Source of the DNA: Oerskovia paurometabola
GTDB lineage: Bacteria; Actinomycetota; Actinomycetes; Actinomycetales; Cellulomonadaceae
Length of the DNA stretch: 64,000 nucleotides
Direction of reading: 5' to 3'
Assembly: GCF_016907365.1 (NCBI RefSeq)
Contig: NZ_JAFBBV010000001.1
Coordinates: forward strand, 1,860,001 to 1,924,000
Shown one piece after another: positions 1-64,000 of the stretch; the stretch's first letter is position 1; the number at the start of each line of letters is the position of its first letter. The position numbers were made by a program, and so were the translations under genes. A model generated the notes under the pieces. That model was not told the origin of the DNA. It did no database searches and saw only the letters and a list, made by a program, of their open reading frames with translations.

Positions 1-2
1 TC

Positions 3-1472
3 AACAACGCGACCCAGCAGGTCACGCGTCGCTACCACGACCCGTACGGGAACGCGCGCGGCGCCTCGCCGACGAGCTGGGTCGACGACAAGGGCTTCCT
101 CGGGAAGCCGGTCGACTCGACCGGTCTGACCAGCGTCGGGGCGAGATACTACGACTCGCAGCTGGGCAGGTTCATCTCGGTCGATCCGATCATGGACCTC
201 ACCGATCCGCAGCAGTGGTCGGCGTACGCCTACGCCGACAACAACCCGGTGACGTACTCGGACCCCACAGGGCTGCTGTCCTGGAAGGGGGCCGGGAAGT
301 GGCTCAAGAACACCGTCAAGTCCGGCAGCAAGTTCATCAAGAAGTACCAGGGTGAGATCGTCGGTGCCGTCGTGGGCGTCGTCGTCACCTCCGGCTGCCT
401 GGCCGTCACGGCAGGTGCTGGAAGCCTGGGCTGCATGGCCCTTGGCGGTGCCGCGGGTGGTGCCGCCACCAACCTCTGGAAGAGCAAGGTCCAGAAGACC
501 CAGAAGTTCTCCCTGATGGGGCTGGCCCGCGACACCGTCATGGGCGGAGCCTTGGGCTACCTCGGAGGCGCTGGCGGAAGGCTGCTCGCGCCGGCGCTGG
601 GCAAGGCCTCGACCAGCATCCGCGCCGCCGTCTCACGGACGTTCGCCGCCAAGAAGCCGGCACCGAGGCCAAGTAGCGCGTCCAGTGCGGCGAAACCTGC
701 GGGCACGGCCAAGGCCTCACCGAAGGACAGCCCTGAGCCTACGTCCTGCCCTGTCGCAGGAGCGCGGAGCTTCTCAGGTGGCACAAACGTGCTCATGGGC
801 GACAGGTCGATCAAGCCGATCAAGAACGTCAAGCCCGGCGACAAGGTCCTGGCCGCAGACCCCAAGACGGGTCGTCAAGAGGTCAAGATCGTCACCAGGA
901 CGTGGGTCCATCAGGACACCCTCGTCACGTTCACGGTAGGCGGCAAGGCGCTGACCACGACCGAGGACCACCCCTTCTGGAACGCCACCGACAAGCAGTG
1001 GCAGGATGCCCAGTACTTCGACTTCGGCGACAACATCCTCACCGCTGACGGGTTCCAGATCCCCACGGCCGGCATCCAGGCCGGATCGAGCATCGTAGAC
1101 TCGGCCTACAACCTGACGGTTGACGACTTACACACGTACTATGTACTGGTTGCTACTACGCCAGTGCTTGTGCACAATTGCGGCCCGACAAAGACGGACA
1201 GGATTGCCGAGCATCTCACTTCCAGGGATCTGGATGCCGCTAAGCGCGAACTCGGAGGTGAGGTAGTTGCGCGAAAGGCTGATGGAACTCCGTGGGATCA
1301 TGTCGGCGAGGTCCGAGATGCTCAGCAGGGTCTCCTGAAGCGTTTGCATCAGGTCAAGGTGCAGATGTCAAAGGCGGGGGTTGATGATCCGAGTTTCCCG
1401 TCGCTCCAGGACGAACTAAGCCAGGCCAGCAAATTGCTGGACCTCTCAGAGCAATATGTCCCGAGGCACTGA
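3..1472 (+). CDS. RHS-repeat polymorphic toxin with Hint domain, 3' part
   Basis: The reading frame is open from the window edge, so only the C-terminal 489 residues are seen. They begin with the end of an RHS/YD-repeat core (ARYYDSQLGRF, then YADNNPVTYSDPTGL), which in this family marks the junction between shell and toxic tip. An Ala/Gly-rich linker of about 120 residues follows, with hydrophobic stretches. Next comes a pretoxin Hint domain (about nt 768-1181) with GTNVLMGDRSIKPI, the core TTTEDHPFW and the terminal VHNC junction; its first residue is Ser rather than Cys. The last 96 residues resemble the polymorphic toxin type 28 (Ntox28) family, a predicted RNase, from TSRDLDAAKRELGGEVVARK and DGTPWDHVGEVRDAQQGLL; this is a recollection of the family. 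The stop overlaps the next start by 1 nt. GC falls from within the Hint domain onwards, as if the tip had been exchanged by recombination. Confidence 0.85.
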   Translation, partial: NNATQQVTRRYHDPYGNARGASPTSWVDDKGFLGKPVDSTGLTSVGARYYDSQLGRFISVDPIMDLTDPQQWSAYAYADNNPVTYSDPTGLLSWKGAGKWLKNTVKSGSKFIKKYQGEIVGAVVGVVVTSGCLAVTAGAGSLGCMALGGAAGGAATNLWKSKVQKTQKFSLMGLARDTVMGGALGYLGGAGGRLLAPALGKASTSIRAAVSRTFAAKKPAPRPSSASSAAKPAGTAKASPKDSPEPTSCPVAGARSFSGGTNVLMGDRSIKPIKNVKPGDKVLAADPKTGRQEVKIVTRTWVHQDTLVTFTVGGKALTTTEDHPFWNATDKQWQDAQYFDFGDNILTADGFQIPTAGIQAGSSIVDSAYNLTVDDLHTYYVLVATTPVLVHNCGPTKTDRIAEHLTSRDLDAAKRELGGEVVARKADGTPWDHVGEVRDAQQGLLKRLHQVKVQMSKAGVDDPSFPSLQDELSQASKLLDLSEQYVPRH

Positions 1473-2047
1473 TGACAGAATTTGGAGAAATGCTAGGTAG
1501 GGCTAAATCCGGGACGCTGAGCGCTCGAGAACTCGATGTTGCCGTGCAGGCAATTTCTGAGTGTCGGACAAGTCACGGGGACCTGTATACGGCGTTGCAC
1601 GTGGTTGGGCTGGCGGGCTCCCCTGCCCAAGCGGAGGTCGTCAGGAAGTATCTCCGCATGCCCGCTGACCCAATGCTGTCGCGCCTCGCTTTGCAGATTC
1701 TTGGCGACTACTGGGGGCTGTCGTCTGACCTTCTTCCCGAGCTTCGCAGGTTCCTGACTGGAGTCGATTGGGATGTTGAAGGCGATGTCCGAGATGTTGC
1801 CATTTCCATCACCGGCCGGCATCTTCGAGAGGTGGGTGGACCGGCCGACTTGGCAAGAATGCTGATGAGTATCGCCGACGACGATAGCGAGTTCGGTCTT
1901 GTTCGAGAGGCCGCATTGCGGGCCCTGGCTGTCGGACTCGGGGATTCGCTTATCGAAACGTCTTCTCCCGCCGTCCGAGTGCGCGTTGGATCTGCGCAGG
2001 CTGTCGACGTCCTCGCCCGTGCGAGAAAAAGCTATGCCCGGCATTAG
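1472..2047 (+). CDS. Probable cognate immunity protein, helical-repeat type
   Basis: This 191-residue protein starts on an ATG that shares its A with the TGA of the toxin gene (TGATGA), so the two are translationally coupled. That arrangement is standard for immunity genes behind polymorphic toxins. The sequence is predicted all-alpha: repeated helical pairs such as LYTALHVVGLAGSPAQAEVVRK, LSRLALQILGDYWGL and LVREAALRALAVGLGDSL recall HEAT-like repeats, which occur in several immunity families. There is no signal peptide or membrane segment, so it should act in the cytoplasm by binding the toxin tip. Base composition is lower in GC than the rest of the window, as in the toxin tip, which suggests the two arrived as one cassette. 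No specific immunity family is recognised; the role is inferred from position. Confidence 0.7.
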   Translation: MTEFGEMLGRAKSGTLSARELDVAVQAISECRTSHGDLYTALHVVGLAGSPAQAEVVRKYLRMPADPMLSRLALQILGDYWGLSSDLLPELRRFLTGVDWDVEGDVRDVAISITGRHLREVGGPADLARMLMSIADDDSEFGLVREAALRALAVGLGDSLIETSSPAVRVRVGSAQAVDVLARARKSYARH

Positions 2048-2087
2048 GTGAGATCAGGGGATTGTAGTTCCGTGATGTGAGCGGTAG

Positions 2088-2127
2088 GAAGCCCCGTCAG
2101 GACCGTGGGGGTCCTGGCGGTGGCTTC
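2088..2127 (+). terminator. Hairpin after the toxin-immunity pair
   Basis: Arms AAGCCCCGTCAGGACC and GGTCCTGGCGGTGGCTT pair around a short loop, with a wobble and a bulge, followed by CTTCTTCCCG. It ends the cassette. The next gene is convergent. Confidence 0.5.
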
Positions 2128-2231
2128 TTCCCGTTTTGACGGCAGTAGTTGGCGGCAACGTCAACGGACGGGGATTGCACAAGGTGGCGGGTTCGTCACA
2201 ATCGTCGGGTGCCATGGCCCCAGACGCGCAC

Positions 2232-2948
2232 TCACTGGCGAAATCCCACCACCTCTCCTGCCCCCACGAGCCGCCCGTCCGCCAGGTGCACGCGGGCGTC
2301 GACCGTGTCGAGGGTCGCCTCGTCGTGGGTGACCACGATGGTCGCTGCACCGGTCTCGCGGGTGAGCCGGGTGACGAGCTCGATGATCTGGACGCCGCGC
2401 GTGTGGTCGAGCGCCGAGGTGGGCTCGTCGACCAGCAGGACCTCGGGGTGGTTCATGAGGGCCCGGGCGATCGCGACGCGCTGGCGTTGACCGCCGGAGA
2501 GCTGGCCGGGTCGCTTGGCAGCCACGTCCCGGAGCCCGACGGCGTCGAGCAGCTCGAGCGCCCGGTCACGGTGGGCCGAGGGGCGCTCGCCGCGCAGGTG
2601 GCTCATGAGCTCGAGGTTCTCGAGCGCCGTGAGCGACGCGATGAGCTGCGGCTGCTGGAAGACGATCCCGATCCGGTCGCGCCGCAGCCGCGCCGCGTCC
2701 GAGGACACGGCCGAACCAGCTGACGACGCCGGCGCGTTGACGACGTCGTCGCCGATGCGCACCTCGCCGGACGTCGGGGTCGTGAGGGTCGCCGCCACCG
2801 CGAGGAGCGAGGACTTGCCCGAGCCCGACGGGCCGAGCACCGCGGTCGTGGTCCCGGCGGGGACGGTCAGGGAGACGTCGTCGACCGCGGTGACGGTCGA
2901 CTCGCCGTCGGGGTAGACGAGGGTGACGTGGTCGAGGGAGAGGTCCAT
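2232..2948 (-). CDS. ABC transporter ATP-binding protein (LolD/MacB type)
   Basis: This 238-residue ATPase energises the FtsX-type permease encoded just upstream in the same operon. Seen in order: Walker [10 protein letters not shown] near residue 40, a Q-loop in FQQPQLIASLTALENLEL, the signature [15 protein letters not shown], Walker [13 protein letters not shown] and the H-loop VVTHD. The short single-domain form and the sequence are typical of the MacB/LolD/BceA group, which moves peptides, lipids or antibiotics out of the membrane rather than importing solutes. The frame is open 66 codons further upstream, but that part is low-complexity. The ATG at 2948 has AAAGG at a good distance and starts the conserved domain. 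The gap to the permease stop is 49 nt. Substrate cannot be read from the sequence. Confidence 0.9.
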   Translation of the reverse strand: MDLSLDHVTLVYPDGESTVTAVDDVSLTVPAGTTTAVLGPSGSGKSSLLAVAATLTTPTSGEVRIGDDVVNAPASSAGSAVSSDAARLRRDRIGIVFQQPQLIASLTALENLELMSHLRGERPSAHRDRALELLDAVGLRDVAAKRPGQLSGGQRQRVAIARALMNHPEVLLVDEPTSALDHTRGVQIIELVTRLTRETGAATIVVTHDEATLDTVDARVHLADGRLVGAGEVVGFRQ

Positions 2949-2997
2949 GGTGTGCCTTTCGGGAGCAGCTTTCAGGAGCGAGGAGCGGGCGGGCGCC

Positions 2998-4107
2998 TCA
3001 GCGGGCCGCGAGCGCCGCGTGCGGGTCGATGCGCGTGATCCGCAGGATCGCCGCGACGGCGCCGACCGTGCCGAGGACCACGAGGATGAGCGCGGGCAGG
3101 AGGGTCGTGGCGGGGGAGACGACGACGGGCATGACCTGGGCTGCAAGCGCCCCGGCCCCGGCTGCGAGCGCGGTCCCGATGCCGACGCCGAGCACGAGCA
3201 GGACGAGCGCCTGGCCGATCGCGTCGCGCAGCAGGTAGGAGGTCGAGGCGCCGAGGGCCTTGAGCACCGCGACGTCGCCGGCCCGATTGATGGTCCACAC
3301 GGTGAAGAACGCGCCCACCACGAGGGCGGAGATCGCGAGCAGGAATCCCTGCATCATGGTGAGCGACATGTTCTCGGCCGAGAACGAGCTGACCGCGGCG
3401 CGGGCACCCATCGGGGTCAGGGTCGCGGTCCCGGTGTCGTCCGCTGCCGCGGCGAGCGCGGAGTCGCTCGGGTCGCCGGTGAGCGCGACGACGGTCGCGA
3501 CCTCGTCACCGGACGCTCCGCCGCCGCGGGCTCCGACGGTCTGCCAGTCGGTCAGGTCCATCCAGACGACGGGCGTGTGCGAGAAGTCGGCCCGGGCGTC
3601 GAGCACGCCCGCGACGGTCAGGGTTAGCGAACCCAGGGCGACCTCGTCGCCCTTCTGGGCGCCCAGGTCGTCGGCGGCGCCGCTCGACAGGAGCACGGTC
3701 CCAGGCGCTGCCTCGGCGCCGTCGGGCACGAGGCCCGAGCCGGGGCGCGAGCCGAACGCGGTGACGGCCGCGGTGGTGCCTGCCTCGCCGTCCGCGCCCG
3801 CGGTGACCGAGGCGCGCGTCGTCGCGATGCCCAGGGGTTCGGCGGAGTCGACGCCGTCCACGGCGGCGAACGCCTCCCACTGCGTGGCGTCGACCTGGGA
3901 CTCGGTGAACGAGGGCTTGGCGTCCCCGGTGACGGTGAACGCGAGCTGGTCGACCGGGAGGTCGGTGACACCTGACGTGCTCGCGCGGGCCAGGCCCGCG
4001 GTCAGCGAGGCCAGGAAGCCCACGAGGAACGTGATGAGGACGATGACGGTGGACATGAGGACGAAGCGTCCCCGGGCGAAGCGCAGGTCGCGCAGCGCGA
4101 CGAACAT
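2998..4107 (-). CDS. ABC transporter permease, FtsX/MacB family
   Basis: This 369-residue membrane protein has one N-terminal transmembrane helix (about residues 19-40, STVIVLITFLVGFLASL), an extracytoplasmic domain of about 200 residues, and three helices at the C-terminal end, the FtsX fold (VWTINRAGDVAVLKALGAS is a typical cytoplasmic loop). With the downstream ATPase it would form a MacB/LolCDE-like mechanotransmission transporter. The ATG at 4107 is preceded by GGAGG at 6 nt. A TTG one codon earlier is too close to that site. It is divergent from a histidine kinase/response regulator pair with 174 bp between, the arrangement seen in envelope-stress and antimicrobial-peptide response modules, so regulation by that pair is a fair inference. 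Confidence 0.87.
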   Translation of the reverse strand: MFVALRDLRFARGRFVLMSTVIVLITFLVGFLASLTAGLARASTSGVTDLPVDQLAFTVTGDAKPSFTESQVDATQWEAFAAVDGVDSAEPLGIATTRASVTAGADGEAGTTAAVTAFGSRPGSGLVPDGAEAAPGTVLLSSGAADDLGAQKGDEVALGSLTLTVAGVLDARADFSHTPVVWMDLTDWQTVGARGGGASGDEVATVVALTGDPSDSALAAAADDTGTATLTPMGARAAVSSFSAENMSLTMMQGFLLAISALVVGAFFTVWTINRAGDVAVLKALGASTSYLLRDAIGQALVLLVLGVGIGTALAAGAGALAAQVMPVVVSPATTLLPALILVVLGTVGAVAAILRITRIDPHAALAAR

Positions 4108-4269
4108 CAAGAGCCTCCGGTGGTTGGCGTGGAATCGATCTGCGTCCAGCCTCCCGCCGAGGGGCCTCGCGCGGATCGGGCCCGTGGATGCTCTCCGGTG
4201 GCCGCGAGGTGGGTCCGAGGATCAACCTTTCGATGGATCGCGCGCGGCACGTCGCACCCGCCGCCTCGC

Positions 4270-4275
4270 TAGGGT
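4270..4275 (+). promoter_or_regulatory. -10 box TAGGGT, leaderless start of histidine kinase
   Basis: TAGGGT ends 6 nt before GTG 4282. No good -35 is visible. The spacing predicts a transcript beginning at or next to the start codon. Confidence 0.6.
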
Positions 4276-4281
4276 GGCGAT

Positions 4282-5640
4282 GTGAAGCCTCGCGCCGTGA
4301 TCTCCGCCGCCCTCGGGCTCCAGATCGCGCTCGACGTGCTCCTAGTGGCCCTCGTGGGGCTCGCGGTCGGCTCCCGCTGGGCGGAGGCCCTGAGCGCCGG
4401 GGGACTGGACGCCGGGGCGTGGGCCGCGCTCGCGTGCGGCCTGGGGCTCCTGCTCGTCTACGGCGTGGGGCGCTCGCGGATCAACGTGCGCGACACCGCG
4501 GTCGACGCCCCGCGCGGCGCCTGGTGGCCCACGGGAGCGTGGGTCGCGGCGCTGATCGTGGGGTGGGCGCTGCTGCTGCTCCTGACCCCGGTCGCGCTGT
4601 GGATCGCGTTCCCCCTCATGTTCCTCGAGATGCACGTGCTCGGACCCCGCCGCGGGATCGTGGCCGTGGCGGCGACGACCGCGTGCGCGATCGGTGGCGC
4701 CATCCTGGGCGGCCAGCAGCTCGTGGGCTCGATCCTGGGCCCGACGTTCGGCGGCCTCGTCGCGATCGCCGTCGTGCTCGGCTTCGAGACGATCGTGCGC
4801 GAGTCGCAGGGACGTCAGGAGCTCATCGACGACCTGGTCCGCACGCGCGCGGACCTCGCGGTCTCCGAGCGCGAGGCGGCGGTCGCGACCGAGCGCGAGC
4901 GCCTCGCGCGCGAGATCCACGACACGCTCGCGCAGGGCTTCTCGTCGATCGAGCTGCTGCTGCGGGCGGCGGACGCGGCGCTCGAGGAGGTCGAGGCGCC
5001 GGGAGCGTTCGCCCCGGGAGCCCCGGGCCCGACGGCGGCACGCACCGCGCGCGGCTACGTCACCCGGTCGCGGCTCGCCGCGCAGCAGAACCTCGCCGAG
5101 GCCCGGCGCTTCGTGCGCGACCTCGCACCCGCGGACCTCGAGTCGGCGACCCTGGTCGGTGCGCTCCAACGCGTCGCCGAGCGCACGGCGCTGGCCTCGG
5201 GCGACGACCTGCGCGTGACCGTCGACGTGTCGGGCCGCCCGCGCCCCCTGCCCGTGCCCGTCGAGACCGCGCTGCTGCGGATCGCGCAGTCGGCGCTCGC
5301 CAACGTCGTCCAGCACGCGGGAGCCTCGCGGGCCGCGGTCACGCTCAGCTTCCTCGGGGACGCCGTCGCGCTCGACGTGGTCGACGACGGTCGCGGGTTC
5401 GACCCGCTCGCGCCCCCTGCGCCGCACCCGGGAGCGGGCGGGGGCTCCGCCGTCGGGCACGAGGGCCGTGACGACGGCGTGACGGGAGGGGCGACGCCTC
5501 CACCCCGCTCAGGGTTCGGCCTGACGGCGATGCGCTCGCGCGTCGCCGAGCTCGGCGGCACGTTCTCGCTCGAGACCGAGCCGGGCGCCGGGACGGCGCT
5601 CGCGGTCCACCTGCCGCTCGACCCCCAGGAGACTCGGTGA
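4282..5640 (+). CDS. Sensor histidine kinase, NarL-partner type (HisKA_3)
   Basis: A 452-residue membrane kinase. Residues 1-175 hold about five hydrophobic segments with little periplasmic sequence, so the signal is probably sensed within the membrane or through the divergent transporter. A coiled linker leads to the DHp domain, with His213 in LAREIHDTLAQG, the HisKA_3 phosphorylation site. The GHKL ATPase follows: N-box LANVVQHAGAS, G1 DDGRGF, G2 GFGLTAMRSR. A Pro/Gly-rich insert separates G1 from G2 (PPAPHPGAGGGSA), longer than usual. The start GTG lies 6 nt after TAGGGT, pointing to a leaderless mRNA. The last codons overlap the response regulator start (GTGA), so the two proteins are translationally coupled. 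Confidence 0.92.
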   Translation: MKPRAVISAALGLQIALDVLLVALVGLAVGSRWAEALSAGGLDAGAWAALACGLGLLLVYGVGRSRINVRDTAVDAPRGAWWPTGAWVAALIVGWALLLLLTPVALWIAFPLMFLEMHVLGPRRGIVAVAATTACAIGGAILGGQQLVGSILGPTFGGLVAIAVVLGFETIVRESQGRQELIDDLVRTRADLAVSEREAAVATERERLAREIHDTLAQGFSSIELLLRAADAALEEVEAPGAFAPGAPGPTAARTARGYVTRSRLAAQQNLAEARRFVRDLAPADLESATLVGALQRVAERTALASGDDLRVTVDVSGRPRPLPVPVETALLRIAQSALANVVQHAGASRAAVTLSFLGDAVALDVVDDGRGFDPLAPPAPHPGAGGGSAVGHEGRDDGVTGGATPPPRSGFGLTAMRSRVAELGGTFSLETEPGAGTALAVHLPLDPQETR

Positions 5641-6281
5641 CACAAGGACCGGCGACCATCCGCGTCGTGCTGACCGACGACCACCCCGTGGTCCGCGCGG
5701 GCCTGCGCGCCGTCGTCGACGCCGAGGGCGACATGGAGGTCGTCGACGAGCTGGCCACGGCCGAGGAGCTCGTCCGACGGGTCGGGGCGGGGCTCGAGGC
5801 CGACGTCGTGCTGCTCGACCTGCGCTTCGGAGAAGGCCGCATGGGCGGAGCGCAGGCCGCGCGCGAGGTCACGCGCCTGGGCGGGCCGCCTGTCCTGATC
5901 CTCACGACCTACGACTCCGACCAGGAGATCCTCGCCGCGATCGAGGCCGGCGCCACGGGCTACCTGCTCAAGGACGCGCCGACCGACGAGCTGACCGCCG
6001 CGATCCGCGCGGCGGCGGGTGGGCAGGTCGCGCTCGGACCGAGCGTGCAGCGGCGGCTCCTCGGTCGCATGCGGGCGCCGGGCGTCTCGCTGTCGCTGCG
6101 CGAGCTCGAGGTGCTCGGGCTTGTGGCGCAGGGGTGCTCGAACGACGAGGTCGCGCGCCGGCTGTTCCTGTCGAAAGCGACCGTGAAGTCCCACCTGGTC
6201 CACGTGTACGAGAAGCTCGGGGTCGACTCGCGCACGGCTGCGGTGGCCGAGGCACGCAGGCGGGGACTGCTGGGGGACTGA
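5637..6281 (+). CDS. Response regulator, NarL/FixJ (LuxR-type HTH)
   Basis: A 214-residue transcription factor partnered with the preceding kinase. The receiver domain (about 1-125) shows the acidic pair Asp14-Asp15 in LTDDHP, the phospho-acceptor Asp61 in VVLLDLRFGEG, Thr90 and Lys112 in YLLKDAP. A short linker leads to a LuxR-type helix-turn-helix (about 150-205, LSLRELEVLGLVAQGCSNDE and ATVKSHLVHVYEKLGV). Its GTG start lies inside the kinase stop (4-nt overlap). The likely target is the divergent ABC exporter operon; that is inference from arrangement. Confidence 0.93.
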   Translation: MTQGPATIRVVLTDDHPVVRAGLRAVVDAEGDMEVVDELATAEELVRRVGAGLEADVVLLDLRFGEGRMGGAQAAREVTRLGGPPVLILTTYDSDQEILAAIEAGATGYLLKDAPTDELTAAIRAAAGGQVALGPSVQRRLLGRMRAPGVSLSLRELEVLGLVAQGCSNDEVARRLFLSKATVKSHLVHVYEKLGVDSRTAAVAEARRRGLLGD

Positions 6282-6373
6282 GCCCCGACGGCCCGGGCAG
6301 CATCCCGGTACGCTCGTCCAGGTACCGGGCTCGCCGTCCCGCGAGGCCAGGGCCGTGCCCCGGGCAACCCTGC

Positions 6374-6379
6374 TAGACT
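6374..6379 (+). promoter_or_regulatory. Putative -10 of rpsO
   Basis: TAGACT, about 100 nt upstream of the rpsO start and just ahead of three consecutive hairpins. No convincing -35 is seen. Confidence 0.4.
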
Positions 6380-6385
6380 ATGGGC

Positions 6386-6478
6386 GCCGTCAGAACGGCC
6401 GCGGAGGCTGGCAAGCCTGCCGAAGAGCCCAGGGATCAAGCCCTGGCGCGCCGCGCAACGAACACCACAAGGAGAGCC
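6386..6478 (+). ncRNA. rpsO 5' leader, candidate S15 autoregulatory RNA
   Basis: Three stem-loops lie in a row: GCCGT-CAGA-ACGGC (6386-6399), AGGCT-GGCA-AGCCT (6406-6419) and CCAGGG-ATCAAG-CCCTGG (6429-6446), ending shortly before the ribosome binding site CAAGGAG. Ribosomal protein S15 controls its own mRNA through leader structures that differ between phyla, including an actinobacterial type. Assignment to that type is inference from position and hairpins, not from a matched consensus. Confidence 0.45.
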
Positions 6479-6748
6479 GTGCCCCTCGACACTGCCACCA
6501 AGCAGCGCATCATGACCGAGTACGCCACGAGCGAGGGCGACACCGGTTCGCCCGAGGTCCAGATCGCGATGCTGACGCAGCGCATCAAGGACCTGACCGA
6601 GCACCTCAAGGAGCACAAGCACGACCACCACAGCCGTCGTGGCCTGCTGCTCCTCGTCGGCCAGCGTCGCCGTCTCCTCGGCTACCTGCAGAAGGTCGAC
6701 ATCAACCGCTACCGCAGCCTCATCGAGCGCCTCGGCCTGCGTCGCTGA
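6479..6748 (+). CDS. rpsO: 30S ribosomal protein S15
   Basis: This 89-residue protein has the family length and sequence throughout ([52 protein letters not shown]). S15 binds 16S rRNA early in assembly of the 30S platform. The start is GTG 6479, with AAGGAG at a suitable distance; the in-frame upstream extension corresponds to the structured leader and is not coding. A strong terminator follows, and pnp lies 225 nt downstream, the usual rpsO-pnp order. Confidence 0.97.
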
Positions 6749-6761
6749 CACCCCCTGACTC

Positions 6762-6787
6762 AGCCCGGCCCCGTACGGGGCCGGGCT
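6762..6787 (+). terminator. rpsO terminator
   Basis: Perfect 11-bp hairpin AGCCCGGCCCC-GTAC-GGGGCCGGGCT 14 nt after the rpsO stop, without a clear T-run. Some read-through to pnp is usual in this operon. Confidence 0.7.
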
Positions 6788-6972
6788 GGTCCGGTGTGAA
6801 GCACCCGTAAGAAAACCCACGCCGCCAGCCTTTCGTTCGGTCCTCGGTAGTGGCTCCCGGAACCCGCCTCGAGCGGGAAGACCGTGGGCCTCGATCGAAG
6901 ACCGCCGAGCGTCGAGTGGATGCACCCTCGACAGGCACCGAAGGCGGCACTTCGAGAGTGAGGAGGGCACCC

Positions 6973-9204
<2,232 letters not shown>

Positions 9205-9205
9205 C

Positions 9206-10531
9206 GTGCCCTGGAACCTTCCGCTCGTCCCCTCGGGTTCGCCCGAGGGTGAGCTGACCGCCGGGCAGGACGGGGCGACGATTCGTCGCTCGGTCCTGCC
9301 CGGCGGGGTTCGGGTCCTCACCGAGTCGATGCCGGGCCTGCGCTCGGCGACCGTCGGAGCATGGGTCGGCGTCGGCTCGCGCGACGAGACCGACGGTCAC
9401 TTCGGCTCCACGCACTTCCTGGAGCACCTGCTCTTCAAGGGAACTGCCCGCCGGTCCGCGATGGACATCGCCGAGGCGTTCGACGCCGTCGGCGGTGAGG
9501 CCAACGCCGCGACCGGCAAGGAGCACACCTGTTACTACGCTCGCGTGCTCGACTCCGACCTGCCCATGGCGGTCGACGTCATCACCGACATGGTCACCTC
9601 GGCCCGTCTCGACGAGGACGAGCTCGAGACCGAGCGCGGCGTGATCCTCGAAGAGCTCGCGATGAACGACGACGACCCGTCGGACGTCGTGCACGAGGAG
9701 TTCGCGCAGGCCGTCCTGGCCGGGCACCCGCTGGGGCGCCCGATCGGCGGTACGCCGGACACCATCAACGCCGTGCCGCGCAGCGCCGTCTGGGAGCACT
9801 ACCAGTGGCACTACCGTCCGGAGACGCTCGTCGTCGCCGCGGCCGGTGGGGTCGATCACGACACGCTGTGCGAGCAGGTCGCGTCCGCGCTCACGACCGG
9901 TGGCTGGGAACTCGACCCTGCGGGCACGCCTCGCGCCCGCCGCGACAACGCGGACGTGCAGGGCGTGGGGATCGAGGGCGTCGAGCTCACGATCCGCCGT
10001 ACCGTCGAGCAGGCCAACGTCATCATCGGTGGGACGGGCCTGTCCGCGACGGACGACCGCCGCTTCGTGCTCTCGGTGCTCAGCGCCGTCCTCGGTGGCG
10101 GCATGAGCTCGCGGCTCTTCCAGGAGATTCGCGAGAAGCGGGGCCTGGCGTACTCGACGTACTCGTTCGCGTCGGGCCACGGCGGCATCGGGACGTTCGG
10201 CCTGTACGCGGGCTGCGCGCCCTCGAAGGTCGACCAGGTCACCGAGCTCATGACGAGCGAGCTCGAGAAGCTCGCCGAGTCGGGCATCACGCAGGCCGAG
10301 CTGGACCGGAGCATCGGTCAGCTCTCGGGCGGGCTGGTGCTGGGCCTCGAGGACTCGGGCTCGCGCATGAGCCGCCTGGGCAAGTCGGAGCTCGTGTTCG
10401 GCGAGCTGCTGAGCGTCGCCGAGTCGCTCGAACGGATCCGTTCGGTGACGTCCGACGACGTGCGCAAGCTCGCGGAGGAGCTCGCCTCCCGCCCGCGCTC
10501 GACCGTGCGTGTGGGTCCTTTCGGGGACTGA
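9206..10531 (+). CDS. M16 family zinc metallopeptidase
   Basis: A 441-residue pitrilysin-family protease, homologous to mitochondrial processing peptidase beta and to the actinobacterial protein found next to pnp. The inverted zinc motif HFLEH is at residues 70-74, with His70 and His74 as ligands and Glu73 as the catalytic base; the distal Glu lies in TERGVILEELAMNDDDP. The C-terminal half-domain carries the paired motif GGGMSSRLFQEIREKRGLAY. The catalytic half is complete, so it should be an active cytoplasmic peptidase; the substrate is unknown. GTG 9206 lies 1 nt after the pnp stop, indicating translational coupling. The longer upstream frame overlaps pnp and is not used. Confidence 0.93.
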   Translation: MPWNLPLVPSGSPEGELTAGQDGATIRRSVLPGGVRVLTESMPGLRSATVGAWVGVGSRDETDGHFGSTHFLEHLLFKGTARRSAMDIAEAFDAVGGEANAATGKEHTCYYARVLDSDLPMAVDVITDMVTSARLDEDELETERGVILEELAMNDDDPSDVVHEEFAQAVLAGHPLGRPIGGTPDTINAVPRSAVWEHYQWHYRPETLVVAAAGGVDHDTLCEQVASALTTGGWELDPAGTPRARRDNADVQGVGIEGVELTIRRTVEQANVIIGGTGLSATDDRRFVLSVLSAVLGGGMSSRLFQEIREKRGLAYSTYSFASGHGGIGTFGLYAGCAPSKVDQVTELMTSELEKLAESGITQAELDRSIGQLSGGLVLGLEDSGSRMSRLGKSELVFGELLSVAESLERIRSVTSDDVRKLAEELASRPRSTVRVGPFGD

Positions 10532-10547
10532 GTCTCACAGCGTGAAC

Positions 10548-10586
10548 GAGGAGGGCCGGTGCGCGTCACGCGCACCGGCCCTCCTC
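10548..10586 (+). terminator. Terminator after the pnp operon
   Basis: Perfect 18-bp stem (10548-10565 with 10569-10586) with a TCA loop, arm GAGGAGGGCCGGTGCGCG. It separates the pnp operon from the dapB promoter. Confidence 0.8.
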
Positions 10587-10596
10587 GCGTTGCGGC

Positions 10597-10602
10597 TAGG
10601 GT
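10597..10602 (+). promoter_or_regulatory. -10 box TAGGGT, leaderless start of dapB
   Basis: TAGGGT, then 6 nt (TGTCGG), then GTG 10609. It follows the terminator directly and supports this start codon. Confidence 0.6.
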
Positions 10603-10608
10603 TGTCGG

Positions 10609-11433
10609 GTGACCTCGAACGACGTGAACCCCGGCCAGAGCGCCCACCAGCCGTCCCGCGAGCCCGCCGCCCCGACGCCGATCAAGGTCGCCGTCCTCGG
10701 CGCGGCCGGGCGCATGGGCGCCACGGTGTGCGCGGCGGTCGAGGCCGCCGGTGACATGGAGCTGGTCGCCCGGATCGACGCGGGGGACGACCTCGCGCAG
10801 GTCGCCGCCGCGGGCGCCCAGGTCGCGGTCGACTTCACGGTCCCCGCAGTCACCGAGGACAACGTGCACGCGCTCATCGACCTGGGCGTGCACGCGGTCG
10901 TGGGCACCACGGGCTGGACGGACGTGAGCCGTGGGCGCCTCGTCGCGCACCTGGGGCGCAAGGCGGCCGAGGGCACGAGCGTCGGCGTGCTGATCGCCCC
11001 GAACTTCGGCCTGTCCGCGGTGCTCGCCATGACGTTCGCGGCCAAGGCGGCACGCTACTTCGAGTCGGCCGAGGTCATCGAGCTGCACCACCCGAACAAG
11101 GTCGACGCACCCAGCGGCACCGCGACGCACACGGCAGGGGCCATCGCCAAGGCCCGCGCGGAGGCGGGGCTGGGCGCGAGCCCCGACGCGACCGAGTCCG
11201 GCTGGGAGGCGCGCGGCGCCGACGTCGACGGGGTCCGGGTGCACGCGGTGCGCCTGCGCGGCCTGGTCGCGCACGAGGAGATCCTCTTCGGGAACGAGGG
11301 CGAGCAGCTGATCATCCGCCAGGACTCGTTCGACCGGGTGTCGTTCATGCCCGGCGTGCTGCTCGGCATCCGCGAGGTCGTCTCGCGCCCGGGCCTCACC
11401 GTCGGGCTCGAGAACGTCATGGACCTCTCGTGA
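10609..11433 (+). CDS. dapB: 4-hydroxy-tetrahydrodipicolinate reductase
   Basis: A 274-residue NAD(P)H-dependent reductase of the lysine/diaminopimelate pathway, acting on the DapA product. The nucleotide-binding motif VAVLGAAGRMGATV lies at about residues 28-41, after a 25-residue polar extension. GTTGW and the catalytic signature ELHHPNKVDAPSGTA (His pair and Lys) are intact. The start GTG sits 6 nt after a TAGGGT box; no Shine-Dalgarno is seen, consistent with leaderless translation. The extension could hide a later start, but no better one with a promoter exists. The stop overlaps the next start (GTGA). dapA and dapF are also in this window. Confidence 0.96.
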   Translation: MTSNDVNPGQSAHQPSREPAAPTPIKVAVLGAAGRMGATVCAAVEAAGDMELVARIDAGDDLAQVAAAGAQVAVDFTVPAVTEDNVHALIDLGVHAVVGTTGWTDVSRGRLVAHLGRKAAEGTSVGVLIAPNFGLSAVLAMTFAAKAARYFESAEVIELHHPNKVDAPSGTATHTAGAIAKARAEAGLGASPDATESGWEARGADVDGVRVHAVRLRGLVAHEEILFGNEGEQLIIRQDSFDRVSFMPGVLLGIREVVSRPGLTVGLENVMDLS

Positions 11434-11894
11434 GGTCACGCAAGGGCCTGGTCGGGGCCGTCGTCGTCACGGCCCTGCTCGCGATCTACGTGTGGGCGAT
11501 CCTGGGCCGCGCGCAGGCGCTCGTGGGGACGGGCGAGCCCGTGGGGATCGCGATCGGGATCGGCGTCCTGCTCATCCCGCTCCTCGTGATCGGGCTCATC
11601 GCGTGGGAGTTCTGGCTCGCGGTCACGGTCCAGAAGATGGCCGACACCCTCGCCGCCGCGGGCGAGCTGCCCGTCGACGACCTGCCGCGCTCGCCGGGCG
11701 GACGCATCGACCGCGCCGCGGCCGACGCGGCGTTCGAGGAGCACCGGGCCCACGCCGAGGAACGCCCCGACGACTGGCGGTCCTGGTACCACGTGGCGTT
11801 CGCGTACGACGCGTCGGGGGACCGCAAGCGGGCGCGCGCCATGCTGCGCAAGGCCGCGGGCATGTACCGGGCAGAGCGCAAGGCGTCCCGCTAG
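11430..11894 (+). CDS. Two-helix membrane protein of unknown function
   Basis: A 154-residue protein translationally coupled to dapB by a 4-nt overlap (GTGA). It has two hydrophobic segments (VGAVVVTALLAIYVWAIL, about 8-25, and IAIGIGVLLIPLLVIGLIAW, about 40-59). A soluble C-terminal part follows, rich in Arg and Ala (AAADAAFEEHRAHAEERPDD, WYHVAFAYDASGDRKRARAM), which looks like a single tetratricopeptide-like helical pair. Similar small genes follow dapB in related actinobacteria; no function is established that I can name. The stop lies in the loop of a hairpin shared with the convergent acetyltransferase gene. Confidence 0.8.
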   Translation: MRSRKGLVGAVVVTALLAIYVWAILGRAQALVGTGEPVGIAIGIGVLLIPLLVIGLIAWEFWLAVTVQKMADTLAAAGELPVDDLPRSPGGRIDRAAADAAFEEHRAHAEERPDDWRSWYHVAFAYDASGDRKRARAMLRKAAGMYRAERKASR

Positions 11895-11904
11895 GACGGG
11901 ACGC
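11883..11904. terminator. Small bidirectional hairpin
   Basis: GCGTCCCG-CTAGGA-CGGGACGC, 8-bp stem, with the upstream gene's TAG in the loop. It lies between two convergent genes. Confidence 0.45.
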
Positions 11905-11911
11905 GCGAGCC

Positions 11912-12421
11912 TCAGATCGAGGCGCTCCACCGGTGCTCGACGACGTCGCGCACCCCGGTCGCGAGCGTCCGGGTCCGCTGGTCGGGGCCCAGCCCGGCAC
12001 CGCCCAGGAACTGCTCGCGCGCGGTGTCGCCGTCCAGGATCCAGGCCACGACCTCCTCGGAGCCGTCCTGGCGCAGCCGGTCGACGGCCGCGGACAGCAG
12101 CCGTGAACCGTGGCCCCCGCGCTGGTGGGCGGGCAGGACCTCGAGCGCGACGAGCTGCCCGGGCGCGACGGCCGCGAAGCCCACGACGCGGTCCGCGGCG
12201 AGCGCCACGAGCACCGCGAAGCCGGGCCCCGGCGGGGAGGACACGGCCCCGGCCCACTGCTCCTGCATCCGGGGGACGTCGAGCGCGTCGAGCACGGCCG
12301 CGCCCAGCACGTCGGCGTGCGCGGTGCGCCAGGACTCGATCTGGATCGCGGTCATCGCGACCTCGTCGCCGGGGACTGCCGGACGGACGGAGACGTCCGC
12401 CGACTCGCTGAAGAGGGCCAT
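11912..12421 (-). CDS. GNAT family N-acetyltransferase
   Basis: A 169-residue acetyl-CoA-dependent transferase. The GNAT core is visible: beta-strand and motif A LVALEVLPAHQRGGHGSRLL (Q/R-x-x-G-x-G/A acetyl-CoA pyrophosphate loop), preceded by AADRVVGFAAVAPG and followed by a helix and EEVVAWILDGDTAREQFLGG. The acceptor cannot be predicted. The ATG at 12421 is 7 nt from an upstream TAGGGT on the minus strand, so it appears to have its own leaderless promoter, separate from the azlCD genes that end 40 nt upstream. Confidence 0.85.
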   Translation of the reverse strand: MALFSESADVSVRPAVPGDEVAMTAIQIESWRTAHADVLGAAVLDALDVPRMQEQWAGAVSSPPGPGFAVLVALAADRVVGFAAVAPGQLVALEVLPAHQRGGHGSRLLSAAVDRLRQDGSEEVVAWILDGDTAREQFLGGAGLGPDQRTRTLATGVRDVVEHRWSASI

Positions 12422-12428
12422 TCGCCAG

Positions 12429-12434
12429 ACCCTA
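12429..12434 (-). promoter_or_regulatory. -10 box TAGGGT of the acetyltransferase gene
   Basis: TAGGGT on the minus strand, 7 nt before the ATG, in the short gap after azlD. Confidence 0.5.
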
Positions 12435-12460
12435 CCCGAGGCCGTGGCCCCGGCTGCCCG

Positions 12461-12781
12461 TCATGCGAGACCGAGCGCGCGCAGGCCCGCGGCCGTCGCG
12501 GCCGCGAGGATCACGACGACGAGGAACGGCGCCCGCAGAGCCAGCGCGACCGCCGCGACGCCGAGCGCGGGCAGGCGCGCGTCGAGCGTGATCCCCTGAC
12601 CGTCCCCGACCGTCTGGACGGCCACGAGCGCGGCCAGCAGCGAGGCCGTGACGAGGGCCGCGGTGCGCGCGACGCGGTCGGACGCGAGCCAGTGCTCGGG
12701 GATCAGGTGCCCCGCGAGCTTGAGCCCGAGGCACACGAGCGAGGCCGCGATCACGGTGGCCCACAGGGCGGCGTCGGACAT
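12461..12781 (-). CDS. azlD: AzlD-type branched-chain amino acid exporter subunit
   Basis: A 106-residue, very hydrophobic protein with about four short membrane segments (LWATVIAASLVCLGLKLAG, VTASLLAALVAVQTVG, FLVVVILAAATAAGL). It matches the small subunit of the AzlC/AzlD (BrnF/BrnE) exporters, which remove excess branched-chain amino acids and methionine. The start ATG shares one base with the azlC stop (TGATG), so synthesis is coupled and a two-subunit complex is expected. Confidence 0.85.
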   Translation of the reverse strand: MSDAALWATVIAASLVCLGLKLAGHLIPEHWLASDRVARTAALVTASLLAALVAVQTVGDGQGITLDARLPALGVAAVALALRAPFLVVVILAAATAAGLRALGLA

Positions 12782-13701
12782 CAGGGCTCCTCGGTGCGGT
12801 CGGTCGTGGTGGGCGGGTCGGACGGGGTGGCCGGATCAGCGGGGCCCGCCGGATCAGCAGGGCCGGTCGGGTCAGTGGGGCCGGCCGGGCGCGCCGTGGC
12901 GGGCGGAGCCTCGGGCGAGCGAGCGGGCGAAGGGGGCGCGGCGCCGTCGGGCACGTACTCCGTGACCGTGACGGGCTGCCGCGGCTGCCGGGCGACCTGC
13001 CCGACCACGATGGCCACGGCCGCCGCCGCGAGCACGGGGACCCCGGGCGGCACGAACGGGAGCAGCGCGACCGCCACGACGACCGCGAGCGCCGCGGTGA
13101 GCTGCATGACGCGGCTCGCGAGGCGGGGCCACAGGAGCGCGAGGAACGCCGCACCCGCGGCGGCGTCGAGGCCCCACGCCTTGGGGTCGCCCATGGCGTC
13201 CCCGGCGAGCGCGCCGACGAGCGTGAGCAGGTTCCACACGACGAAGATCCCGATCCCGGTCCACCAGAACCCGGCCCGGAAGGCTGCCTTGCTGCGCTGC
13301 GCGGTCGCGACAGCCGTCGACTCGTCGATCGTGACGTGGGCCGCGAGGACGCGCCGCCAGCCGTGGAGCGCGAGCAGCGGTGAGAGCTGTGCGCCGTAGA
13401 GGGTGTTGCGCAGGCCGAGCAGGCCAGCGGTCGTGACCGCGGCGGCGGACGTCCCGCCCGACGCCACCACGCCGAGGAGCGCGAACTGCGACCCGCCCGA
13501 GAACATGAGCAGGCTCAGGACCATGGTCTGCGGCAGGTCCAGCCCTGCGACCACGGACAGCGCCCCGAACGAGATGCCGTAGAGGCCCGTGGCGATCGAG
13601 ACGGACACGGCCTGCCGCACGGCGGCGCGCACCTCGGTGCGCTCGTCGGGCGCTGCGGGCACCGACGGCACGTCGGCGTCGGCCCCGGAAGAGGTCGTCA
13701 C
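12781..13701 (-). CDS. azlC: AzlC-type branched-chain amino acid exporter subunit
   Basis: A 306-residue membrane protein. The AzlC/BrnF core lies at about residues 20-235 (AVSVSIATGLYGISFGALSV, LLMFSGGSQFALLGVV, ITIDEST-like VTIDESTAVATAQ). It carries an unusual soluble tail of about 60 residues after the last helix, full of Pro, Thr, Asp and Ala in GPADPAGPADPATPSDPP-type repeats; this low-complexity tail is not part of the family. The GTG start lies 7 nt after the stop of the aldehyde dehydrogenase gene, so the three genes form one transcription unit. No strong Shine-Dalgarno is visible, again suggesting coupling. Confidence 0.87.
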   Translation of the reverse strand: MTTSSGADADVPSVPAAPDERTEVRAAVRQAVSVSIATGLYGISFGALSVVAGLDLPQTMVLSLLMFSGGSQFALLGVVASGGTSAAAVTTAGLLGLRNTLYGAQLSPLLALHGWRRVLAAHVTIDESTAVATAQRSKAAFRAGFWWTGIGIFVVWNLLTLVGALAGDAMGDPKAWGLDAAAGAAFLALLWPRLASRVMQLTAALAVVVAVALLPFVPPGVPVLAAAAVAIVVGQVARQPRQPVTVTEYVPDGAAPPSPARSPEAPPATARPAGPTDPTGPADPAGPADPATPSDPPTTTDRTEEP

Positions 13702-13708
13702 GGTGGGG

Positions 13709-15187
13709 TCAGAGCGCGACGTACACGGTCTCGAGGTACTCCTCGAGCCCCGCCTCGCCGCCCTCGCGCCCGAGCCCGGACTGCTTCATGCCGCCGAAGG
13801 GTGCGCTCGCGTCCGAGACCAGGCCGCGGTTGATCCCGATCATCCCGGCGTCGACCTCTTCACCCACGCGCACCGCGCGCGCCAGGTCCCGCGTGTAGGC
13901 GTAGGCCGCCAGGCCGTACTCGGTGTCGTTGGCCAGGGCGATGCCCTCGTCGTCGTCGGCGAACGCGACGATGGGGGCGACGGGGCCGAAGATCTCCTCC
14001 GTCACCACGCGCGAGCCGGCGTCGACACCGGTCAGGACCGTGGGGGTGTAGAAGTACCCGGTCGAGCGCGGTCGGTCACCGCCCGTGAGGACCTGCGCGC
14101 CCTCGTCGGACGCGACCGAGACGAGCTCGTCGACCTTGTCGACGGCCTTGGCCTCGATGAGCGGGCCCACCTGCACGCCCTCCTCGCTGCCCGGCCCGAC
14201 GCGCAGCTCCCCGAACGCCCGGGCGAGACGCTGGCCGAAGTCGCGGGCGACGGCGTCGTGCACCAGGAAGCGGTTGGCCGCGACGCAGCTCTGACCCGTG
14301 TTGCGGAGCTTGGCGACGACCGCGCCCTCGACCGCGGCGTTGAGGTCGGCGTCCGCGAAGACGAGGAACGGCGCGTTGCCTCCGAGCTCCATCGAGGTCC
14401 GCAGGACCTGGTCCGCAGCCCCTTTGAGGAGAGTGCGGCCCACGCCCGTGGACCCCGTGAAGGAGAGCTTGCGCAGGCGCGGGTCCGCGAGCAGGGGAGT
14501 GGTCACGTCGGCCGCCGACGACGTCGGCACGACGTTGACCACGCCCGTCGGCAGGCCGCGGTCCTCCAGGTGCCCGCGGATGATCTCGGCGACCAGAGAG
14601 GTCGTGAGCGGCGTCAGGTGCGCGGGCTTGATCACGACCGTGCAGCCCGCCGCGAGCGCCGGGCCGATCTTGCGCGTGGCCATCGCGATCGGGAAGTTCC
14701 ACGGCGTGATGAGCAGCGCAGGACCCACCGGGCGGCGCGAGACGAGCTGCCGGTTGGCCCCGCCCGGGGCCGTGCGGACCAGGCCGTCCGTGCGTACCGC
14801 CTGCTCGGCGTACCAGCGCAGGAACTCGGCGCCGTACACGACCTCGGCACGCGCCTCGGCGAGCGGCTTGCCGCACTCGGCCGTGATGAGCGCGGCGATG
14901 TCGTCGGCGCGGGCGGTCAGCGTCGCGAAGACCGCGCGCAGCAGCTCGGAGCGCTCGCGCGGGGCGACAGCACGCCAGGCCGGGGCCGCGTCGTGCGCGG
15001 CCGCCAGGGCGCGGAGCCCGTCCGCGGGGCTCGCGTCCGAGACGTCGAACAGGACCTCCTCGGAGGCCGGGTCGGCGACCTCGAACGTGCGGCCGCCCTC
15101 GGCGGGGCCCCACTGGCCACCGATCAGCAGCCCGGTCGGCAGGTGCGAGACCAGGGCGGGGGACAGGGAACTCGTGGCGGGCGACAT
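13709..15187 (-). CDS. gabD: Succinate-semialdehyde dehydrogenase family protein
   Basis: A 492-residue NAD(P)-dependent aldehyde dehydrogenase. Conserved features: PWNFPIAMATRKIGPALAAG (Asn169 region), KPAHLTP, FTGSTGVGR, the general base Glu267 in SMELGGNAPF, the nucleophile Cys301 in NTGQSCVAANR, and EEIFGPVAP. The Cys/Glu contexts fit the GabD subgroup, which oxidises succinate semialdehyde to succinate in 4-aminobutyrate breakdown. Other aldehydes are possible. The ATG at 15187 lies 6 nt after GATACT on the minus strand; the frame continues upstream as low-complexity sequence toward dapA and is not used. It leads an operon with azlCD, suggesting amino-acid overflow or catabolism. Confidence 0.88.
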   Translation of the reverse strand: MSPATSSLSPALVSHLPTGLLIGGQWGPAEGGRTFEVADPASEEVLFDVSDASPADGLRALAAAHDAAPAWRAVAPRERSELLRAVFATLTARADDIAALITAECGKPLAEARAEVVYGAEFLRWYAEQAVRTDGLVRTAPGGANRQLVSRRPVGPALLITPWNFPIAMATRKIGPALAAGCTVVIKPAHLTPLTTSLVAEIIRGHLEDRGLPTGVVNVVPTSSAADVTTPLLADPRLRKLSFTGSTGVGRTLLKGAADQVLRTSMELGGNAPFLVFADADLNAAVEGAVVAKLRNTGQSCVAANRFLVHDAVARDFGQRLARAFGELRVGPGSEEGVQVGPLIEAKAVDKVDELVSVASDEGAQVLTGGDRPRSTGYFYTPTVLTGVDAGSRVVTEEIFGPVAPIVAFADDDEGIALANDTEYGLAAYAYTRDLARAVRVGEEVDAGMIGINRGLVSDASAPFGGMKQSGLGREGGEAGLEEYLETVYVAL

Positions 15188-15342
15188 GGTTCGAGTATCA
15201 CGCGCGGCGAGCAGGTTCGCATCGACGGGTCCACGTCCGCCCCCGACACGCCGGGCGCCTCCCGGCCCCGGGGAACCCGCAGGGCTGCCGCCCGAGGCCG
15301 CCGCGGCCGTGGACCGACACGCCGTTTCGGTCGCGCGCGCGG

Positions 15343-15348
15343 TAGTTT
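15343..15348 (+). promoter_or_regulatory. -10 box TAGTTT, leaderless start of dapA
   Basis: TAGTTT-GTGCAC-ATG. The 6-nt spacing selects ATG 15355 over the GTG at 15349, which would lie directly against the box. Confidence 0.6.
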
Positions 15349-15354
15349 GTGCAC

Positions 15355-16299
15355 ATGGCACTTCCCCCCACGCAGGCCCGACCGTTCGGCGCCGTCCTGA
15401 CCGCGATGGTCACCCCGATGACCCTCGCCGGCGAGATCGACCTCGACGCGGCGGTCAAGGTCGCGAAGCACCTCGTGGACAACGGGAACGACGGGATCGT
15501 CCTGAGCGGGACCACGGGGGAGTCGCCCACGACGCACGCACCGGAGAAGGCGGAGCTGGTCCGCGCGGTGGTCGACGCCGTCGGGGACCGCGCGCACGTG
15601 ATCGCGGGCGCCGGCTCGAACGACACCCAGCACGCCGTCCGCATGGCCGAGCAGGCCGCGGAGGCGGGCGCCCACGGGCTCCTCGTCGTGAGCCCCTACT
15701 ACTCGCGTCCCTCCCAGGAGGGGCTGTACCGCCACATCACGGCGGTCGCCGACGCCACGCCGCTGCCCGTCATGGTCTACGACGTGCCCGGCCGTGCGGG
15801 CGTCCGCATCGCCCCCTCGACGATCGAGCGCCTCGCCGCGCACGAGCGGATCGTGGCGAACAAGGACGCCTCGGGCGACGTCTACACCGCTGCCAGGCTC
15901 ATCGAGTCGACCGGGCTCGCCTGGTACAGCGGCGACGACAGCATGCTGCTGTCGTTCCTCGCGCACGGCGCGGTCGGCATCGTCTCCGTGTCCGCCCACG
16001 CGGTCGGCTCGCGCTTCGCCCAGGTCGTCGCGGCGTTCGACGCCGGTGACCACGCGGGCGCGCTCGCAGCCTTCCGCACCGCGATCCCCACGATCGACGC
16101 CATCAACGGAGCGGGCTTCCAGGCCGTCATGGCCAAGGCCGCGCTCCAGCTCCTCGGAGTCACCGAGAACCGATACCTCAGGCTGCCGTACGTCGCAGCC
16201 ACGGACGACGAGGTCGCCGTCGTCCGCGCCGGTCTGGAGGCCTCCGGCCTGCTGGACCCGGCGACCCCCGCGGCCACGCTGAACATGCAGAACAGCTGA
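15355..16299 (+). CDS. dapA: 4-hydroxy-tetrahydrodipicolinate synthase
   Basis: A 314-residue TIM-barrel aldolase that condenses pyruvate and aspartate semialdehyde, the first committed step to diaminopimelate and lysine. Seen: SGTTGESPTT (residues 51-60, carboxylate binding), Tyr142 in VYDVPGR, and the Schiff-base Lys170 in VANKDASGD. Length is slightly over the family norm because of the C-terminal part. The start is fixed by the leaderless promoter. The RNase J gene follows after 20 nt, so the two are co-transcribed, an order common in actinobacteria. Confidence 0.96.
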   Translation: MALPPTQARPFGAVLTAMVTPMTLAGEIDLDAAVKVAKHLVDNGNDGIVLSGTTGESPTTHAPEKAELVRAVVDAVGDRAHVIAGAGSNDTQHAVRMAEQAAEAGAHGLLVVSPYYSRPSQEGLYRHITAVADATPLPVMVYDVPGRAGVRIAPSTIERLAAHERIVANKDASGDVYTAARLIESTGLAWYSGDDSMLLSFLAHGAVGIVSVSAHAVGSRFAQVVAAFDAGDHAGALAAFRTAIPTIDAINGAGFQAVMAKAALQLLGVTENRYLRLPYVAATDDEVAVVRAGLEASGLLDPATPAATLNMQNS

Positions 16300-16319
16300 A
16301 CTACAGGCCAGGAGGCCCC

Positions 16320-18005
16320 GTGAGCCACCCTCACCCCGAACTGTCCCTTCCCCCCGCGCTCCAGGCAGGTGCCCTGCGCATCGTCGCCCTCGGCGGGCTC
16401 GGCGAGGTCGGACGCAACATGGCCGTCCTCGAGTACGACGGGCGTCTGCTCGTCATCGACTGCGGCGTCCTCTTCCCCGAGGACAACCAGCCCGGCGTGG
16501 ACCTGATCCTGCCGGACTTCGACTACATCAAGGACCGTCTCGACGACATCGAGGCGATCATCCTGACGCACGGGCACGAGGACCACATCGGTGCCGTGCC
16601 GTACCTGCTGCGCCTGCGCCGCGACATCCCCCTGGTGGGCTCGCAGCTCACGCTCGCGTTCATCTCGGCCAAGCTCAAGGAGCACCGCATCGCCCCCGTG
16701 ACCCGCGTGGTCAAGGAGGACGAGACGGTCGCCTTCGGCCCCTTCAGCTGTGAGTTCGTCGCGGTCAACCACTCCATCCCCGACGCGCTCGCGGTCGCGG
16801 TCACCACGGGGGCCGGCACGGTCCTGCACACGGGCGACTTCAAGATGGACCAGCTGCCGCTCGACGGCCGCGTCACGGACCTGCGCGCCTTCGCGCGCCT
16901 GGGCGAGAAGGGCGTCGACCTGTTCATGGTCGACTCGACCAACGCCGAGGTCCCGGGCTTCGTGACCCCCGAGGTCGAGATCGGCCCCGTCCTGGACTCC
17001 GTCTTCGGAGCCTCGGACAAGCGGATCATCGTCGCGTCCTTCTCCTCGCACGTGCACCGCGTCCAGCAGGTCCTCAACGCCGCGCACAACCACGGGCGCC
17101 GCGTCGCGCTCGTCGGGCGCTCGATGGTCCGGAACATGGGCATCGCGGCCGAGCTCGGCTACCTCAAGGTGCCCGACGGCGTCCTCATCGACCTCAAGAA
17201 GGTCGACTCGCTGCGCGACGACGAGATCGTGCTCATGTGCACGGGCTCGCAGGGCGAGCCCATGGCCGCCCTGTCGCGCATGGCCAACGGCGACCACAAG
17301 GTCTCCGTCAGCCACGGCGACACCGTGATCCTCGCGTCGTCGCTCATCCCGGGCAACGAGAACGCGGTCTTCCGCATCATCAACGGCCTCACGCGCCTCG
17401 GCGCGCGCGTCGTGCACGGCGGCAACGCCAAGGTGCACGTGTCGGGCCACGCGAGCGCGGGCGAGCTCATCTACTGCTACAACATCCTGCGGCCCAAGAA
17501 CGTCATGCCTGTGCACGGCGAGGTCCGTCACCTCGTCGCGAACGGTGCGCTCGCGGTCAAGACGGGCGTGCCCGCGGACCGTGTCGTCCTCGCCGAGGAC
17601 GGCGTGGTCGTGGACCTCGTCGACGGCAAGGCCTCGGTCGTGGGTGCGGTGCCGTGCGGCTACGTGTACGTGGACGGCTCGAGCGTCGGAGAGCTCACGG
17701 ACGCCGAGCTCAAGGACCGTCAGATCCTCGGCGAGGAGGGCTTCATCTCGCTGTTCGCCGTGGTCGACTCCGCGACGGGCAAGGTCATCGCCGGCCCGCA
17801 CATCCTCGCGCGCGGTTTCGCAGAGGACGACGCCGTGTTCGAGGACGTCCGCCCGCAGGTCGTCCAGGCTCTCGAGGACTCGATCGCGGGAGGTGCCACG
17901 GACGTGCACCAGCTCCAGCAGGTCATGCGCCGCGTGGTCGGGCGCTGGGTCTCCAACCGTCTGCGTCGCCGCCCGATGATCGTCCCGGTCGTCGTCGAGG
18001 CGTAG
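16320..18005 (+). CDS. rnj: Ribonuclease J
   Basis: A 561-residue metallo-beta-lactamase/beta-CASP ribonuclease with endonuclease and 5'-3' exonuclease activity in mRNA decay and rRNA maturation. The zinc motif is LTHGHEDHIGAVP (H-x-H-x-D-H) near residues 80-85, then VNHSIPDA and HTGDFKMD. The beta-CASP insert has TNAEVPGF and SFSSHVHRVQQ, and the C-terminal part ends with PMIVPVVVEA. The GTG start has CCAGGAGG in front. PNPase is also encoded in this window, so two core RNA-decay nucleases lie within 10 kb of each other. Confidence 0.96.
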   Translation: MSHPHPELSLPPALQAGALRIVALGGLGEVGRNMAVLEYDGRLLVIDCGVLFPEDNQPGVDLILPDFDYIKDRLDDIEAIILTHGHEDHIGAVPYLLRLRRDIPLVGSQLTLAFISAKLKEHRIAPVTRVVKEDETVAFGPFSCEFVAVNHSIPDALAVAVTTGAGTVLHTGDFKMDQLPLDGRVTDLRAFARLGEKGVDLFMVDSTNAEVPGFVTPEVEIGPVLDSVFGASDKRIIVASFSSHVHRVQQVLNAAHNHGRRVALVGRSMVRNMGIAAELGYLKVPDGVLIDLKKVDSLRDDEIVLMCTGSQGEPMAALSRMANGDHKVSVSHGDTVILASSLIPGNENAVFRIINGLTRLGARVVHGGNAKVHVSGHASAGELIYCYNILRPKNVMPVHGEVRHLVANGALAVKTGVPADRVVLAEDGVVVDLVDGKASVVGAVPCGYVYVDGSSVGELTDAELKDRQILGEEGFISLFAVVDSATGKVIAGPHILARGFAEDDAVFEDVRPQVVQALEDSIAGGATDVHQLQQVMRRVVGRWVSNRLRRRPMIVPVVVEA

Positions 18006-18017
18006 CCGACGGATCGT

Positions 18018-18062
18018 CCGAAGGGCCCTTCCTCCCGCTCTGCGGGAGGAAGGGCCCTTCGG
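18018..18062. terminator. Bidirectional terminator between rnj and tetR
   Basis: Perfect 21-bp stem, arms 18018-18038 and 18042-18062, loop TCT. It serves both convergent genes; the TetR stop is 2 nt beyond it. Confidence 0.85.
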
Positions 18063-18064
18063 CG

Positions 18065-18706
18065 TCAGGGACCGGCGAGAGAGGGAGCCGCCCGCAGCAG
18101 CGGGGGCCCGACGGCGAGGATCGCCTGCTCGTAGCGTCTCGCCGAAGTCTCGGGACCGCCGGGCAGCAGCCCACCGAGCTCGAGGCTCACGAGTCCGTGG
18201 ACGAGGCCCCACAGGACCAACGAGGCCTCCTCGGCGGCAGCCTGCAGGGCACGCCGGGGCAGCGGGGTGCTGCTGCCCTCTCGTGAGGCGGCCTCGAGCA
18301 CCCGCGCCACCGCCTGCCGCAGGACGTCGAACGTCGGCTCGGCGACGGCCGGGATCGCGCTGCCGGCGGTTGCGGGGCCCTCGAACATCACGCGGTAGAA
18401 GTGGGGGTCTGCCAGCGCGCTGGTCCGGTAGGCGATGCCCAGGTTCAGGAGGTCCTCGGTGGGCGAGCCGGTCGTCGGTGCGGAACCCAGGTGCACCGCG
18501 AAGCGCCGGAAGCCCTCGATGCTCACCGCGGCGACCAGCTCCTCGCGGCTGCCGAAGAGCGCGTAGACCGCGGACGCGCTGGTCCCCGCAGCCTGCGCGA
18601 CCCCACGGACCGTGACCGCCGACTCGCCGTGCTCGGAGATCTGCTGGGAGGCGACGTCGAGCAAGGACGCGCGCAGGGAGTCGTCGTGCAGTCGAGGTCT
18701 GGCCAC
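18065..18706 (-). CDS. TetR/AcrR family repressor with WHG-type C-terminal domain
   Basis: A 213-residue repressor. The N-terminal helix-turn-helix is clear (SLRASLLDVASQQISEHGES, then VRGVAQAAGTSASAVYALFG, about residues 10-57). The ligand domain includes LVLWGLVHGLVSLEL, the W-x-x-x-HG element of the WHG subgroup. The GTG at 18706 is 7 nt from TAGACT on the minus strand; the longer frame runs across the divergent promoter and is not credible. The divergent neighbour is a membrane protein whose promoter carries a palindrome, so the repressor probably controls that gene and itself. Confidence 0.9.
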   Translation of the reverse strand: MARPRLHDDSLRASLLDVASQQISEHGESAVTVRGVAQAAGTSASAVYALFGSREELVAAVSIEGFRRFAVHLGSAPTTGSPTEDLLNLGIAYRTSALADPHFYRVMFEGPATAGSAIPAVAEPTFDVLRQAVARVLEAASREGSSTPLPRRALQAAAEEASLVLWGLVHGLVSLELGGLLPGGPETSARRYEQAILAVGPPLLRAAPSLAGP

Positions 18707-18713
18707 GGGAAGG

Positions 18714-18719
18714 AGTCTA
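18714..18719 (-). promoter_or_regulatory. -10 box TAGACT of tetR
   Basis: TAGACT on the minus strand, 7 nt before GTG 18706, 20 bp from the palindromic operator. Confidence 0.5.
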
Positions 18720-18725
18720 GATCTC

Positions 18726-18765
18726 TTGACGCAGGTTTGCGAACGGTGTTCTATAACAGTGTTCG
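18726..18765 (+). promoter_or_regulatory. Promoter and TetR operator
   Basis: CGAACGGTGT (18740-18749) and ACAGTGTTCG (18756-18765) form an inverted repeat, 8 of 10 positions matching, around TCTATA. The -10-like TATAAC (18752-18757) lies inside it and a TTGACG (18726-18731) upstream; the 20-nt spacer is longer than ideal. A repressor bound here would block transcription. It resembles a LexA box but lacks the right half-site spacing. Confidence 0.65.
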
Positions 18766-18817
18766 TAAAGTGTTGTCGAATCTGCCGAGACCGCTCGGCC
18801 GACCAGGGGAGGCCCTC

Positions 18818-19228
18818 GTGCTCGAGCTCACCGACGCCGTCCGCATCACCGCCGGGATCGTGCTCCTGACGATCGTCGGGATCGAGTCCGGCGGGTTCTT
18901 CCTCGTCAGGGTCGTGACCGGCAAGGTCCCGGCCACGTCGTTCCAGACGTCCTTCTTCCGGGCCGGGCACGCGCACGCCGGGGTGCTCGTGATCCTGGGC
19001 CTGCTGTGCCTCGTGCTGAGCCAGGCGACCGGGCTCACGGGCTTCTTGAGCTGGCTCGCAGGGGTAGGCGTCCTCGTCGGGGCGATCCTGCTGCCCGGCG
19101 GCTTCTTCCTGTCCGCGACAGGCGCGGGGCGTGAGGCGCCCAACCGGTGGGTCGTGCTGCTGCCGGTCGGTGCCGGGTTCGTCGCCGCAGGGGTCGTGAC
19201 GCTCGGGGTGGGTCTGCTGGTCGCGTAG
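18818..19228 (+). CDS. Four-helix integral membrane protein
   Basis: A 136-residue, strongly hydrophobic protein with four predicted membrane segments (ITAGIVLLTIVGIESGGFFL, AGVLVILGLLCLVLS, WLAGVGVLVGAILLPGGFF, VVLLPVGAGFVAAGVVTLGV). A His pair (FRAGHAHAG) opens the second helix. GTG 18818 is preceded by GGGGAGG. The frame is open further upstream but runs through the operator. Its promoter holds the divergent TetR operator, so it is probably induced when the repressor binds its ligand. Small membrane proteins under such control often relate to toxic hydrophobic compounds; function is unknown. Confidence 0.8.
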   Translation: MLELTDAVRITAGIVLLTIVGIESGGFFLVRVVTGKVPATSFQTSFFRAGHAHAGVLVILGLLCLVLSQATGLTGFLSWLAGVGVLVGAILLPGGFFLSATGAGREAPNRWVVLLPVGAGFVAAGVVTLGVGLLVA

Positions 19229-19263
19229 GTCCTCGGTTCCGTGCTCGTGTGGGTGCGGGTCGC

Positions 19264-19269
19264 TAGCAT
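19264..19269 (+). promoter_or_regulatory. -10 box TAGCAT, leaderless start
   Basis: TAGCAT ends 7 nt before ATG 19277. Confidence 0.5.
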
Positions 19270-19276
19270 CGCGGGC

Positions 19277-19642
19277 ATGGCAACCTCAGCAGACTTCGCC
19301 GACCTCGCCCCGGTCCTGCTCGTGACCCACGACGCGAGCTCGAGCATCATCTACTCGCCCGGCGGGCCCGAGTACCTCCAGCACAAGGACGCGCTCGAGC
19401 GTCACGGCGTCGAGGGCTCGGGCTACGACTTCGCGGGAGCCCTCCAGGCGGTGCTCACCGACGAGTCGCCCGCGACTCTCGACGCCGTCGGGTTCGACCC
19501 CGAGGGCGGGATGCTGAGCGTCTACGGCACGGATCTCGACGCGCTCCTGGTCGCGGCCCGGCACCTGTCGCGGATCATCGCCGACGGCGCCGCCCTGGAC
19601 GCCGCCCTCGCGCGGTCCGTCGCGCTCGGCCTCGACGACTGA
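19277..19642 (+). CDS. Imm51-like immunity protein
   Basis: A 121-residue acidic cytoplasmic protein. The segment YLQHKDALERHGVEGSGYDF and then FDPEGGMLSVYG match the pattern I associate with immunity family 51 (the G-Y-D/x-W/F motif and a FD-x-E-G/A-GM-F/L strand). Proteins of this family neutralise nuclease tips of polymorphic toxins. No toxin gene is adjacent here, so it may be an orphan protecting against toxins of neighbours, or a domesticated gene. The start is fixed by TAGCAT at 7 nt. The next gene, a SUKH-like protein, starts 8 nt after the stop. Family assignment rests on memory of the motif. Confidence 0.65.
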   Translation: MATSADFADLAPVLLVTHDASSSIIYSPGGPEYLQHKDALERHGVEGSGYDFAGALQAVLTDESPATLDAVGFDPEGGMLSVYGTDLDALLVAARHLSRIIADGAALDAALARSVALGLDD

Positions 19643-19650
19643 CGGTCCAC

Positions 19651-20190
19651 GTGACCGACGCGCTCACGCTCACCGGGACGCCCGCCACCCGTGCCGTCGC
19701 GACGGATCTGCTGGACGGTTTCCGGTTCCCCGACGGGCAGGGCTTCCCGCCCTCGTACCGGCGGCTCGTTCTGCGGGCGGGGTTCTGCCGCCTGTTCGGT
19801 CTCTGGCTCGTGTACCCGCCGGCCTGCGACGGGTTCGCCGACGGCTGGCAGCACCGCGCCGCGCACCTCACCGACCGCTTCCGTGCGGTCTACCAGGACG
19901 GCGAGGCCGAGGGGTTCGAGTGGATGGTCGAGCCCGACGGGGACTGGTCGATCGCCCGGCGGCTCGTCGTCTTCGCGTTCAGCGAGAACGGCGACGCGCT
20001 GCTCTGGGACACCGCGTCACGGACCGGTGACGGCGAGCTCGCAGTCTGGTCCAGCACGGGCCTCGATGCCCTGACGTACCTCGGTCGGTCGCTGACGGAG
20101 GCGCTGCCCGGGTTGCGCGGGTCGAGCACACCGTTCGCGGAGCGAGCGGTCGCCGACCTCGAGTGCCTGACGCCCGCCCGTACCGCCTAG
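19651..20190 (+). CDS. SMI1/KNR4 (SUKH) family-like protein
   Basis: A 179-residue protein. FPPSYRRLVLRAGFCRLFGLW, then VFAFSENGDALLWDT and an acidic strand with LAVWSSTG match the SUKH fold (conserved P-S-Y, a mid-sequence D-x-W-like strand and a C-terminal helix, TYLGRSLTEALPGL). SUKH proteins are the commonest immunity superfamily of polymorphic toxins, though many have no toxin beside them. It is coupled to the Imm51-like gene with an 8-nt gap. Its stop overlaps the stop of the convergent hydrolase gene by 3 nt. Two immunity-type genes together with no toxin form a small immunity island. Confidence 0.7.
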   Translation: MTDALTLTGTPATRAVATDLLDGFRFPDGQGFPPSYRRLVLRAGFCRLFGLWLVYPPACDGFADGWQHRAAHLTDRFRAVYQDGEAEGFEWMVEPDGDWSIARRLVVFAFSENGDALLWDTASRTGDGELAVWSSTGLDALTYLGRSLTEALPGLRGSSTPFAERAVADLECLTPARTA

Positions 20191-21122
20191 CGTGCACCGC
20201 GCAGGTGGTCGAGCTGCCTGCGGTGCTCGCCCACGACCCACTCACCCGTGACGCGGGGGTCGTCCGAGCCGTCAGGGCCGTCCGGGTCGCCGTCGGCAGC
20301 CGCCTCCAGGGCGTCCAGGTAGGCCCGGTCGGCGCCGAAGCGCTCCCAGATCGCGTCGCTGCCCGTGGCCACGTGCCCGTGGCCGGGGACGAGGGTGTGC
20401 ACGCCGTGCTCGGAGACCGCGTGCTCGAGCGCGTCGAGGCCCGCACGGTACTCGACCACGGGGTCGGGGGACTCGAGGTCCAGCAGGGGCACCTCGACGT
20501 CCGAGAGCATGTCTCCCACCACGATCACCCCGGCGCCCGGCAGGACGAGCGCACCGTGGCCGGGCGCGTGCGCCTGGTGCTCGACCACGAGCACGGCCGG
20601 TCCGTCGCCGGCCGCCGGTGTCGCGCCGGGTAGCGCCGCGGTGCCCGACGCCGACGCGCGGCCCCGCCCGTCCGGCCACGGCAGGTGCAGCGCGTCCCGC
20701 GGGCCGGCCTCCAGGGAGTCACCTGTCCCGCTCGGGGGAATCGGCGTGAGGCGACCGAACAGCGTGAGGTCGTGCCCCGGCGCCTCGCGCTCGACCTTCA
20801 CGAGGTCCTCGGCGAGGCTCCGCTCCTGGGCGCGCACCGCCGTCGGGCAGGCCCACCGCGGGACGTCGCCCAGCGAGCGGGACCACAGGACGTGGTCCCA
20901 GTGCGGGTGGGTCGAGAACCCCGCGGTGACACGCCAGCCGCGGCGGACGATCGCGGCCGCGAGGGACTCGACCTCGGCGACCGTGATGCCCGGGTCCACG
21001 ACCAGGGCTCGCCCGTCCGGGCTGACGACCACGGTCGTGAGGCTCGTCCAGATCTCGGCCGTCGCGACGTGGACGCCGGCGGCGATCTCGTGCAGCTCTC
21101 GTAGCGGGGGAGGGGTGCTCAT
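20187..21122 (-). CDS. Metallo-beta-lactamase-fold hydrolase
   Basis: A 311-residue protein with a complete MBL metal site: HPHWDH near residue 72 (H-x-H-x-D-H), a downstream His in HAPGHGALVLPG, Asp in VVGDMLSDVEVPLLD, and the final His in LVPGHGHVATG. The architecture fits the glyoxalase-II-like/quorum-quenching branch more than true beta-lactamases; the substrate is unknown. A Gly/Ala-rich insert separates the two halves. The ATG at 21122 is 6 nt from CAGGAT on the minus strand, a weaker version of the leaderless pattern; the frame continues upstream across the ftsK start and is ignored there. Confidence 0.85.
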   Translation of the reverse strand: MSTPPPLRELHEIAAGVHVATAEIWTSLTTVVVSPDGRALVVDPGITVAEVESLAAAIVRRGWRVTAGFSTHPHWDHVLWSRSLGDVPRWACPTAVRAQERSLAEDLVKVEREAPGHDLTLFGRLTPIPPSGTGDSLEAGPRDALHLPWPDGRGRASASGTAALPGATPAAGDGPAVLVVEHQAHAPGHGALVLPGAGVIVVGDMLSDVEVPLLDLESPDPVVEYRAGLDALEHAVSEHGVHTLVPGHGHVATGSDAIWERFGADRAYLDALEAAADGDPDGPDGSDDPRVTGEWVVGEHRRQLDHLRGAR

Positions 21123-21275
21123 GTCCCGATCCTGCCCCCGTTCCGCCGCCCGTCGCGACCGCTCCCGCGGGAACGCGCCCCGCGGGCGGGGCGGACGGAT
21201 GCCGGATTCGTCACAGGACACGCACCCTCGAGGTGCGGGTCCGGCCTGGCGTGCACAGGTACGGTGGTGCGTACT

Positions 21276-24071
21276 ATGGCGACCCGGACGTCCACCTCGA
21301 CGAAACGGCCCGCGACCTCCCGCAAGACCACCTCGCGTGGTACGACGGGCAGATCGGGGGGATCTTCGAGCGCGTCCCGCGCTCCGCGGGGCTCGTCGGC
21401 ACGCAGACCGGTCGCTCGGCCTGCGCCGTGGCCCGTCCGCGCGGTGCGCGGTCTGTGGCTGGGGTGCGCGCACGCGATCGGCGCGGTCACCCGCAGCATC
21501 GGCAAGGGAGCAAGAGAGCTGGACCCCTCACATCGGCGCGACGGCGTCGCGTTCCTCCTCCTGGCGCTCGCCGTCATCGTCGCGGCGCGCGAGTGGTGGG
21601 GGATCGCGGGCGCGTTCGGCACCGCCGTCCATGCGGTCTCGGCGGGCGTCTTCGGCGTCGCCGCGGTCGCCCTGCCCGTCCTGCTCATCTGGCTCGCGGT
21701 CCGGATCATGCGGCACCCCGAGCGCACCCAGGCGAACTCGCGCGTCACGATCGGGCTCTCGTTCATCGTCGTCTCGGTCTGCTCCCTGGTGCACATCGCC
21801 GAGGACCTGCCGGCCCCGCGGGACGGCTTCGAGGCCGTCCAGGACGCGGGCGGGGTGATCGGGTACCTGTTCGCGACCCCGGTCCACACGGGGCTCACCG
21901 AGTGGTTCGCCGTGCCCCTCTTCCTGCTGCTGGGCTTCTTCGGGATCCTCGTGGTCACCGCGACGCCCGTGCACGCGATCCCGAGCCGCCTGCGCGGCAT
22001 CTACGACCGCCTCACGGGCAACCACCGCGAGGGCGAGGACGGCCGCGGTCCCCAGGACGACGACGGCCTGCAGCTCGCCGACGGCGTCTCGCGCCACGAC
22101 GGCACCGACGAGGCGCCGCGCAAGCGCCGCGCCGGACGAGCCCGCAAGACCAAGGCCGAGCGCGAGGCCGAGGCGGCCGAGCGCGAGCGGCTCGACGGCG
22201 GCTACGTCGGCGACGAGGCCTTCGAGCGCGCCGCGATGCTCGAGGCCGAGGAGGAGGCTGCTCGCAAGAGCGCCCGCGGTCGCCGCGGGGGACCGGTCGG
22301 CCCCCCGCCGCCGCCCGACACGCACGAGGACGCGGCCGACCTGCCGACGCAGGTCATCCCGTCCGTCGGTCGGACGGCCCCCTCGCCCAGCGCGCCCCCG
22401 CCGCCGCCCAACAACCCGGTGCCCCGCGGCGTCCAGCCCATGCTCGAGGGCGACACCGTCTACGTGCTGCCCTCCGAGGACGACCTGGTCAAGGGCGCCC
22501 CGCACAAGGTGCGCTCCGCGGCGAACGACCGCGTGGTCGAGTCGCTCACGCGCGTCTTCGAGCAGTTCGAGATCGACGCCAAGGTCACGGGCTTCACGCG
22601 CGGACCGACCGTGACCCGCTACGAGGTCGAGGTCGGCCCGGCCGTCAAGGTCGAGCGCATCACGAACCTGTCCAAGAACATCGCCTATGCGGTGGCCTCG
22701 GCCGACGTGCGCATCCTCTCGCCCATCCCCGGCAAGTCCGCGATCGGCATCGAGATCCCCAACACGGACCGCGAGACCGTGGTCCTGGGTGACGTGCTGC
22801 GGTCCTCCGTGGCGCGGCGCACCGAGCACCCGATGGTCATGGGCGTCGGCAAGGACGTCGAGGGCGGCTACGTCGTCGCGAACCTCGCCAAGATGCCGCA
22901 CATCCTCGTCGCGGGAGCCACGGGCGCCGGCAAGTCGAGCTTCATCAACTCGATGATCGTCTCGATCCTCATGCGGGCCACGCCCGAGGAGGTGCGCATG
23001 GTCCTCGTGGACCCCAAGCGCGTCGAGCTCACGATCTACGAGGGCATCCCGCACCTCATCACGCCCATCATCACGAGCCCCAAGAAGGCCGCAGAGGCCC
23101 TCGAGTGGGTCGTGCGCGAGATGGACGCACGCTACGACGACCTCGCGATGTTCGGGTACAAGCACATCGACGACTTCAACACCGCGGTCCGGGCCGGGAA
23201 GGTCAAGCCGCTGCCGGGTTCGGAGCGCAAGATCGCGACGTACCCGTACCTGCTCGTGGTCGTCGACGAGCTCGCGGACCTCATGATGGTCGCCCCGCGA
23301 GACGTCGAGGCCTCGATCCAGCGCATCACGCAGCTCGCGCGCGCCGCGGGTATCCACCTGGTGCTCGCGACCCAGCGCCCTTCGGTCGACGTCGTGACCG
23401 GACTCATCAAGGCCAACGTGCCGTCGCGACTCGCGTTCGCGACGTCGTCGCTCGCGGACTCGCGCGTCGTCCTCGACCAGCCGGGGGCCGAGAAGCTCAT
23501 CGGTCAGGGAGACGCGCTCTTCCTGCCCATGGGCGCCGCCAAGCCCATGCGTGTGCAGGGGGCGTGGGTCGCCGAGAGCGAGGTCCATGCGGTCGTCGAG
23601 CACGTCAAGTCACAGCTCAAGCCGTCCTACCGGACCGACGTCGCGGCATCGGCCGCGACCAAGAAGCAGGTCGACGAGGACATCGGCGACGACCTCGACC
23701 TGCTCCTGCAGGCCGCCGAGCTCGTCATCACCACGCAGTTCGGCTCGACCTCGATGCTGCAGCGCAAGCTGCGCGTCGGCTTCGCCAAGGCTGGGCGTCT
23801 CATGGACCTGCTCGAGTCGCGCGAGATCGTCGGCCCCTCCGAGGGTTCCAAGGCTCGCGAGGTCATGCTCACGGCCGAGGACCTGCCCGCGACGCTCGCG
23901 ATGCTGCGTGGCGAGCCCGGTGCCGAGGTGTTCGACGGCGAGGCCGGGGGCGGGGAGCAGTCGGCGGGGAACGGCCGGGACTACTCCGACGGCGCGGACG
24001 GGCACATGCCTCCCGTGGCCCAGGAGTACCACGACGACGCCGGCGACGAGGCGGACTGGCGCGAGCGCTGA
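21276..24071 (+). CDS. ftsK: DNA translocase FtsK/SpoIIIE
   Basis: A 931-residue division-site DNA pump that clears chromosome termini from the septum. A basic Ser/Thr-rich N-terminus (residues 1-70) is followed by about four membrane helices (FLLLALAVIVAAREWWGIAG and others, about 85-230), then a charged linker with PPPPPD and APPPPPNNPVP. The motor follows: alpha and beta domains with Walker A GATGAGKSS and Walker B LLVVVDELADLMMV, LATQRPSVDVVTG, and a C-terminal gamma winged helix (STSMLQRKLRVGFAKAGRLM) that reads polar DNA motifs. ATG 21276 is chosen; GTG 21264 and 21267 are in-frame alternatives, and TACGGT at 21260 overlaps those. The linker is shorter than in E. coli. Confidence 0.95.
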   Translation: MATRTSTSTKRPATSRKTTSRGTTGRSGGSSSASRAPRGSSARRPVARPAPWPVRAVRGLWLGCAHAIGAVTRSIGKGARELDPSHRRDGVAFLLLALAVIVAAREWWGIAGAFGTAVHAVSAGVFGVAAVALPVLLIWLAVRIMRHPERTQANSRVTIGLSFIVVSVCSLVHIAEDLPAPRDGFEAVQDAGGVIGYLFATPVHTGLTEWFAVPLFLLLGFFGILVVTATPVHAIPSRLRGIYDRLTGNHREGEDGRGPQDDDGLQLADGVSRHDGTDEAPRKRRAGRARKTKAEREAEAAERERLDGGYVGDEAFERAAMLEAEEEAARKSARGRRGGPVGPPPPPDTHEDAADLPTQVIPSVGRTAPSPSAPPPPPNNPVPRGVQPMLEGDTVYVLPSEDDLVKGAPHKVRSAANDRVVESLTRVFEQFEIDAKVTGFTRGPTVTRYEVEVGPAVKVERITNLSKNIAYAVASADVRILSPIPGKSAIGIEIPNTDRETVVLGDVLRSSVARRTEHPMVMGVGKDVEGGYVVANLAKMPHILVAGATGAGKSSFINSMIVSILMRATPEEVRMVLVDPKRVELTIYEGIPHLITPIITSPKKAAEALEWVVREMDARYDDLAMFGYKHIDDFNTAVRAGKVKPLPGSERKIATYPYLLVVVDELADLMMVAPRDVEASIQRITQLARAAGIHLVLATQRPSVDVVTGLIKANVPSRLAFATSSLADSRVVLDQPGAEKLIGQGDALFLPMGAAKPMRVQGAWVAESEVHAVVEHVKSQLKPSYRTDVAASAATKKQVDEDIGDDLDLLLQAAELVITTQFGSTSMLQRKLRVGFAKAGRLMDLLESREIVGPSEGSKAREVMLTAEDLPATLAMLRGEPGAEVFDGEAGGGEQSAGNGRDYSDGADGHMPPVAQEYHDDAGDEADWRER

Positions 24072-24135
24072 GCCGTGAGCGCGGACCTCGCCCGCGCCCG
24101 TCCCGGGGCCAGCGGCTGCGTACCGCGACCCGAGG

Positions 24136-25443
24136 TCAGGTCCCTGCCACCGGCGTCCCGTCGACGCCCCCCGCAGCCCGGGACGTGACGGTCGGTGGCG
24201 GCCCCGACGCGACCGGAGGAGCGACGCGCTCGGGGGCGGCGTCACCCACCGCAGCCCGGACCCGGTCGTAGCGAGCGGTGAGGTTGGCGGGGCTCAGGGT
24301 ACGCGTGCCGTCGCTCGCGACGTCGGCCAGCGCCAGCACCGCGTGCCTGCCGAGCCGGTCGACCGTGATCGCCGTCCACTCGAAGCCGGTCACGCGGGCC
24401 GCGGCTCCCGCGGGCTGGGTGATGGTCGCGGTGACGAGCAGGCCCGAGTCGGTCCGCGCGTCGCAGCAGTCGCCGTCCTGGTTCGACACGTAGTTGCCGA
24501 GCCCGTACGCGACCCACATGCCCTGACCGTCGGGGCCACCGGGCAGCAGCGCGGTCGGCTGCGGGACGTGGGCGTGGTGCCCGAGCACCAGGTCCACCTC
24601 TCCCGAGGCGGCCAGGAACGTCGCGAGCCCGACCTGCTGGTCGGTCGGCGGGGTCGAGTACTCGACGCCCGAGTGCATGCTCACGATCACCAGGTCGGCT
24701 CCCGCCTCGCGGGCGGCCCGAGCGCGAGCGACGAGGTCGTCCTCGTCGAGGAGCGTGACGGACCACGGGGCCGAGGCAGGGACAGGCATGCCGTTGGTCC
24801 CGTACGTGCCGGCGAGGTGCGCCACGACGATCGACCGGCCCGCCCTCTCGAGCGTGTACAGGGCTGGAGCGGCGGCCTCCGCGGCGCTGCGTGCGGTGCC
24901 GACGTGCCCGAGTCCCGCGGCGTCGAGGGCGTCCAGCGTCGTGACCACGCCGCTCTCGCCCTGGTCCACGGAGTGGTTCGAGGCCGTGGAGCACCCGTCC
25001 CAGCCCTGCTCGCGCAGGTCGGTCGCGAGGTGCGCGTCCGCCGCGAACAGGGGGTAGCCGGTCGGTCGGACGCCGGGGGGCGTCAGGGGGACCTCGAGGT
25101 GGCACAGTGCGAGGTCGGCGCCACCGACCCAGGCGTCGGTACCGGCGAGGACGGTGCTGAAGTCGTACCCCGCGGCCGCGCGCGCCGACGTGTGGACGGG
25201 CAGGTGCGGCAGGACGTCACCCCCGGCGACGACCGTGAAGACGGCGTCGGGCTCCACGAGCGGTGCCGGCGGGACCTGCTCGGCCGTGACGACGAAGGGC
25301 GAGGGGAGTGCCTCGACCGGGCCTGCGCCGCCGGCGCCGAGGGCCAGCCCGCCCGCGACCACGACGGCCGCCGTCGCGAGCCCCACGGCGAGGAGCGCGA
25401 CGAGGGGGCGGCTCTTTCCGCGGGCGCGCGCGTGACGTTTCAC
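24136..25443 (-). CDS. CapA family (PGA_cap) surface-associated metallophosphoesterase
   Basis: A 435-residue protein with an N-terminal basic stretch and one hydrophobic helix (LVALLAVGLATAAVVVAGG), so it is exported or membrane-anchored. The domain is the calcineurin-like CapA/PGA_cap fold: GGDVLPH, SNHSVDQG, and MHSGVEYSTPPTDQQV, LGHHAHVPQPT, YGLGNYVSNQ. These include the metal-binding His/Asp/Asn residues. CapA proteins take part in poly-gamma-glutamate or other surface polymer processing. GTG 25443 is 7 nt from TACTCT on the minus strand. The first in-frame start, 13 codons earlier, would precede this promoter and is rejected. Confidence 0.87.
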   Translation of the reverse strand: MKRHARARGKSRPLVALLAVGLATAAVVVAGGLALGAGGAGPVEALPSPFVVTAEQVPPAPLVEPDAVFTVVAGGDVLPHLPVHTSARAAAGYDFSTVLAGTDAWVGGADLALCHLEVPLTPPGVRPTGYPLFAADAHLATDLREQGWDGCSTASNHSVDQGESGVVTTLDALDAAGLGHVGTARSAAEAAAPALYTLERAGRSIVVAHLAGTYGTNGMPVPASAPWSVTLLDEDDLVARARAAREAGADLVIVSMHSGVEYSTPPTDQQVGLATFLAASGEVDLVLGHHAHVPQPTALLPGGPDGQGMWVAYGLGNYVSNQDGDCCDARTDSGLLVTATITQPAGAAARVTGFEWTAITVDRLGRHAVLALADVASDGTRTLSPANLTARYDRVRAAVGDAAPERVAPPVASGPPPTVTSRAAGGVDGTPVAGT

Positions 25444-25450
25444 GGCGCCG

Positions 25451-25456
25451 AGAGTA
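25451..25456 (-). promoter_or_regulatory. -10 box TACTCT of the capA-like gene
   Basis: TACTCT on the minus strand, 7 nt before GTG 25443; it decides the start. Confidence 0.55.
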
Positions 25457-25568
25457 GCGCCCCGGCGAGCGCCGAGCGGCATCCTCGAACCTCCGGACGG
25501 GAGGTCTGTCCGGTTGCGCCCGATCAGTCGGAATCTGGTCCTGGTCGGACGGGTGGGTGCACAGCGCC

Positions 25569-25574
25569 TACGCT
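25569..25574 (+). promoter_or_regulatory. -10 box TACGCT, leaderless start of pgsA
   Basis: TACGCT, 6 nt (TGTCGT), GTG 25581. The leaderless pattern removes 8 upstream codons from the frame. Confidence 0.55.
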
Positions 25575-25580
25575 TGTCGT

Positions 25581-26180
25581 GTGGTCACAGCCGTCCCGTC
25601 TCCCTGGAACTCCGCGAACGCGGTCACTCTCGCCCGGATCGCCGTGGTCCCCTTCTTCGCGTGGGCGCTGCTCGCCGACGGCGGGCACACGGTCACCTGG
25701 CGCCTGGTCGCGACGGCGCTGTTCGTCCTCGCCGCTGCGACCGACCGGGTCGACGGTTACCTGGCCAGGAAGTACGACCTGGTCACGGACCTGGGCAAGC
25801 TCCTCGACCCGATCGCCGACAAGCTGCTGATCGGGGCAGCGCTGGTGCTGCTCTCGGCGCTCGGCGACCTGCCCTGGTGGGTCACGATCGTCATCCTCGC
25901 TCGCGAGCTGGGGATCACGCTCATGCGGTTCGCGGTCCTGAAGTACACCGTGATGCCGGCCTCGCGGGGCGGCAAGCTCAAGACCGTCCTGCAGTCCGTC
26001 GCGATCTCGATCTTCCTGCTCCCGCTCGACCAGATGCCCGGCTGGATCACGGTGGTCGGCTGGGTCGTGCTCAGCGCGGCGCTGGTCGTCACGGTGGTGA
26101 CGGGCGTCGAGTACGCGTACCAGGGGTGGCGCCTGCGTCGCGACGCGCTGCGTGCGGCGAAGACGGCCGGCCAGGACTGA
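25581..26180 (+). CDS. pgsA: CDP-diacylglycerol-glycerol-3-phosphate 3-phosphatidyltransferase
   Basis: A 199-residue integral membrane enzyme that makes phosphatidylglycerol phosphate from CDP-diacylglycerol. The CDP-alcohol phosphatidyltransferase signature D-x2-DG-x2-AR-x8-G-x3-D-x3-D is complete (DRVDGYLARK ... GKLLDPIAD, about residues 50-78). About five to six membrane segments follow. The gene lies 10 nt ahead of cinA, in the conserved ftsK-pgsA-cinA-clgR order. The paralogue with a different head group cannot be excluded, but the neighbourhood supports PgsA. Confidence 0.93.
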   Translation: MVTAVPSPWNSANAVTLARIAVVPFFAWALLADGGHTVTWRLVATALFVLAAATDRVDGYLARKYDLVTDLGKLLDPIADKLLIGAALVLLSALGDLPWWVTIVILARELGITLMRFAVLKYTVMPASRGGKLKTVLQSVAISIFLLPLDQMPGWITVVGWVVLSAALVVTVVTGVEYAYQGWRLRRDALRAAKTAGQD

Positions 26181-26190
26181 GCCGGTATCC

Positions 26191-26682
26191 GTGGCGAGCG
26201 TGGACCTGACGCCTGCGGCCGACGCTGCGGACCTCCTGGACTCGCTCGCGTCGCGGGGCTGGACGCTCGCGGTCGCCGAGTCGCTGACCGGCGGGCTCGT
26301 CACGGCCTGCCTGGTGGCCGTCCCGGGGGCTTCCGCCGTGCTGCGGGGCGGCGTCACGGCGTACGCGACCGACCTCAAGAGGAGCGTCCTGGGGGTGGAC
26401 GCGGACCTGCTCGCCGAACGGGGCGCCGTCGACCCGGAGGTCGCTCGGCAGATGGCGCAGGGGGCGCGGCATCTCCTGGGTGCGGACGTCGGGGTCGCGA
26501 CGACCGGGGTGGCCGGACCGGACCCGCAGGACGGCAAGGCCCCCGGGCTCGTCTACGTGGCCGTGTCGTCGCCCGAGCAGACCGAGGTGAGAGGGCTGCA
26601 CCTCGCGGGGGACAGGTCCGCGGTCCGCGAGGCCGCGGTCGCGCAGGTGATCGAGCTCGCGCGACGCGTCGTCGCCGGGTGA
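26191..26682 (+). CDS. cinA: CinA family protein (nicotinamide-nucleotide amidase domain)
   Basis: A 163-residue protein equal to the C-terminal domain of CinA/PncC, which hydrolyses nicotinamide mononucleotide to nicotinate mononucleotide in pyridine salvage. Seen: [14 protein letters not shown] (active-site Ser/Thr region), [18 protein letters not shown] and [20 protein letters not shown]. The stand-alone form is usual in actinobacteria. GTG 26191 starts 10 nt after the pgsA stop and keeps the family length. In-frame starts inside pgsA would overlap by 29 nt and add basic sequence with no homology. Confidence 0.9.
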
Positions 26683-27007
26683 TCTCTGCGAGGTGCTGCG
26701 GCCGTCCGGACTTGCCCCGGGCTGGTCCGGACGAGGGCAAGCGCTGGTGAGTACGTGGAGAGTTCGTGAACTCCCGGCAAGGCCGTGGACGTCTCGCCGG
26801 TGCGGGAACAACGCTGGGAGGAAGCGCGTTGAACAGCACGTGATCGCCAAGAGGCCATTCAACAGATCAGCGCATGAGACAACCCCGGGTGCGGGGTACG
26901 GTAGGACGATCCCCACGCGAGGGGCGCGGGGAACGACAGGTCAGCGAACCACCACCGGAGCCAGGCAGGCTCCGACGGTCGCACGGGACACGGAAGGGGG
27001 CCGCCAG
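26683..27007. promoter_or_regulatory. clgR upstream region
   Basis: This 325-bp gap has no credible gene. It holds a perfect palindrome GAGTTC-GT-GAACTC (26760-26773), a promoter-like pair TGAGAC (26875-26880) and TACGGT (26897-26902) with a 16-nt spacer, and CGC-GAGGG-GCG (26916-26926), which fits the CGC-N5-GCG core of ClgR operators. The latter would allow autoregulation. The AGGAGG-like GGAAGGGGG lies just before clgR. Confidence 0.45.
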
Positions 27008-27355
27008 ATGATTGTTCTTCGACGAGAGATCGGGGACGTGCTGCGAGACGCTCGCCAGCGACAGGGCCGCACCCTGCGAGAGGTGTCCTCGGCTGCACGC
27101 GTCTCCCTGGGATACCTCAGCGAGGTCGAGCGCGGCCAGAAGGAAGCGTCGTCCGAGCTCCTGGGCTCGATCTGCGAGGCGCTCGACATCCCCATGTCGA
27201 TCGTGCTCCGTGAGGTCAGCGACCGGGTCGCCGTGGCCGAGGGTCTCATGATCCCGGACACGATCCCCGCGGACTTCGCCACGAGCCTCATGGGCCGCGG
27301 TGCTGCGGCAGAGAGCGCGCGACGCATGCGGGAGGACCTCCAGCCGGTCGGCTGA
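27008..27355 (+). CDS. clgR: ClgR-type helix-turn-helix regulator
   Basis: A 115-residue XRE-family DNA-binding protein. The helix-turn-helix spans about residues 8-62 ([20 protein letters not shown] and [30 protein letters not shown]). This sequence matches ClgR, the actinobacterial activator of clp protease and stress genes, which is itself degraded by Clp. The order pgsA-cinA-clgR is conserved and supports the name. The ATG has GGAAGGGGG upstream. The C-terminus ends in QPVG rather than the Ala-Ala degron seen in some ClgR proteins, so turnover may differ. Confidence 0.9.
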
Positions 27356-27365
27356 CCGGGGGGCC

Positions 27366-28217
27366 TCAGGGCTTCTGACAGGTCGGACACCAGAAGATCG
27401 GTCGCTCGAACGGCGCCTCGTTCGCCCGAGCGACAGCGACGGGCGTGCCACATCGGTGGCACGCCCGTCGTGCTCTGCCGTGGACGTGGCGCCGCACGGT
27501 GCCCACGCCCTCCGCGACGCTGCGGAGCATGAGCCCTCGGGTCGTGCGCAGCAGGGCCTCCAGGTCGTGGTCGGAGACGTCGTCCACCGGGGTCCAGGGC
27601 CACATCCCCTGCGCGAACAGCCCCTCGGCCGTGTAGATGGTGCCGAGGCCCGAGACCCCCCTCTGGTCGAGCAGGGCGTCGGCGATCGGCAGCGGCCGGG
27701 CAGCGGCGACCCGCGGCCTGCCGCCGCCCACCGTGACCTGCGCGGGGAACCCGCCCTCGGCCGCCGCCGCACGGAGGCGGTCCAGTGCGAGCCGCACGCC
27801 CGTCGAGGGGGCCGTGAGGAAGTCCTCCGCGAGGATGTCGGGGCCCAGGTGTCCCAGGAGCAGGTGCTCGTCGCGCGTGCGCACGACGTCGAGCATCCCG
27901 AGGCGCTCGCCCACGCACGTCCAGATCTCGTTCCCGAGGACGGCCCGCACGTCGCTTCCCCGAGCGGCCGCAGCGGCCGACCCGGTGCGGGCGATCCGCC
28001 ACTGCCCTTCCATCCGCAGGTGCGTGTGCAGGGTCGTGCCGTCGTCGAGGCGCGTGAGGAGGTGCTTGGCATAGGCCAGCACCTCGGTCACCGTCCTGCC
28101 CGTCAGGTCGGTCCCGCCCGCCTCGGCCCAGCGCAGCTCGGCGCGGTCCAGCACCCGCCCGCTCAGCGCCGCGTCGAGGCGCTGAGCCGTGACCCGGACG
28201 ACGTCGCCCTCAGGCAC
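27366..28217 (-). CDS. nei: Fpg/Nei family DNA glycosylase (endonuclease VIII-like)
   Basis: A 283-residue base-excision repair enzyme. It begins MPEGD, with the catalytic Pro2 and Glu3; Lys and His in LAYAKHLLTRLDDGTTLHTHL fit the family. The helix-two-turns-helix region contains LDQRGVSGLGTIYTAEGLFA, and a C-terminal zinc finger has CHRCGTP ... CPTC. It removes oxidised pyrimidines, cutting DNA by beta/delta elimination. The GTG start is 42 nt downstream of the lhr stop. The lhr-nei pair also occurs in mycobacteria, supporting Nei rather than MutM. Confidence 0.92.
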   Translation of the reverse strand: MPEGDVVRVTAQRLDAALSGRVLDRAELRWAEAGGTDLTGRTVTEVLAYAKHLLTRLDDGTTLHTHLRMEGQWRIARTGSAAAAARGSDVRAVLGNEIWTCVGERLGMLDVVRTRDEHLLLGHLGPDILAEDFLTAPSTGVRLALDRLRAAAAEGGFPAQVTVGGGRPRVAAARPLPIADALLDQRGVSGLGTIYTAEGLFAQGMWPWTPVDDVSDHDLEALLRTTRGLMLRSVAEGVGTVRRHVHGRARRACHRCGTPVAVARANEAPFERPIFWCPTCQKP

Positions 28218-28259
28218 GGAGACCTCCCGTCCCGCGCGTGCGCGCGCCAGCCACGGACC

Positions 28260-33308
<5,049 letters not shown>

Positions 33309-33314
33309 CCCGCC

Positions 33315-33337
33315 ATTGTGGGCGCTGCCACCCACAA
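33315..33337. promoter_or_regulatory. lhr -10 and overlapping inverted repeat
   Basis: CACAAT on the minus strand (33315-33320) is 6 nt from the lhr GTG. It overlaps an inverted repeat TTGTGGG (33316-33322) and CCCACAA (33331-33337) with an 8-nt spacer, a possible operator. Confidence 0.35.
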
Positions 33338-33482
33338 CCGCTCCCTGCCCGGCACGCACGCGGCGCCGACCCCGGGTCGGCCGGGCACGGAGGTCTCGTC
33401 GACCGGTCGACCTCGGGGTCGACGGCGGTGGGCGAGGCACCGTGATGACGGGCGAGGTCCCGGGACGTGGCAGGCTGTCCCC

Positions 33483-33716
33483 GTGCGGTATCGAGAGTTC
33501 TGGCAGCTGGTGGACGAGGTCTTCGGATCGGCCTACGGTCGCGCCCTGACCCGGGACCAGGTGCTCAACGCCCTGGACGACCGGACGGCGGTCCAGGCCC
33601 TCGAGGACGGCGTCGAGCCGCGCTACGTGTGGCACGCGCTGTGCGACGCGTTGGAGGTGCCGGACTCGCAGCGGTGGGGTACCGACAAGAACCGGCAGGC
33701 GCCGCCCGCGCGGTAG
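33483..33716 (+). CDS. DUF3046 family protein
   Basis: A 77-residue protein of the actinobacterial DUF3046 family, typically found near recA. Family features seen: RYREFWQLVDEVFGSAYGR, then TRDQVLNALDDRTAVQALEDG, and VWHALCDALEVPDSQRWG. Function is unknown; the fold is expected to be helical and the protein small and cytoplasmic. The start GTG 33483 lies 6 nt from CAGGCT. The gene end is unusual: its last 8 codons and stop lie in the first copy of a 63-bp tandem repeat, so the C-terminus (NRQAPPAR) was probably acquired with, or seeded, the repeat. Confidence 0.85.
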   Translation: MRYREFWQLVDEVFGSAYGRALTRDQVLNALDDRTAVQALEDGVEPRYVWHALCDALEVPDSQRWGTDKNRQAPPAR

Positions 33717-33849
33717 GTGCGTCGGGCCGTGGTCGGGAGGTGTGCTGCCAGGAACCGGCAGGCGCCGCCCGCGCGGTAGGTGCGTCGGGCCGTGGTCGGG
33801 AGGTGTGCTGCCAGGAACCGGCAGGCGCCGCCCGCGCGGTAGGTGCGTC
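33689..33849 (+). repeat. Tandem repeat, 63-bp unit, about 2.6 copies
   Basis: Copies start at 33689, 33752 and 33815; the first two are full length, the third stops after 35 bp. Each begins GAACCGGCAGGCGCCGCCCG and contains GGTAGGTGCGTC. Unit 1 includes the DUF3046 stop codon, so the gene end is copied twice more downstream. The unit length is a multiple of three. It ends 20 bp before the next gene start. Confidence 0.95.
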
Positions 33850-33868
33850 CGCGCGGCATCATGGCCGC

Positions 33869-36022
33869 ATGAGGCACCGTCTCCCGTTCTCCGTGCACGA
33901 CCTGACGGGGGCTCTCTGGTCGCTCGTGTCGACGACGGCGGGCCTGGCGCTCGCGATCTGGATCGTCCCCGGGGTGCGGATCACCTCGTGGTGGTCGGTG
34001 TTCCTCGCGGCGTTCGTGGTCGGTGTCGGCGACGTGCTCCTGCGACCGCTGTGGCGTGTCGTCGCGGGTCGTGCCGGCGTGCTGGGGGCGCTGGTGTCGG
34101 GGCTGGCCGGTCAGGTGCTCGTGGCGTGGCTCGCCCTGACGTATCTTCCTGGCTTCGAGACCGACGACTGGGGCGCTGTGGTGGCGGTGCTGGTCCTGGC
34201 GGCGTTCTTCATGGCTGTCGGCCGGTGGGCGATCGGTGCGAGCGACAACGAGTACGTGATCGACCACCTGCTCCGGCGCGCGCGCCGTGCACAGCGTGCC
34301 GCGGCGCGTCGAGCACGTCCTAGTGCCGGCGCGACGACCGACGGGCGCGCGTCCGGGCCCACCGACGGCCTGGCGGGCGGGCCGGGTGCACCGCGCGCGG
34401 GACTCCTGGTCGTCCAGCTCGACGGCGTCGCGCGCGAGACGTTCGACCACGCGGTCCAGGCGGGGCTGGCGCCGAACCTCGCACGCTGGCTCGGTTCCGG
34501 CTCCCACGTGCTCGAGTCGTGGTGGGCGCGCGTCCCGTCGACGACGCCGGCGAGCCAGGCAGGCCTGCTGCACGGGACGAGCGAGCACGTGCCGGCGTTC
34601 CGCTGGTGGGACCGCGCGCAGGGGCGTCTGGTCGTGACGAACCGGCCGGCGGACGCGGCCCAGGTCGAGGCGCTCATGAGCGACGGGCGGGGGCTGCTCG
34701 CGGACGGCGGGGTCGCGGTCTCGACCATGTTCTCGGGCGACGCCTCGACGAACCTGCTCGTCATGAGCCGGGCGGGTGCGGGCCTGGGGCCGGGGCAGCT
34801 CTTCGTGCACTTCTTCTCGAGCCCGTTCGTCCTGGTCCGGGCCCTCGTGGCGACGGTGGGGGAGTTCTTCAAGGAGCTCTACCAGGGGTGGCAGCAGGCC
34901 GTGCGCGACGTCGTGCCGCGCGTCTCGCGCCTGGGGGCCTACCCGGTCCTGCGTGCGGTCTCGAACGTCGTCCTGCGTGACCTCAACACCTCGCTCGTCG
35001 CCGAGCAGCTCGTGCGCGGGGCGCCCGTGGTGTTCGTCGACCTCGTCGACTACGACGAGATCGCGCATCACGCGGGGCCGCTTCGCCCCGAGGCGATGCG
35101 GGCGCTCGAGGGGCTCGACCGGGTCGTGGGCCTGTGGGAGCAGGTCGCGCAGGTCGCTCCGCGCCGCTACGAGATCGTCGTGCTGTCCGACCACGGCCAG
35201 TCGCTCGGCGCGACGTTCGAGCAGGTCGTGGGGCGTTCGTTCCTCGACGAGGTGCGCCGCCTCATGGCGGTCGTCCCCGCTCCGGGCGGGCGGCGCCGTC
35301 GGGCGGCCGGGGTGCGGTCGCCCGCCTCGGCGGACTCCGAGGCCTGGGGAGCGGTCAACACCGCGCTCAACGCGCTCGGGCGGGGTGGCGCCGAGGATGC
35401 GAGGGGCGGTCGCGTCATGGTCGGCCCCGACCGCGAGCCCGAGCCTGCGGGGCAGGGCGACCTGCCCGAGGTCGCGGTCGTCGGCTCGGGGAACCTCGGC
35501 CTCGTGTGGTTCCCGCGTTCGCCGGCGCGGCTCGTGGGCGACGAGATCCGGGCGCGCTGGCCCGCGCTCGTGCCGGGTCTGGTCGCGAACCCGGCCGTGG
35601 GGGTCGTCGTCGTGCAGGAGAGCGGTCCCGTGCAGGGCGAGGTGCCCGACGTCGTCGCGTACGGCCCGGCGGGCAGCCACCACCTGGTCACGGGTGAGGT
35701 CCTCGGGCAGGACCCGCTCGCCCGGTACGGGCCGCGGGCCGCGCCCGACCTGCTGCGGGCGGCCTCGCTCGAGCACGCGGGGGACCTGCTGCTGGTCTCG
35801 AGCGTCGACGACGCAGGGCTGGTCCATGCGTTCGAGGGCCTCGTCGGGTCGCACGGCGGCCTGGGTGGTGCCCAGAACGAGGCCATGCTGCTGTACCCCG
35901 CCAGCCTGCGCGTCGCGGATCGCGCGCGGGAGGACGTGGGCGGGATCCGCATGCTCGTGGGTGCCGAGGCCGTGCACGGCGCGCTCGTCGGGTGGCTGCG
36001 GGAGCTGGGGGTCAGGACGTGA
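33869..36022 (+). CDS. Membrane-anchored alkaline-phosphatase-superfamily phosphodiesterase
   Basis: A 717-residue fusion. Residues 1-135 form a membrane module of about four helices (ALWSLVSTTAGLALAIWIVP, WWSVFLAAFVVGVGDVL, VLGALVSGLAGQVLVAWLAL, VVAVLVLAAFFMAVG), resembling the phage-holin/DUF4-type module fused to such hydrolases. A basic Ala/Arg linker is followed by a phosphodiesterase/nucleotide pyrophosphatase domain: LVVQLDGVARETF (metal Asp), STTPASQAGLLHG, DYDEIAHHAGP and LSDHGQSLG with metal His/Asp residues. The domain probably faces outside or the membrane surface; substrate unknown. The ATG is 6 nt from CATCAT. The stop overlaps the next start (GTGA). Confidence 0.87.
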   Translation: MRHRLPFSVHDLTGALWSLVSTTAGLALAIWIVPGVRITSWWSVFLAAFVVGVGDVLLRPLWRVVAGRAGVLGALVSGLAGQVLVAWLALTYLPGFETDDWGAVVAVLVLAAFFMAVGRWAIGASDNEYVIDHLLRRARRAQRAAARRARPSAGATTDGRASGPTDGLAGGPGAPRAGLLVVQLDGVARETFDHAVQAGLAPNLARWLGSGSHVLESWWARVPSTTPASQAGLLHGTSEHVPAFRWWDRAQGRLVVTNRPADAAQVEALMSDGRGLLADGGVAVSTMFSGDASTNLLVMSRAGAGLGPGQLFVHFFSSPFVLVRALVATVGEFFKELYQGWQQAVRDVVPRVSRLGAYPVLRAVSNVVLRDLNTSLVAEQLVRGAPVVFVDLVDYDEIAHHAGPLRPEAMRALEGLDRVVGLWEQVAQVAPRRYEIVVLSDHGQSLGATFEQVVGRSFLDEVRRLMAVVPAPGGRRRRAAGVRSPASADSEAWGAVNTALNALGRGGAEDARGGRVMVGPDREPEPAGQGDLPEVAVVGSGNLGLVWFPRSPARLVGDEIRARWPALVPGLVANPAVGVVVVQESGPVQGEVPDVVAYGPAGSHHLVTGEVLGQDPLARYGPRAAPDLLRAASLEHAGDLLLVSSVDDAGLVHAFEGLVGSHGGLGGAQNEAMLLYPASLRVADRAREDVGGIRMLVGAEAVHGALVGWLRELGVRT

Positions 36023-36900
36023 CGGGGGTCGCGCCCGGGCTGCGGGTCACGTGGCTCGGGCACTCGAGCGTCGTGCTCGACGTCGCGACGCCCGACGGGG
36101 ACGTGCGCATCGTGACCGACCCCCTGCTCCGGCGCCACGCCGGGCTGCTGCGCCGGCGCGGCGTACGACCCGCCGAGGTGTGGCGCGGCGCCGACGCGGT
36201 GCTCCTCTCGCACCTGCACCACGACCACGCGGAGCTCGGCTCGCTGCGCCTCCTGGGCGACGCCCCGATCTTGACGGCGCCCGCGAACGCGCGCTGGCTG
36301 CGTGCGAAGGGGCTCCCCGGCGTGGGCCTCGGCGCGGGTCCAGAGCACGACGAGCGGCCCCTCGTGGGTCCCGTGCCGGGCCGCCCCCGAGGCCCCCTGC
36401 CGGTCGCCGCGGGCGGGGAGCACGGCACGTGGCACGACGTCGGGGCGCACGTCCGCGTCCACCTCACGCCTGCTGTGCACGGGCACCGGCCCATGCCGCA
36501 CCGGCCCAACGCCGCGGTGGGGCACCTGGTGCAGACGGACCGCTGGACCCTGTGGGCCGTGGGCGACACCGAGGCCTACCCGGGCATGGCGCACCTGCCG
36601 GCGCTCGCGGGCGGGCAGGTCGACGTCGCGCTCGTGCCCGTGGCGGGCTGGGGGCCGCGGCTGTCGGGCGGGCACCTGGGGCCGGCCGAGGCCGCGCGCG
36701 TGTGCGCGGCCGTCGGGGTACGTGTCGCGATCCCCGTGCACTGGGGCACCCTGCACACGCCGGGTGGGCAGAACCTGCCGCGCGGCTGGATGGACCACGC
36801 GGGGGCGGCGTTCGCCGCGGCGGTGCACCGGTGGGCTCCCGGGACGCGGGCGGTCGTGCTGCGGCCGGGGGAGTCGTGGGAGGGATCGTGGGAGGGATAG
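36019..36900 (+). CDS. Metallo-beta-lactamase-fold hydrolase, UlaG-like
   Basis: A 293-residue protein coupled to the phosphodiesterase gene by a 4-nt overlap. It starts TWLGHSSVVLD, then the metal motif SHLHHDHAELGS (H-x-H-x-D-H), a downstream HGHRP, GDTEAYPG, and IPVHWGTLH near the end. This order (GH-S near the start, W-G-T at the end) matches UlaG/RomA-like hydrolases acting on phosphodiester or lactone substrates. No signal peptide is present. Pairing with a phosphodiesterase suggests sequential breakdown of a phosphorylated compound, but that is inference. Confidence 0.85.
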   Translation: MTGVAPGLRVTWLGHSSVVLDVATPDGDVRIVTDPLLRRHAGLLRRRGVRPAEVWRGADAVLLSHLHHDHAELGSLRLLGDAPILTAPANARWLRAKGLPGVGLGAGPEHDERPLVGPVPGRPRGPLPVAAGGEHGTWHDVGAHVRVHLTPAVHGHRPMPHRPNAAVGHLVQTDRWTLWAVGDTEAYPGMAHLPALAGGQVDVALVPVAGWGPRLSGGHLGPAEAARVCAAVGVRVAIPVHWGTLHTPGGQNLPRGWMDHAGAAFAAAVHRWAPGTRAVVLRPGESWEGSWEG

Positions 36901-37021
36901 GCGCGGGTCGCGGGGTGGGCGCCCGGGCCTGGTCGTCGGGACGGCGAGGAGGGCGAGGGCAGCGAGGGCAGCGAGAGCGCGGCACGGGCGTCGGCGACAC
37001 GCCGCACCGCGAGGGTTCTCT

Positions 37022-37043
37022 CGAACAGGTGTTCGGGTAGAGT
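37022..37043 (+). promoter_or_regulatory. LexA (SOS) box and -10 of recA
   Basis: CGAACAGGTGTTCG (37022-37035) is a perfect match to the actinobacterial SOS box CGAAC-N4-GTTCG. TAGAGT (37038-37043), a good -10, lies 2 nt downstream, so bound LexA would block RNA polymerase. The mRNA leader to the recA start is about 145 nt. Confidence 0.85.
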
Positions 37044-37194
37044 TGTGCACAGCACGAGCTGACCGTCCGTCGTCCACAGGCAGGACCAGGGGGACGGTGG
37101 GTGTCAGTGGCGGCACGTACCGTCGGGACACGACACAGGCTTCCTGAACACACTCTCGGCACGGTTCCGTGCCCCGCACGCAAAGGTGAGCGAC

Positions 37195-38292
37195 ATGCCC
37201 GCACCCGCAGACCGCGAGAAGGCGCTCGAAGCCGCCCTCGCCCAGATCGACCGCAACTTCGGCAAGGGCTCGGTGATGCGCCTCGGCGAGGAGGGGCGTG
37301 CGCCCGTCGAGGTGATCCCCACCGGGTCGATCGCCCTGGACATCGCGCTCGGCATCGGCGGACTCCCGCGCGGTCGCGTCGTGGAGATCTACGGCCCCGA
37401 GTCCAGCGGCAAGACGACCGTCGCCCTGCACGCCGTCGCGAGCGCGCAGCGAGCCGGTGGTATCGCGGCGTTCATCGACGCCGAGCACGCGCTGGACCCC
37501 GAGTACGCGAAGAAGCTGGGCGTCGACACCGACGCGCTGCTCGTCTCGCAGCCGGACACGGGTGAGCAGGCCCTCGAGATCACGGACATGCTGATCCGCT
37601 CGGGCGCCATCGACATCATCGTCATCGACTCGGTCGCGGCCCTGGTGCCCAAGGCCGAGATCGAGGGGGAGATGGGTGACAGCCACGTCGGGCTCCAGGC
37701 GCGCCTCATGTCGCAGGCGCTGCGCAAGCTCACCGGAGCCCTGAGCCAGTCCGGCACCACCGCGATCTTCATCAACCAGCTCCGCGAGAAGATCGGCGTG
37801 TTCTTCGGCACGCCCGAGACCACGACCGGTGGCAAGGCGCTCAAGTTCTACGCGTCGATCCGCCTCGACATCCGCCGCATCGAGACGCTCAAGGAAGGTA
37901 CCGACGCCGTCGGTAACCGCACGCGCGTCAAGGTCGTCAAGAACAAGATGGCCCCGCCCTTCAAGCAGGCCGAGTTCGACATCCTGTACGGCGTCGGCAT
38001 CTCCCGCGAGGGTGGCCTGATCGACATGGGCGTCGAGCACGGCTTCGTGCGCAAGTCCGGGTCCTGGTTCACCTACGGTGGGGACCAGCTCGGCCAGGGC
38101 AAGGAGAACGCGCGCTCGTTCCTGCGCGACAACCCGGACCTCGCCAACGAGCTCGAGAAGCGCATCAAGGAGAAGCTCGGCGTGGGGGCCAAGGTCGACG
38201 CGCCTGCGGACCCCGCAGCCGCCGACGCACCGGCAGTGCCCGCAGCCCCGGCGGCGGCTCCGGCCGGTAAGGGCAAGAAGGCCGTCCTCTGA
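37195..38292 (+). CDS. recA: Recombinase RecA
   Basis: A 365-residue strand-exchange protein and LexA co-protease. Walker [10 protein letters not shown] is at residues 67-75; Walker [11 protein letters not shown], the L1/L2 loops ([30 protein letters not shown]) and [18 protein letters not shown] are all intact. The C-terminal tail is Ala/Pro-rich, ends in GKGKKAVL, and lacks the long acidic tail of E. coli. ATG 37195 has AAAGG with 8 nt spacing; GTG 37186 is too close to it. There is no intein. An SOS box controls it, and recX follows 23 nt downstream. Confidence 0.97.
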
Positions 38293-38315
38293 TCGTCGAC
38301 GACCCGCTGGACCGC

Positions 38316-39263
38316 ATGCCCGAGTGGGCGCGTCCCCTTCCCGGTGAGGAGGGGGACGCGCCCGTCGGTGCTTCCGGCGCAGGGGCTGGGGGACGTGGTG
38401 CGGAGGGGAGCCCGTCGCCTGCGCGCAGTGCACGATCGCGCCGAACGGACGGCGGCCGTCCCGTCGGCGACGAGGGCGCGTCGGCTGCGTCCGGGTCCGG
38501 GGCGAGCCGGCTCGGCGCGGGCGGCTCCTCGCGGTCGCGGGACGGGAACGGCGGGTCGTCGGGGCGTGGTGGGTTCGGGCAGCGCAGCTCGTCCGGCTTC
38601 GGCAGCAGCGGGCTGAGCGGCGGGTTCGGCTCGACGTCCTCGCAACGGAGCACGGGCGGGGGGCGCCGCAAGGACTACTCGGGGGAGCGCAAGGAGCGCA
38701 AGCCACGGCCCACGGTCGGAGACCGCATCGAGTCGGGGGCGCTCGCCGGGGCCGAGCTCACCGAGCACGCGCGCGAGGCGATCCTGCGGACGCTGACCGC
38801 AGCCCCCAAGAGCAGGCGCCAGCTCATGGACGCCATGACCCGCAAGGGCTACCCGCCCGAGGTCCTCGAACCGATCCTCGAACGCTTCGAGGAGGTCGGC
38901 CTCGTCGACGACGCCGAGTACGCCGGGATGATCGTCCGTACCCGGCACAACGAGCGTGGGCTCTCACGCCGCGCCATCGCCCAGGAGCTGCGGCGCAAGG
39001 GCATCGACGACGACACCGCGACCGGCGCCCTCGACCAGGTCGACGAGGACGACGAGGCCGACGCCGCCCGCGACCTGGTGCGCCGGCGTCTCGCTCGCAC
39101 GACCGGGCTCGACCGCGACGTCCGCACCCGACGTATCGTCGGGATGCTCGCCCGGAAGGGGTACAGCCCTTCGCTCGCGCTCGGTCTGATCCGTGAGGAG
39201 CTGGCCCGCGAGGGAGAGTCGTCGGACGAGGACGAGCCCTTCGGCGGGTTCGACGACCTCTGA
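38316..39263 (+). CDS. recX: Regulatory protein RecX with long N-terminal extension
   Basis: A 315-residue RecA modulator; the family norm is about 160-200. The RecX three-helix repeats lie at about residues 150-300 (AREAILRTLTAAPKSRRQLM, LVDDAEYAGMIVRTRHNERG, IAQELRRKGIDDDTA, ARKGYSPSLALGLI). The first 130 residues are low complexity, dominated by Gly, Ser and Arg (SSSGFGSSGLSGGFGSTSSQ), with no predicted fold, and they may be a flexible tether. ATG 38316 is 24 nt past the recA stop. No later start with a good ribosome site is evident. RecX binds the RecA filament and limits its activity. Confidence 0.92.
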   Translation: MPEWARPLPGEEGDAPVGASGAGAGGRGAEGSPSPARSARSRRTDGGRPVGDEGASAASGSGASRLGAGGSSRSRDGNGGSSGRGGFGQRSSSGFGSSGLSGGFGSTSSQRSTGGGRRKDYSGERKERKPRPTVGDRIESGALAGAELTEHAREAILRTLTAAPKSRRQLMDAMTRKGYPPEVLEPILERFEEVGLVDDAEYAGMIVRTRHNERGLSRRAIAQELRRKGIDDDTATGALDQVDEDDEADAARDLVRRRLARTTGLDRDVRTRRIVGMLARKGYSPSLALGLIREELAREGESSDEDEPFGGFDDL

Positions 39264-39321
39264 GGGTGAGCGCCGTCGTCGGGCCGCTTCCCTGAGCGCT
39301 GGGACCGAGCACACGCCCTGA

Positions 39322-39370
39322 CGCGAGCCAGCCGTCCCGGCCCGTGGTGGGCCGCGACGGCTGGCTCGCG
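39322..39370. terminator. Bidirectional terminator between recX and gluD
   Basis: 15-bp outer stem (CGCGAGCCAGCCGTC with its complement) enclosing an inner CGGCCC-GTGGT-GGGCCG hairpin. The two genes are convergent. Confidence 0.8.
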
Positions 39371-39389
39371 TTCGCGCCGGGGCGGGCGC

Positions 39390-40298
39390 CTACTTCGGTG
39401 CAGACGGGACGACGGGAGCCGTGCCCACCGGGGCCGCACCGCGCGCCCCGACCGCGAGGCCAGGGGTCGCCGCCCGGACGGGCCCTGCGGTACGCCCCTT
39501 GAGGCGACGCGCGAGGATCTCGGCGACCTTCGACAGGACGTAGTTGATCGTGATGAACAGGATCGCCGCGACGAGCAGCGACTGGAGGATGTTGCCGTAG
39601 GCCGATCCCAGCCGGCGCGACTCCTGGAGCAGCTCGGTGTACGTGATGATGTAGCCCAGCGCGGTGTCCTTGAGGACCACGACGAGCTGGGAGACGAGCG
39701 CCGGGAGCATCGCGATCAGCGCCTGCGGCACCTCGACCGACCGGAGCGACTGGCCCCGCGTGAGGCCGACCGCGAGAGCCGCCTCGCGCTGGCCCGTGGG
39801 CAGCCCGTACACGCCCGAGCGGACCAGCTCCGCGACCACCGAGCCGTTGTAGAGGATCAGGGCGATCACGACAGCCCAGAAGGGGGCGTCGGGCACCGTG
39901 AGCTGGGCCAGGAAGAGCCAGAAGAAGATCATCATGAGCAGCACCGGGACGGCGCGGAAGAACTCGACGACCAGCCCCGCGAGCCATCGGACGAGCCGGA
40001 CCGACGAGAGCCGCCCGATGCCGAACAGCAGGCCGAAGACGATCGCCCCCACGATCGCCACGCCCGCGGCGCGCAGGGTGTCGACGAGGCCCGGGAGATA
40101 GAAGTTCTCCCACGCGTCGGCCGTGAAGATCGGCTGCCACTTCTCGGCGGTCAGCTGTCCCTCACGACCCAGCAGGACCAGGGCGTAGGCCGCGATCCCC
40201 GCGACCACGACCGCGCCGACCACGTTGCCGACCACGATGGTCCGGCGCCCCCGGGGGCCCGGGGCGTCGAACAGGACCGTCTGCTGCTGCGCGCTCAT
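39390..40298 (-). CDS. gluD: Glutamate ABC transporter permease GluD
   Basis: A 302-residue inner-membrane subunit. After an N-terminal cytoplasmic stretch come about five to six helices (VGNVVGAVVVAGIAAYALVL and so on), the EAA loop GQREAALAVGLTRGQSLR, and FFRAVPVLLMMIFFWLFLA. A Pro/Ala-rich tail of about 40 residues ends it (PGLAVGARGAAPVGTAPV). The ATG at 40298 overlaps the gluC stop by 4 nt (ATGA), so the permease pair is coupled. The long upstream frame through gluC is not coding in this frame. With GluC it forms the heterodimeric channel. Confidence 0.92.
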   Translation of the reverse strand: MSAQQQTVLFDAPGPRGRRTIVVGNVVGAVVVAGIAAYALVLLGREGQLTAEKWQPIFTADAWENFYLPGLVDTLRAAGVAIVGAIVFGLLFGIGRLSSVRLVRWLAGLVVEFFRAVPVLLMMIFFWLFLAQLTVPDAPFWAVVIALILYNGSVVAELVRSGVYGLPTGQREAALAVGLTRGQSLRSVEVPQALIAMLPALVSQLVVVLKDTALGYIITYTELLQESRRLGSAYGNILQSLLVAAILFITINYVLSKVAEILARRLKGRTAGPVRAATPGLAVGARGAAPVGTAPVVPSAPK

Positions 40299-40984
40299 CG
40301 CTTCACCGCCAGGCGGCGGGACAGTGCCGTCGTCGCGAGGCCCACCGGGATCACGAGGATCACGTAGCCGATCGCGAACGTCAGGAAGATCGCGATGATG
40401 ACGTCGGAGTCGAACTCGATCATGGTCTTCATGAGGCTGGAGGTCTCCGTCGCGACACCGGCCGCGGCGGCCACGGTCGAGTTCTTGATGAGGGCGATGA
40501 GCACGTTGCCGAGCGGGGCGACCGACCCGCGGAACGCCTGCGGCAGGATGACGATCCGCGCGGCGGGCAGGAACGACAGGCCGATCGCGCGCGCCGCCTC
40601 GGCCTGACCGATCGGCACGGTGTTCACGCCCGAGCGGATCGCCTCGCACACGAACGCCGCGTGGTAAACCGCCAGGCCGAGCACGGCGAAGCGGAAGAAG
40701 TTCGACGGGAAGTCGTCGGCGAGCTGGATCTTGAGCTGACCCCAGACCCCGAGGGTCAGGAAGACCATGATGATCGTCAGCGGGGTGTTGCGGAACAGCG
40801 TGACGTACGTGGCGCCTGCCCACTGCAGGCTCGGGATCGGGGAGATCCGCATGAGCGCGAGCACCGTGCCGATGACGAGCGCGAGGATCGCCGCCCAGAA
40901 CGTGAGCTGGATGTTGACCCAGAACGCGCCCAGCACGTCGTAGGACTCGAAGAGTCGCAGGAACTGAGAGAGGTAGTCACCCAC
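40295..40984 (-). CDS. gluC: Glutamate ABC transporter permease GluC
   Basis: A 229-residue permease of the HisM/GlnP polar amino acid class, with about five helices (TFWAAILALVIGTVLALMRI; FAVLGLAVYHAAFVCEAIRS) and the EAA motif GQAEAARAIGLSFLPAARIV. It pairs with GluD. The GTG start is 111 nt downstream of gluB and has AAGGG upstream. Order gluA-gluB-gluC-gluD on the minus strand equals the corynebacterial gluABCD operon. Confidence 0.92.
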   Translation of the reverse strand: MGDYLSQFLRLFESYDVLGAFWVNIQLTFWAAILALVIGTVLALMRISPIPSLQWAGATYVTLFRNTPLTIIMVFLTLGVWGQLKIQLADDFPSNFFRFAVLGLAVYHAAFVCEAIRSGVNTVPIGQAEAARAIGLSFLPAARIVILPQAFRGSVAPLGNVLIALIKNSTVAAAAGVATETSSLMKTMIEFDSDVIIAIFLTFAIGYVILVIPVGLATTALSRRLAVKR

Positions 40985-41095
40985 TACGGGTCACCCTTCG
41001 CGAGGTGCGGCGCGTGCGCCGCACGGGACCGGACAGGGACGGGTGCCGGGCCGGGCCCGCGCCAGTGGCGCGGACCCGGCCCGGCAGCGGACCTG

Positions 41096-41956
41096 TCAGG
41101 CGCAGGCGTCCGGCGTCGGCGGGTTCTCCGAGGCGTTCGGGGTGTACCCGGTGCCCTCGGTGTTGGCCGTGATGGCCTCCTCCCACGACCCGTCCTCGAT
41201 CATCTCGGTGATCGCGGCGTTGATGTCCTCGCACTTGTCGCTGCTCTGCGGGATCCCGACGCCGTAGAGCTCGGTCGAGAACGGCGCCCCGACGACCTTG
41301 ACCTTGCCCTTGTTCGCGGGCTGCGCCGCGAGACCGGCCAGGATGATGTCGTCCGTGGTGACCGCGTCGACCTGGCCCGAGAGCAGAGCCGTGACGCACT
41401 CGGCGTAGCCCGGCTGCTCGAGGAGCTGGACTCCCGCGGCGTACTCGTCCTTGATCCGCTGGGCCGACGTCGAGCCCGTGACCGAGCAGAGGTTCTTGCC
41501 CTCGAGGTCCTCGGGTCCCTTGATGTCGGTGTTGTCCTCGGCGACGAGCAGGTCCTGCCCGGCGACGAAGTACGGGCCGGCGAACGCAACCGTCTCCTTG
41601 CGCTTGTCGGTGATCGAGTAGGTCGCGAAGATCATGTCGACCTGGTCGGTGCTCAGCAGCGTCTCGCGCTGGGCAGACGGCGCTTCCTTCCACTCGATCT
41701 GGTCCTCGGAGTAGCCGAGCTTCTCGGCGACGTAGCGAGCGACGTCGGTGTCGAACCCCGTGTAGGTGTCGCCCTCCTTGAAGCCGAGGCCGGGCTGGTC
41801 GAACTTGATGCCGATCGTGATCTTCTCTCCGCCGGCGCTGGCGGACGAGCCCTCGGTCGAGCCGCCGCCGTCGTCGCTGCCCCCGCACGCGCTCAGGGCG
41901 AGTGCGGCGGTCGCGGCGAGTGCGACGAGTCCTCCGGTACGGGTGCGTGTGCGCAT
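41096..41956 (-). CDS. gluB: Glutamate-binding lipoprotein GluB
   Basis: A 286-residue substrate-binding lipoprotein. The signal peptide ends in the lipobox ALSAC with Cys24 as the lipid-anchored residue, followed by a Ser/Gly-rich tether. The periplasmic-binding fold (SBP_bac_3) is visible: YTGFDTDVARYVAEKLGY, STDQVDMIFATYSITDKRKE and AEDNTDIKGPEDLEGKNLC. It captures glutamate or a related acidic amino acid outside the cell and delivers it to GluCD. The start ATG 41956 is 226 nt after gluA, a gap with two hairpins. Confidence 0.93.
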   Translation of the reverse strand: MRTRTRTGGLVALAATAALALSACGGSDDGGGSTEGSSASAGGEKITIGIKFDQPGLGFKEGDTYTGFDTDVARYVAEKLGYSEDQIEWKEAPSAQRETLLSTDQVDMIFATYSITDKRKETVAFAGPYFVAGQDLLVAEDNTDIKGPEDLEGKNLCSVTGSTSAQRIKDEYAAGVQLLEQPGYAECVTALLSGQVDAVTTDDIILAGLAAQPANKGKVKVVGAPFSTELYGVGIPQSSDKCEDINAAITEMIEDGSWEEAITANTEGTGYTPNASENPPTPDACA

Positions 41957-42061
41957 GGTGTCTTCCCCTTCGTCGGTGCCGGGCCGTCACGGGAGTCCTG
42001 GTGGTCACCCGCTGCGGCCGGCGGTCGGTGCCGGTCGAGCTGTTCGGTTGCTGCAGGTGGG

Positions 42062-42170
42062 CCGGGCTCGTCGGTGAGCCCGGGGACCGTGGGGCGTGCG
42101 TGCTGCTGGGGACTGCTGGTCGAGAGACCGGGTAGTGGGGCTGGTCGGGCGGACGCGTCGGTGCGTCCGC
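42062..42170 (-). terminator. Two hairpins between gluA and gluB
   Basis: GCGGACGC-GTCGGT-GCGTCCGC (42149-42170), just past the gluA stop, and CCGGGCTC-GTCGGT-GAGCCCGG (42062-42083) share the loop GTCGGT. They may cut read-through or stabilise mRNA ends so that binding protein and ATPase are made at different levels. Confidence 0.5.
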
Positions 42171-42182
42171 GGTGCGAGGGTG

Positions 42183-43016
42183 TCAGTGGGTCAGGATCTT
42201 GGACAGGAAGTCCTGGGCGCGGTGGCTCTTCGGGTTCGTGAAGAACTCCTCGGGCGGTGCCTCCTCGACGATCTGGCCGTCCGCCATGAACACCACGCGG
42301 TGGGCGGCCTTGCGGGCGAAGCCCATCTCGTGGGTCACGACGATCATGGTCATGCCCTCCTTGGCGAGGGCGACCATGACGTCCAGGACCTCGTTGATCA
42401 TCTCGGGGTCCAGCGCCGAGGTCGGCTCGTCGAAGAGCATGACCTTAGGGTGCATGGCCAGGGCCCGCGCGATGGCCACGCGCTGCTGCTGCCCACCCGA
42501 GAGCTGGGCCGGCATCTTGTCGGCCTGGTTGCCGATCCCGACGCGGTCGAGCAGCGCCAGGGCCTCCTTCTTGGCCTCCGCGGGCTTGGTCCGACGGACC
42601 TTCACCGGCCCGAGCGTCACGTTGTCGAGGATGGTCTTGTGGGCGAAGAGGTTGAACGACTGGAACACCATGCCGACGTCGGCTCGGAGCCTGGCGAGGT
42701 CCTTGCCCTCCTCCGGCAGCGGCTGTCCGTCGATCGCGATCGTGCCGGTGTCGATGGTCTCGAGCCGGTTGATGGCGCGGCACAGCGTGGACTTTCCCGA
42801 GCCCGAGGGGCCGATCACGACGAGCACCTCGCCGCGCCGGACCGTGAGGTCGATGTCCTGCAGGACGTGGAGGTCCCCGAAGTGCTTGTTGACCCCGTGG
42901 AGCTCGACGAGCGGAGCTCCGAGCTCGTCGTCACGCGAGGGCGCGTCGGGTGGTGGCGAAGGTGCGGTGGGCGACGCGTCGGGAGCGTCGCTCGGGGTGG
43001 TCGGTTGCGCGTCCAT
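42183..43016 (-). CDS. gluA: Glutamate ABC transporter ATP-binding protein GluA
   Basis: A 277-residue ATPase. A 30-residue Pro/Asp/Ser extension precedes the domain: Walker [26 protein letters not shown], signature [15 protein letters not shown], Walker [14 protein letters not shown]-loop [10 protein letters not shown]. It closely matches the GlnQ/GluA class of polar amino acid importers and has the length of the family plus the extension. The ATG at 43016 is 6 nt from TAGGTT on the minus strand, so the operon starts with a leaderless mRNA. miaB is divergent. Confidence 0.93.
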
Positions 43017-43022
43017 TTCATG

Positions 43023-43028
43023 AACCTA
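43023..43028 (-). promoter_or_regulatory. -10 box TAGGTT of the gluABCD operon
   Basis: TAGGTT, 6 nt (CATGAA), ATG on the minus strand. It decides the start. Confidence 0.6.
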
Positions 43029-43153
43029 GGGGGCTTTTGTTGCGCACGCCACTGTTTCCGGCAACAGTTCGGCAACGGACGGGCAACAGATGCCCGGCTG
43101 GCGGCGAAAGAGAGTTTCGGTCCGGTGCCCGGCGCGCCGTACCCTTGACGGTG

Positions 43154-44863
43154 ATGTTCTCCACCGCCCTCCGCCCCGAAGACAGCCCCGCAGCGGGTCC
43201 CGCCGACGTGCTCGCGGTCGACCCGCCGGGGGCCGCCGAGCCCGCAGCCGCGGATCCCGGCGGAGAGGTGCCCGCTGCGGCGCAGCGGACCTACATGGTC
43301 CGCACGCTCGGCTGCCAGATGAACGTCCACGACTCCGAGCACATGGCGGGCATGCTCGAGCAGGCCGGGTACACGCGGGCCGAGGCTGCCGACGAGGCCG
43401 CGCACCGCGCCGACGTCGTCGTCATCAACACGTGCGCGGTCCGGGAGAACGCGGCCACGCGCCTGTACGGCAACCTGGGGCAGCTCGCGTCGATCAAGGC
43501 CAAGCGGCCGGGCATGCAGATCGCGGTCGGTGGCTGCCTCGCGCAGAAGGACCGGTCGGGGATCGTCGAGAAGGCGCCGTGGGTCGACGTCGTGTTCGGC
43601 ACGCACAACCTCGACGCGCTGCCCGTGCTCCTGGAGCGCGCCCGGCACAACGAGGCCGCGCAGGTCGAGATCGCCGAGTCGCTCCAGGTCTTCCCCTCGA
43701 CCCTGCCGACCAAGCGCGAGTCCGTGTACGCGGGCTGGGTGTCGATCAGCGTCGGCTGCAACAACACGTGCACGTTCTGCATCGTGCCGCACCTGCGCGG
43801 CAAGGAGCGCGACCGGCGACCGGGCCAGGTCCTGGCCGAGGTCCAGGCGCTCGTCGACCAGGGCGCGATCGAGGTGACCCTGCTCGGGCAGAACGTCAAC
43901 AGCTACGGCGTCGAGTTCGGCGACCGCGGCGCGTTCGCCAAGCTCCTGCGTGCGTGCGGCGAGATCGAGGGGCTCGAGCGCGTGCGCTTCACGTCCCCGC
44001 ACCCGGCCGCCTTCACGGACGACGTCATCGCGGCCATGGCCGAGACCCCCAACGTCATGCCCCAGCTCCACATGCCGCTCCAGGCCGGGTCCGACCGCGT
44101 CCTGCGGGCCATGCGCCGCTCCTACCGGTCGGAGAAGTTCCTCGGGATCCTCGACCGGGTGCGGGCTGCCATGCCCGACGCGTCGATCACCACGGACCTC
44201 ATCGTGGGCTTCCCCGGGGAGACCGAGGAGGACTTCGCCGAGACCCTGCGGGTCGTCGAGGCCTCACGCTTCTCCTCGGCCTTCACGTTCCAGTACTCGC
44301 AGCGCCCGGGGACCCCCGCGGCCACGCTCCCGGACCAGCTGCCCAAGGAGGTCGTGCAGGAGCGCTACGAGCGTCTCCAGGCGCTCCAGGACCGGGTCAG
44401 CGCCGAGGAGTCGGCCCGGCAGGTCGGTCGCACGGTCGAGGTCCTCGTGGCCGAGGGCTCGGGGCGCAAGGACGGTGCGACGCACCGTCTGACGGGTCGT
44501 GCCGCGGACAACCGTCTGGTCCATCTCGCCGTCCCGGACGAGGTCGTCGCGCTCATGGCCGGACGCTCCGACGCCGACGTCACGGCCGACGACCCGCGCC
44601 TCGCCGACGACCTGGACCCTCGGCTGCCCCGCCCCGGCGACATGGTCACGGTCGAGGTCACACGCTCCGCGCCGTACCACCTCGTCGCGGACTCGGTGCT
44701 CGACGGCGGCGTCTACGCGGTGCGCCGCACGCGCTCGGGCGACGCCTGGGTCGCGCGCGAGAAGACGCGCCTCGGTGGCGGCGACGACCACGGTCACTCG
44801 CACGGAGCGCCTGCGGCGGGCGGGCCCGTGAGCCTCGGCCTGCCGAGCCTGCGCCGCCCCTGA
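43154..44863 (+). CDS. miaB: tRNA-2-methylthio-N6-dimethylallyladenosine synthase
   Basis: A 569-residue radical SAM methylthiotransferase that adds a thiomethyl group to i6A37 of tRNAs reading UNN codons. The N-terminal UPF0004 domain binds one Fe-S cluster through Cys54 (LGCQMN), Cys94 (NTCAVREN) and Cys128 (GGCLAQ). The radical SAM cluster uses Cys202, Cys206 and Cys209 ([12 protein letters not shown]). A TRAM domain follows, then a Gly/His-rich tail (DDHGHSHG). ATG 43154 is taken; GTG 43151 precedes it. TACCCT at 43140-43145 is 5 and 8 nt from these, so either could be used by a leaderless mRNA. Its substrate is made by MiaA, also in this window. Confidence 0.95.
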
Positions 44864-44909
44864 GCCGCCCCCCAGAGCTCGCGGGGACCCGGCAGCGGCG
44901 CACCCGGGC

Positions 44910-45413
44910 TCAGGTCGGCGGGAGCTGGCCGCCGATCGTCCCGAAGAGCTGTACCGCGGTGCCCAGCCCGCACGACACGATCTGGCCGAGCTGGTCGTCG
45001 GTCGCGCCCTGCTCGAGGTCGACCGACACCTCGGCGTAGACCGCGAGCCCCTGGCTCTCCTCACGGACGTAGACCTTGGGCCAGATGCGCTCGCGGTTCC
45101 AGTCGTTGACGGACTGCAGGAGAGCGAGCCGGGCCGTCACGGGCACCGTCGTCGACCAGCGTCCGCGGACCTGGAGGATCTCCTGGTGGTCGCCCAGGAG
45201 CAGGAACCAGAACCGGTTCCCGTCCCACGTGCCCGTGACGTCGCCGTCGTCGTCGATGCGGAAGTGGTAGCCGCGCCGCGACAGGTAGTCGCCGATGCGG
45301 CGGGTGGACAGCGGTGAGGGCACCTCGGCGTCGACGGGCACGTCCTCGACGGGCTTGGGCCGGTGGTTGCCGAACAGGCGCGCGAGCCAGCTCGTCCGGG
45401 GGGCGGGGCTCAC
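44910..45413 (-). CDS. YbjN domain protein A
   Basis: A 167-residue YbjN-family protein (putative sensory/secretion-chaperone-like fold, PF10722). The core from about residue 37 shows IGDYLSRRGYHFRIDDDGDV, HQEILQVRGRWST, WNRERIWPKVYVR and DLEQGATDDQLGQIVSCGL. These segments recur in the two other YbjN proteins here. A short basic N-terminus (LARLFGNHRPKP) is polar, so no membrane anchor. The GTG start overlaps the previous gene's stop by 4 nt, so the two YbjN genes are coupled. Molecular function is unknown. Confidence 0.82.
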   Translation of the reverse strand: MSPAPRTSWLARLFGNHRPKPVEDVPVDAEVPSPLSTRRIGDYLSRRGYHFRIDDDGDVTGTWDGNRFWFLLLGDHQEILQVRGRWSTTVPVTARLALLQSVNDWNRERIWPKVYVREESQGLAVYAEVSVDLEQGATDDQLGQIVSCGLGTAVQLFGTIGGQLPPT

Positions 45414-46054
45414 GGTGCCGACCTCGCGGGGTCGGGGTAGAACTCGTCGAGGGCGTCGAAGAACATCGACCCCGTCGACAGGCCGCACTGCAGGAGCTGG
45501 TCGAGCTGGTCGTCGTTCACACCGTGCTCGAGGTCGACCGTGACCTCGGTGAACACGTGGACCATGCCGTTGTCGCGCACGCGCGTGTACGCCTTGGGCC
45601 AGATGCGGTCCGCGTTCCACTCGTTGCAGAACTCGAGGATCTCCTCGAGGCGCTCGATCGTGATGTCCCGGTTCCACTGGCCGCGGACCTGGAGGATCTC
45701 GTGGTGGGAGCCGAACAGCAGGAAGTAGAACAGCCGCCCGTGCCACAGCCCGCCCACGTCGCCCTCGGCGTCGATGAAGTAGCTGTACCCGGCGTCGGCG
45801 ATCCACTCGAGGACGCGGGCGCGGTGCAGGGGGGTGGGGATCTTGTCGTGCTCGATGTCGGCGATCATGGTGCCGCCGAGCTCGCGGAGCAGGAGGCTCT
45901 CGACCGAGGCGTGCAGCGCGGCGTCGTCGAGCGGGGTGCCGGACGTCCCGCCGGCCTCGTCCCAGGCGTGCTCGTCGGGAGCGTCCTTCCTGCCCTGGTC
46001 GCCCGAGTCGTCTCGTCCTGCCTGGTGTCCCCGTCTGCCGCCGAAGAACCTCAT
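45410..46054 (-). CDS. YbjN domain protein B
   Basis: A 214-residue YbjN-family protein, paralogous to the next gene down. The N-terminal 55 residues are polar (GDQGRKDAPDEHAWDEAGG), then the domain: LEWIADAGYSYFIDAEGDVG, HHEILQVRGQWNRD, WNADRIWPKAYTRV, and DLEHGVNDDQLDQLLQCGL. Its ATG lies 6 nt from TAGGGT on the minus strand, making it the leaderless first gene of a two-gene unit. YbjN proteins may act as small regulators or chaperones, but no reaction is established. Confidence 0.82.
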   Translation of the reverse strand: MRFFGGRRGHQAGRDDSGDQGRKDAPDEHAWDEAGGTSGTPLDDAALHASVESLLLRELGGTMIADIEHDKIPTPLHRARVLEWIADAGYSYFIDAEGDVGGLWHGRLFYFLLFGSHHEILQVRGQWNRDITIERLEEILEFCNEWNADRIWPKAYTRVRDNGMVHVFTEVTVDLEHGVNDDQLDQLLQCGLSTGSMFFDALDEFYPDPARSAP

Positions 46055-46060
46055 GGGCCC

Positions 46061-46066
46061 ACCCTA
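46061..46066 (-). promoter_or_regulatory. -10 box TAGGGT of the YbjN pair
   Basis: TAGGGT, 6 nt (GGGCCC), ATG on the minus strand. Confidence 0.6.
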
Positions 46067-46100
46067 CCCGCGCCCGCTGGGGATCGTCCTGCTCGCGGGG

Positions 46101-46106
46101 TAGCGT
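46101..46106 (+). promoter_or_regulatory. -10 box TAGCGT, leaderless start
   Basis: TAGCGT, 7 nt, GTG 46114. It supports that codon over the GTG at 46105, which overlaps the box. Confidence 0.5.
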
Positions 46107-46113
46107 GGCGCGC

Positions 46114-46782
46114 GTGATCGTTCGCGCCGTCGCCCTGCCCGGTACCCCGTTGCTCGTCCCGGGCGTCGCGGGCGCCGCCGAGGTCCTCGCCGAGTCCCGC
46201 GCCCAGGCGCTCGACGCGCTCCGCGAGCTCGTGCAGGGCGCGCGGCGCGTCGTCGTCCTGGACTGCGGGGCTCGCCGGGCGGGGGACCGGCGAGGCGAGA
46301 TGCGTCCAGGTCTGGAGGCGGCCGGGGTCGACCCGCGCTGGTGGGGCTGGGCCCCGCGAGCATCGGCCGCCGCGCTGCCCGTCGCGGGAGTCCCTGCCTC
46401 GGTCGCTCTCCTGGCCCTCGCCGCGGCGGGCTGGGAGGGCCCGGTCGAGGTCGTCGAGCTCGGCGCCGCGCCCGCCGCGGCCGCCGTCGGGCTCGTGCGC
46501 GACGTCCTGGCGGAGCCGGGCACCGGACTGGTCGTCGTCACCGGTGCGCGGTCCCCGCTGCCCGACGGCGCCGCGTACCCTGCGAGCGCGGGTGCGGCAG
46601 GCGGTTCCGCCGGGGGCGCGAGCGTGGCGGGCAGCACGGCAGAGGACGCGGTGCTCCGCGCGCTCGGCGAGGCCTGGGACCGCGAGGCCCGGCACGCGAC
46701 GGGGGAGTACGAGGGACGCCTCTACGAGGTCGTGAGATTCCGGGTCCCCGCGGACGAGCAGGTCGCTACCGTGCCCCGGTGA
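46114..46782 (+). CDS. Class III extradiol dioxygenase-like protein
   Basis: A 222-residue protein, very rich in Ala, Val and Gly. Its position between miaB and miaA and the pattern VALPGTPLLVPGVAG with alternating strand/helix segments resemble the Rv2728c-like proteins of mycobacteria, which carry a degenerate LigB-type (extradiol ring-cleavage) fold. The metal His residues of true dioxygenases are not obvious, so an enzymatic role is doubtful. The start is set by a TAGCGT box 7 nt upstream. It is convergent with the repeat-protein operon, with a terminator between. Confidence 0.55.
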   Translation: MIVRAVALPGTPLLVPGVAGAAEVLAESRAQALDALRELVQGARRVVVLDCGARRAGDRRGEMRPGLEAAGVDPRWWGWAPRASAAALPVAGVPASVALLALAAAGWEGPVEVVELGAAPAAAAVGLVRDVLAEPGTGLVVVTGARSPLPDGAAYPASAGAAGGSAGGASVAGSTAEDAVLRALGEAWDREARHATGEYEGRLYEVVRFRVPADEQVATVPR

Positions 46783-46878
46783 CCACTCCGCTGCGCGTCG
46801 TCCAGGGCGCAGCGGCACGCCGCGCAGGCGTCCGGCCGACGTGAACGCGTCCCCGGAGGCGCACCCGTGCGACGCACA

Positions 46879-46921
46879 GGTGTGCCGACCCGTCCGGGAC
46901 GACCGGACCGGTCGGCACACC
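46879..46921. terminator. Bidirectional terminator
   Basis: GGTGTGCCGACC pairs with GGTCGGCACACC (46879-46890, 46910-46921) and an inner GTCCGG/CCGGAC hairpin. It separates two convergent genes. Confidence 0.75.
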
Positions 46922-46925
46922 GGGG

Positions 46926-49010
46926 TCAGCGGCGGCTGACCGCGTCCGCCACCTGGCCTGCCTCGTCGTCACGACCCAGGCGGCGCAGGGCACCGACGAG
47001 CTCGTTGCCCACGAGCGCGCGAGAGGCCTGGTCGTGCGCGAGCCGGAAGCCGTCGAGAGCCGACTCGAGCGCGAGGACCGCGCTCTCGACGTCGCCCGCG
47101 TCGGCACGCGTGGTCCCGGCCAGCCAGAACGCGTGCGCCGCGCCGCCCAGGTCGCCCGCGCGGGCGTACTCCTCGGCGACGGCCTCGGCGGCCGAGGACG
47201 CACGGTCGTGCTCGCCGAGCGTGGCCAGGAGCCGGGCTCGCGTGTCGAGGAGCTCGCGGCGCTCGCGGGCGGCCCGCTCCTCCTCCGCCGCGGCGACCGC
47301 TCCGTCCGCAGGGCCGGTCCCGACGCCGGCGACCGCGGTGCCCGCAGTGCCCGCAGTGCCCGCGACGCCTGCGACGCCTGCTGAGCCCCCCGAGGTCCCG
47401 TCGACGACCGCGTCACCGGCCTCCGCAAGAGCCCTCTCGACGGCCGCGAGGCCTGCGGCCGCGGCACCCGCCCGCGCGGTGAGCCGGGCGTAGGCCCGTA
47501 CGACCGGCCCCCGGTACGTGGGCCCGACGCCACCCGCACGCAGGAGCGCCACGGCGCGAGGGAAGGCCGCGAGGGCGCCCTCGACGTCCTGCTCGTCCGC
47601 CGCGAGCTGCGCGGCCTCGGCCAGCGCGAAGCCCGCCTCGTCGAGCGCGCCCTCGGCCTCGAGCAGTGCGGCGGCCTCCTGGTACAGGCCGGCGGCCCCC
47701 GCTGGGTCCTCGGACCTGACGTCCTCGGCCTGGGCCACGAGCGCCTGCGCGTCACCGGCCCGCGCGTCGTCGTCCTCGGAGGTGATCGCGGTGCTCGCGG
47801 TGAAGGCCGAGATGTCGGCGGGTCCGCCCGTCGCGGGGGCGGGCTCGGTGCTCCTCACCGGGGCCGCGGAGGTCCGGCTCGTCGCCGGGACGGGCGCTTC
47901 GGCCTGCGTGGTGCCGAGCACGCTCAGGCTCACAGGCAGGAGCGTGGGGGCGCTCGCCCACACCTCCTCGGTGCGTCGCGTCGTCGCGTCGGTGCCGTTG
48001 CGGGCGTCGAACGCGGCGGCGATCTCGCGGGCCTCGGTGCGCACCCAGGCGTCGAGCCCGGCGACCGTGGTCACCGGGACCTCGCGCAGGGCCACCCGGC
48101 GCTCGCCGTGCTCCGCCACGAGGATCGACGTCGCGGTCCCGACGCTGAGGAGGAACGACCAGCGGCCCCGCGGGGAGTCCGCCGTCACGAGGTGCTCCTG
48201 CTGCTCCACGATCCGGGTCAGGGCGCGCTCGACGTTGCCCGTCCGTGCGAGGAACTCGATGTGACGGCCCTGCGGCCCCTCCATCGAGACCCCGTTGTCG
48301 AGGTGCCGCAGGCCCCTGCGGTGGGTCGCGGCCGCCTTGTCGACGTCACCCGTCTCGAGGTAGGCGAGCTGGAGCCGGGAGAGCATGTCGCCCGGCTCGG
48401 TCGCGCACTCGGGCGAGCCCGCGAGGACGTGCTCCAGGAGACGGATGCCCTCGTCCAGGCGCCCGGCGTCGAACAGGTAGGCGGCGCGGTCGCCCGGTTC
48501 GCACGCCTCGCACTGCGAGAAGTCGTCCCGGGGGGTCGCGACCCACGCCTCGTACGCCGTCGCGGTGTCCTGCGTCCCGCGGGCACGAGCCCACTGGAAG
48601 CGAGACATCGTCACGGCGTTCATGCCGTTGCCCGCCACCGCGTACCGGCGCTCCATGTCGTCGAGCGTCCGCTCGATCTGCGCGGCCGGGACGGCGGGGA
48701 AGTCCATGAGGTTGCCGACCATCCACTTGAACGACCAGAACAGCGAGTGCGTGTCCTGCTCGTCGAAGTGCTCGGGGTGCTCGTCCCACCACCGCAGGAG
48801 CTGGGTGAAGGGCAGGTACGCCTTGGTGACCTCGTTGCCCCACACGTAGGACTCGACCAGCACGAACAGTGCGTACGCGCGGGCCTCGGCGGGGCCCTCG
48901 GCCGTGATCCGTTCGAGCTCTGCGGCGGCGGTGGTGCTCCGGGCGATGCCGTAGGGCATCTCGCGGACGTGGAACAGCGCTTCGTTGGCCTCGTGGACCG
49001 AGCGGGTCAT
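46926..49010 (-). CDS. Large helical-repeat (TPR-like) protein
   Basis: A 694-residue protein, all-alpha by appearance. The N-terminal half shows repeated helical pairs (RAYALFVLVESYVWGNEVTK, AAYLFDAGRLDEGIRLLEHV, LSRLQLAYLETGDVDKAAAT) typical of tetratricopeptide-like arrays. The centre (about 390-460) is Pro/Ala/Thr-rich, and the C-terminal half has a second array (LYQEAAALLEAEGALDEAGF, AAHAFWLAGTTRADAGDVES) broken by a Gly/Ala/Val low-complexity run. The start ATG overlaps the stop of the HSP90-like gene by 4 nt, so it is the last gene of a coupled trio. A TPR protein beside an HSP90 homologue suggests co-chaperone-like binding, but this is inference. Confidence 0.72.
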   Translation of the reverse strand: MTRSVHEANEALFHVREMPYGIARSTTAAAELERITAEGPAEARAYALFVLVESYVWGNEVTKAYLPFTQLLRWWDEHPEHFDEQDTHSLFWSFKWMVGNLMDFPAVPAAQIERTLDDMERRYAVAGNGMNAVTMSRFQWARARGTQDTATAYEAWVATPRDDFSQCEACEPGDRAAYLFDAGRLDEGIRLLEHVLAGSPECATEPGDMLSRLQLAYLETGDVDKAAATHRRGLRHLDNGVSMEGPQGRHIEFLARTGNVERALTRIVEQQEHLVTADSPRGRWSFLLSVGTATSILVAEHGERRVALREVPVTTVAGLDAWVRTEAREIAAAFDARNGTDATTRRTEEVWASAPTLLPVSLSVLGTTQAEAPVPATSRTSAAPVRSTEPAPATGGPADISAFTASTAITSEDDDARAGDAQALVAQAEDVRSEDPAGAAGLYQEAAALLEAEGALDEAGFALAEAAQLAADEQDVEGALAAFPRAVALLRAGGVGPTYRGPVVRAYARLTARAGAAAAGLAAVERALAEAGDAVVDGTSGGSAGVAGVAGTAGTAGTAVAGVGTGPADGAVAAAEEERAARERRELLDTRARLLATLGEHDRASSAAEAVAEEYARAGDLGGAAHAFWLAGTTRADAGDVESAVLALESALDGFRLAHDQASRALVGNELVGALRRLGRDDEAGQVADAVSRR

Positions 49011-50956
49011 CGGTTCTCCTCCAGGTGGGTCGTGCCGGGGCGCAGCGCACGGTCGAGCAGGACGCCGAGCGAGCCGTTCATGAGGGTGGCCTCGGAGGCC
49101 CGCAGGGGCCTGCCGGACAGCAGCAGGGCGGTGACGTACAGGGACTGGGCGCCGGCCTCGAGGACCTGCGGGTCCGTCGTCGCGAGCAGCGACCTGACGG
49201 TCTCGTTGGTGTCGTTGAGCACGAGCCGCCGGGAACGGGCCGGACCCGTGAGCCCGGCGAGGACCTGGCCCCAGACGTCGTCCGCCGCGTCCGCGGTGGC
49301 CTGCGCCTCGCGCTCGTGGTCGCCGTCCCGGTCGTGCAGGAGCATCGCGGGCAGGGCCGAGGGCTCGAACGCGCGCACGATCGCCTCGCAGTCGTGCGGT
49401 GCGAGCGCACCGTCGACGGCCCGGACGGCGTCGGCGACCTCGAGCTCGCGCAGCGGGTCGACCTCCAGGAGCGCCTGGGAGACGTCGGTCGAGGTCACGG
49501 GGGCGAGGCGCCACTGCGGGAAGCGCCGCGAGACGCGTTCGAGCAGGTCCGCGTCGTAGACGTACCCGCCGTTGACGAGCCCGAGCCCCTGGGCCGCCGC
49601 GACCGGCGCGACGCGCCGGAACTCCTCGACGCTCGGGGTCCACAGGAGGCGGGCCCCCTCGGGCAGGGTGGCGGCCAGGTCCGTGAGCGTGCCCGTCCCT
49701 TCGGTGGTCTCGAAGGGAAGGACCCGGGCCGCGAGGTCGAGCATGTCGTCGTCCTGGAGGGCGAGCGCCCGGACGGCGAGGTGGTGCACACGCAGGAACG
49801 CACGGCTCGTGGGGGAGTGCTCGGCCAGCGTGGCGAGCGCCCACGCCCGGACCTGGGCGCCGAGGGCCTCGCGCGTCGCGAGCAGCACCTCGTCCTCGTA
49901 GAGCCCCTCGCGCGACGCGGTGGGGCGCAGCGCGGAGGCGTCCAGGACACAGCGGACGAAGAAGGCCCACGGGGGCAGGAGGTCGTCGACCCGCGTCCCC
50001 AGGAGCATGCGCTTGAGGTACACGCGGTGGCTCGACGGGGTCGTGGGCGAGACCGCGGCGGGCAGGACGTACGCGACGCCGGTCAGGCCTGCGAGGGGCA
50101 GGTCGAGGTCGATGCGCGCGAGCGGCGTGAAGCCGAGCGTCTGCTCGGCGTACCGGGTCAGGGCCGCCTCGCGCTCGGCGGACGACGCGTGCTGTTCCTT
50201 CCACGGGAGGTCCTTGCCGCTGAGCCGGCGCCAGACCGTGGGGGAGTCGACACCCGTCGCAGGGGTGGCCTCCGCGGCGACCGGGTCGACCCCGGACCCG
50301 GGGGACCCGTCCGTACCGTCGGTCGGGTCCAGGTCGAGACGGACCTCGACCTGGAGGTCGACAGGGAGCAGCGACCCGAAGTCCTGCGCGAGCGCCGTGA
50401 CGGTCTCCGGGGCGAGCCAGTGCTCCATGTCGCGGCGCGGACGCAGGCGGACGATGCTGCCCGGCCCTTCCGGGACCGCTGAGTCCTCGCCCAGCACCTC
50501 GGCCAGCTCGTAGCTGCCGTCGGCGAACCCGCGCCAGCGCACCGGAGCGGGGGCTGCGCCGTCGGGCAGGGGGCGCGCCGAGCGGGACGTGAGCTCGATC
50601 TCGTCGGCGACCATGAACGCGGACAGCAGTCCGATGCCGAACTGGCCCAGGAACTCCTCGCGGCCCGTGCCGAGCTCGACGTCGCGCTTGGAGCTGCGAC
50701 CGATCGTGGCCAGCAGCTCGCCGGCCTCGGCGAGCGTCAGTCCCACCCCGGAGTCCGCGACCTCGAGCCCGCCGTCGGGCAGCGGCCGCAGCCGGATCGT
50801 CGCCGGGGCGTCCTCGCCGGCGAGCCCGCGTCGCGCGGTGATCGCGTCCACCCCGTTCTGCAGGAGCTCGCGCAGGTACACGCGCGGGCTCGAGTACAGG
50901 TGGCGTGCCAGCAGGTCGACGACCCCGTGCAGGTCGACCTGGAACGTGCTCGTCAC
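49007..50956 (-). CDS. HSP90-like GHKL ATPase
   Basis: A 649-residue protein of the HSP90 superfamily but divergent. The N-terminal ATP-binding GHKL domain has Glu30 and Asn34 in YLRELLQNGVDAIT, Asp68 in VADSGVGLTLAE, the lid TIGRSSKRD, and LGQFGIGLLSAFMVADEIEL (residues 103-122). The middle domain retains VYLKRMLLGTRVDDLLPPW and LRPTASREGL with the catalytic Arg. The C-terminal third lacks a recognisable HtpG dimerisation domain. A Pro/Gly/Thr insert (about 208-232) interrupts the middle domain. The GTG start overlaps the YbjN C stop and the end overlaps the repeat-protein start, each by 4 nt. It is likely a specialised chaperone. Confidence 0.85.
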   Translation of the reverse strand: MTSTFQVDLHGVVDLLARHLYSSPRVYLRELLQNGVDAITARRGLAGEDAPATIRLRPLPDGGLEVADSGVGLTLAEAGELLATIGRSSKRDVELGTGREEFLGQFGIGLLSAFMVADEIELTSRSARPLPDGAAPAPVRWRGFADGSYELAEVLGEDSAVPEGPGSIVRLRPRRDMEHWLAPETVTALAQDFGSLLPVDLQVEVRLDLDPTDGTDGSPGSGVDPVAAEATPATGVDSPTVWRRLSGKDLPWKEQHASSAEREAALTRYAEQTLGFTPLARIDLDLPLAGLTGVAYVLPAAVSPTTPSSHRVYLKRMLLGTRVDDLLPPWAFFVRCVLDASALRPTASREGLYEDEVLLATREALGAQVRAWALATLAEHSPTSRAFLRVHHLAVRALALQDDDMLDLAARVLPFETTEGTGTLTDLAATLPEGARLLWTPSVEEFRRVAPVAAAQGLGLVNGGYVYDADLLERVSRRFPQWRLAPVTSTDVSQALLEVDPLRELEVADAVRAVDGALAPHDCEAIVRAFEPSALPAMLLHDRDGDHEREAQATADAADDVWGQVLAGLTGPARSRRLVLNDTNETVRSLLATTDPQVLEAGAQSLYVTALLLSGRPLRASEATLMNGSLGVLLDRALRPGTTHLEENR

Positions 50957-51453
50957 AGCGGCAGGTCCTCGACGAAGACGTTCGCGTCGTCCGCGTCCGC
51001 GTCCGGGTCGGGGAAGCGCTCGTCGAGCTGCTCGAAGAACTGCAGCCCCGAGTACAGCCCGCACTCGACGAGCTGGCCGAGCTGGTCGTCCGCCGCGCCG
51101 TGCTCCAGGTCGGTCGACACCTCGGTGTAGACCGCCACGTGCTCGCCCTCGACGCGCGTGTACACCTTGGGCCAGATCCTGCTCTGGTTGAACTCGTTGG
51201 CGACCGAGGTCACCCGGGCCTCGTCGGCGACCGGGAGCGTGCGGTTCCACCGTCCGCGGACCTGCAGGATCTCGTCCTTGCTCCCCATCACGAAGAAGTA
51301 GAAGACGTTCCCGTCCCAGCCTCCGCCGAGGTCGCCGTCGTCGTCGACCCCGTAGTTCCAGCCCTTGCCCGCCAGGAAGGCCTCGACCCGGTCGCGCGAC
51401 AGCGGAGCGTTGGGAGTCTGGGTCGTGTCGCCGGGCTTGGTGAAGTAGCTCAT
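50953..51453 (-). CDS. YbjN domain protein C
   Basis: A 166-residue YbjN-family protein, first gene of a coupled trio with the HSP90-like ATPase and repeat protein. Family segments: VEAFLAGKGWNYGVDDDGDL, KDEILQVRGRWNR, FNQSRIWPKVYTRVEGE and DLEHGAADDQLGQLVECGL, then a short acidic tail (DPDADADDANVFVEDL). ATG 51453 has GAGGAACGAG upstream. A TAGGCT about 90 nt further up on the minus strand may be its -10. All three YbjN proteins share DDQLxQ and CGL, so they are recent paralogues. Direct contact with the ATPase is suggested by gene coupling only. Confidence 0.82.
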   Translation of the reverse strand: MSYFTKPGDTTQTPNAPLSRDRVEAFLAGKGWNYGVDDDGDLGGGWDGNVFYFFVMGSKDEILQVRGRWNRTLPVADEARVTSVANEFNQSRIWPKVYTRVEGEHVAVYTEVSTDLEHGAADDQLGQLVECGLYSGLQFFEQLDERFPDPDADADDANVFVEDLPL

Positions 51454-51634
51454 GTCTCGTTCCTCGTCGTCGGTTGCCGCTGCGGTGCGGCGGCGAAGGC
51501 CGTGCGGGCGGGCTGCATGCCCCTGTCCGCCCACCCTGAGGAGCCTACGCACGTCCACCCACACCGGGACAGGGTGGATTTGTCCGACCGGGCCGAGCAC
51601 CCCGGCCGGTCGGGGGGCGGGCAGGATCGCCGGG

Positions 51635-51640
51635 TACGGT
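51635..51640 (+). promoter_or_regulatory. -10 box TACGGT, leaderless start of miaA
   Basis: TACGGT, 6 nt (TCTCGG), ATG 51647. It removes 65 upstream codons of the open frame. Confidence 0.6.
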
Positions 51641-51646
51641 TCTCGG

Positions 51647-52600
51647 ATGCTCATCGTCGCCGTCGTCGGCCCCACCGCGACCGGGAAGTCGGACCTCGCC
51701 CTCGACCTCGCGCAGGCCCTGGCCCCTGCCGAGATCGTCAACGCCGACGCCTACCAGCTCTACCGCGGCTTAGACGTCGGGACCGCGAAGGTGCCCGTCG
51801 ACGAGCGGCGGGGGATCGTCCACCACCAGCTCGACGTGCTCGACCCCACGAAGGACGCGTCGGTCGCCGACTACCAGGCCGCGGCCCGCGCCGACCTCGA
51901 CGCGATCGTCGCGCGCGACGCCCGCCCGGTCGTGGTGGGCGGGTCGGGGCTGTACGTGCGCGCGCTCCTCGACGAGATGAACTTCCCCGGCACGGACCCG
52001 GACGTCCGCGTCCGGCTCGAGGAGCGCGCCGAGCGGGAGGGGACCAGGGCCCTGCACGCCGAGCTCGCCCGGCTGGACCCCGCGGCCGCGACGTCGATCG
52101 GCCCGTCGAACACCCGGCGCATCGTGCGGGCGCTCGAGGTCATCACGATCACGGGCGAGCCCTTCACGGCGAACCTGCCGCGCCAGGAGTACGTCCGCCC
52201 GGCCGTGCAGATCGGGCTCGACTGCGACCGCGAGACGCTCGACGCACGCGTCGCGGGGCGCGTCGAGCGCATGTGGGCCGGCGGCCTGCTCGACGAGGTC
52301 CGCACGCTCGCGCCGCACCTGGGCCGCACCGCGGCCCGCGCGGTCGGTTACGCGGAGGTGCTCGCGCACCTGCGCGGGGAGATCTCGGCCGACGAGGCGC
52401 GCGAGCAGATCACCGCGAACACGCGCCGGCTGGCGCGCAAGCAGATGGGGTGGTTCGGCCGCGACCCGCGCGTGCACTGGCTCGACGCGCAGTCGCCCAC
52501 GCTGCTCGCCGACGCGCTCGAGATCGTCCGGGCCGCCGACGACGGCACCCTGGACGCGCGCACGGACGAGCGGCCGACGCGCCGTAGTCTGGGCTCATGA
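51647..52600 (+). CDS. miaA: tRNA dimethylallyltransferase
   Basis: A 317-residue enzyme that prenylates A37 of tRNAs, giving the substrate of MiaB. The P-loop GPTATGKS is at residues 8-15, followed by VNADAYQLYRGLDVGTAKVP, HHQLDVLDPTKDASVADYQ, GGSGLYVRALLD, NTRRIVRALEV, and the C-terminal tRNA-binding region with ARKQMGWFGRDPRVHWLDA. Its last codons contain the dapF -10, and the stop overlaps the dapF start (ATGA). Confidence 0.95.
   Translation: MLIVAVVGPTATGKSDLALDLAQALAPAEIVNADAYQLYRGLDVGTAKVPVDERRGIVHHQLDVLDPTKDASVADYQAAARADLDAIVARDARPVVVGGSGLYVRALLDEMNFPGTDPDVRVRLEERAEREGTRALHAELARLDPAAATSIGPSNTRRIVRALEVITITGEPFTANLPRQEYVRPAVQIGLDCDRETLDARVAGRVERMWAGGLLDEVRTLAPHLGRTAARAVGYAEVLAHLRGEISADEAREQITANTRRLARKQMGWFGRDPRVHWLDAQSPTLLADALEIVRAADDGTLDARTDERPTRRSLGS
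52585..52590 (+). promoter_or_regulatory. -10 box TAGTCT of dapF, inside miaA
   Basis: TAGTCT, 6 nt (GGGCTC), ATG 52597. It would allow leaderless expression of dapF independent of miaA. Confidence 0.5.
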
Positions 52601-53580
52601 GCCCCACGCCGCCCCGTGACAAGACCCGTTTCGCCAAGGGCCACGGGACCCGCAACGACTTCGTCCTGATCGCCGACCTCGAGGGCAGCCGCGACCTCGA
52701 CGCCGACCAGGTCCGGGCGCTCGCGGACCGCCGGTCCGGGATCGGCGGCGACGGAGTGATCCGCCTCGTCCCCACGGCCTACGTGCCCGAGTCCGCGCAG
52801 GTCCTCGCGGAGGACCCCGACGCGATCTGGTTCATGGACTACCGCAACGCCGACGGCTCGATCGCCGAGATGTGCGGCAACGGGGTGCGGGTCTTCGCGG
52901 CCTTCGCCGAGCGGCTCGGGCTCGTGGACCTCGCCGCCGCCGAGGTCCGGCCCGGGGCCGACGACGCGCAGGAGGCGCTCGCCGCTTCCCGCGTCCTCGC
53001 GGTCGGCACCCGTGCGGGCGTCAAGTACGTGCGCAAGGAGGCGAACGGCTGGTACGCCGTGGACATGGGTCCGTGGTTCCTGCCGGGCGGACGCACGGCG
53101 CTCGACGAGGGCTTCGACGCCGCGGTCGCGATCTCGGGCTGGGAGGTCCCGCGCCCCGCGCTGAGCGTCGACCTGGGCAACCCGCACACGGTCCTCGCGC
53201 TGCCGCAGGAGGACGAGCTCGAGGCCGCCGACCTCACGCAGGCACCGACCGTCTCGCCCGAGCCTCCGCACGGCACCAACGTCGAGCTCGTCGTCCCGCT
53301 CGGCGAGGAGGTCTCGGTCGACGGGACGGTCGTCGGACGGCTGCGCATGCGCGTGCACGAGCGCGGCGTGGGCGAGACCGAGTCCTGCGGGACGGGTGCG
53401 TGCGCCGCGGCGCTCGCGGTCCGCGCGTGGGGTGGGCCGTCCTCGCCCGACGTGTGGCTCGTGGACGTGCCGGGCGGCACGGTGCGCGTGACCGCGCTCG
53501 AGGGTGGCCGCGTCGAGCTCGCGGGCCCGGCCGAGATCGTGTTCGGGGCGGAGATCGACCTGGCGGCCTTCTCCCGCTGA
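52597..53580 (+). CDS. dapF: Diaminopimelate epimerase
   Basis: A 327-residue PLP-independent racemase that converts LL- to meso-diaminopimelate. The two catalytic cysteines are present: Cys93 in GSIAEMCGNGVRVFA and Cys264 in TESCGTGACAAALA. Also FAKGHGTRNDFV and DLGNPHTVL are conserved. The start overlaps the miaA stop and has its own leaderless -10. It supplies peptidoglycan precursor with DapA and DapB, both encoded 37-42 kb away in this window. A 17-bp repeat array follows the stop. Confidence 0.95.
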   Translation: MSPTPPRDKTRFAKGHGTRNDFVLIADLEGSRDLDADQVRALADRRSGIGGDGVIRLVPTAYVPESAQVLAEDPDAIWFMDYRNADGSIAEMCGNGVRVFAAFAERLGLVDLAAAEVRPGADDAQEALAASRVLAVGTRAGVKYVRKEANGWYAVDMGPWFLPGGRTALDEGFDAAVAISGWEVPRPALSVDLGNPHTVLALPQEDELEAADLTQAPTVSPEPPHGTNVELVVPLGEEVSVDGTVVGRLRMRVHERGVGETESCGTGACAAALAVRAWGGPSSPDVWLVDVPGGTVRVTALEGGRVELAGPAEIVFGAEIDLAAFSR

Positions 53581-53587
53581 CCGCGGC

Positions 53588-53678
53588 GCTGCGCTGGCCA
53601 CGGCGCTGCGCTGGCCACGGCACGGCGCTGGCCACGGCACGGCGCTGGCCACGGCACGGCGCTGGCCACGGCACGGCC
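53588..53678. repeat. Tandem repeat, 17-bp unit, about 5 copies
   Basis: CTGGCC recurs at 53594, 53611, 53628, 53645 and 53662, a strict 17-bp spacing. The first two copies read CTGGCCACGGCGCTGCG and the others CTGGCCACGGCACGGCG. It fills the gap between two convergent genes. Confidence 0.95.
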
Positions 53679-53727
53679 GAGCATCATGACGGGGCCCGAC
53701 GGCGTCGCGCACCGGTGCGCTCGGCGC

Positions 53728-54411
53728 TCAGCCGGCGCGCGCGACCTCGAGGACGCGGAACCCCTTGGCGCTCGCGAGCTTGCTCACCGACAGCTCGTCC
53801 TCGAGGTGCTCGTCGAGCCAGGCCATGAGCGAGTCCGCGCCGAGGTTGCGCTGCACCACGAGGTAGGCCTCGGCGCCGGGCTCGAGGCGCGGCAGCCAGT
53901 GCAGCAGCATGTCGTGCAGCACGTCCTTGCCGACCCGGATGGGCGGGTTGGACCAGATCGCGGCAAACCGGACCTCCTCGGGGACGTTCTCGGGGCGGAC
54001 CGCTCGGACGTTCTCCAGGCCGAGGCGGGCGGCGTTGCGTCGCACCAGGTCGAGCGCGCGCTCGTTGACGTCGACGGCCCAGACGGTCGCGCCGGGCGCC
54101 TCGAGCGCCATGGTCAGTGCGACCGGGCCCCAGCCGCAGCCGAGGTCCAGGAGGTGAGCGGCGCCGTCGGGCCCGGGCGTCACGGGCGGCAGGGCCGGGA
54201 CCGAGCGCAGGAGGACCTGCGTGCCGAGGTCGAGCCGCCCGGGCGAGAAGATGCCGGACGCGACCTCGACCGTGACCTCGCGACCCGCGAGCCGGACCGT
54301 GAGCTCGCGGCGCTCCTCGGCGGACGCGGGCTGCGCCGTGAAGTAGTGGTCGGGGGAGGGCTCGGGCGTCGTGCCGGGCGTCGCGTCGGCAGGCAGATCG
54401 GGTGGCGTCAC
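53728..54411 (-). CDS. RsmC-like class I methyltransferase
   Basis: A 227-residue SAM-dependent methyltransferase. Seen: YFTAQPASAEERRELTVRLA, the SAM motif LLDLGCGWGPVALTMALEAP, VWAVDVNERALDLVRRNA and the substrate motif WSNPPIRVGKDVLHDML. The NPP-I/F motif and layout fit the methyltransferase-small/RsmC family that modifies guanine in 16S rRNA (m2G), but specificity cannot be read. GTG 54411 is 8 nt from TAGGAT on the minus strand; the open frame continues upstream as low-complexity sequence into the hflX promoter. Confidence 0.85.
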   Translation of the reverse strand: MTPPDLPADATPGTTPEPSPDHYFTAQPASAEERRELTVRLAGREVTVEVASGIFSPGRLDLGTQVLLRSVPALPPVTPGPDGAAHLLDLGCGWGPVALTMALEAPGATVWAVDVNERALDLVRRNAARLGLENVRAVRPENVPEEVRFAAIWSNPPIRVGKDVLHDMLLHWLPRLEPGAEAYLVVQRNLGADSLMAWLDEHLEDELSVSKLASAKGFRVLEVARAG

Positions 54412-54646
54412 GAGGACAGATCCTATCGGCCGGTCCCCGGCCGCCGTGGTGGCCGGTCCTCCCGGGCGGCCGGTCGGCGCTGCGCCGTGAGACGAAACGC
54501 GGCCGCGCAGGGCGAATTGGTTCGCGTCGGGACGATCCGGCGTGCCACGCTTGTTGTACGACATGCCGACCGGAGCGACTCCGGCCGGACCGACCGGCCC
54601 AGGTCGCACGGACCCGGTGCCCGGACCCTCAGCTGAAAGGCGGCCC

Positions 54647-56176
54647 ATGACCCAGACCCCCGCGAACCCCACCCCTGAGACCGAACCGGAGACCGCGCGC
54701 CCCGAGCGCGACATCGCCGGGGACGTCGTGGCACGGGTGCTCGCACGGGCGGGTACCGCGCGCGCCGAGGGAGGCACCCAGCACTCCGTCTACGACGGGG
54801 AGCAGCTCGAGCTCGCCGAGCGCACCGCGCTGCGACGGGTCGCCAACCTGTCGACCGAGCTCGAGGACGTCACCGAGGTCGAGTACCGGCAGCTGCGGCT
54901 CGAGAAGGTCGTGCTCGTGGGCCTGTACAGCGGCAGCGGCGAGGCCGCGGCGACCGAGGCCGAGGTCTCGCTGCGCGAGCTCGCGGCCCTCGCGGAGACG
55001 GCGGGCTCCCAGGTCCTCGACGGCGTGCTCCAGCGCCGGCAGAAGCCGGACCCCGGCACCTACCTCGGCTCGGGCAAGGCCGAGGAGCTCGCGTCCGTCG
55101 TGGCGGTGAGCGGCGCGGACACCGTCGTGATCGACGGCGAGCTCGCCCCCTCGCAGCGCCGCGCGCTCGAGGACATCGTCAAGGTCAAGGTCGTCGACCG
55201 GACCGCGCTGATCCTGGACATCTTCGCCCAGCACGCGAAGTCCCGGGAGGGCAAGGCGCAGGTCGAGCTCGCGCAGCTCGAGTACCTCCTCCCGCGTCTG
55301 CGTGGGTGGGGTGAGTCGATGTCCCGGCAGGCCGGTGGCCAGGTGGGCGGGGCGGGCGCAGGCATGGGCTCGCGTGGCCCCGGTGAGACCAAGATCGAGC
55401 TCGACCGGCGCCGCATCCGCGACCGCATGACCAAGCTGCGCCGCGAGATCGCCGCGATGGCGCCGGGCCGCGAGACCAAGCGGTCCTCGCGCAAGCGCCA
55501 CGCCATCCCGTCGGTCGCGATCGCGGGCTACACCAACGCCGGCAAGTCGAGCCTCCTCAACGCCCTCACGGGCGCGGGCGTGCTCGTCGAGAACGCCCTG
55601 TTCGCGACCCTCGACCCCACGGTCCGCCGCGCGCAGACCGAGGACGGGCGCGTGTACACGCTCGCCGACACGGTCGGGTTCGTGCGGTCCCTGCCGCACC
55701 AGCTCGTCGAGGCGTTCCGCTCGACGCTCGAGGAGGTCGGCCAGGCCGACCTGCTGCTCCACGTCGTCGACGCGTCGCACCCCGACCCCGAGGGGCAGAT
55801 CGCGGCCGTCCGCCACGTGCTGGCCGACATCCCGGGCATCGACCAGGTGCTCGAGGTCGTCGTGCTGAACAAGGTCGACGTCGCGGACCCCGACGTCGTC
55901 GCACGCATCCGGGGGCGCGAGCGCCGCACGATCCTCGTCTCGGCGCACACCGGGCAGGGGATCGAGGACCTGCTCCAGCTCATCTCCGACGAGCTGCCGC
56001 GCCCCGACGTCTCGATCGACGTCGTGGTGCCCTACCACCGCGGCGACCTGGTCAACCGCGTGCACCTCACGGGCGAGATCGACCTCGAGGAGCACGTCGA
56101 GACCGGGACGCGCCTGCTGGGCCGGGTCGACGAAGGGCTCGCGCTCGAGCTCAACGCGGTCGCGGTCCGGGCCTGA
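54647..56176 (+). CDS. hflX: GTPase HflX
   Basis: A 509-residue ribosome-associated GTPase that rescues stalled or heat-damaged ribosomes. The N-terminal HflX domain (VVLVGLYSG, PGTYLGSGKAEELASVV, GELAPSQRRALE, DRTALILDIFAQHAKSREGK) precedes the G domain: GYTNAGKSSLLNALTGA, switch TLDPTVR, DTVGFVRSLPHQLVEAF, NKVD and SAHTGQG. ATG 54647 has GAAAGG upstream; an earlier GTG would add 35 residues with no family match. The gene follows miaA-dapF, as in mycobacteria. Confidence 0.95.
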   Translation: MTQTPANPTPETEPETARPERDIAGDVVARVLARAGTARAEGGTQHSVYDGEQLELAERTALRRVANLSTELEDVTEVEYRQLRLEKVVLVGLYSGSGEAAATEAEVSLRELAALAETAGSQVLDGVLQRRQKPDPGTYLGSGKAEELASVVAVSGADTVVIDGELAPSQRRALEDIVKVKVVDRTALILDIFAQHAKSREGKAQVELAQLEYLLPRLRGWGESMSRQAGGQVGGAGAGMGSRGPGETKIELDRRRIRDRMTKLRREIAAMAPGRETKRSSRKRHAIPSVAIAGYTNAGKSSLLNALTGAGVLVENALFATLDPTVRRAQTEDGRVYTLADTVGFVRSLPHQLVEAFRSTLEEVGQADLLLHVVDASHPDPEGQIAAVRHVLADIPGIDQVLEVVVLNKVDVADPDVVARIRGRERRTILVSAHTGQGIEDLLQLISDELPRPDVSIDVVVPYHRGDLVNRVHLTGEIDLEEHVETGTRLLGRVDEGLALELNAVAVRA

Positions 56177-56184
56177 GGTCGCGT

Positions 56185-56216
56185 CCGCCGGACCGGGCAC
56201 GCGCCCGGCCCGGCGG
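56185..56216 (+). terminator. hflX terminator
   Basis: CCGCCGGACCGGGC and GCCCGGCCCGGCGG pair with one wobble around ACGC. Confidence 0.65.
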
Positions 56217-56255
56217 AACCACGGGGGCGCGCCCGGCCGTGTCGGTGGCCCCACG

Positions 56256-56261
56256 TAGACT
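56256..56261 (+). promoter_or_regulatory. -10 box TAGACT, leaderless start of dinG
   Basis: TAGACT, 6 nt (TCCGGG), GTG 56268. No LexA box is seen near it. Confidence 0.6.
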
Positions 56262-56267
56262 TCCGGG

Positions 56268-58325
56268 GTGCCCGAGGAGACCACCACCACCCTGACCACG
56301 GGCCCCGCGACCCCTGACGTCGAGGAGCTGCTCGACCTCGCCGTCGGCGCGCTGGGCGGCGGCCGCCGCGCAGGGCAGCACCAGATGGCCGTGAACGTCG
56401 CGCGGACGATCGACGGCTCGGGCGGCCCCGACCACCTGCTGGTCCAGGCCGGGACGGGCACCGGCAAGTCGCTCGGTTACCTCGTGCCCGCCGTCCGCCA
56501 CGCAGTGTGCGAGGACGAGCGCGTCATCGTCTCGACCGCGACCCTCGCCCTCCAGCGTCAGATCATCACGCGCGACCTGCCGCTCGTGGCCCAGGCGGTC
56601 GCGGACCGGTTGCCGCGTCCACCACGCATCGCGCTCCTCAAGGGCTGGCACAACTACCTGTGCCAGCACAAGATCGAGGGCGGCTACCCGGCCGACGAGC
56701 CCACGTTGTTCGACCTGCCCACGGGCGGCGAGCGGGCGGGCGTCGCCGAGCACCCTGCACCTGGAGCGGCGTCGGGGGCCGCGGCACTGGGCGAGCAGGT
56801 CGTGCGGCTGCGCGAGTGGGCGCAGGAGACCACGACCGGGGACCGGGACGACCTCGTCCCGGGCGTTTCCGACAAGGCCTGGCGGCAGGTCTCGGTCACG
56901 GCGCTCGAGTGCCTGGGCGCCAAGTGCCCCCTCATCGACGACTGCTTCCCCGACCAAGCGCGCACGAGCGCGCGTGAGGCCGACGTCGTCGTGACCAACC
57001 ACGCGATGCTGGGCATCGCCGCGTCGGGATCGCCCGGTGTGCTGCCCGAGCACGGCGTCGTCGTCGTCGACGAGGCCCACGAGCTCAGCGACCGCGTCAC
57101 GGCCGCCGCGACCGCGGACCTGTCGGTGCCCATCATCGAGCACGCCGCTCGCCTCGCCCGCCGCCACGGAGGAGTCCAGACGACCGACCTCGACCTCGCG
57201 ACCGGGGCGTTCGGGACCGTCGTGACCTCGCTCCCCGCGGAGCGCTTCCCCGACGGCCTGCCCGACGACGCGCGCTCGGCCGTCGCGGCCGTCCGTGACG
57301 CGGCCCGCACCGTGCTGAGCGCGCTCAAGCCCGACACCTCGGGGGGCCCGGGGGCCCAGCCGGACACCGGGATGAAGATGGCCCAGGCGACCATGCTCCA
57401 GGTCTTCGAGATCGCCGAGCGCATGGCCCAGGACCCCACGGGGCACGACGTCCTGTGGTGCTCGCGCGCGGGCGACGACGGACGGTGGAGCGGGGACGGC
57501 GTGAGCAAGCTGCACGCCGCGCCCCTCGCGGTCGCAGGCCTCATCCGCACGCACCTCCTGACCGAGCGCACGGGCGTCTTCACGTCGGCGACGCTCGCGC
57601 TCGGCGGCACGTTCGACCCCGTGGCCCGCTCGCTGGGCCTCGACGACGACGGCGCCACCTGGACCGGCGTGGACGTCGGCAGCCCGTTCGACTACCCCCA
57701 GCAGGGCATCCTCTACATCGCCAAGCACCTGCCGCAGCCCGGCCGGGAGGCCGCCACGGACGGACAGCTCGACGAGATCGCCGACCTCATCACCGCCGCA
57801 GGCGGCCGCACCCTCGGGCTCTTCTCGTCGCGGCGAGCGGCGCTCGCGGTCGCGGAGGCCATGCGCGAGCGCCTCGACGTCCCGATCCTGTGCCAGGGCG
57901 ACGACCAGCTCCCGACGCTCGTCAAGGAGTTCGCCGCAGACCCCGCGACGTGCCTGTTCGGCACGCTCTCGTTGTGGCAGGGCGTGGACGTCCCCGGGCC
58001 GAGCTGCCAGCTCGTCCTGATCGACCGGATCCCCTTCCCGCGGCCCGACGACCCGGTGAAGTCGGCCCGCGCGAGAGCGGTCGAGGCCGCGGGCGGCAAC
58101 GGCTTCATGCAGGTCTCGGCCAACCACGCCGCGCTGCTGCTCGCGCAGGGCGCCGGACGGCTCATCCGGTCGACGGCCGATCGAGGCGTCGTCGCGGTCC
58201 TCGACCCGCGTCTGGCGACCGCTCGCTACGGCTCCTACCTCACGAAGTCGATGCCGGACTTCTGGACCACGACGGACCGACGTGTCGTCCTCTCTGCGCT
58301 CGAGCGCCTGTCCGCCCTAGGCTGA
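56268..58325 (+). CDS. dinG: DinG/XPD-type ATP-dependent DNA helicase
   Basis: A 685-residue 5'-3' helicase. Walker A QAGTGTGKSLGY is at residues 60-71, then STATLALQRQI. Four cysteines fit the Fe-S cluster: LCQHK, then ECLGAKCPLIDDCF. The DEAH box is VVDEAHELSD, and the C-terminal motifs are FSSRRAALAVAEAM, SLWQGVDVPG, IDRIPFPRPDDPV and QGAGRLIRS. It resolves R-loops and other structures. It is not under a LexA box here, in contrast to E. coli. The start is leaderless (TAGACT, 6 nt). Confidence 0.93.
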   Translation: MPEETTTTLTTGPATPDVEELLDLAVGALGGGRRAGQHQMAVNVARTIDGSGGPDHLLVQAGTGTGKSLGYLVPAVRHAVCEDERVIVSTATLALQRQIITRDLPLVAQAVADRLPRPPRIALLKGWHNYLCQHKIEGGYPADEPTLFDLPTGGERAGVAEHPAPGAASGAAALGEQVVRLREWAQETTTGDRDDLVPGVSDKAWRQVSVTALECLGAKCPLIDDCFPDQARTSAREADVVVTNHAMLGIAASGSPGVLPEHGVVVVDEAHELSDRVTAAATADLSVPIIEHAARLARRHGGVQTTDLDLATGAFGTVVTSLPAERFPDGLPDDARSAVAAVRDAARTVLSALKPDTSGGPGAQPDTGMKMAQATMLQVFEIAERMAQDPTGHDVLWCSRAGDDGRWSGDGVSKLHAAPLAVAGLIRTHLLTERTGVFTSATLALGGTFDPVARSLGLDDDGATWTGVDVGSPFDYPQQGILYIAKHLPQPGREAATDGQLDEIADLITAAGGRTLGLFSSRRAALAVAEAMRERLDVPILCQGDDQLPTLVKEFAADPATCLFGTLSLWQGVDVPGPSCQLVLIDRIPFPRPDDPVKSARARAVEAAGGNGFMQVSANHAALLLAQGAGRLIRSTADRGVVAVLDPRLATARYGSYLTKSMPDFWTTTDRRVVLSALERLSALG

Positions 58326-58403
58326 GACCTGGTAGTCCACGCGACGGACGTCGTGACGCTCGTGCAGCGACCGACGTCCGGTGCTCAACGTCCAGGAGGC
58401 ACA

Positions 58404-59357
58404 GTGCCCGCCCGTACCACCAAGCTCGCGATCGTCGGCGCAGGTTCCGTCGGATCGACCCTCGCCTACGCGGCGCTCATGCGTGGAGCCGCTCACACCG
58501 TGAGCCTGCTCGACATCAACCGGACCAAGGTCGAGGCCGAGGTCCTCGACCTCCAGCACGGCATCCAGTTCATGCCCATGGCCAAGGTCGAGGGCTCCGA
58601 CGACGTGGCGGTGTGCTCCGACGCGGACGTCGTGGTCTTCACCGCCGGGGCCAAGCAGAAGCCCGGGCAGACACGGCTGGACCTCGCCGAGGCGACGATC
58701 TCCCTCGTGCGCAAGATCCTGCCCGGCCTCGTCGAGGTGGCGCCCAACGCCGTCTACATCATGGTGACCAACCCGGTCGACGTGGTCACGTACGCGGCCC
58801 TCAAGTACTCGGGACTGCCGCCGAACCAGCTCTTCGGGAGCGGCACGGTCCTGGACTCCTCGAGGCTGCGGTTCCTCGTCGCGCAGCACTGCGGCGTCGC
58901 GGTCCAGAACGTGCACGCGTACATCGCCGGAGAGCACGGGGACAGCGAGATCCCGCTCTGGAGCTCGGCGACGATCAGCGGGGTGCCGCTGCTCGAGTGG
59001 CAGGGGCTCAAGGGCCGGGGACCGCTCACGGCCGAGGTGCGCGAGGACATCGCGCACGAGGTCGTGCAGTCGGCCTACCGCATCATCGAGGGCAAGGGCG
59101 CCACGAACTACGCCGTCGCGCTCGCCGCGACCCGCATCATCGAGGCCGTCCTCGACGACGAGCACCGGGTCCTGCCGGTGTCCTCGCTCCTCGAGGACTT
59201 CCACGGGATCAGCGACGTCTGCCTCTCCGTCCCCTCGCTGCTCGAGCGGCGTGGCTGCGGTGAGCGGATCGAGGTCCCGCTGTCGGACCACGAGCTCGCG
59301 GGCCTCCGGGCGTCCGCGGACTCGGTGCGCGCCGTCGCCAAGAGCTTCGGACTGTAG
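58404..59357 (+). CDS. ldh: L-lactate dehydrogenase
   Basis: A 317-residue NAD-dependent enzyme reducing pyruvate to L-lactate. The dinucleotide fold shows LAIVGAGSVGSTLAY, DINRTKVEAEVLDLQHG and FTAGAKQKPGQTRLDL (coenzyme and active-site loop), then VTNPVDV and the catalytic His in YIAGEHGDSEIPLWS. The sequence between Gln in AGAKQKPGQTR and GDSEIP supports lactate over malate dehydrogenase. GTG 58404 has AGGAGG in front. A strong terminator follows. Confidence 0.94.
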   Translation: MPARTTKLAIVGAGSVGSTLAYAALMRGAAHTVSLLDINRTKVEAEVLDLQHGIQFMPMAKVEGSDDVAVCSDADVVVFTAGAKQKPGQTRLDLAEATISLVRKILPGLVEVAPNAVYIMVTNPVDVVTYAALKYSGLPPNQLFGSGTVLDSSRLRFLVAQHCGVAVQNVHAYIAGEHGDSEIPLWSSATISGVPLLEWQGLKGRGPLTAEVREDIAHEVVQSAYRIIEGKGATNYAVALAATRIIEAVLDDEHRVLPVSSLLEDFHGISDVCLSVPSLLERRGCGERIEVPLSDHELAGLRASADSVRAVAKSFGL

Positions 59358-59389
59358 TCGTCCCCTCGGTGCCCGTGACGGGCGCCGGG

Positions 59390-59432
59390 CACGACGAAGG
59401 GGACGGCCCACCGGGCCGTCCCCTTCGTCGTG
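59390..59432. terminator. Bidirectional terminator between ldh and lexA
   Basis: Perfect 20-bp stem (59390-59409 with 59413-59432), ACC loop, arm core GACGAAGGGGACGGCCC. It serves both convergent genes. Confidence 0.85.
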
Positions 59433-59470
59433 CTGAGCGCCGGTCCCTGGGGGCCGGCGGGACGCTGTGC

Positions 59471-60220
59471 TCAGAGGCTCCGCAGGACCGAGACGACCCG
59501 GCCGAGGATCTGGGCGTCGTCCCCCGAGATGGGCCGGTACGCCGCGTTGTGCGGCATGAGCCACACGTGCTTGTCGATGCGCTTGAACGTCTTGACGGTC
59601 GCCTCGCCGTCGATCATCGCGGCGACGATCTCGCCGTTCTCGGCGACGGGCTGGCGACGGACCACGACCCAGTCGCCGTCGCAGATCGCGGCGTCGATCA
59701 TCGAGTCACCGGCCACGCGCAGCAGGAAGAGCTCGCCGTCGCCGACGAGCTGGCGGGGGAGGGGGAACACGTCCTCGACGACCTGCTCGGCCAGGATGGG
59801 ACCACCGGCGGCGATGCGTCCCACGACGGGGACGTACGACGGCGTGGGGCGCTCGGGTGAGTCCTCGGTCGTGTCGATGCCCTCGACGCGCGGGAACGCG
59901 CTGCCGGGAAGCGCTGCGATGGACCGCGCGTCGTCGTGCTGGACGACCTCGATCGCGCGGGGGCGGTTGGGGTCGCGACGCAGGTAGCCCTTGCGCTCGA
60001 GCGTCGTGAGCTGGTGCTTGACGCTCGACGGGCTCGTCAGGCCGACGGCCTCGCCGATCTCGCGCATGCTCGGCGGGTAGCCCCGCTGGTCGACCGACGC
60101 GCGGATCGTCTCGAGCACGAGCCGCTGGCGCGGTGTGAGACCGTCCCCGCCCGTCGTGCCGTCGGGCAGCTCGTGCACCTTCGCGAGCCTGCCCGTGGTG
60201 TCGGCCACCCGTCCCGCCAT
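59471..60220 (-). CDS. lexA: SOS repressor LexA
   Basis: A 249-residue repressor. The winged helix-turn-helix shows [40 protein letters not shown] and [18 protein letters not shown]. The peptidase half has the self-cleavage site Ala138-Gly139 (GRIAAGG), the nucleophile Ser173 (VAGDSMIDA) and Lys210 (EATVKTFKR). RecA filaments stimulate its cleavage. ATG 60220 has GGAG upstream; the frame extends to 60400 but that part is the structured mRNA leader. A LexA box overlaps its -35, so it is autoregulated. Confidence 0.96.
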
Positions 60221-60404
60221 CGTCGTCTCCGCCCTGCTCGGCCGTCTCGGTCCCTGTCCTGCGGAGGGGCGCCGCGAGCGGCACCGGCTCCTGAGCGTGG
60301 CCGCGGCGATCTCGTCAGCCCGGGGGCGGGACGTCCCACCCCCAGGCGTCCGACATATCGGACGACCAGTACTCGAACAGCGTAGGTCACGCGGCGACAC
60401 GAAT

Positions 60405-60418
60405 CAAACACATGTTCG
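60405..60418 (-). promoter_or_regulatory. LexA box of lexA
   Basis: On the minus strand CGAACATGTGTTTG: 13 of the 14 positions fit CGAAC-N4-GTTCG. It overlaps TTGATT, the -35. Confidence 0.8.
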
Positions 60419-60456
60419 AGCATGTCTCGACATCGGCGCCCGACGGTGATAGAAAT

Positions 60457-60485
60457 CGTACAGATGTTCGACGAACAGGTGTTCG
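60457..60485 (+). promoter_or_regulatory. Tandem LexA boxes of the LysM gene
   Basis: CGTACAGATGTTCG (60457-60470, one mismatch) is followed after 1 nt by CGAACAGGTGTTCG (60472-60485), identical to the recA box. The start codon is 48 nt downstream. Confidence 0.85.
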
Positions 60486-60532
60486 AACCGACCGGGGAAG
60501 GCGGTTCGGGCGCCACGGACGAAGGAGTGGCT

Positions 60533-60910
60533 ATGAGTGCGATCACCGCGATGGGCGCGACGGACGGGTGGCGTGTCGAGCGTCGTCCTCAGGGGCAGGC
60601 CGAGGCTCCGCTGCGGCTGACCACGCGAGGCCGTGTCGTCCTGGTACTGCTCGTCGCGACGGTCCTCGCCCTCGGGGCCCTGTGGGGCGCCCGTGCGGTG
60701 GCGTCCGGCCCCGGCGAGCCGGTCGAGGTCCGGATCCACGTCGTCGAGGCGGGGGAGACCTTGTGGCAGCACGCGTCCGCCCTGGCATCGGGCGGCCGGG
60801 ACGTGCGAGACGTGATGGCGGAGCTCGCCGAGCTCAACAACCTCTCGTCGACCGGGCTCCAGGTCGGGCAGCAGCTCCTGCTGCCGGTCGACCCCAACTT
60901 CGCGCGCTGA
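60533..60910 (+). CDS. SOS-controlled LysM membrane protein, cell-division inhibitor type
   Basis: A 125-residue protein with one membrane helix (GRVVLVLLVATVLALGALWG, about residues 31-50) and a C-terminal LysM domain (about 62-120: HVVEAGETLWQHASALASGG, LNNLSSTGLQVGQQLLLPV) facing outside to bind peptidoglycan. Position next to lexA and LexA control match mycobacterial Rv2719c and corynebacterial DivS, which halt septation during DNA damage. ATG 60533 has GAAGGAG. The in-frame upstream starts at 60422 would contain the LexA boxes and are excluded. Confidence 0.9.
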   Translation: MSAITAMGATDGWRVERRPQGQAEAPLRLTTRGRVVLVLLVATVLALGALWGARAVASGPGEPVEVRIHVVEAGETLWQHASALASGGRDVRDVMAELAELNNLSSTGLQVGQQLLLPVDPNFAR

Positions 60911-61000
60911 CCGGTCGAGGGTTCCGTGCCGCTCAGGCGTCGGCAGCCCTTCGGCCCGGGGTGATTCTGCCCTCGCTGTGAGGACCCGTGCCCGGAGGGC

Positions 61001-61032
61001 TTGCGCAATCGCATTAGGTTCCCCTAAGTTAG
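61001..61032 (+). promoter_or_regulatory. Promoter overlapped by an iron-box-like (DtxR/IdeR) site
   Basis: TTGCGC (61001-61006), 18 nt, TAAGTT (61025-61030). TTAGGTTCCCCTAAGTTAG (61014-61032) fits the DtxR/IdeR operator TTAGGTTAGGCTAACCTAA at 13 of 19 positions and covers the spacer and -10, where a repressor would block transcription. Confidence 0.5.
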
Positions 61033-61036
61033 TGCT

Positions 61037-61190
61037 GCCTCACCAACCCGGCTGGGGGGTCGGTCGGTGAGGAGGAGGCGCGCCAGCGCGTCTCCGCAGT
61101 TGCGTCGACGTTCGCGAGGCGAGTCGCGAACGTGAGATGGGGACGGGGGCGTCCCGACGGAGGTGGCCGATCATCGGCCACCTCCGTTCT
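61037..61190 (+). ncRNA. Candidate iron-regulated small RNA
   Basis: From the predicted start a run of stem-loops follows: CCTCACC/GGTGAGG (61038-61072), ACGTTCGCGA-GGCGAG-TCGCGAACGT (61108-61133, perfect), GGGACG-GGGG-CGTCCC (61140-61155) and the terminal hairpin (61157-61187). The only open frame, GTG near 61067 and about 22 codons rich in Arg, has no ribosome site at a fitting distance. About 150 nt; function inferred only from the operator. Confidence 0.45.
61157..61187 (+). terminator. Terminator of the candidate small RNA
   Basis: Perfect 14-bp stem ACGGAGGTGGCCGA/TCGGCCACCTCCGT, TCA loop, followed by TCTCATGTGT. There is no long T-run. Confidence 0.65.
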
Positions 61191-61341
61191 CATGTGTGCT
61201 GACCGGCGTGTGGAACGCGTCGCGCTGTCTCGTCGTGGCGGGGCGTCTTGCGCCTCGTCAGGGTCGAGACATAGGTTCGGGACGCACCGTCCGTGGCGAC
61301 CGCCACGGAGCACTCGCGCAGACCCACAGGAGTACCGCCTC

Positions 61342-61878
61342 ATGCACTGTCCGTTCTGTCGGCACGCGGACTCCCGGGTCGTCGACTCGCGGACCTCCGA
61401 CGACGGTGCCTCGATCCGTCGTCGCAGACAGTGCCCTGCCTGCAACCGCCGCTTCACGACGATCGAGACGGCGAGCCTGTCGGTCGTCAAGCGCTCTGGA
61501 GTGACCGAGCCGTTCAGCCGGGAGAAGATCGTGACCGGCGTGCGCAAGGCCTGCCAAGGGCGTCCGGTCAACGAGGACGACCTGGCGGTCCTCGCGCAGA
61601 AGGTCGAGGAGTCGCTCCGGGCCGGTGGTAGCGCGGAGCTGGACGCGTACGAGATCGGGCTGGCCATCCTCGGTCCCCTGCGGGAGCTCGACGAGGTCGC
61701 CTACCTGCGGTTCGCGAGCGTCTACCAGGCGTTCGACTCGCTCGAGGACTTCGAGTCGGCGATCAACTCCCTCCGGGCCGAGCGTGAGGAGCGCGAGGCG
61801 GCGTTCGGCGGTGCCGGGTCCGAGGCCGGCGCGTCGGACGACGAGCCTGCGGCCGACGTGGTCCCGGATCGCGCCTGA
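61342..61878 (+). CDS. nrdR: Transcriptional repressor NrdR
   Basis: A 178-residue regulator of ribonucleotide reductase genes. The zinc ribbon uses Cys3, Cys6, Cys31 and Cys34 (MHCPFC ... QCPACNRRF). An ATP-cone follows ([20 protein letters not shown], about residues 48-138) that senses ATP/dATP, with [17 protein letters not shown] at its end. An acidic Ala/Asp tail of about 30 residues is not typical. ATG 61342 follows AGGAG. No ribonucleotide reductase gene or NrdR box is visible in the window. Confidence 0.94.
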
Positions 61879-61917
61879 TCCCTCGCTCGGGACCAGCAAG
61901 CGGTCGCGAGGGCCCTG

Positions 61918-62994
61918 CTAGAGGTCGCTCGAGCGCGCCGCCCAGATGTTGATGCCGGTGTCCAGAGGTCGACGGCTCCCGTCGGGCGTGAGCTCGGTCG
62001 TCACGGCGTCGATCGCCGTGAGCTCGTCGGTCGTGAAGGGCGGCGCGTCGAGGGCCGAGAGGTTGTCGTCGACCTGCGCCGTGGTCCGGGCCCCGACGAG
62101 GACCGACGTGACACGCGGGTCGCGCAGCGTCCAGGCGACCGCCGTCCGGGCGAGCGGCTCACCGCGGCCGGCCGCGACGTCGCGCAGCGCGCGGATCCGG
62201 GCCAGGTTCTCCGGGGCGAGGTGCTCGGGCCGCAGCGACGCCGAGCGAGCCGCGCGCGAGTCGGACGGTACGCCGTCGAGGTACCGGTCCGAGAGCATGC
62301 CCTGGGCCAGCGGCGAGAAGACGATCAGTCCGGTGCCCGAGTCGCCGGCGACGTCGAGCAGGCTGCGTCCGCTCGCGTCGGGCACCTCGATCCACCGGTT
62401 CAGCATCGAGTACGACGGCTGGTGCAGCACCAGGGGCAGGCCGAGGTCGTCGGCGACCGCGAGGGCCTCGGTCGTACGCCTCGCCGAGTACGAGGAGACG
62501 GCCGCGTACGTGGCCCGGCCCGAGGACACCGCCGTGGCGAGTGCACCGATCGTCTCCTCGAGCGGCGTGGTGGGATCGAACCGGTGGGAGTAGAAGACGT
62601 CCACGTGGTCGGTGCCGAGTCGGCGCAGCGACGCGTCGAGCGACGACAGCAGGTACTTGCGCGAACCGCCCTCGCCGTAGGGCCCTGGCCCCATGCGGTA
62701 GCCCGCCTTGGTCGAGATCAGGAGCTCGTCGCGATGCCCTCGGAGATCCGAGGCCAGCAGGCGCCCGAAGGCAGCCTCTGCGGACCCGGGCGGCGGCCCG
62801 TAGTTGTTCGCGAGGTCGAAGTGCACGACCCCCCGCTCGTGGGCGTGCAGGACCAGCTCGCGCTGCGCGGAGAAGGGCGTCGGCTCCCCGAAGTTCTGCC
62901 AGAGGCCGAGGGAGAGGCGGGGCAGGACGAGGCCGGAGCGTCCGGCACGGGCGAAGGGCATCCCGGAGCCCGGCTCCGGCGCTTTGTGCGACAT
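61918..62994 (-). CDS. Aldo/keto reductase (YghZ/Tas-like)
   Basis: A 358-residue NADPH-dependent oxidoreductase with the AKR (beta/alpha)8 fold. The catalytic set is present: Asp in FDLANNYGPP, Tyr in ANNYG, Lys in ISTKAGYRM, and His in DVFYSHRFDP. The PGSAEAAFGRLLA and MGPGPYGEGGSRKYLLSSLD segments match the L-glyceraldehyde-3-phosphate reductase (YghZ) branch. ATG 62994 is 6 nt from TACGGT on the minus strand, so the open frame to 63384 is not translated. Confidence 0.9.
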   Translation of the reverse strand: MSHKAPEPGSGMPFARAGRSGLVLPRLSLGLWQNFGEPTPFSAQRELVLHAHERGVVHFDLANNYGPPPGSAEAAFGRLLASDLRGHRDELLISTKAGYRMGPGPYGEGGSRKYLLSSLDASLRRLGTDHVDVFYSHRFDPTTPLEETIGALATAVSSGRATYAAVSSYSARRTTEALAVADDLGLPLVLHQPSYSMLNRWIEVPDASGRSLLDVAGDSGTGLIVFSPLAQGMLSDRYLDGVPSDSRAARSASLRPEHLAPENLARIRALRDVAAGRGEPLARTAVAWTLRDPRVTSVLVGARTTAQVDDNLSALDAPPFTTDELTAIDAVTTELTPDGSRRPLDTGINIWAARSSDL

Positions 62995-63000
62995 GTCTCG

Positions 63001-63006
63001 ACCGTA
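63001..63006 (-). promoter_or_regulatory. -10 box TACGGT of the aldo/keto reductase gene
   Basis: TACGGT, 6 nt (CGAGAC), ATG on the minus strand. Confidence 0.6.
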
Positions 63007-63106
63007 CCCGGTGGTATTCGCTGGCGTTACCTCGCCGGGTGCGACAGGCTGGGGCACGGGAGCGCCCGACGGCGCGCCTGATCCACCGAGAGAAGGAGGC
63101 CCGCCG

Positions 63107-63298
63107 ATGACGACGTCCAAGGACGAGACACCCGCGACCACGCCCAGCGAGGACGCCAAGGCGAAGTTCCGCGAGGCGCTCGACCGTAAGAACGCCGCGA
63201 GCCACCGCACTGCGGACGGCGGCTCGAACACGGGCTCCGTCCACGGGTCGGAGACCGTCGGACCTGTGCAGCGCACGTTCCGCCGCAAGTCCGGCTGA
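63107..63298 (+). CDS. DUF5302 family small protein
   Basis: A 63-residue hydrophilic protein (AKAKFREALDRKNAASHRTA ... PVQRTFRRKSG) matching the actinobacterial DUF5302 family, with the conserved AKFREAL helix and FRRKSG end. It is probably disordered outside the central helix; no function is known. ATG 63107 has AGAAGGAGG at an ideal distance. A hairpin (GGGAACC-TGCGA-GGTTCCC) follows the stop, then the strong terminator. Confidence 0.8.
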   Translation: MTTSKDETPATTPSEDAKAKFREALDRKNAASHRTADGGSNTGSVHGSETVGPVQRTFRRKSG

Positions 63299-63307
63299 GT
63301 GGCGGCC

Positions 63308-63391
63308 GGGAACCTGCGAGGTTCCCCCGCACCTGCACGACATGAGGAAGGGGACCAGCCCGGCGGGCTGGTCCCCTTCCTCATGTCGTGC
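63308..63391. terminator. Bidirectional terminator between DUF5302 and serA
   Basis: A 27-bp perfect stem (63335-63361 with 63365-63391), loop GGC, plus a smaller hairpin GGGAACC-TGCGA-GGTTCCC at 63308-63326. It serves both convergent genes. Confidence 0.85.
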
Positions 63392-63400
63392 GGGATGCGG

Positions 63401-64000
63401 TCAGGACAGCACGCGCAGCTTGACGGTCGCGTCCATGGCCTGCAGCTCGTCGATGGCCGCGGGCAGGAGCTCTGCGCCGACGTCGGTCACCACGTAGCCG
63501 AGCTCGCCACGCGTCGCGAGCATCTGGCCCTCGATGTTCGTGCCGTGCTCGGCGAGGACCGCGTTCACGGCCGCGAGCACGCCCGGGGTGTTGCGGTGCA
63601 GGTGGGCGATCCGGCTGACGCCCGTGCTCTGCTCGAGCGCGAGGTTCGGCATGTTGACGCTGAGGGTCGTCGACCCGGTCGCGAGGTAGTCGCGGAGCTT
63701 CCCGGCGACGAACTGGCCGATGGACTCCTGCGCCTCCTCGGTCGAGCCGCCGATGTGCGGGGTGAGGATGACGTTCGGCAGGCCGCGCAGCTCCGAGTCG
63801 AAGTGGTCGCCGCGCTTCTTGGGCTCCTCGGGGAACACGTCGATGGCTGCGCCCGACAGGTGCCCGGAGAGGATCGCCTCGCGCAGCGCGACGGTGTCGA
63901 CGACGAAGCCGCGCGAGAGATTGAGCAGGATCGAGCCCTGGCGCATGCGCGAGAGCTGCTTCTCGCCGAACAGGCCGGCGTTGCCACCGCGCCCGTCGAC
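63401..64000 (-). CDS. serA: D-3-phosphoglycerate dehydrogenase, 3' part
   Basis: The C-terminal 199 residues of a SerA protein; the start lies beyond the window. The end of the NAD domain shows GRGGNAGLFGEKQLSRM, then SILLNLSRGFVVDT, SGAAIDVFPEEPKKRG and VILTPHIGGSTEEAQ with the catalytic His. An ACT domain follows (IAHLHRNTPGVLAAVNAVLA, GTNIEGQMLATRGELGYVV), the serine-feedback site. This layout, without the intervening domain, matches the shorter E. coli-type SerA, which makes the first step of serine synthesis from 3-phosphoglycerate. It is convergent with DUF5302. Confidence 0.93.
   Translation of the reverse strand, partial: VDGRGGNAGLFGEKQLSRMRQGSILLNLSRGFVVDTVALREAILSGHLSGAAIDVFPEEPKKRGDHFDSELRGLPNVILTPHIGGSTEEAQESIGQFVAGKLRDYLATGSTTLSVNMPNLALEQSTGVSRIAHLHRNTPGVLAAVNAVLAEHGTNIEGQMLATRGELGYVVTDVGAELLPAAIDELQAMDATVKLRVLS

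Follow-up and report, generated by a model that had tools for sequence, protein, structure and literature searches.

Gene organization at the locus

The window, by which we mean the whole 64,000-nt stretch of Oerskovia paurometabola DNA analysed here, carries on its minus strand an operon (46926–51453) running from a YbjN gene through a gene for a divergent Hsp90, termed HSP90f, to a gene for a TPR partner protein. Both gene junctions are 4-nt overlaps in the sequence, and the first gene does encode a YbjN protein, as a preliminary description of this locus had stated. The features of the operon and its surroundings are as follows.

50953..51453, minus strand: YbjN (P0001, 166 aa), opening the operon; PF10722 at 89.2 bits, cut-off 22
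50953..50956, minus strand: 4-nt overlap of YbjN stop and HSP90f start, read from the sequence
49007..50956, minus strand: HSP90f (P0002, 649 aa, GTG start); NF010683 at 717.3 bits, curated cut-off 455
49007..49010, minus strand: 4-nt overlap of HSP90f stop and TPR start, read from the sequence
46926..49010, minus strand: TPR partner (P0003, 694 aa); solenoids in the AF2 model, TPR models matching relatives, adjoining HSP90f at 124/126 loci
47946..49010, minus strand: TPR N-domain, residues 1–355, MalT domain III-like
48321..48512, minus strand: Cys/His cluster C167-x2-C170, C202, H230, a putative metal site conserved among partners
46929..47762, minus strand: TPR C-domain, residues 417–694, LGN-like solenoid, faster evolving
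51454..51646, no strand: divergent intergenic region facing a plus-strand gene at 51647, from the gene calls
45410..46054, minus strand: YbjN paralogue, pair member 1 (P0005, 214 aa), in its own clade; PF10722 at 105.9 bits, cut-off 22
44910..45413, minus strand: YbjN paralogue, pair member 2 (P0004, 167 aa), in its own clade; PF10722 at 95 bits, cut-off 22

The two further YbjN paralogues noticed earlier are indeed coupled by a 4-nt overlap on the same strand, and a plus-strand ORF separates them from the operon. Together with the YbjN of the trio they make up all three YbjN genes of the 4.33-Mb chromosome, as judged by a genome search; among named sequences, the closest protein relatives come from Oerskovia. 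The plus-strand genes flanking the operon we take, from their sequences and gene order, to be miaB and miaA/dapF, the gene at 51647 presumably being miaA. The intergenic region preceding it is the expected site of the operon promoter. Heat-shock control of the operon through CIRCE or HAIR elements was considered and rejected: CIRCE has no match in the whole window, and the two weak HAIR matches (2–3 mismatches) lie far from the operon, with 12 of 100 shuffles giving as many.

A complete Hsp90 apart from HtpG

By profile comparison and structural modeling, P0002 is a divergent yet complete Hsp90 in which the N, M and C-terminal domains are all present. Its profile alignment with HtpG spans the full length of the N-M-C architecture, and its AF2 model matches the Hsp90 fold with an alignment reaching residue 640. 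Both alignments place a C-terminal dimerisation domain in P0002, the dimer itself being a prediction. Thus, the initial view of a divergent HSP90-like ATPase stands, whereas the idea of a stripped GHKL ATPase that had lost this domain is refuted by the same alignments. Across 20 diverse HSP90f members, the N-terminal Bergerat residues E30, N34, D68, G70 and G72 and the GQFGIG loop are invariant; these we take to be the ATP-binding motif. Equally invariant are S348, R349 and E350 of the middle domain, in a region that aligns with HtpG and includes the conserved Arg. HSP90f would be expected to hydrolyze ATP, to dimerise and to act as a chaperone.

P0002 belongs to the NF010683 / PRK14083 "HSP90 family protein" model, which carries only that name, with no partner or function attached, and it falls below the cut-off of the HtpG model NF003555 (123.9 bits versus 371). 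While HtpG shares the N-M-C architecture and motif residues with HSP90f, HSP90f forms a separate clade (SH-aLRT 100) and the 21 HtpG loci compared lack TPR neighbors. The distribution of HSP90f is patchy, with 12 of 296 phylum genomes and 35 of 198 order genomes exceeding the NF010683 cut-off, and it is therefore not a housekeeping chaperone. By score only, the control genomes of Corynebacterium glutamicum and Deinobacterium chartae also exceed this cut-off. Bacterial HTPG has previously been split into groups A–C, comprising three lineages, and a second, shorter HTPG of 615 aa was recorded in Streptomyces coelicolor; the excerpted text on these groups names no TPR partner (Chen et al. 2006; PMC1525184).

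Hsp90 and TPR genes are paired

Neighborhoods were compared at 127 HSP90f loci (L062–L108 and L110–L189), 47 of them from sampled genomes and 80 the best matches in a named-species collection; being sampled or best-scoring, these loci are phylogenetically redundant, and L064 and L127 are one contig. The 21 HtpG controls comprise L190–L209 and L109, a canonical HtpG moved from the HSP90f set. Genes were called by a codon-usage script; the call for the L126 HSP90f is overlong, and the TPR gene of L104 is partial. A TPR-family gene, labeled with a profile rebuilt once on these same neighborhoods, is the next same-strand gene at 124 of the 126 HSP90f loci that have a downstream gene; less circular support comes from the first TPR profile and from genome searches with A3 and A6. 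The two genes overlap or touch at 83 loci and lie within 30 nt of each other at 109. By comparison, none of the 21 HtpG loci has a TPR neighbor, and the label occurs eight times among 1133 genes situated more than two genes away from HSP90f. In one exceptional case (L090), an NAD synthase gene sits between HSP90f and the TPR gene. In the other (L093), a 746-aa gene overlaps HSP90f upstream; it has no Pfam match and resembles, by eye, the TPR-labeled partner at L094. The pair stays joined at different chromosomal sites.

The pairing extends beyond Actinobacteria. Plasmid-labeled records, when searched, yielded NF010683-type genes from Listeria and Paenibacillus. The Paenibacillus HSP90f shares a 4-nt overlap with a gene whose 353-aa product has CxxC, C and FDxRNG motifs. 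In Listeria, an HSP90f scoring 799 bits is followed 11 nt later by a 324-aa protein with a TPR match over cut-off, which aligns with the actinobacterial TPR family over residues 24–350 (99.5%, E 3.8e-22). Since these Firmicutes partners consist of the N-domain alone, the N-domain is marked as the core of the TPR family. A record from Actinomyces oris has the order YbjN-YbjN-TPR, with HSP90f absent from the record, and one from Priestia has a weak TPR relative and no HSP90f.

Whole genomes tell a consistent story. Within the family set of 150 genomes, HSP90f occurs in 59 and TPR in 60, these being the same 59 plus G553; in other words, TPR accompanies HSP90f in 59/59 genomes and is found in 1/91 genomes lacking it, that one as a fragment. 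G553 belongs to the same genus, and at its locus (L210) a single deletion took nearly all of HSP90f together with the N-terminal half of TPR, leaving YbjN and a 254-aa TPR remnant. In the order set of 45 genomes, TPR (E <1e-30) is detected in 20/22 genomes with HSP90f versus 0/23 without, the two misses (G427 and G428) being of the L094/L093 type. A class sample of 196 genomes contains HSP90f in 30, the TPR N-domain in 31 and both in 29, so that TPR occurs in 29/30 genomes with HSP90f versus 2/166 without (G162 and G192). The remaining HSP90f genome, G270, has no N-domain match, but a divergent 297-aa TPR gene overlaps its HSP90f. Two matches each to HSP90f and TPR occur in four class-sample genomes (G023, G153, G749 and G764). 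The copies in G153 and in G361 are matched by subtype: each HSP90f is paired with the TPR subtype that accompanies its HSP90f relatives elsewhere. The mirror-tree correlation between the two families is 0.90 (r, 120 pairs), a value from which shared phylogeny was not removed and which is not proof. HSP90f and TPR form a nearly obligate pair.

The TPR partner

The repeat protein of 694 residues recognized at the outset, P0003, is, as modeled, a TPR protein with a conserved MalT-domain-III-like N-half and a faster-evolving, LGN-like C-half. Its AF2 model shows two helical solenoids, each a superhelix of helix pairs, and fold matches support TPR. P0003 itself has no TPR match over the Pfam cut-off, and PDB sequence searches with it returned weak repeat matches only; among 49 relatives scanned, TPR_16 matches 15 and TPR_12 matches 11 (E up to 0.01). 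The N-domain is the part common to the Firmicutes partners and to a YbjN fusion described below. It also holds the Cys/His cluster, of which all three cysteines are present in 110 of 122 partners and H230 in 82%. Twelve of the 122 lack at least one cluster cysteine, and six of these, from a single lineage, lack all three. The cluster probably staples the N-domain as a metal site, and it would be expected to bind metal.

In fold, the N-domain resembles MalT domain III and the TPR domains of Rap and NprR, although neither MalT nor Rap/NprR matches P0003 in sequence within the search thresholds and the Cys/His cluster marks the P0003 family. In the main rival reading, TPR would be a dedicated client: a sensor or regulator of the MalT or Rap type, which HSP90f would mature for ligand binding, while YbjN would serve that receptor as an additional holdase. 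Eukaryotic Hsp90 keeps receptors ready for ligand binding in just this manner. We regard a client role as less likely: P0003 and the 49 scanned relatives have no DNA-binding or catalytic domain match, some TPR-family proteins occur without HSP90f, and a repeat fold by itself indicates no function. The most likely role for TPR would instead be that of a co-chaperone or client adaptor, whose conserved MalT-like N-domain would dock on HSP90f.

YbjN as a probable optional third member

Whether the three genes travel together was the check proposed in the preliminary description, and the answer differs between partners: the Hsp90-TPR pair is held together almost throughout, while YbjN stands apart from it at 82 of 127 loci. 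At the other 45, a same-strand YbjN adjoins the pair, compared with 0/21 HtpG loci. Of these YbjN genes, 39 lie upstream, five follow TPR and one (L126) lies inside the overlong gene call; the five that follow TPR come from Propionibacteriaceae MAGs, four of them at -1 nt.

At least three YbjN genes are present in 41/59 family genomes with HSP90f versus 19/91 without (Fisher p 3e-9, phylogeny not removed). In three of the eight genera tabulated, YbjN was gained and lost along with the pair: in g263, g197 and g194 the match between YbjN and HSP90f is exact (16/16 versus 0/22). By contrast, most or all HSP90f-lacking genomes of g195, g271 and g201 keep at least three YbjN genes, and in g262 HSP90f is present with two YbjN or fewer. 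At six sites examined in g263 and g194 where HSP90f is absent, miaB, the YbjN pair and miaA are retained but the trio is missing; in the sole g194 genome with HSP90f, the trio occupies that position. The two neighboring YbjNs were rejected as members of the unit: they form their own clades and are kept at all eight sites examined (in g263, g194 and g195, plus G553 at L210) that lack the complete unit.

The YbjN tree places no trio YbjN inside either clade of pair YbjNs. Those YbjNs that follow TPR cluster with one of the trio YbjNs (91/68, unsure), and the trio YbjNs as a whole are not a single clade; that of the window and seven others group with the pair-2 clade rather than with the trio YbjNs of Cellulomonas (92/72, weak). 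Given this scatter and the weak pair-2 grouping, the trio may have more than one origin.

A gene fusion connects TPR and YbjN directly. Both G192 and G753 have a YbjN gene in 4-nt overlap with a second gene, of 534 and 524 aa, respectively. Residues 19–380 of the 534-aa protein are a TPR N-domain (E 5.7e-42 over 355 columns, with the Cys and FDARNGT motifs aligned), and each of the two proteins has a YbjN domain at its C-terminus (61.5 and 63.2 bits against a cut-off of 22). When the fusion was used as query, 338 matches came back; the best 120 of these 338 all carry PF10722, and the genera named among those 120 are Micromonospora, bar one entry labeled Nonomuraea. No HSP90f lies within the surrounding 14 kb of either fusion gene, and G753 has an HSP90f-TPR pair elsewhere in its genome. 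Because of this fusion and the Actinomyces oris record, TPR can be viewed as a hub, found nearly always with HSP90f and in some lineages with YbjN even where HSP90f is missing. YbjN is moderately supported as a looser, optional third member of the unit.

Compact genomes often contain operons with overlapping genes, and the three genes might simply be co-transcribed without shared function. This is very improbable given that the pair is joined at different chromosomal sites and in two phyla and is present or absent as one, and that YbjN switches side and also occurs as a fusion with the TPR domain.

A proposed dedicated Hsp90 unit

The proposal that the operon encodes one machine is well supported for the Hsp90 and TPR by their adjacency, joint presence and absence, matched subtypes and occurrence in two Firmicutes genera, and is moderately supported for YbjN by the 45 loci, the three genera and the Micromonospora fusion. 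The members probably act as one machine because the repeat protein accompanies the Hsp90 almost everywhere, joined here by a YbjN chaperone. We favor, with a probability of roughly 0.55, a dedicated Hsp90 unit in which HSP90f works with a near-obligate TPR protein, acting as co-chaperone or adaptor, and with YbjN as an optional holdase. In this scheme HSP90f would be the ATP-driven clamp, and in Actinobacteria client choice would fall to the variable C-terminal TPR solenoid. YbjN, as an ATP-independent holdase resembling type III secretion chaperones, may hold unfolded segments and pass them on via TPR. In essence, HSP90f, TPR and YbjN would form a physical complex through which clients are transferred.

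Eukaryotic Hsp90 works with TPR co-chaperones such as Hop, FKBP51 and CHIP, and the present pair likewise joins an Hsp90 to a TPR protein. The two differ in several respects: the N-domain of the bacterial TPR protein has a MalT-like fold and a Cys/His cluster, the genes share a single operon, and an EEVD-like C-terminal tail occurs in none of the 127 HSP90f proteins, so that docking is not by the eukaryotic rule and EEVD docking on HSP90f was rejected. It is possible, and we offer it tentatively with the odds somewhat against it, that Gram-positive bacteria possess a second Hsp90 system with its own TPR co-chaperone and, in certain lineages, a YbjN holdase. This would be a relay from YbjN to TPR to HSP90f that arose in evolution separately from the eukaryotic Hsp90-TPR system and uses EEVD-free docking. 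If true, this would be a second, independent case of an Hsp90 working with TPR proteins.

Bacterial Hsp90 is generally described as lacking partner proteins. The excerpted text of a 2021 paper states that no cochaperones of bacterial Hsp90 have been identified (PMC7926864), and a 2023 title reports binding of M. tuberculosis HtpG to DnaJ2 (PMC10269695). YbjN proteins are expected to bind partners independently of ATP, like class I type III secretion chaperones, according to PMC5398634 and PMC3575483; in the excerpted text of these, AmyR (PMC5398634) and DR1245 (PMC3575483), relatives of P0001, are not reported with Hsp90 or TPR partners. A search of the open-access full-text literature found no account of an HSP90f-TPR or YbjN-Hsp90 link. 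The Hsp90-TPR pair and the TPR-YbjN fusion offer specific candidates, both for a partner of bacterial Hsp90 and for what YbjN does.

Rates of evolution and a possible role in conflict

Rates of evolution were compared with four of the five other Oerskovia HSP90f loci (L221 left out) and with L210. Across the four Oerskovia comparisons, dN/dS is 0.15–0.21 for HSP90f and 0.15–0.20 for TPR-N, 0.26–0.40 for TPR-C and 0.34–0.60 for the trio YbjN, and 0.02–0.28 for the pair YbjNs and 0.04–0.05 for miaB, every value being below 1. The faster-evolving TPR-C and trio YbjN may serve in client recognition.

Fast evolution of these same two parts would also suit a role of the trio in phage defense or conflict, with its three proteins detecting or blocking an invader, as would the patchy distribution and loss as a unit. 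HSP90f copies are found on Streptomyces plasmid records, a below-cut-off relative in Pseudanabaena adjoins TIR and TPR genes, and the excerpted text of PMC9503650 describes YbjN-like TY-chaperones in conflict systems. We consider a defensive role improbable, however: the trio is without any effector domain match, and a search against PADLOC-DB 2.0.0 yielded three weak ATPase-fold matches, all of them to P0002 (best E 0.0041), while the five other proteins had no match. In the window, moreover, conserved core genes flank the unit, which we prefer to read as an Hsp90 paired with a dedicated TPR protein.

NAD synthase and other genes in HSP90f operons

A possible hint at a client comes from NAD synthase genes lying, at unrelated loci, within the operon of HSP90f, the complete Hsp90 of the NF010683 subfamily:

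L129:5811-7862, NAD synthase of the glutamine-dependent type, upstream of HSP90f
L090:6645-7484, NAD synthase of a shorter type than at L129, between HSP90f and the gene for its TPR partner

The glutamine-dependent enzyme sits 5' of HSP90f in termite-gut Propionibacteriaceae, where a Pfam scan of the L129 gene alone gave the assignment; the genes at loci L131 and L133 have similar starts. Locus L090 is unrelated to this group.

Streptomyces-type loci carry a different gene directly 5' of HSP90f:

L100:9307-10296, L178:914-1912 and L229:3923-4900, ORF of 325-332 aa, present also at L106, L107 and L108

None of the three copies scanned (L100, L178, L229) matched Pfam. One lineage (L068, L069, L071, L073, L076, L077) has HSP90f followed by three consecutive TPR genes encoding proteins of about 370, 750-790 and 850 aa, the first without the Cys cluster.

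Loss of HSP90f and plasmid records

TPR genes are also found apart from HSP90f. In another Oerskovia genome (L210:5729-7073), a deletion took out nearly all of HSP90f, leaving YbjN intact together with a 254-aa C-terminal remnant of the TPR partner. A second genome (G162) carries:

L234:4802-8014, TPR-family gene, 1070 aa

Both HSP90f and YbjN are absent from the 14 kb around this gene, and an adjoining 398-aa ORF resembles an IS110-type transposase.

What looks like a conflict locus is found on a Pseudanabaena plasmid:

L230:4219-9801, HSP90-like protein (877 aa) with TIR and TPR neighbours

The HSP90-like protein, its C-terminus weakly TIR-like, scores 383 bits against NF010683, under the cut-off; a TIR gene adjoins it, with a TPR gene two genes further. 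Two Listeria records of 0.39 and 2.9 Mb (L228 and L233) carry a 'plasmid' label that looks wrong, the sequence appearing to be chromosomal.

An ORF beside the unit

The window itself contains an additional gene:

46105-46782, plus strand, 225-aa ORF between the YbjN pair and the HSP90f unit

This ORF has no match in Pfam and NCBIfam scans and evolves fast (dN/dS 0.36-0.43 in four Oerskovia comparisons), yet several relatives keep a homologue at the same position.
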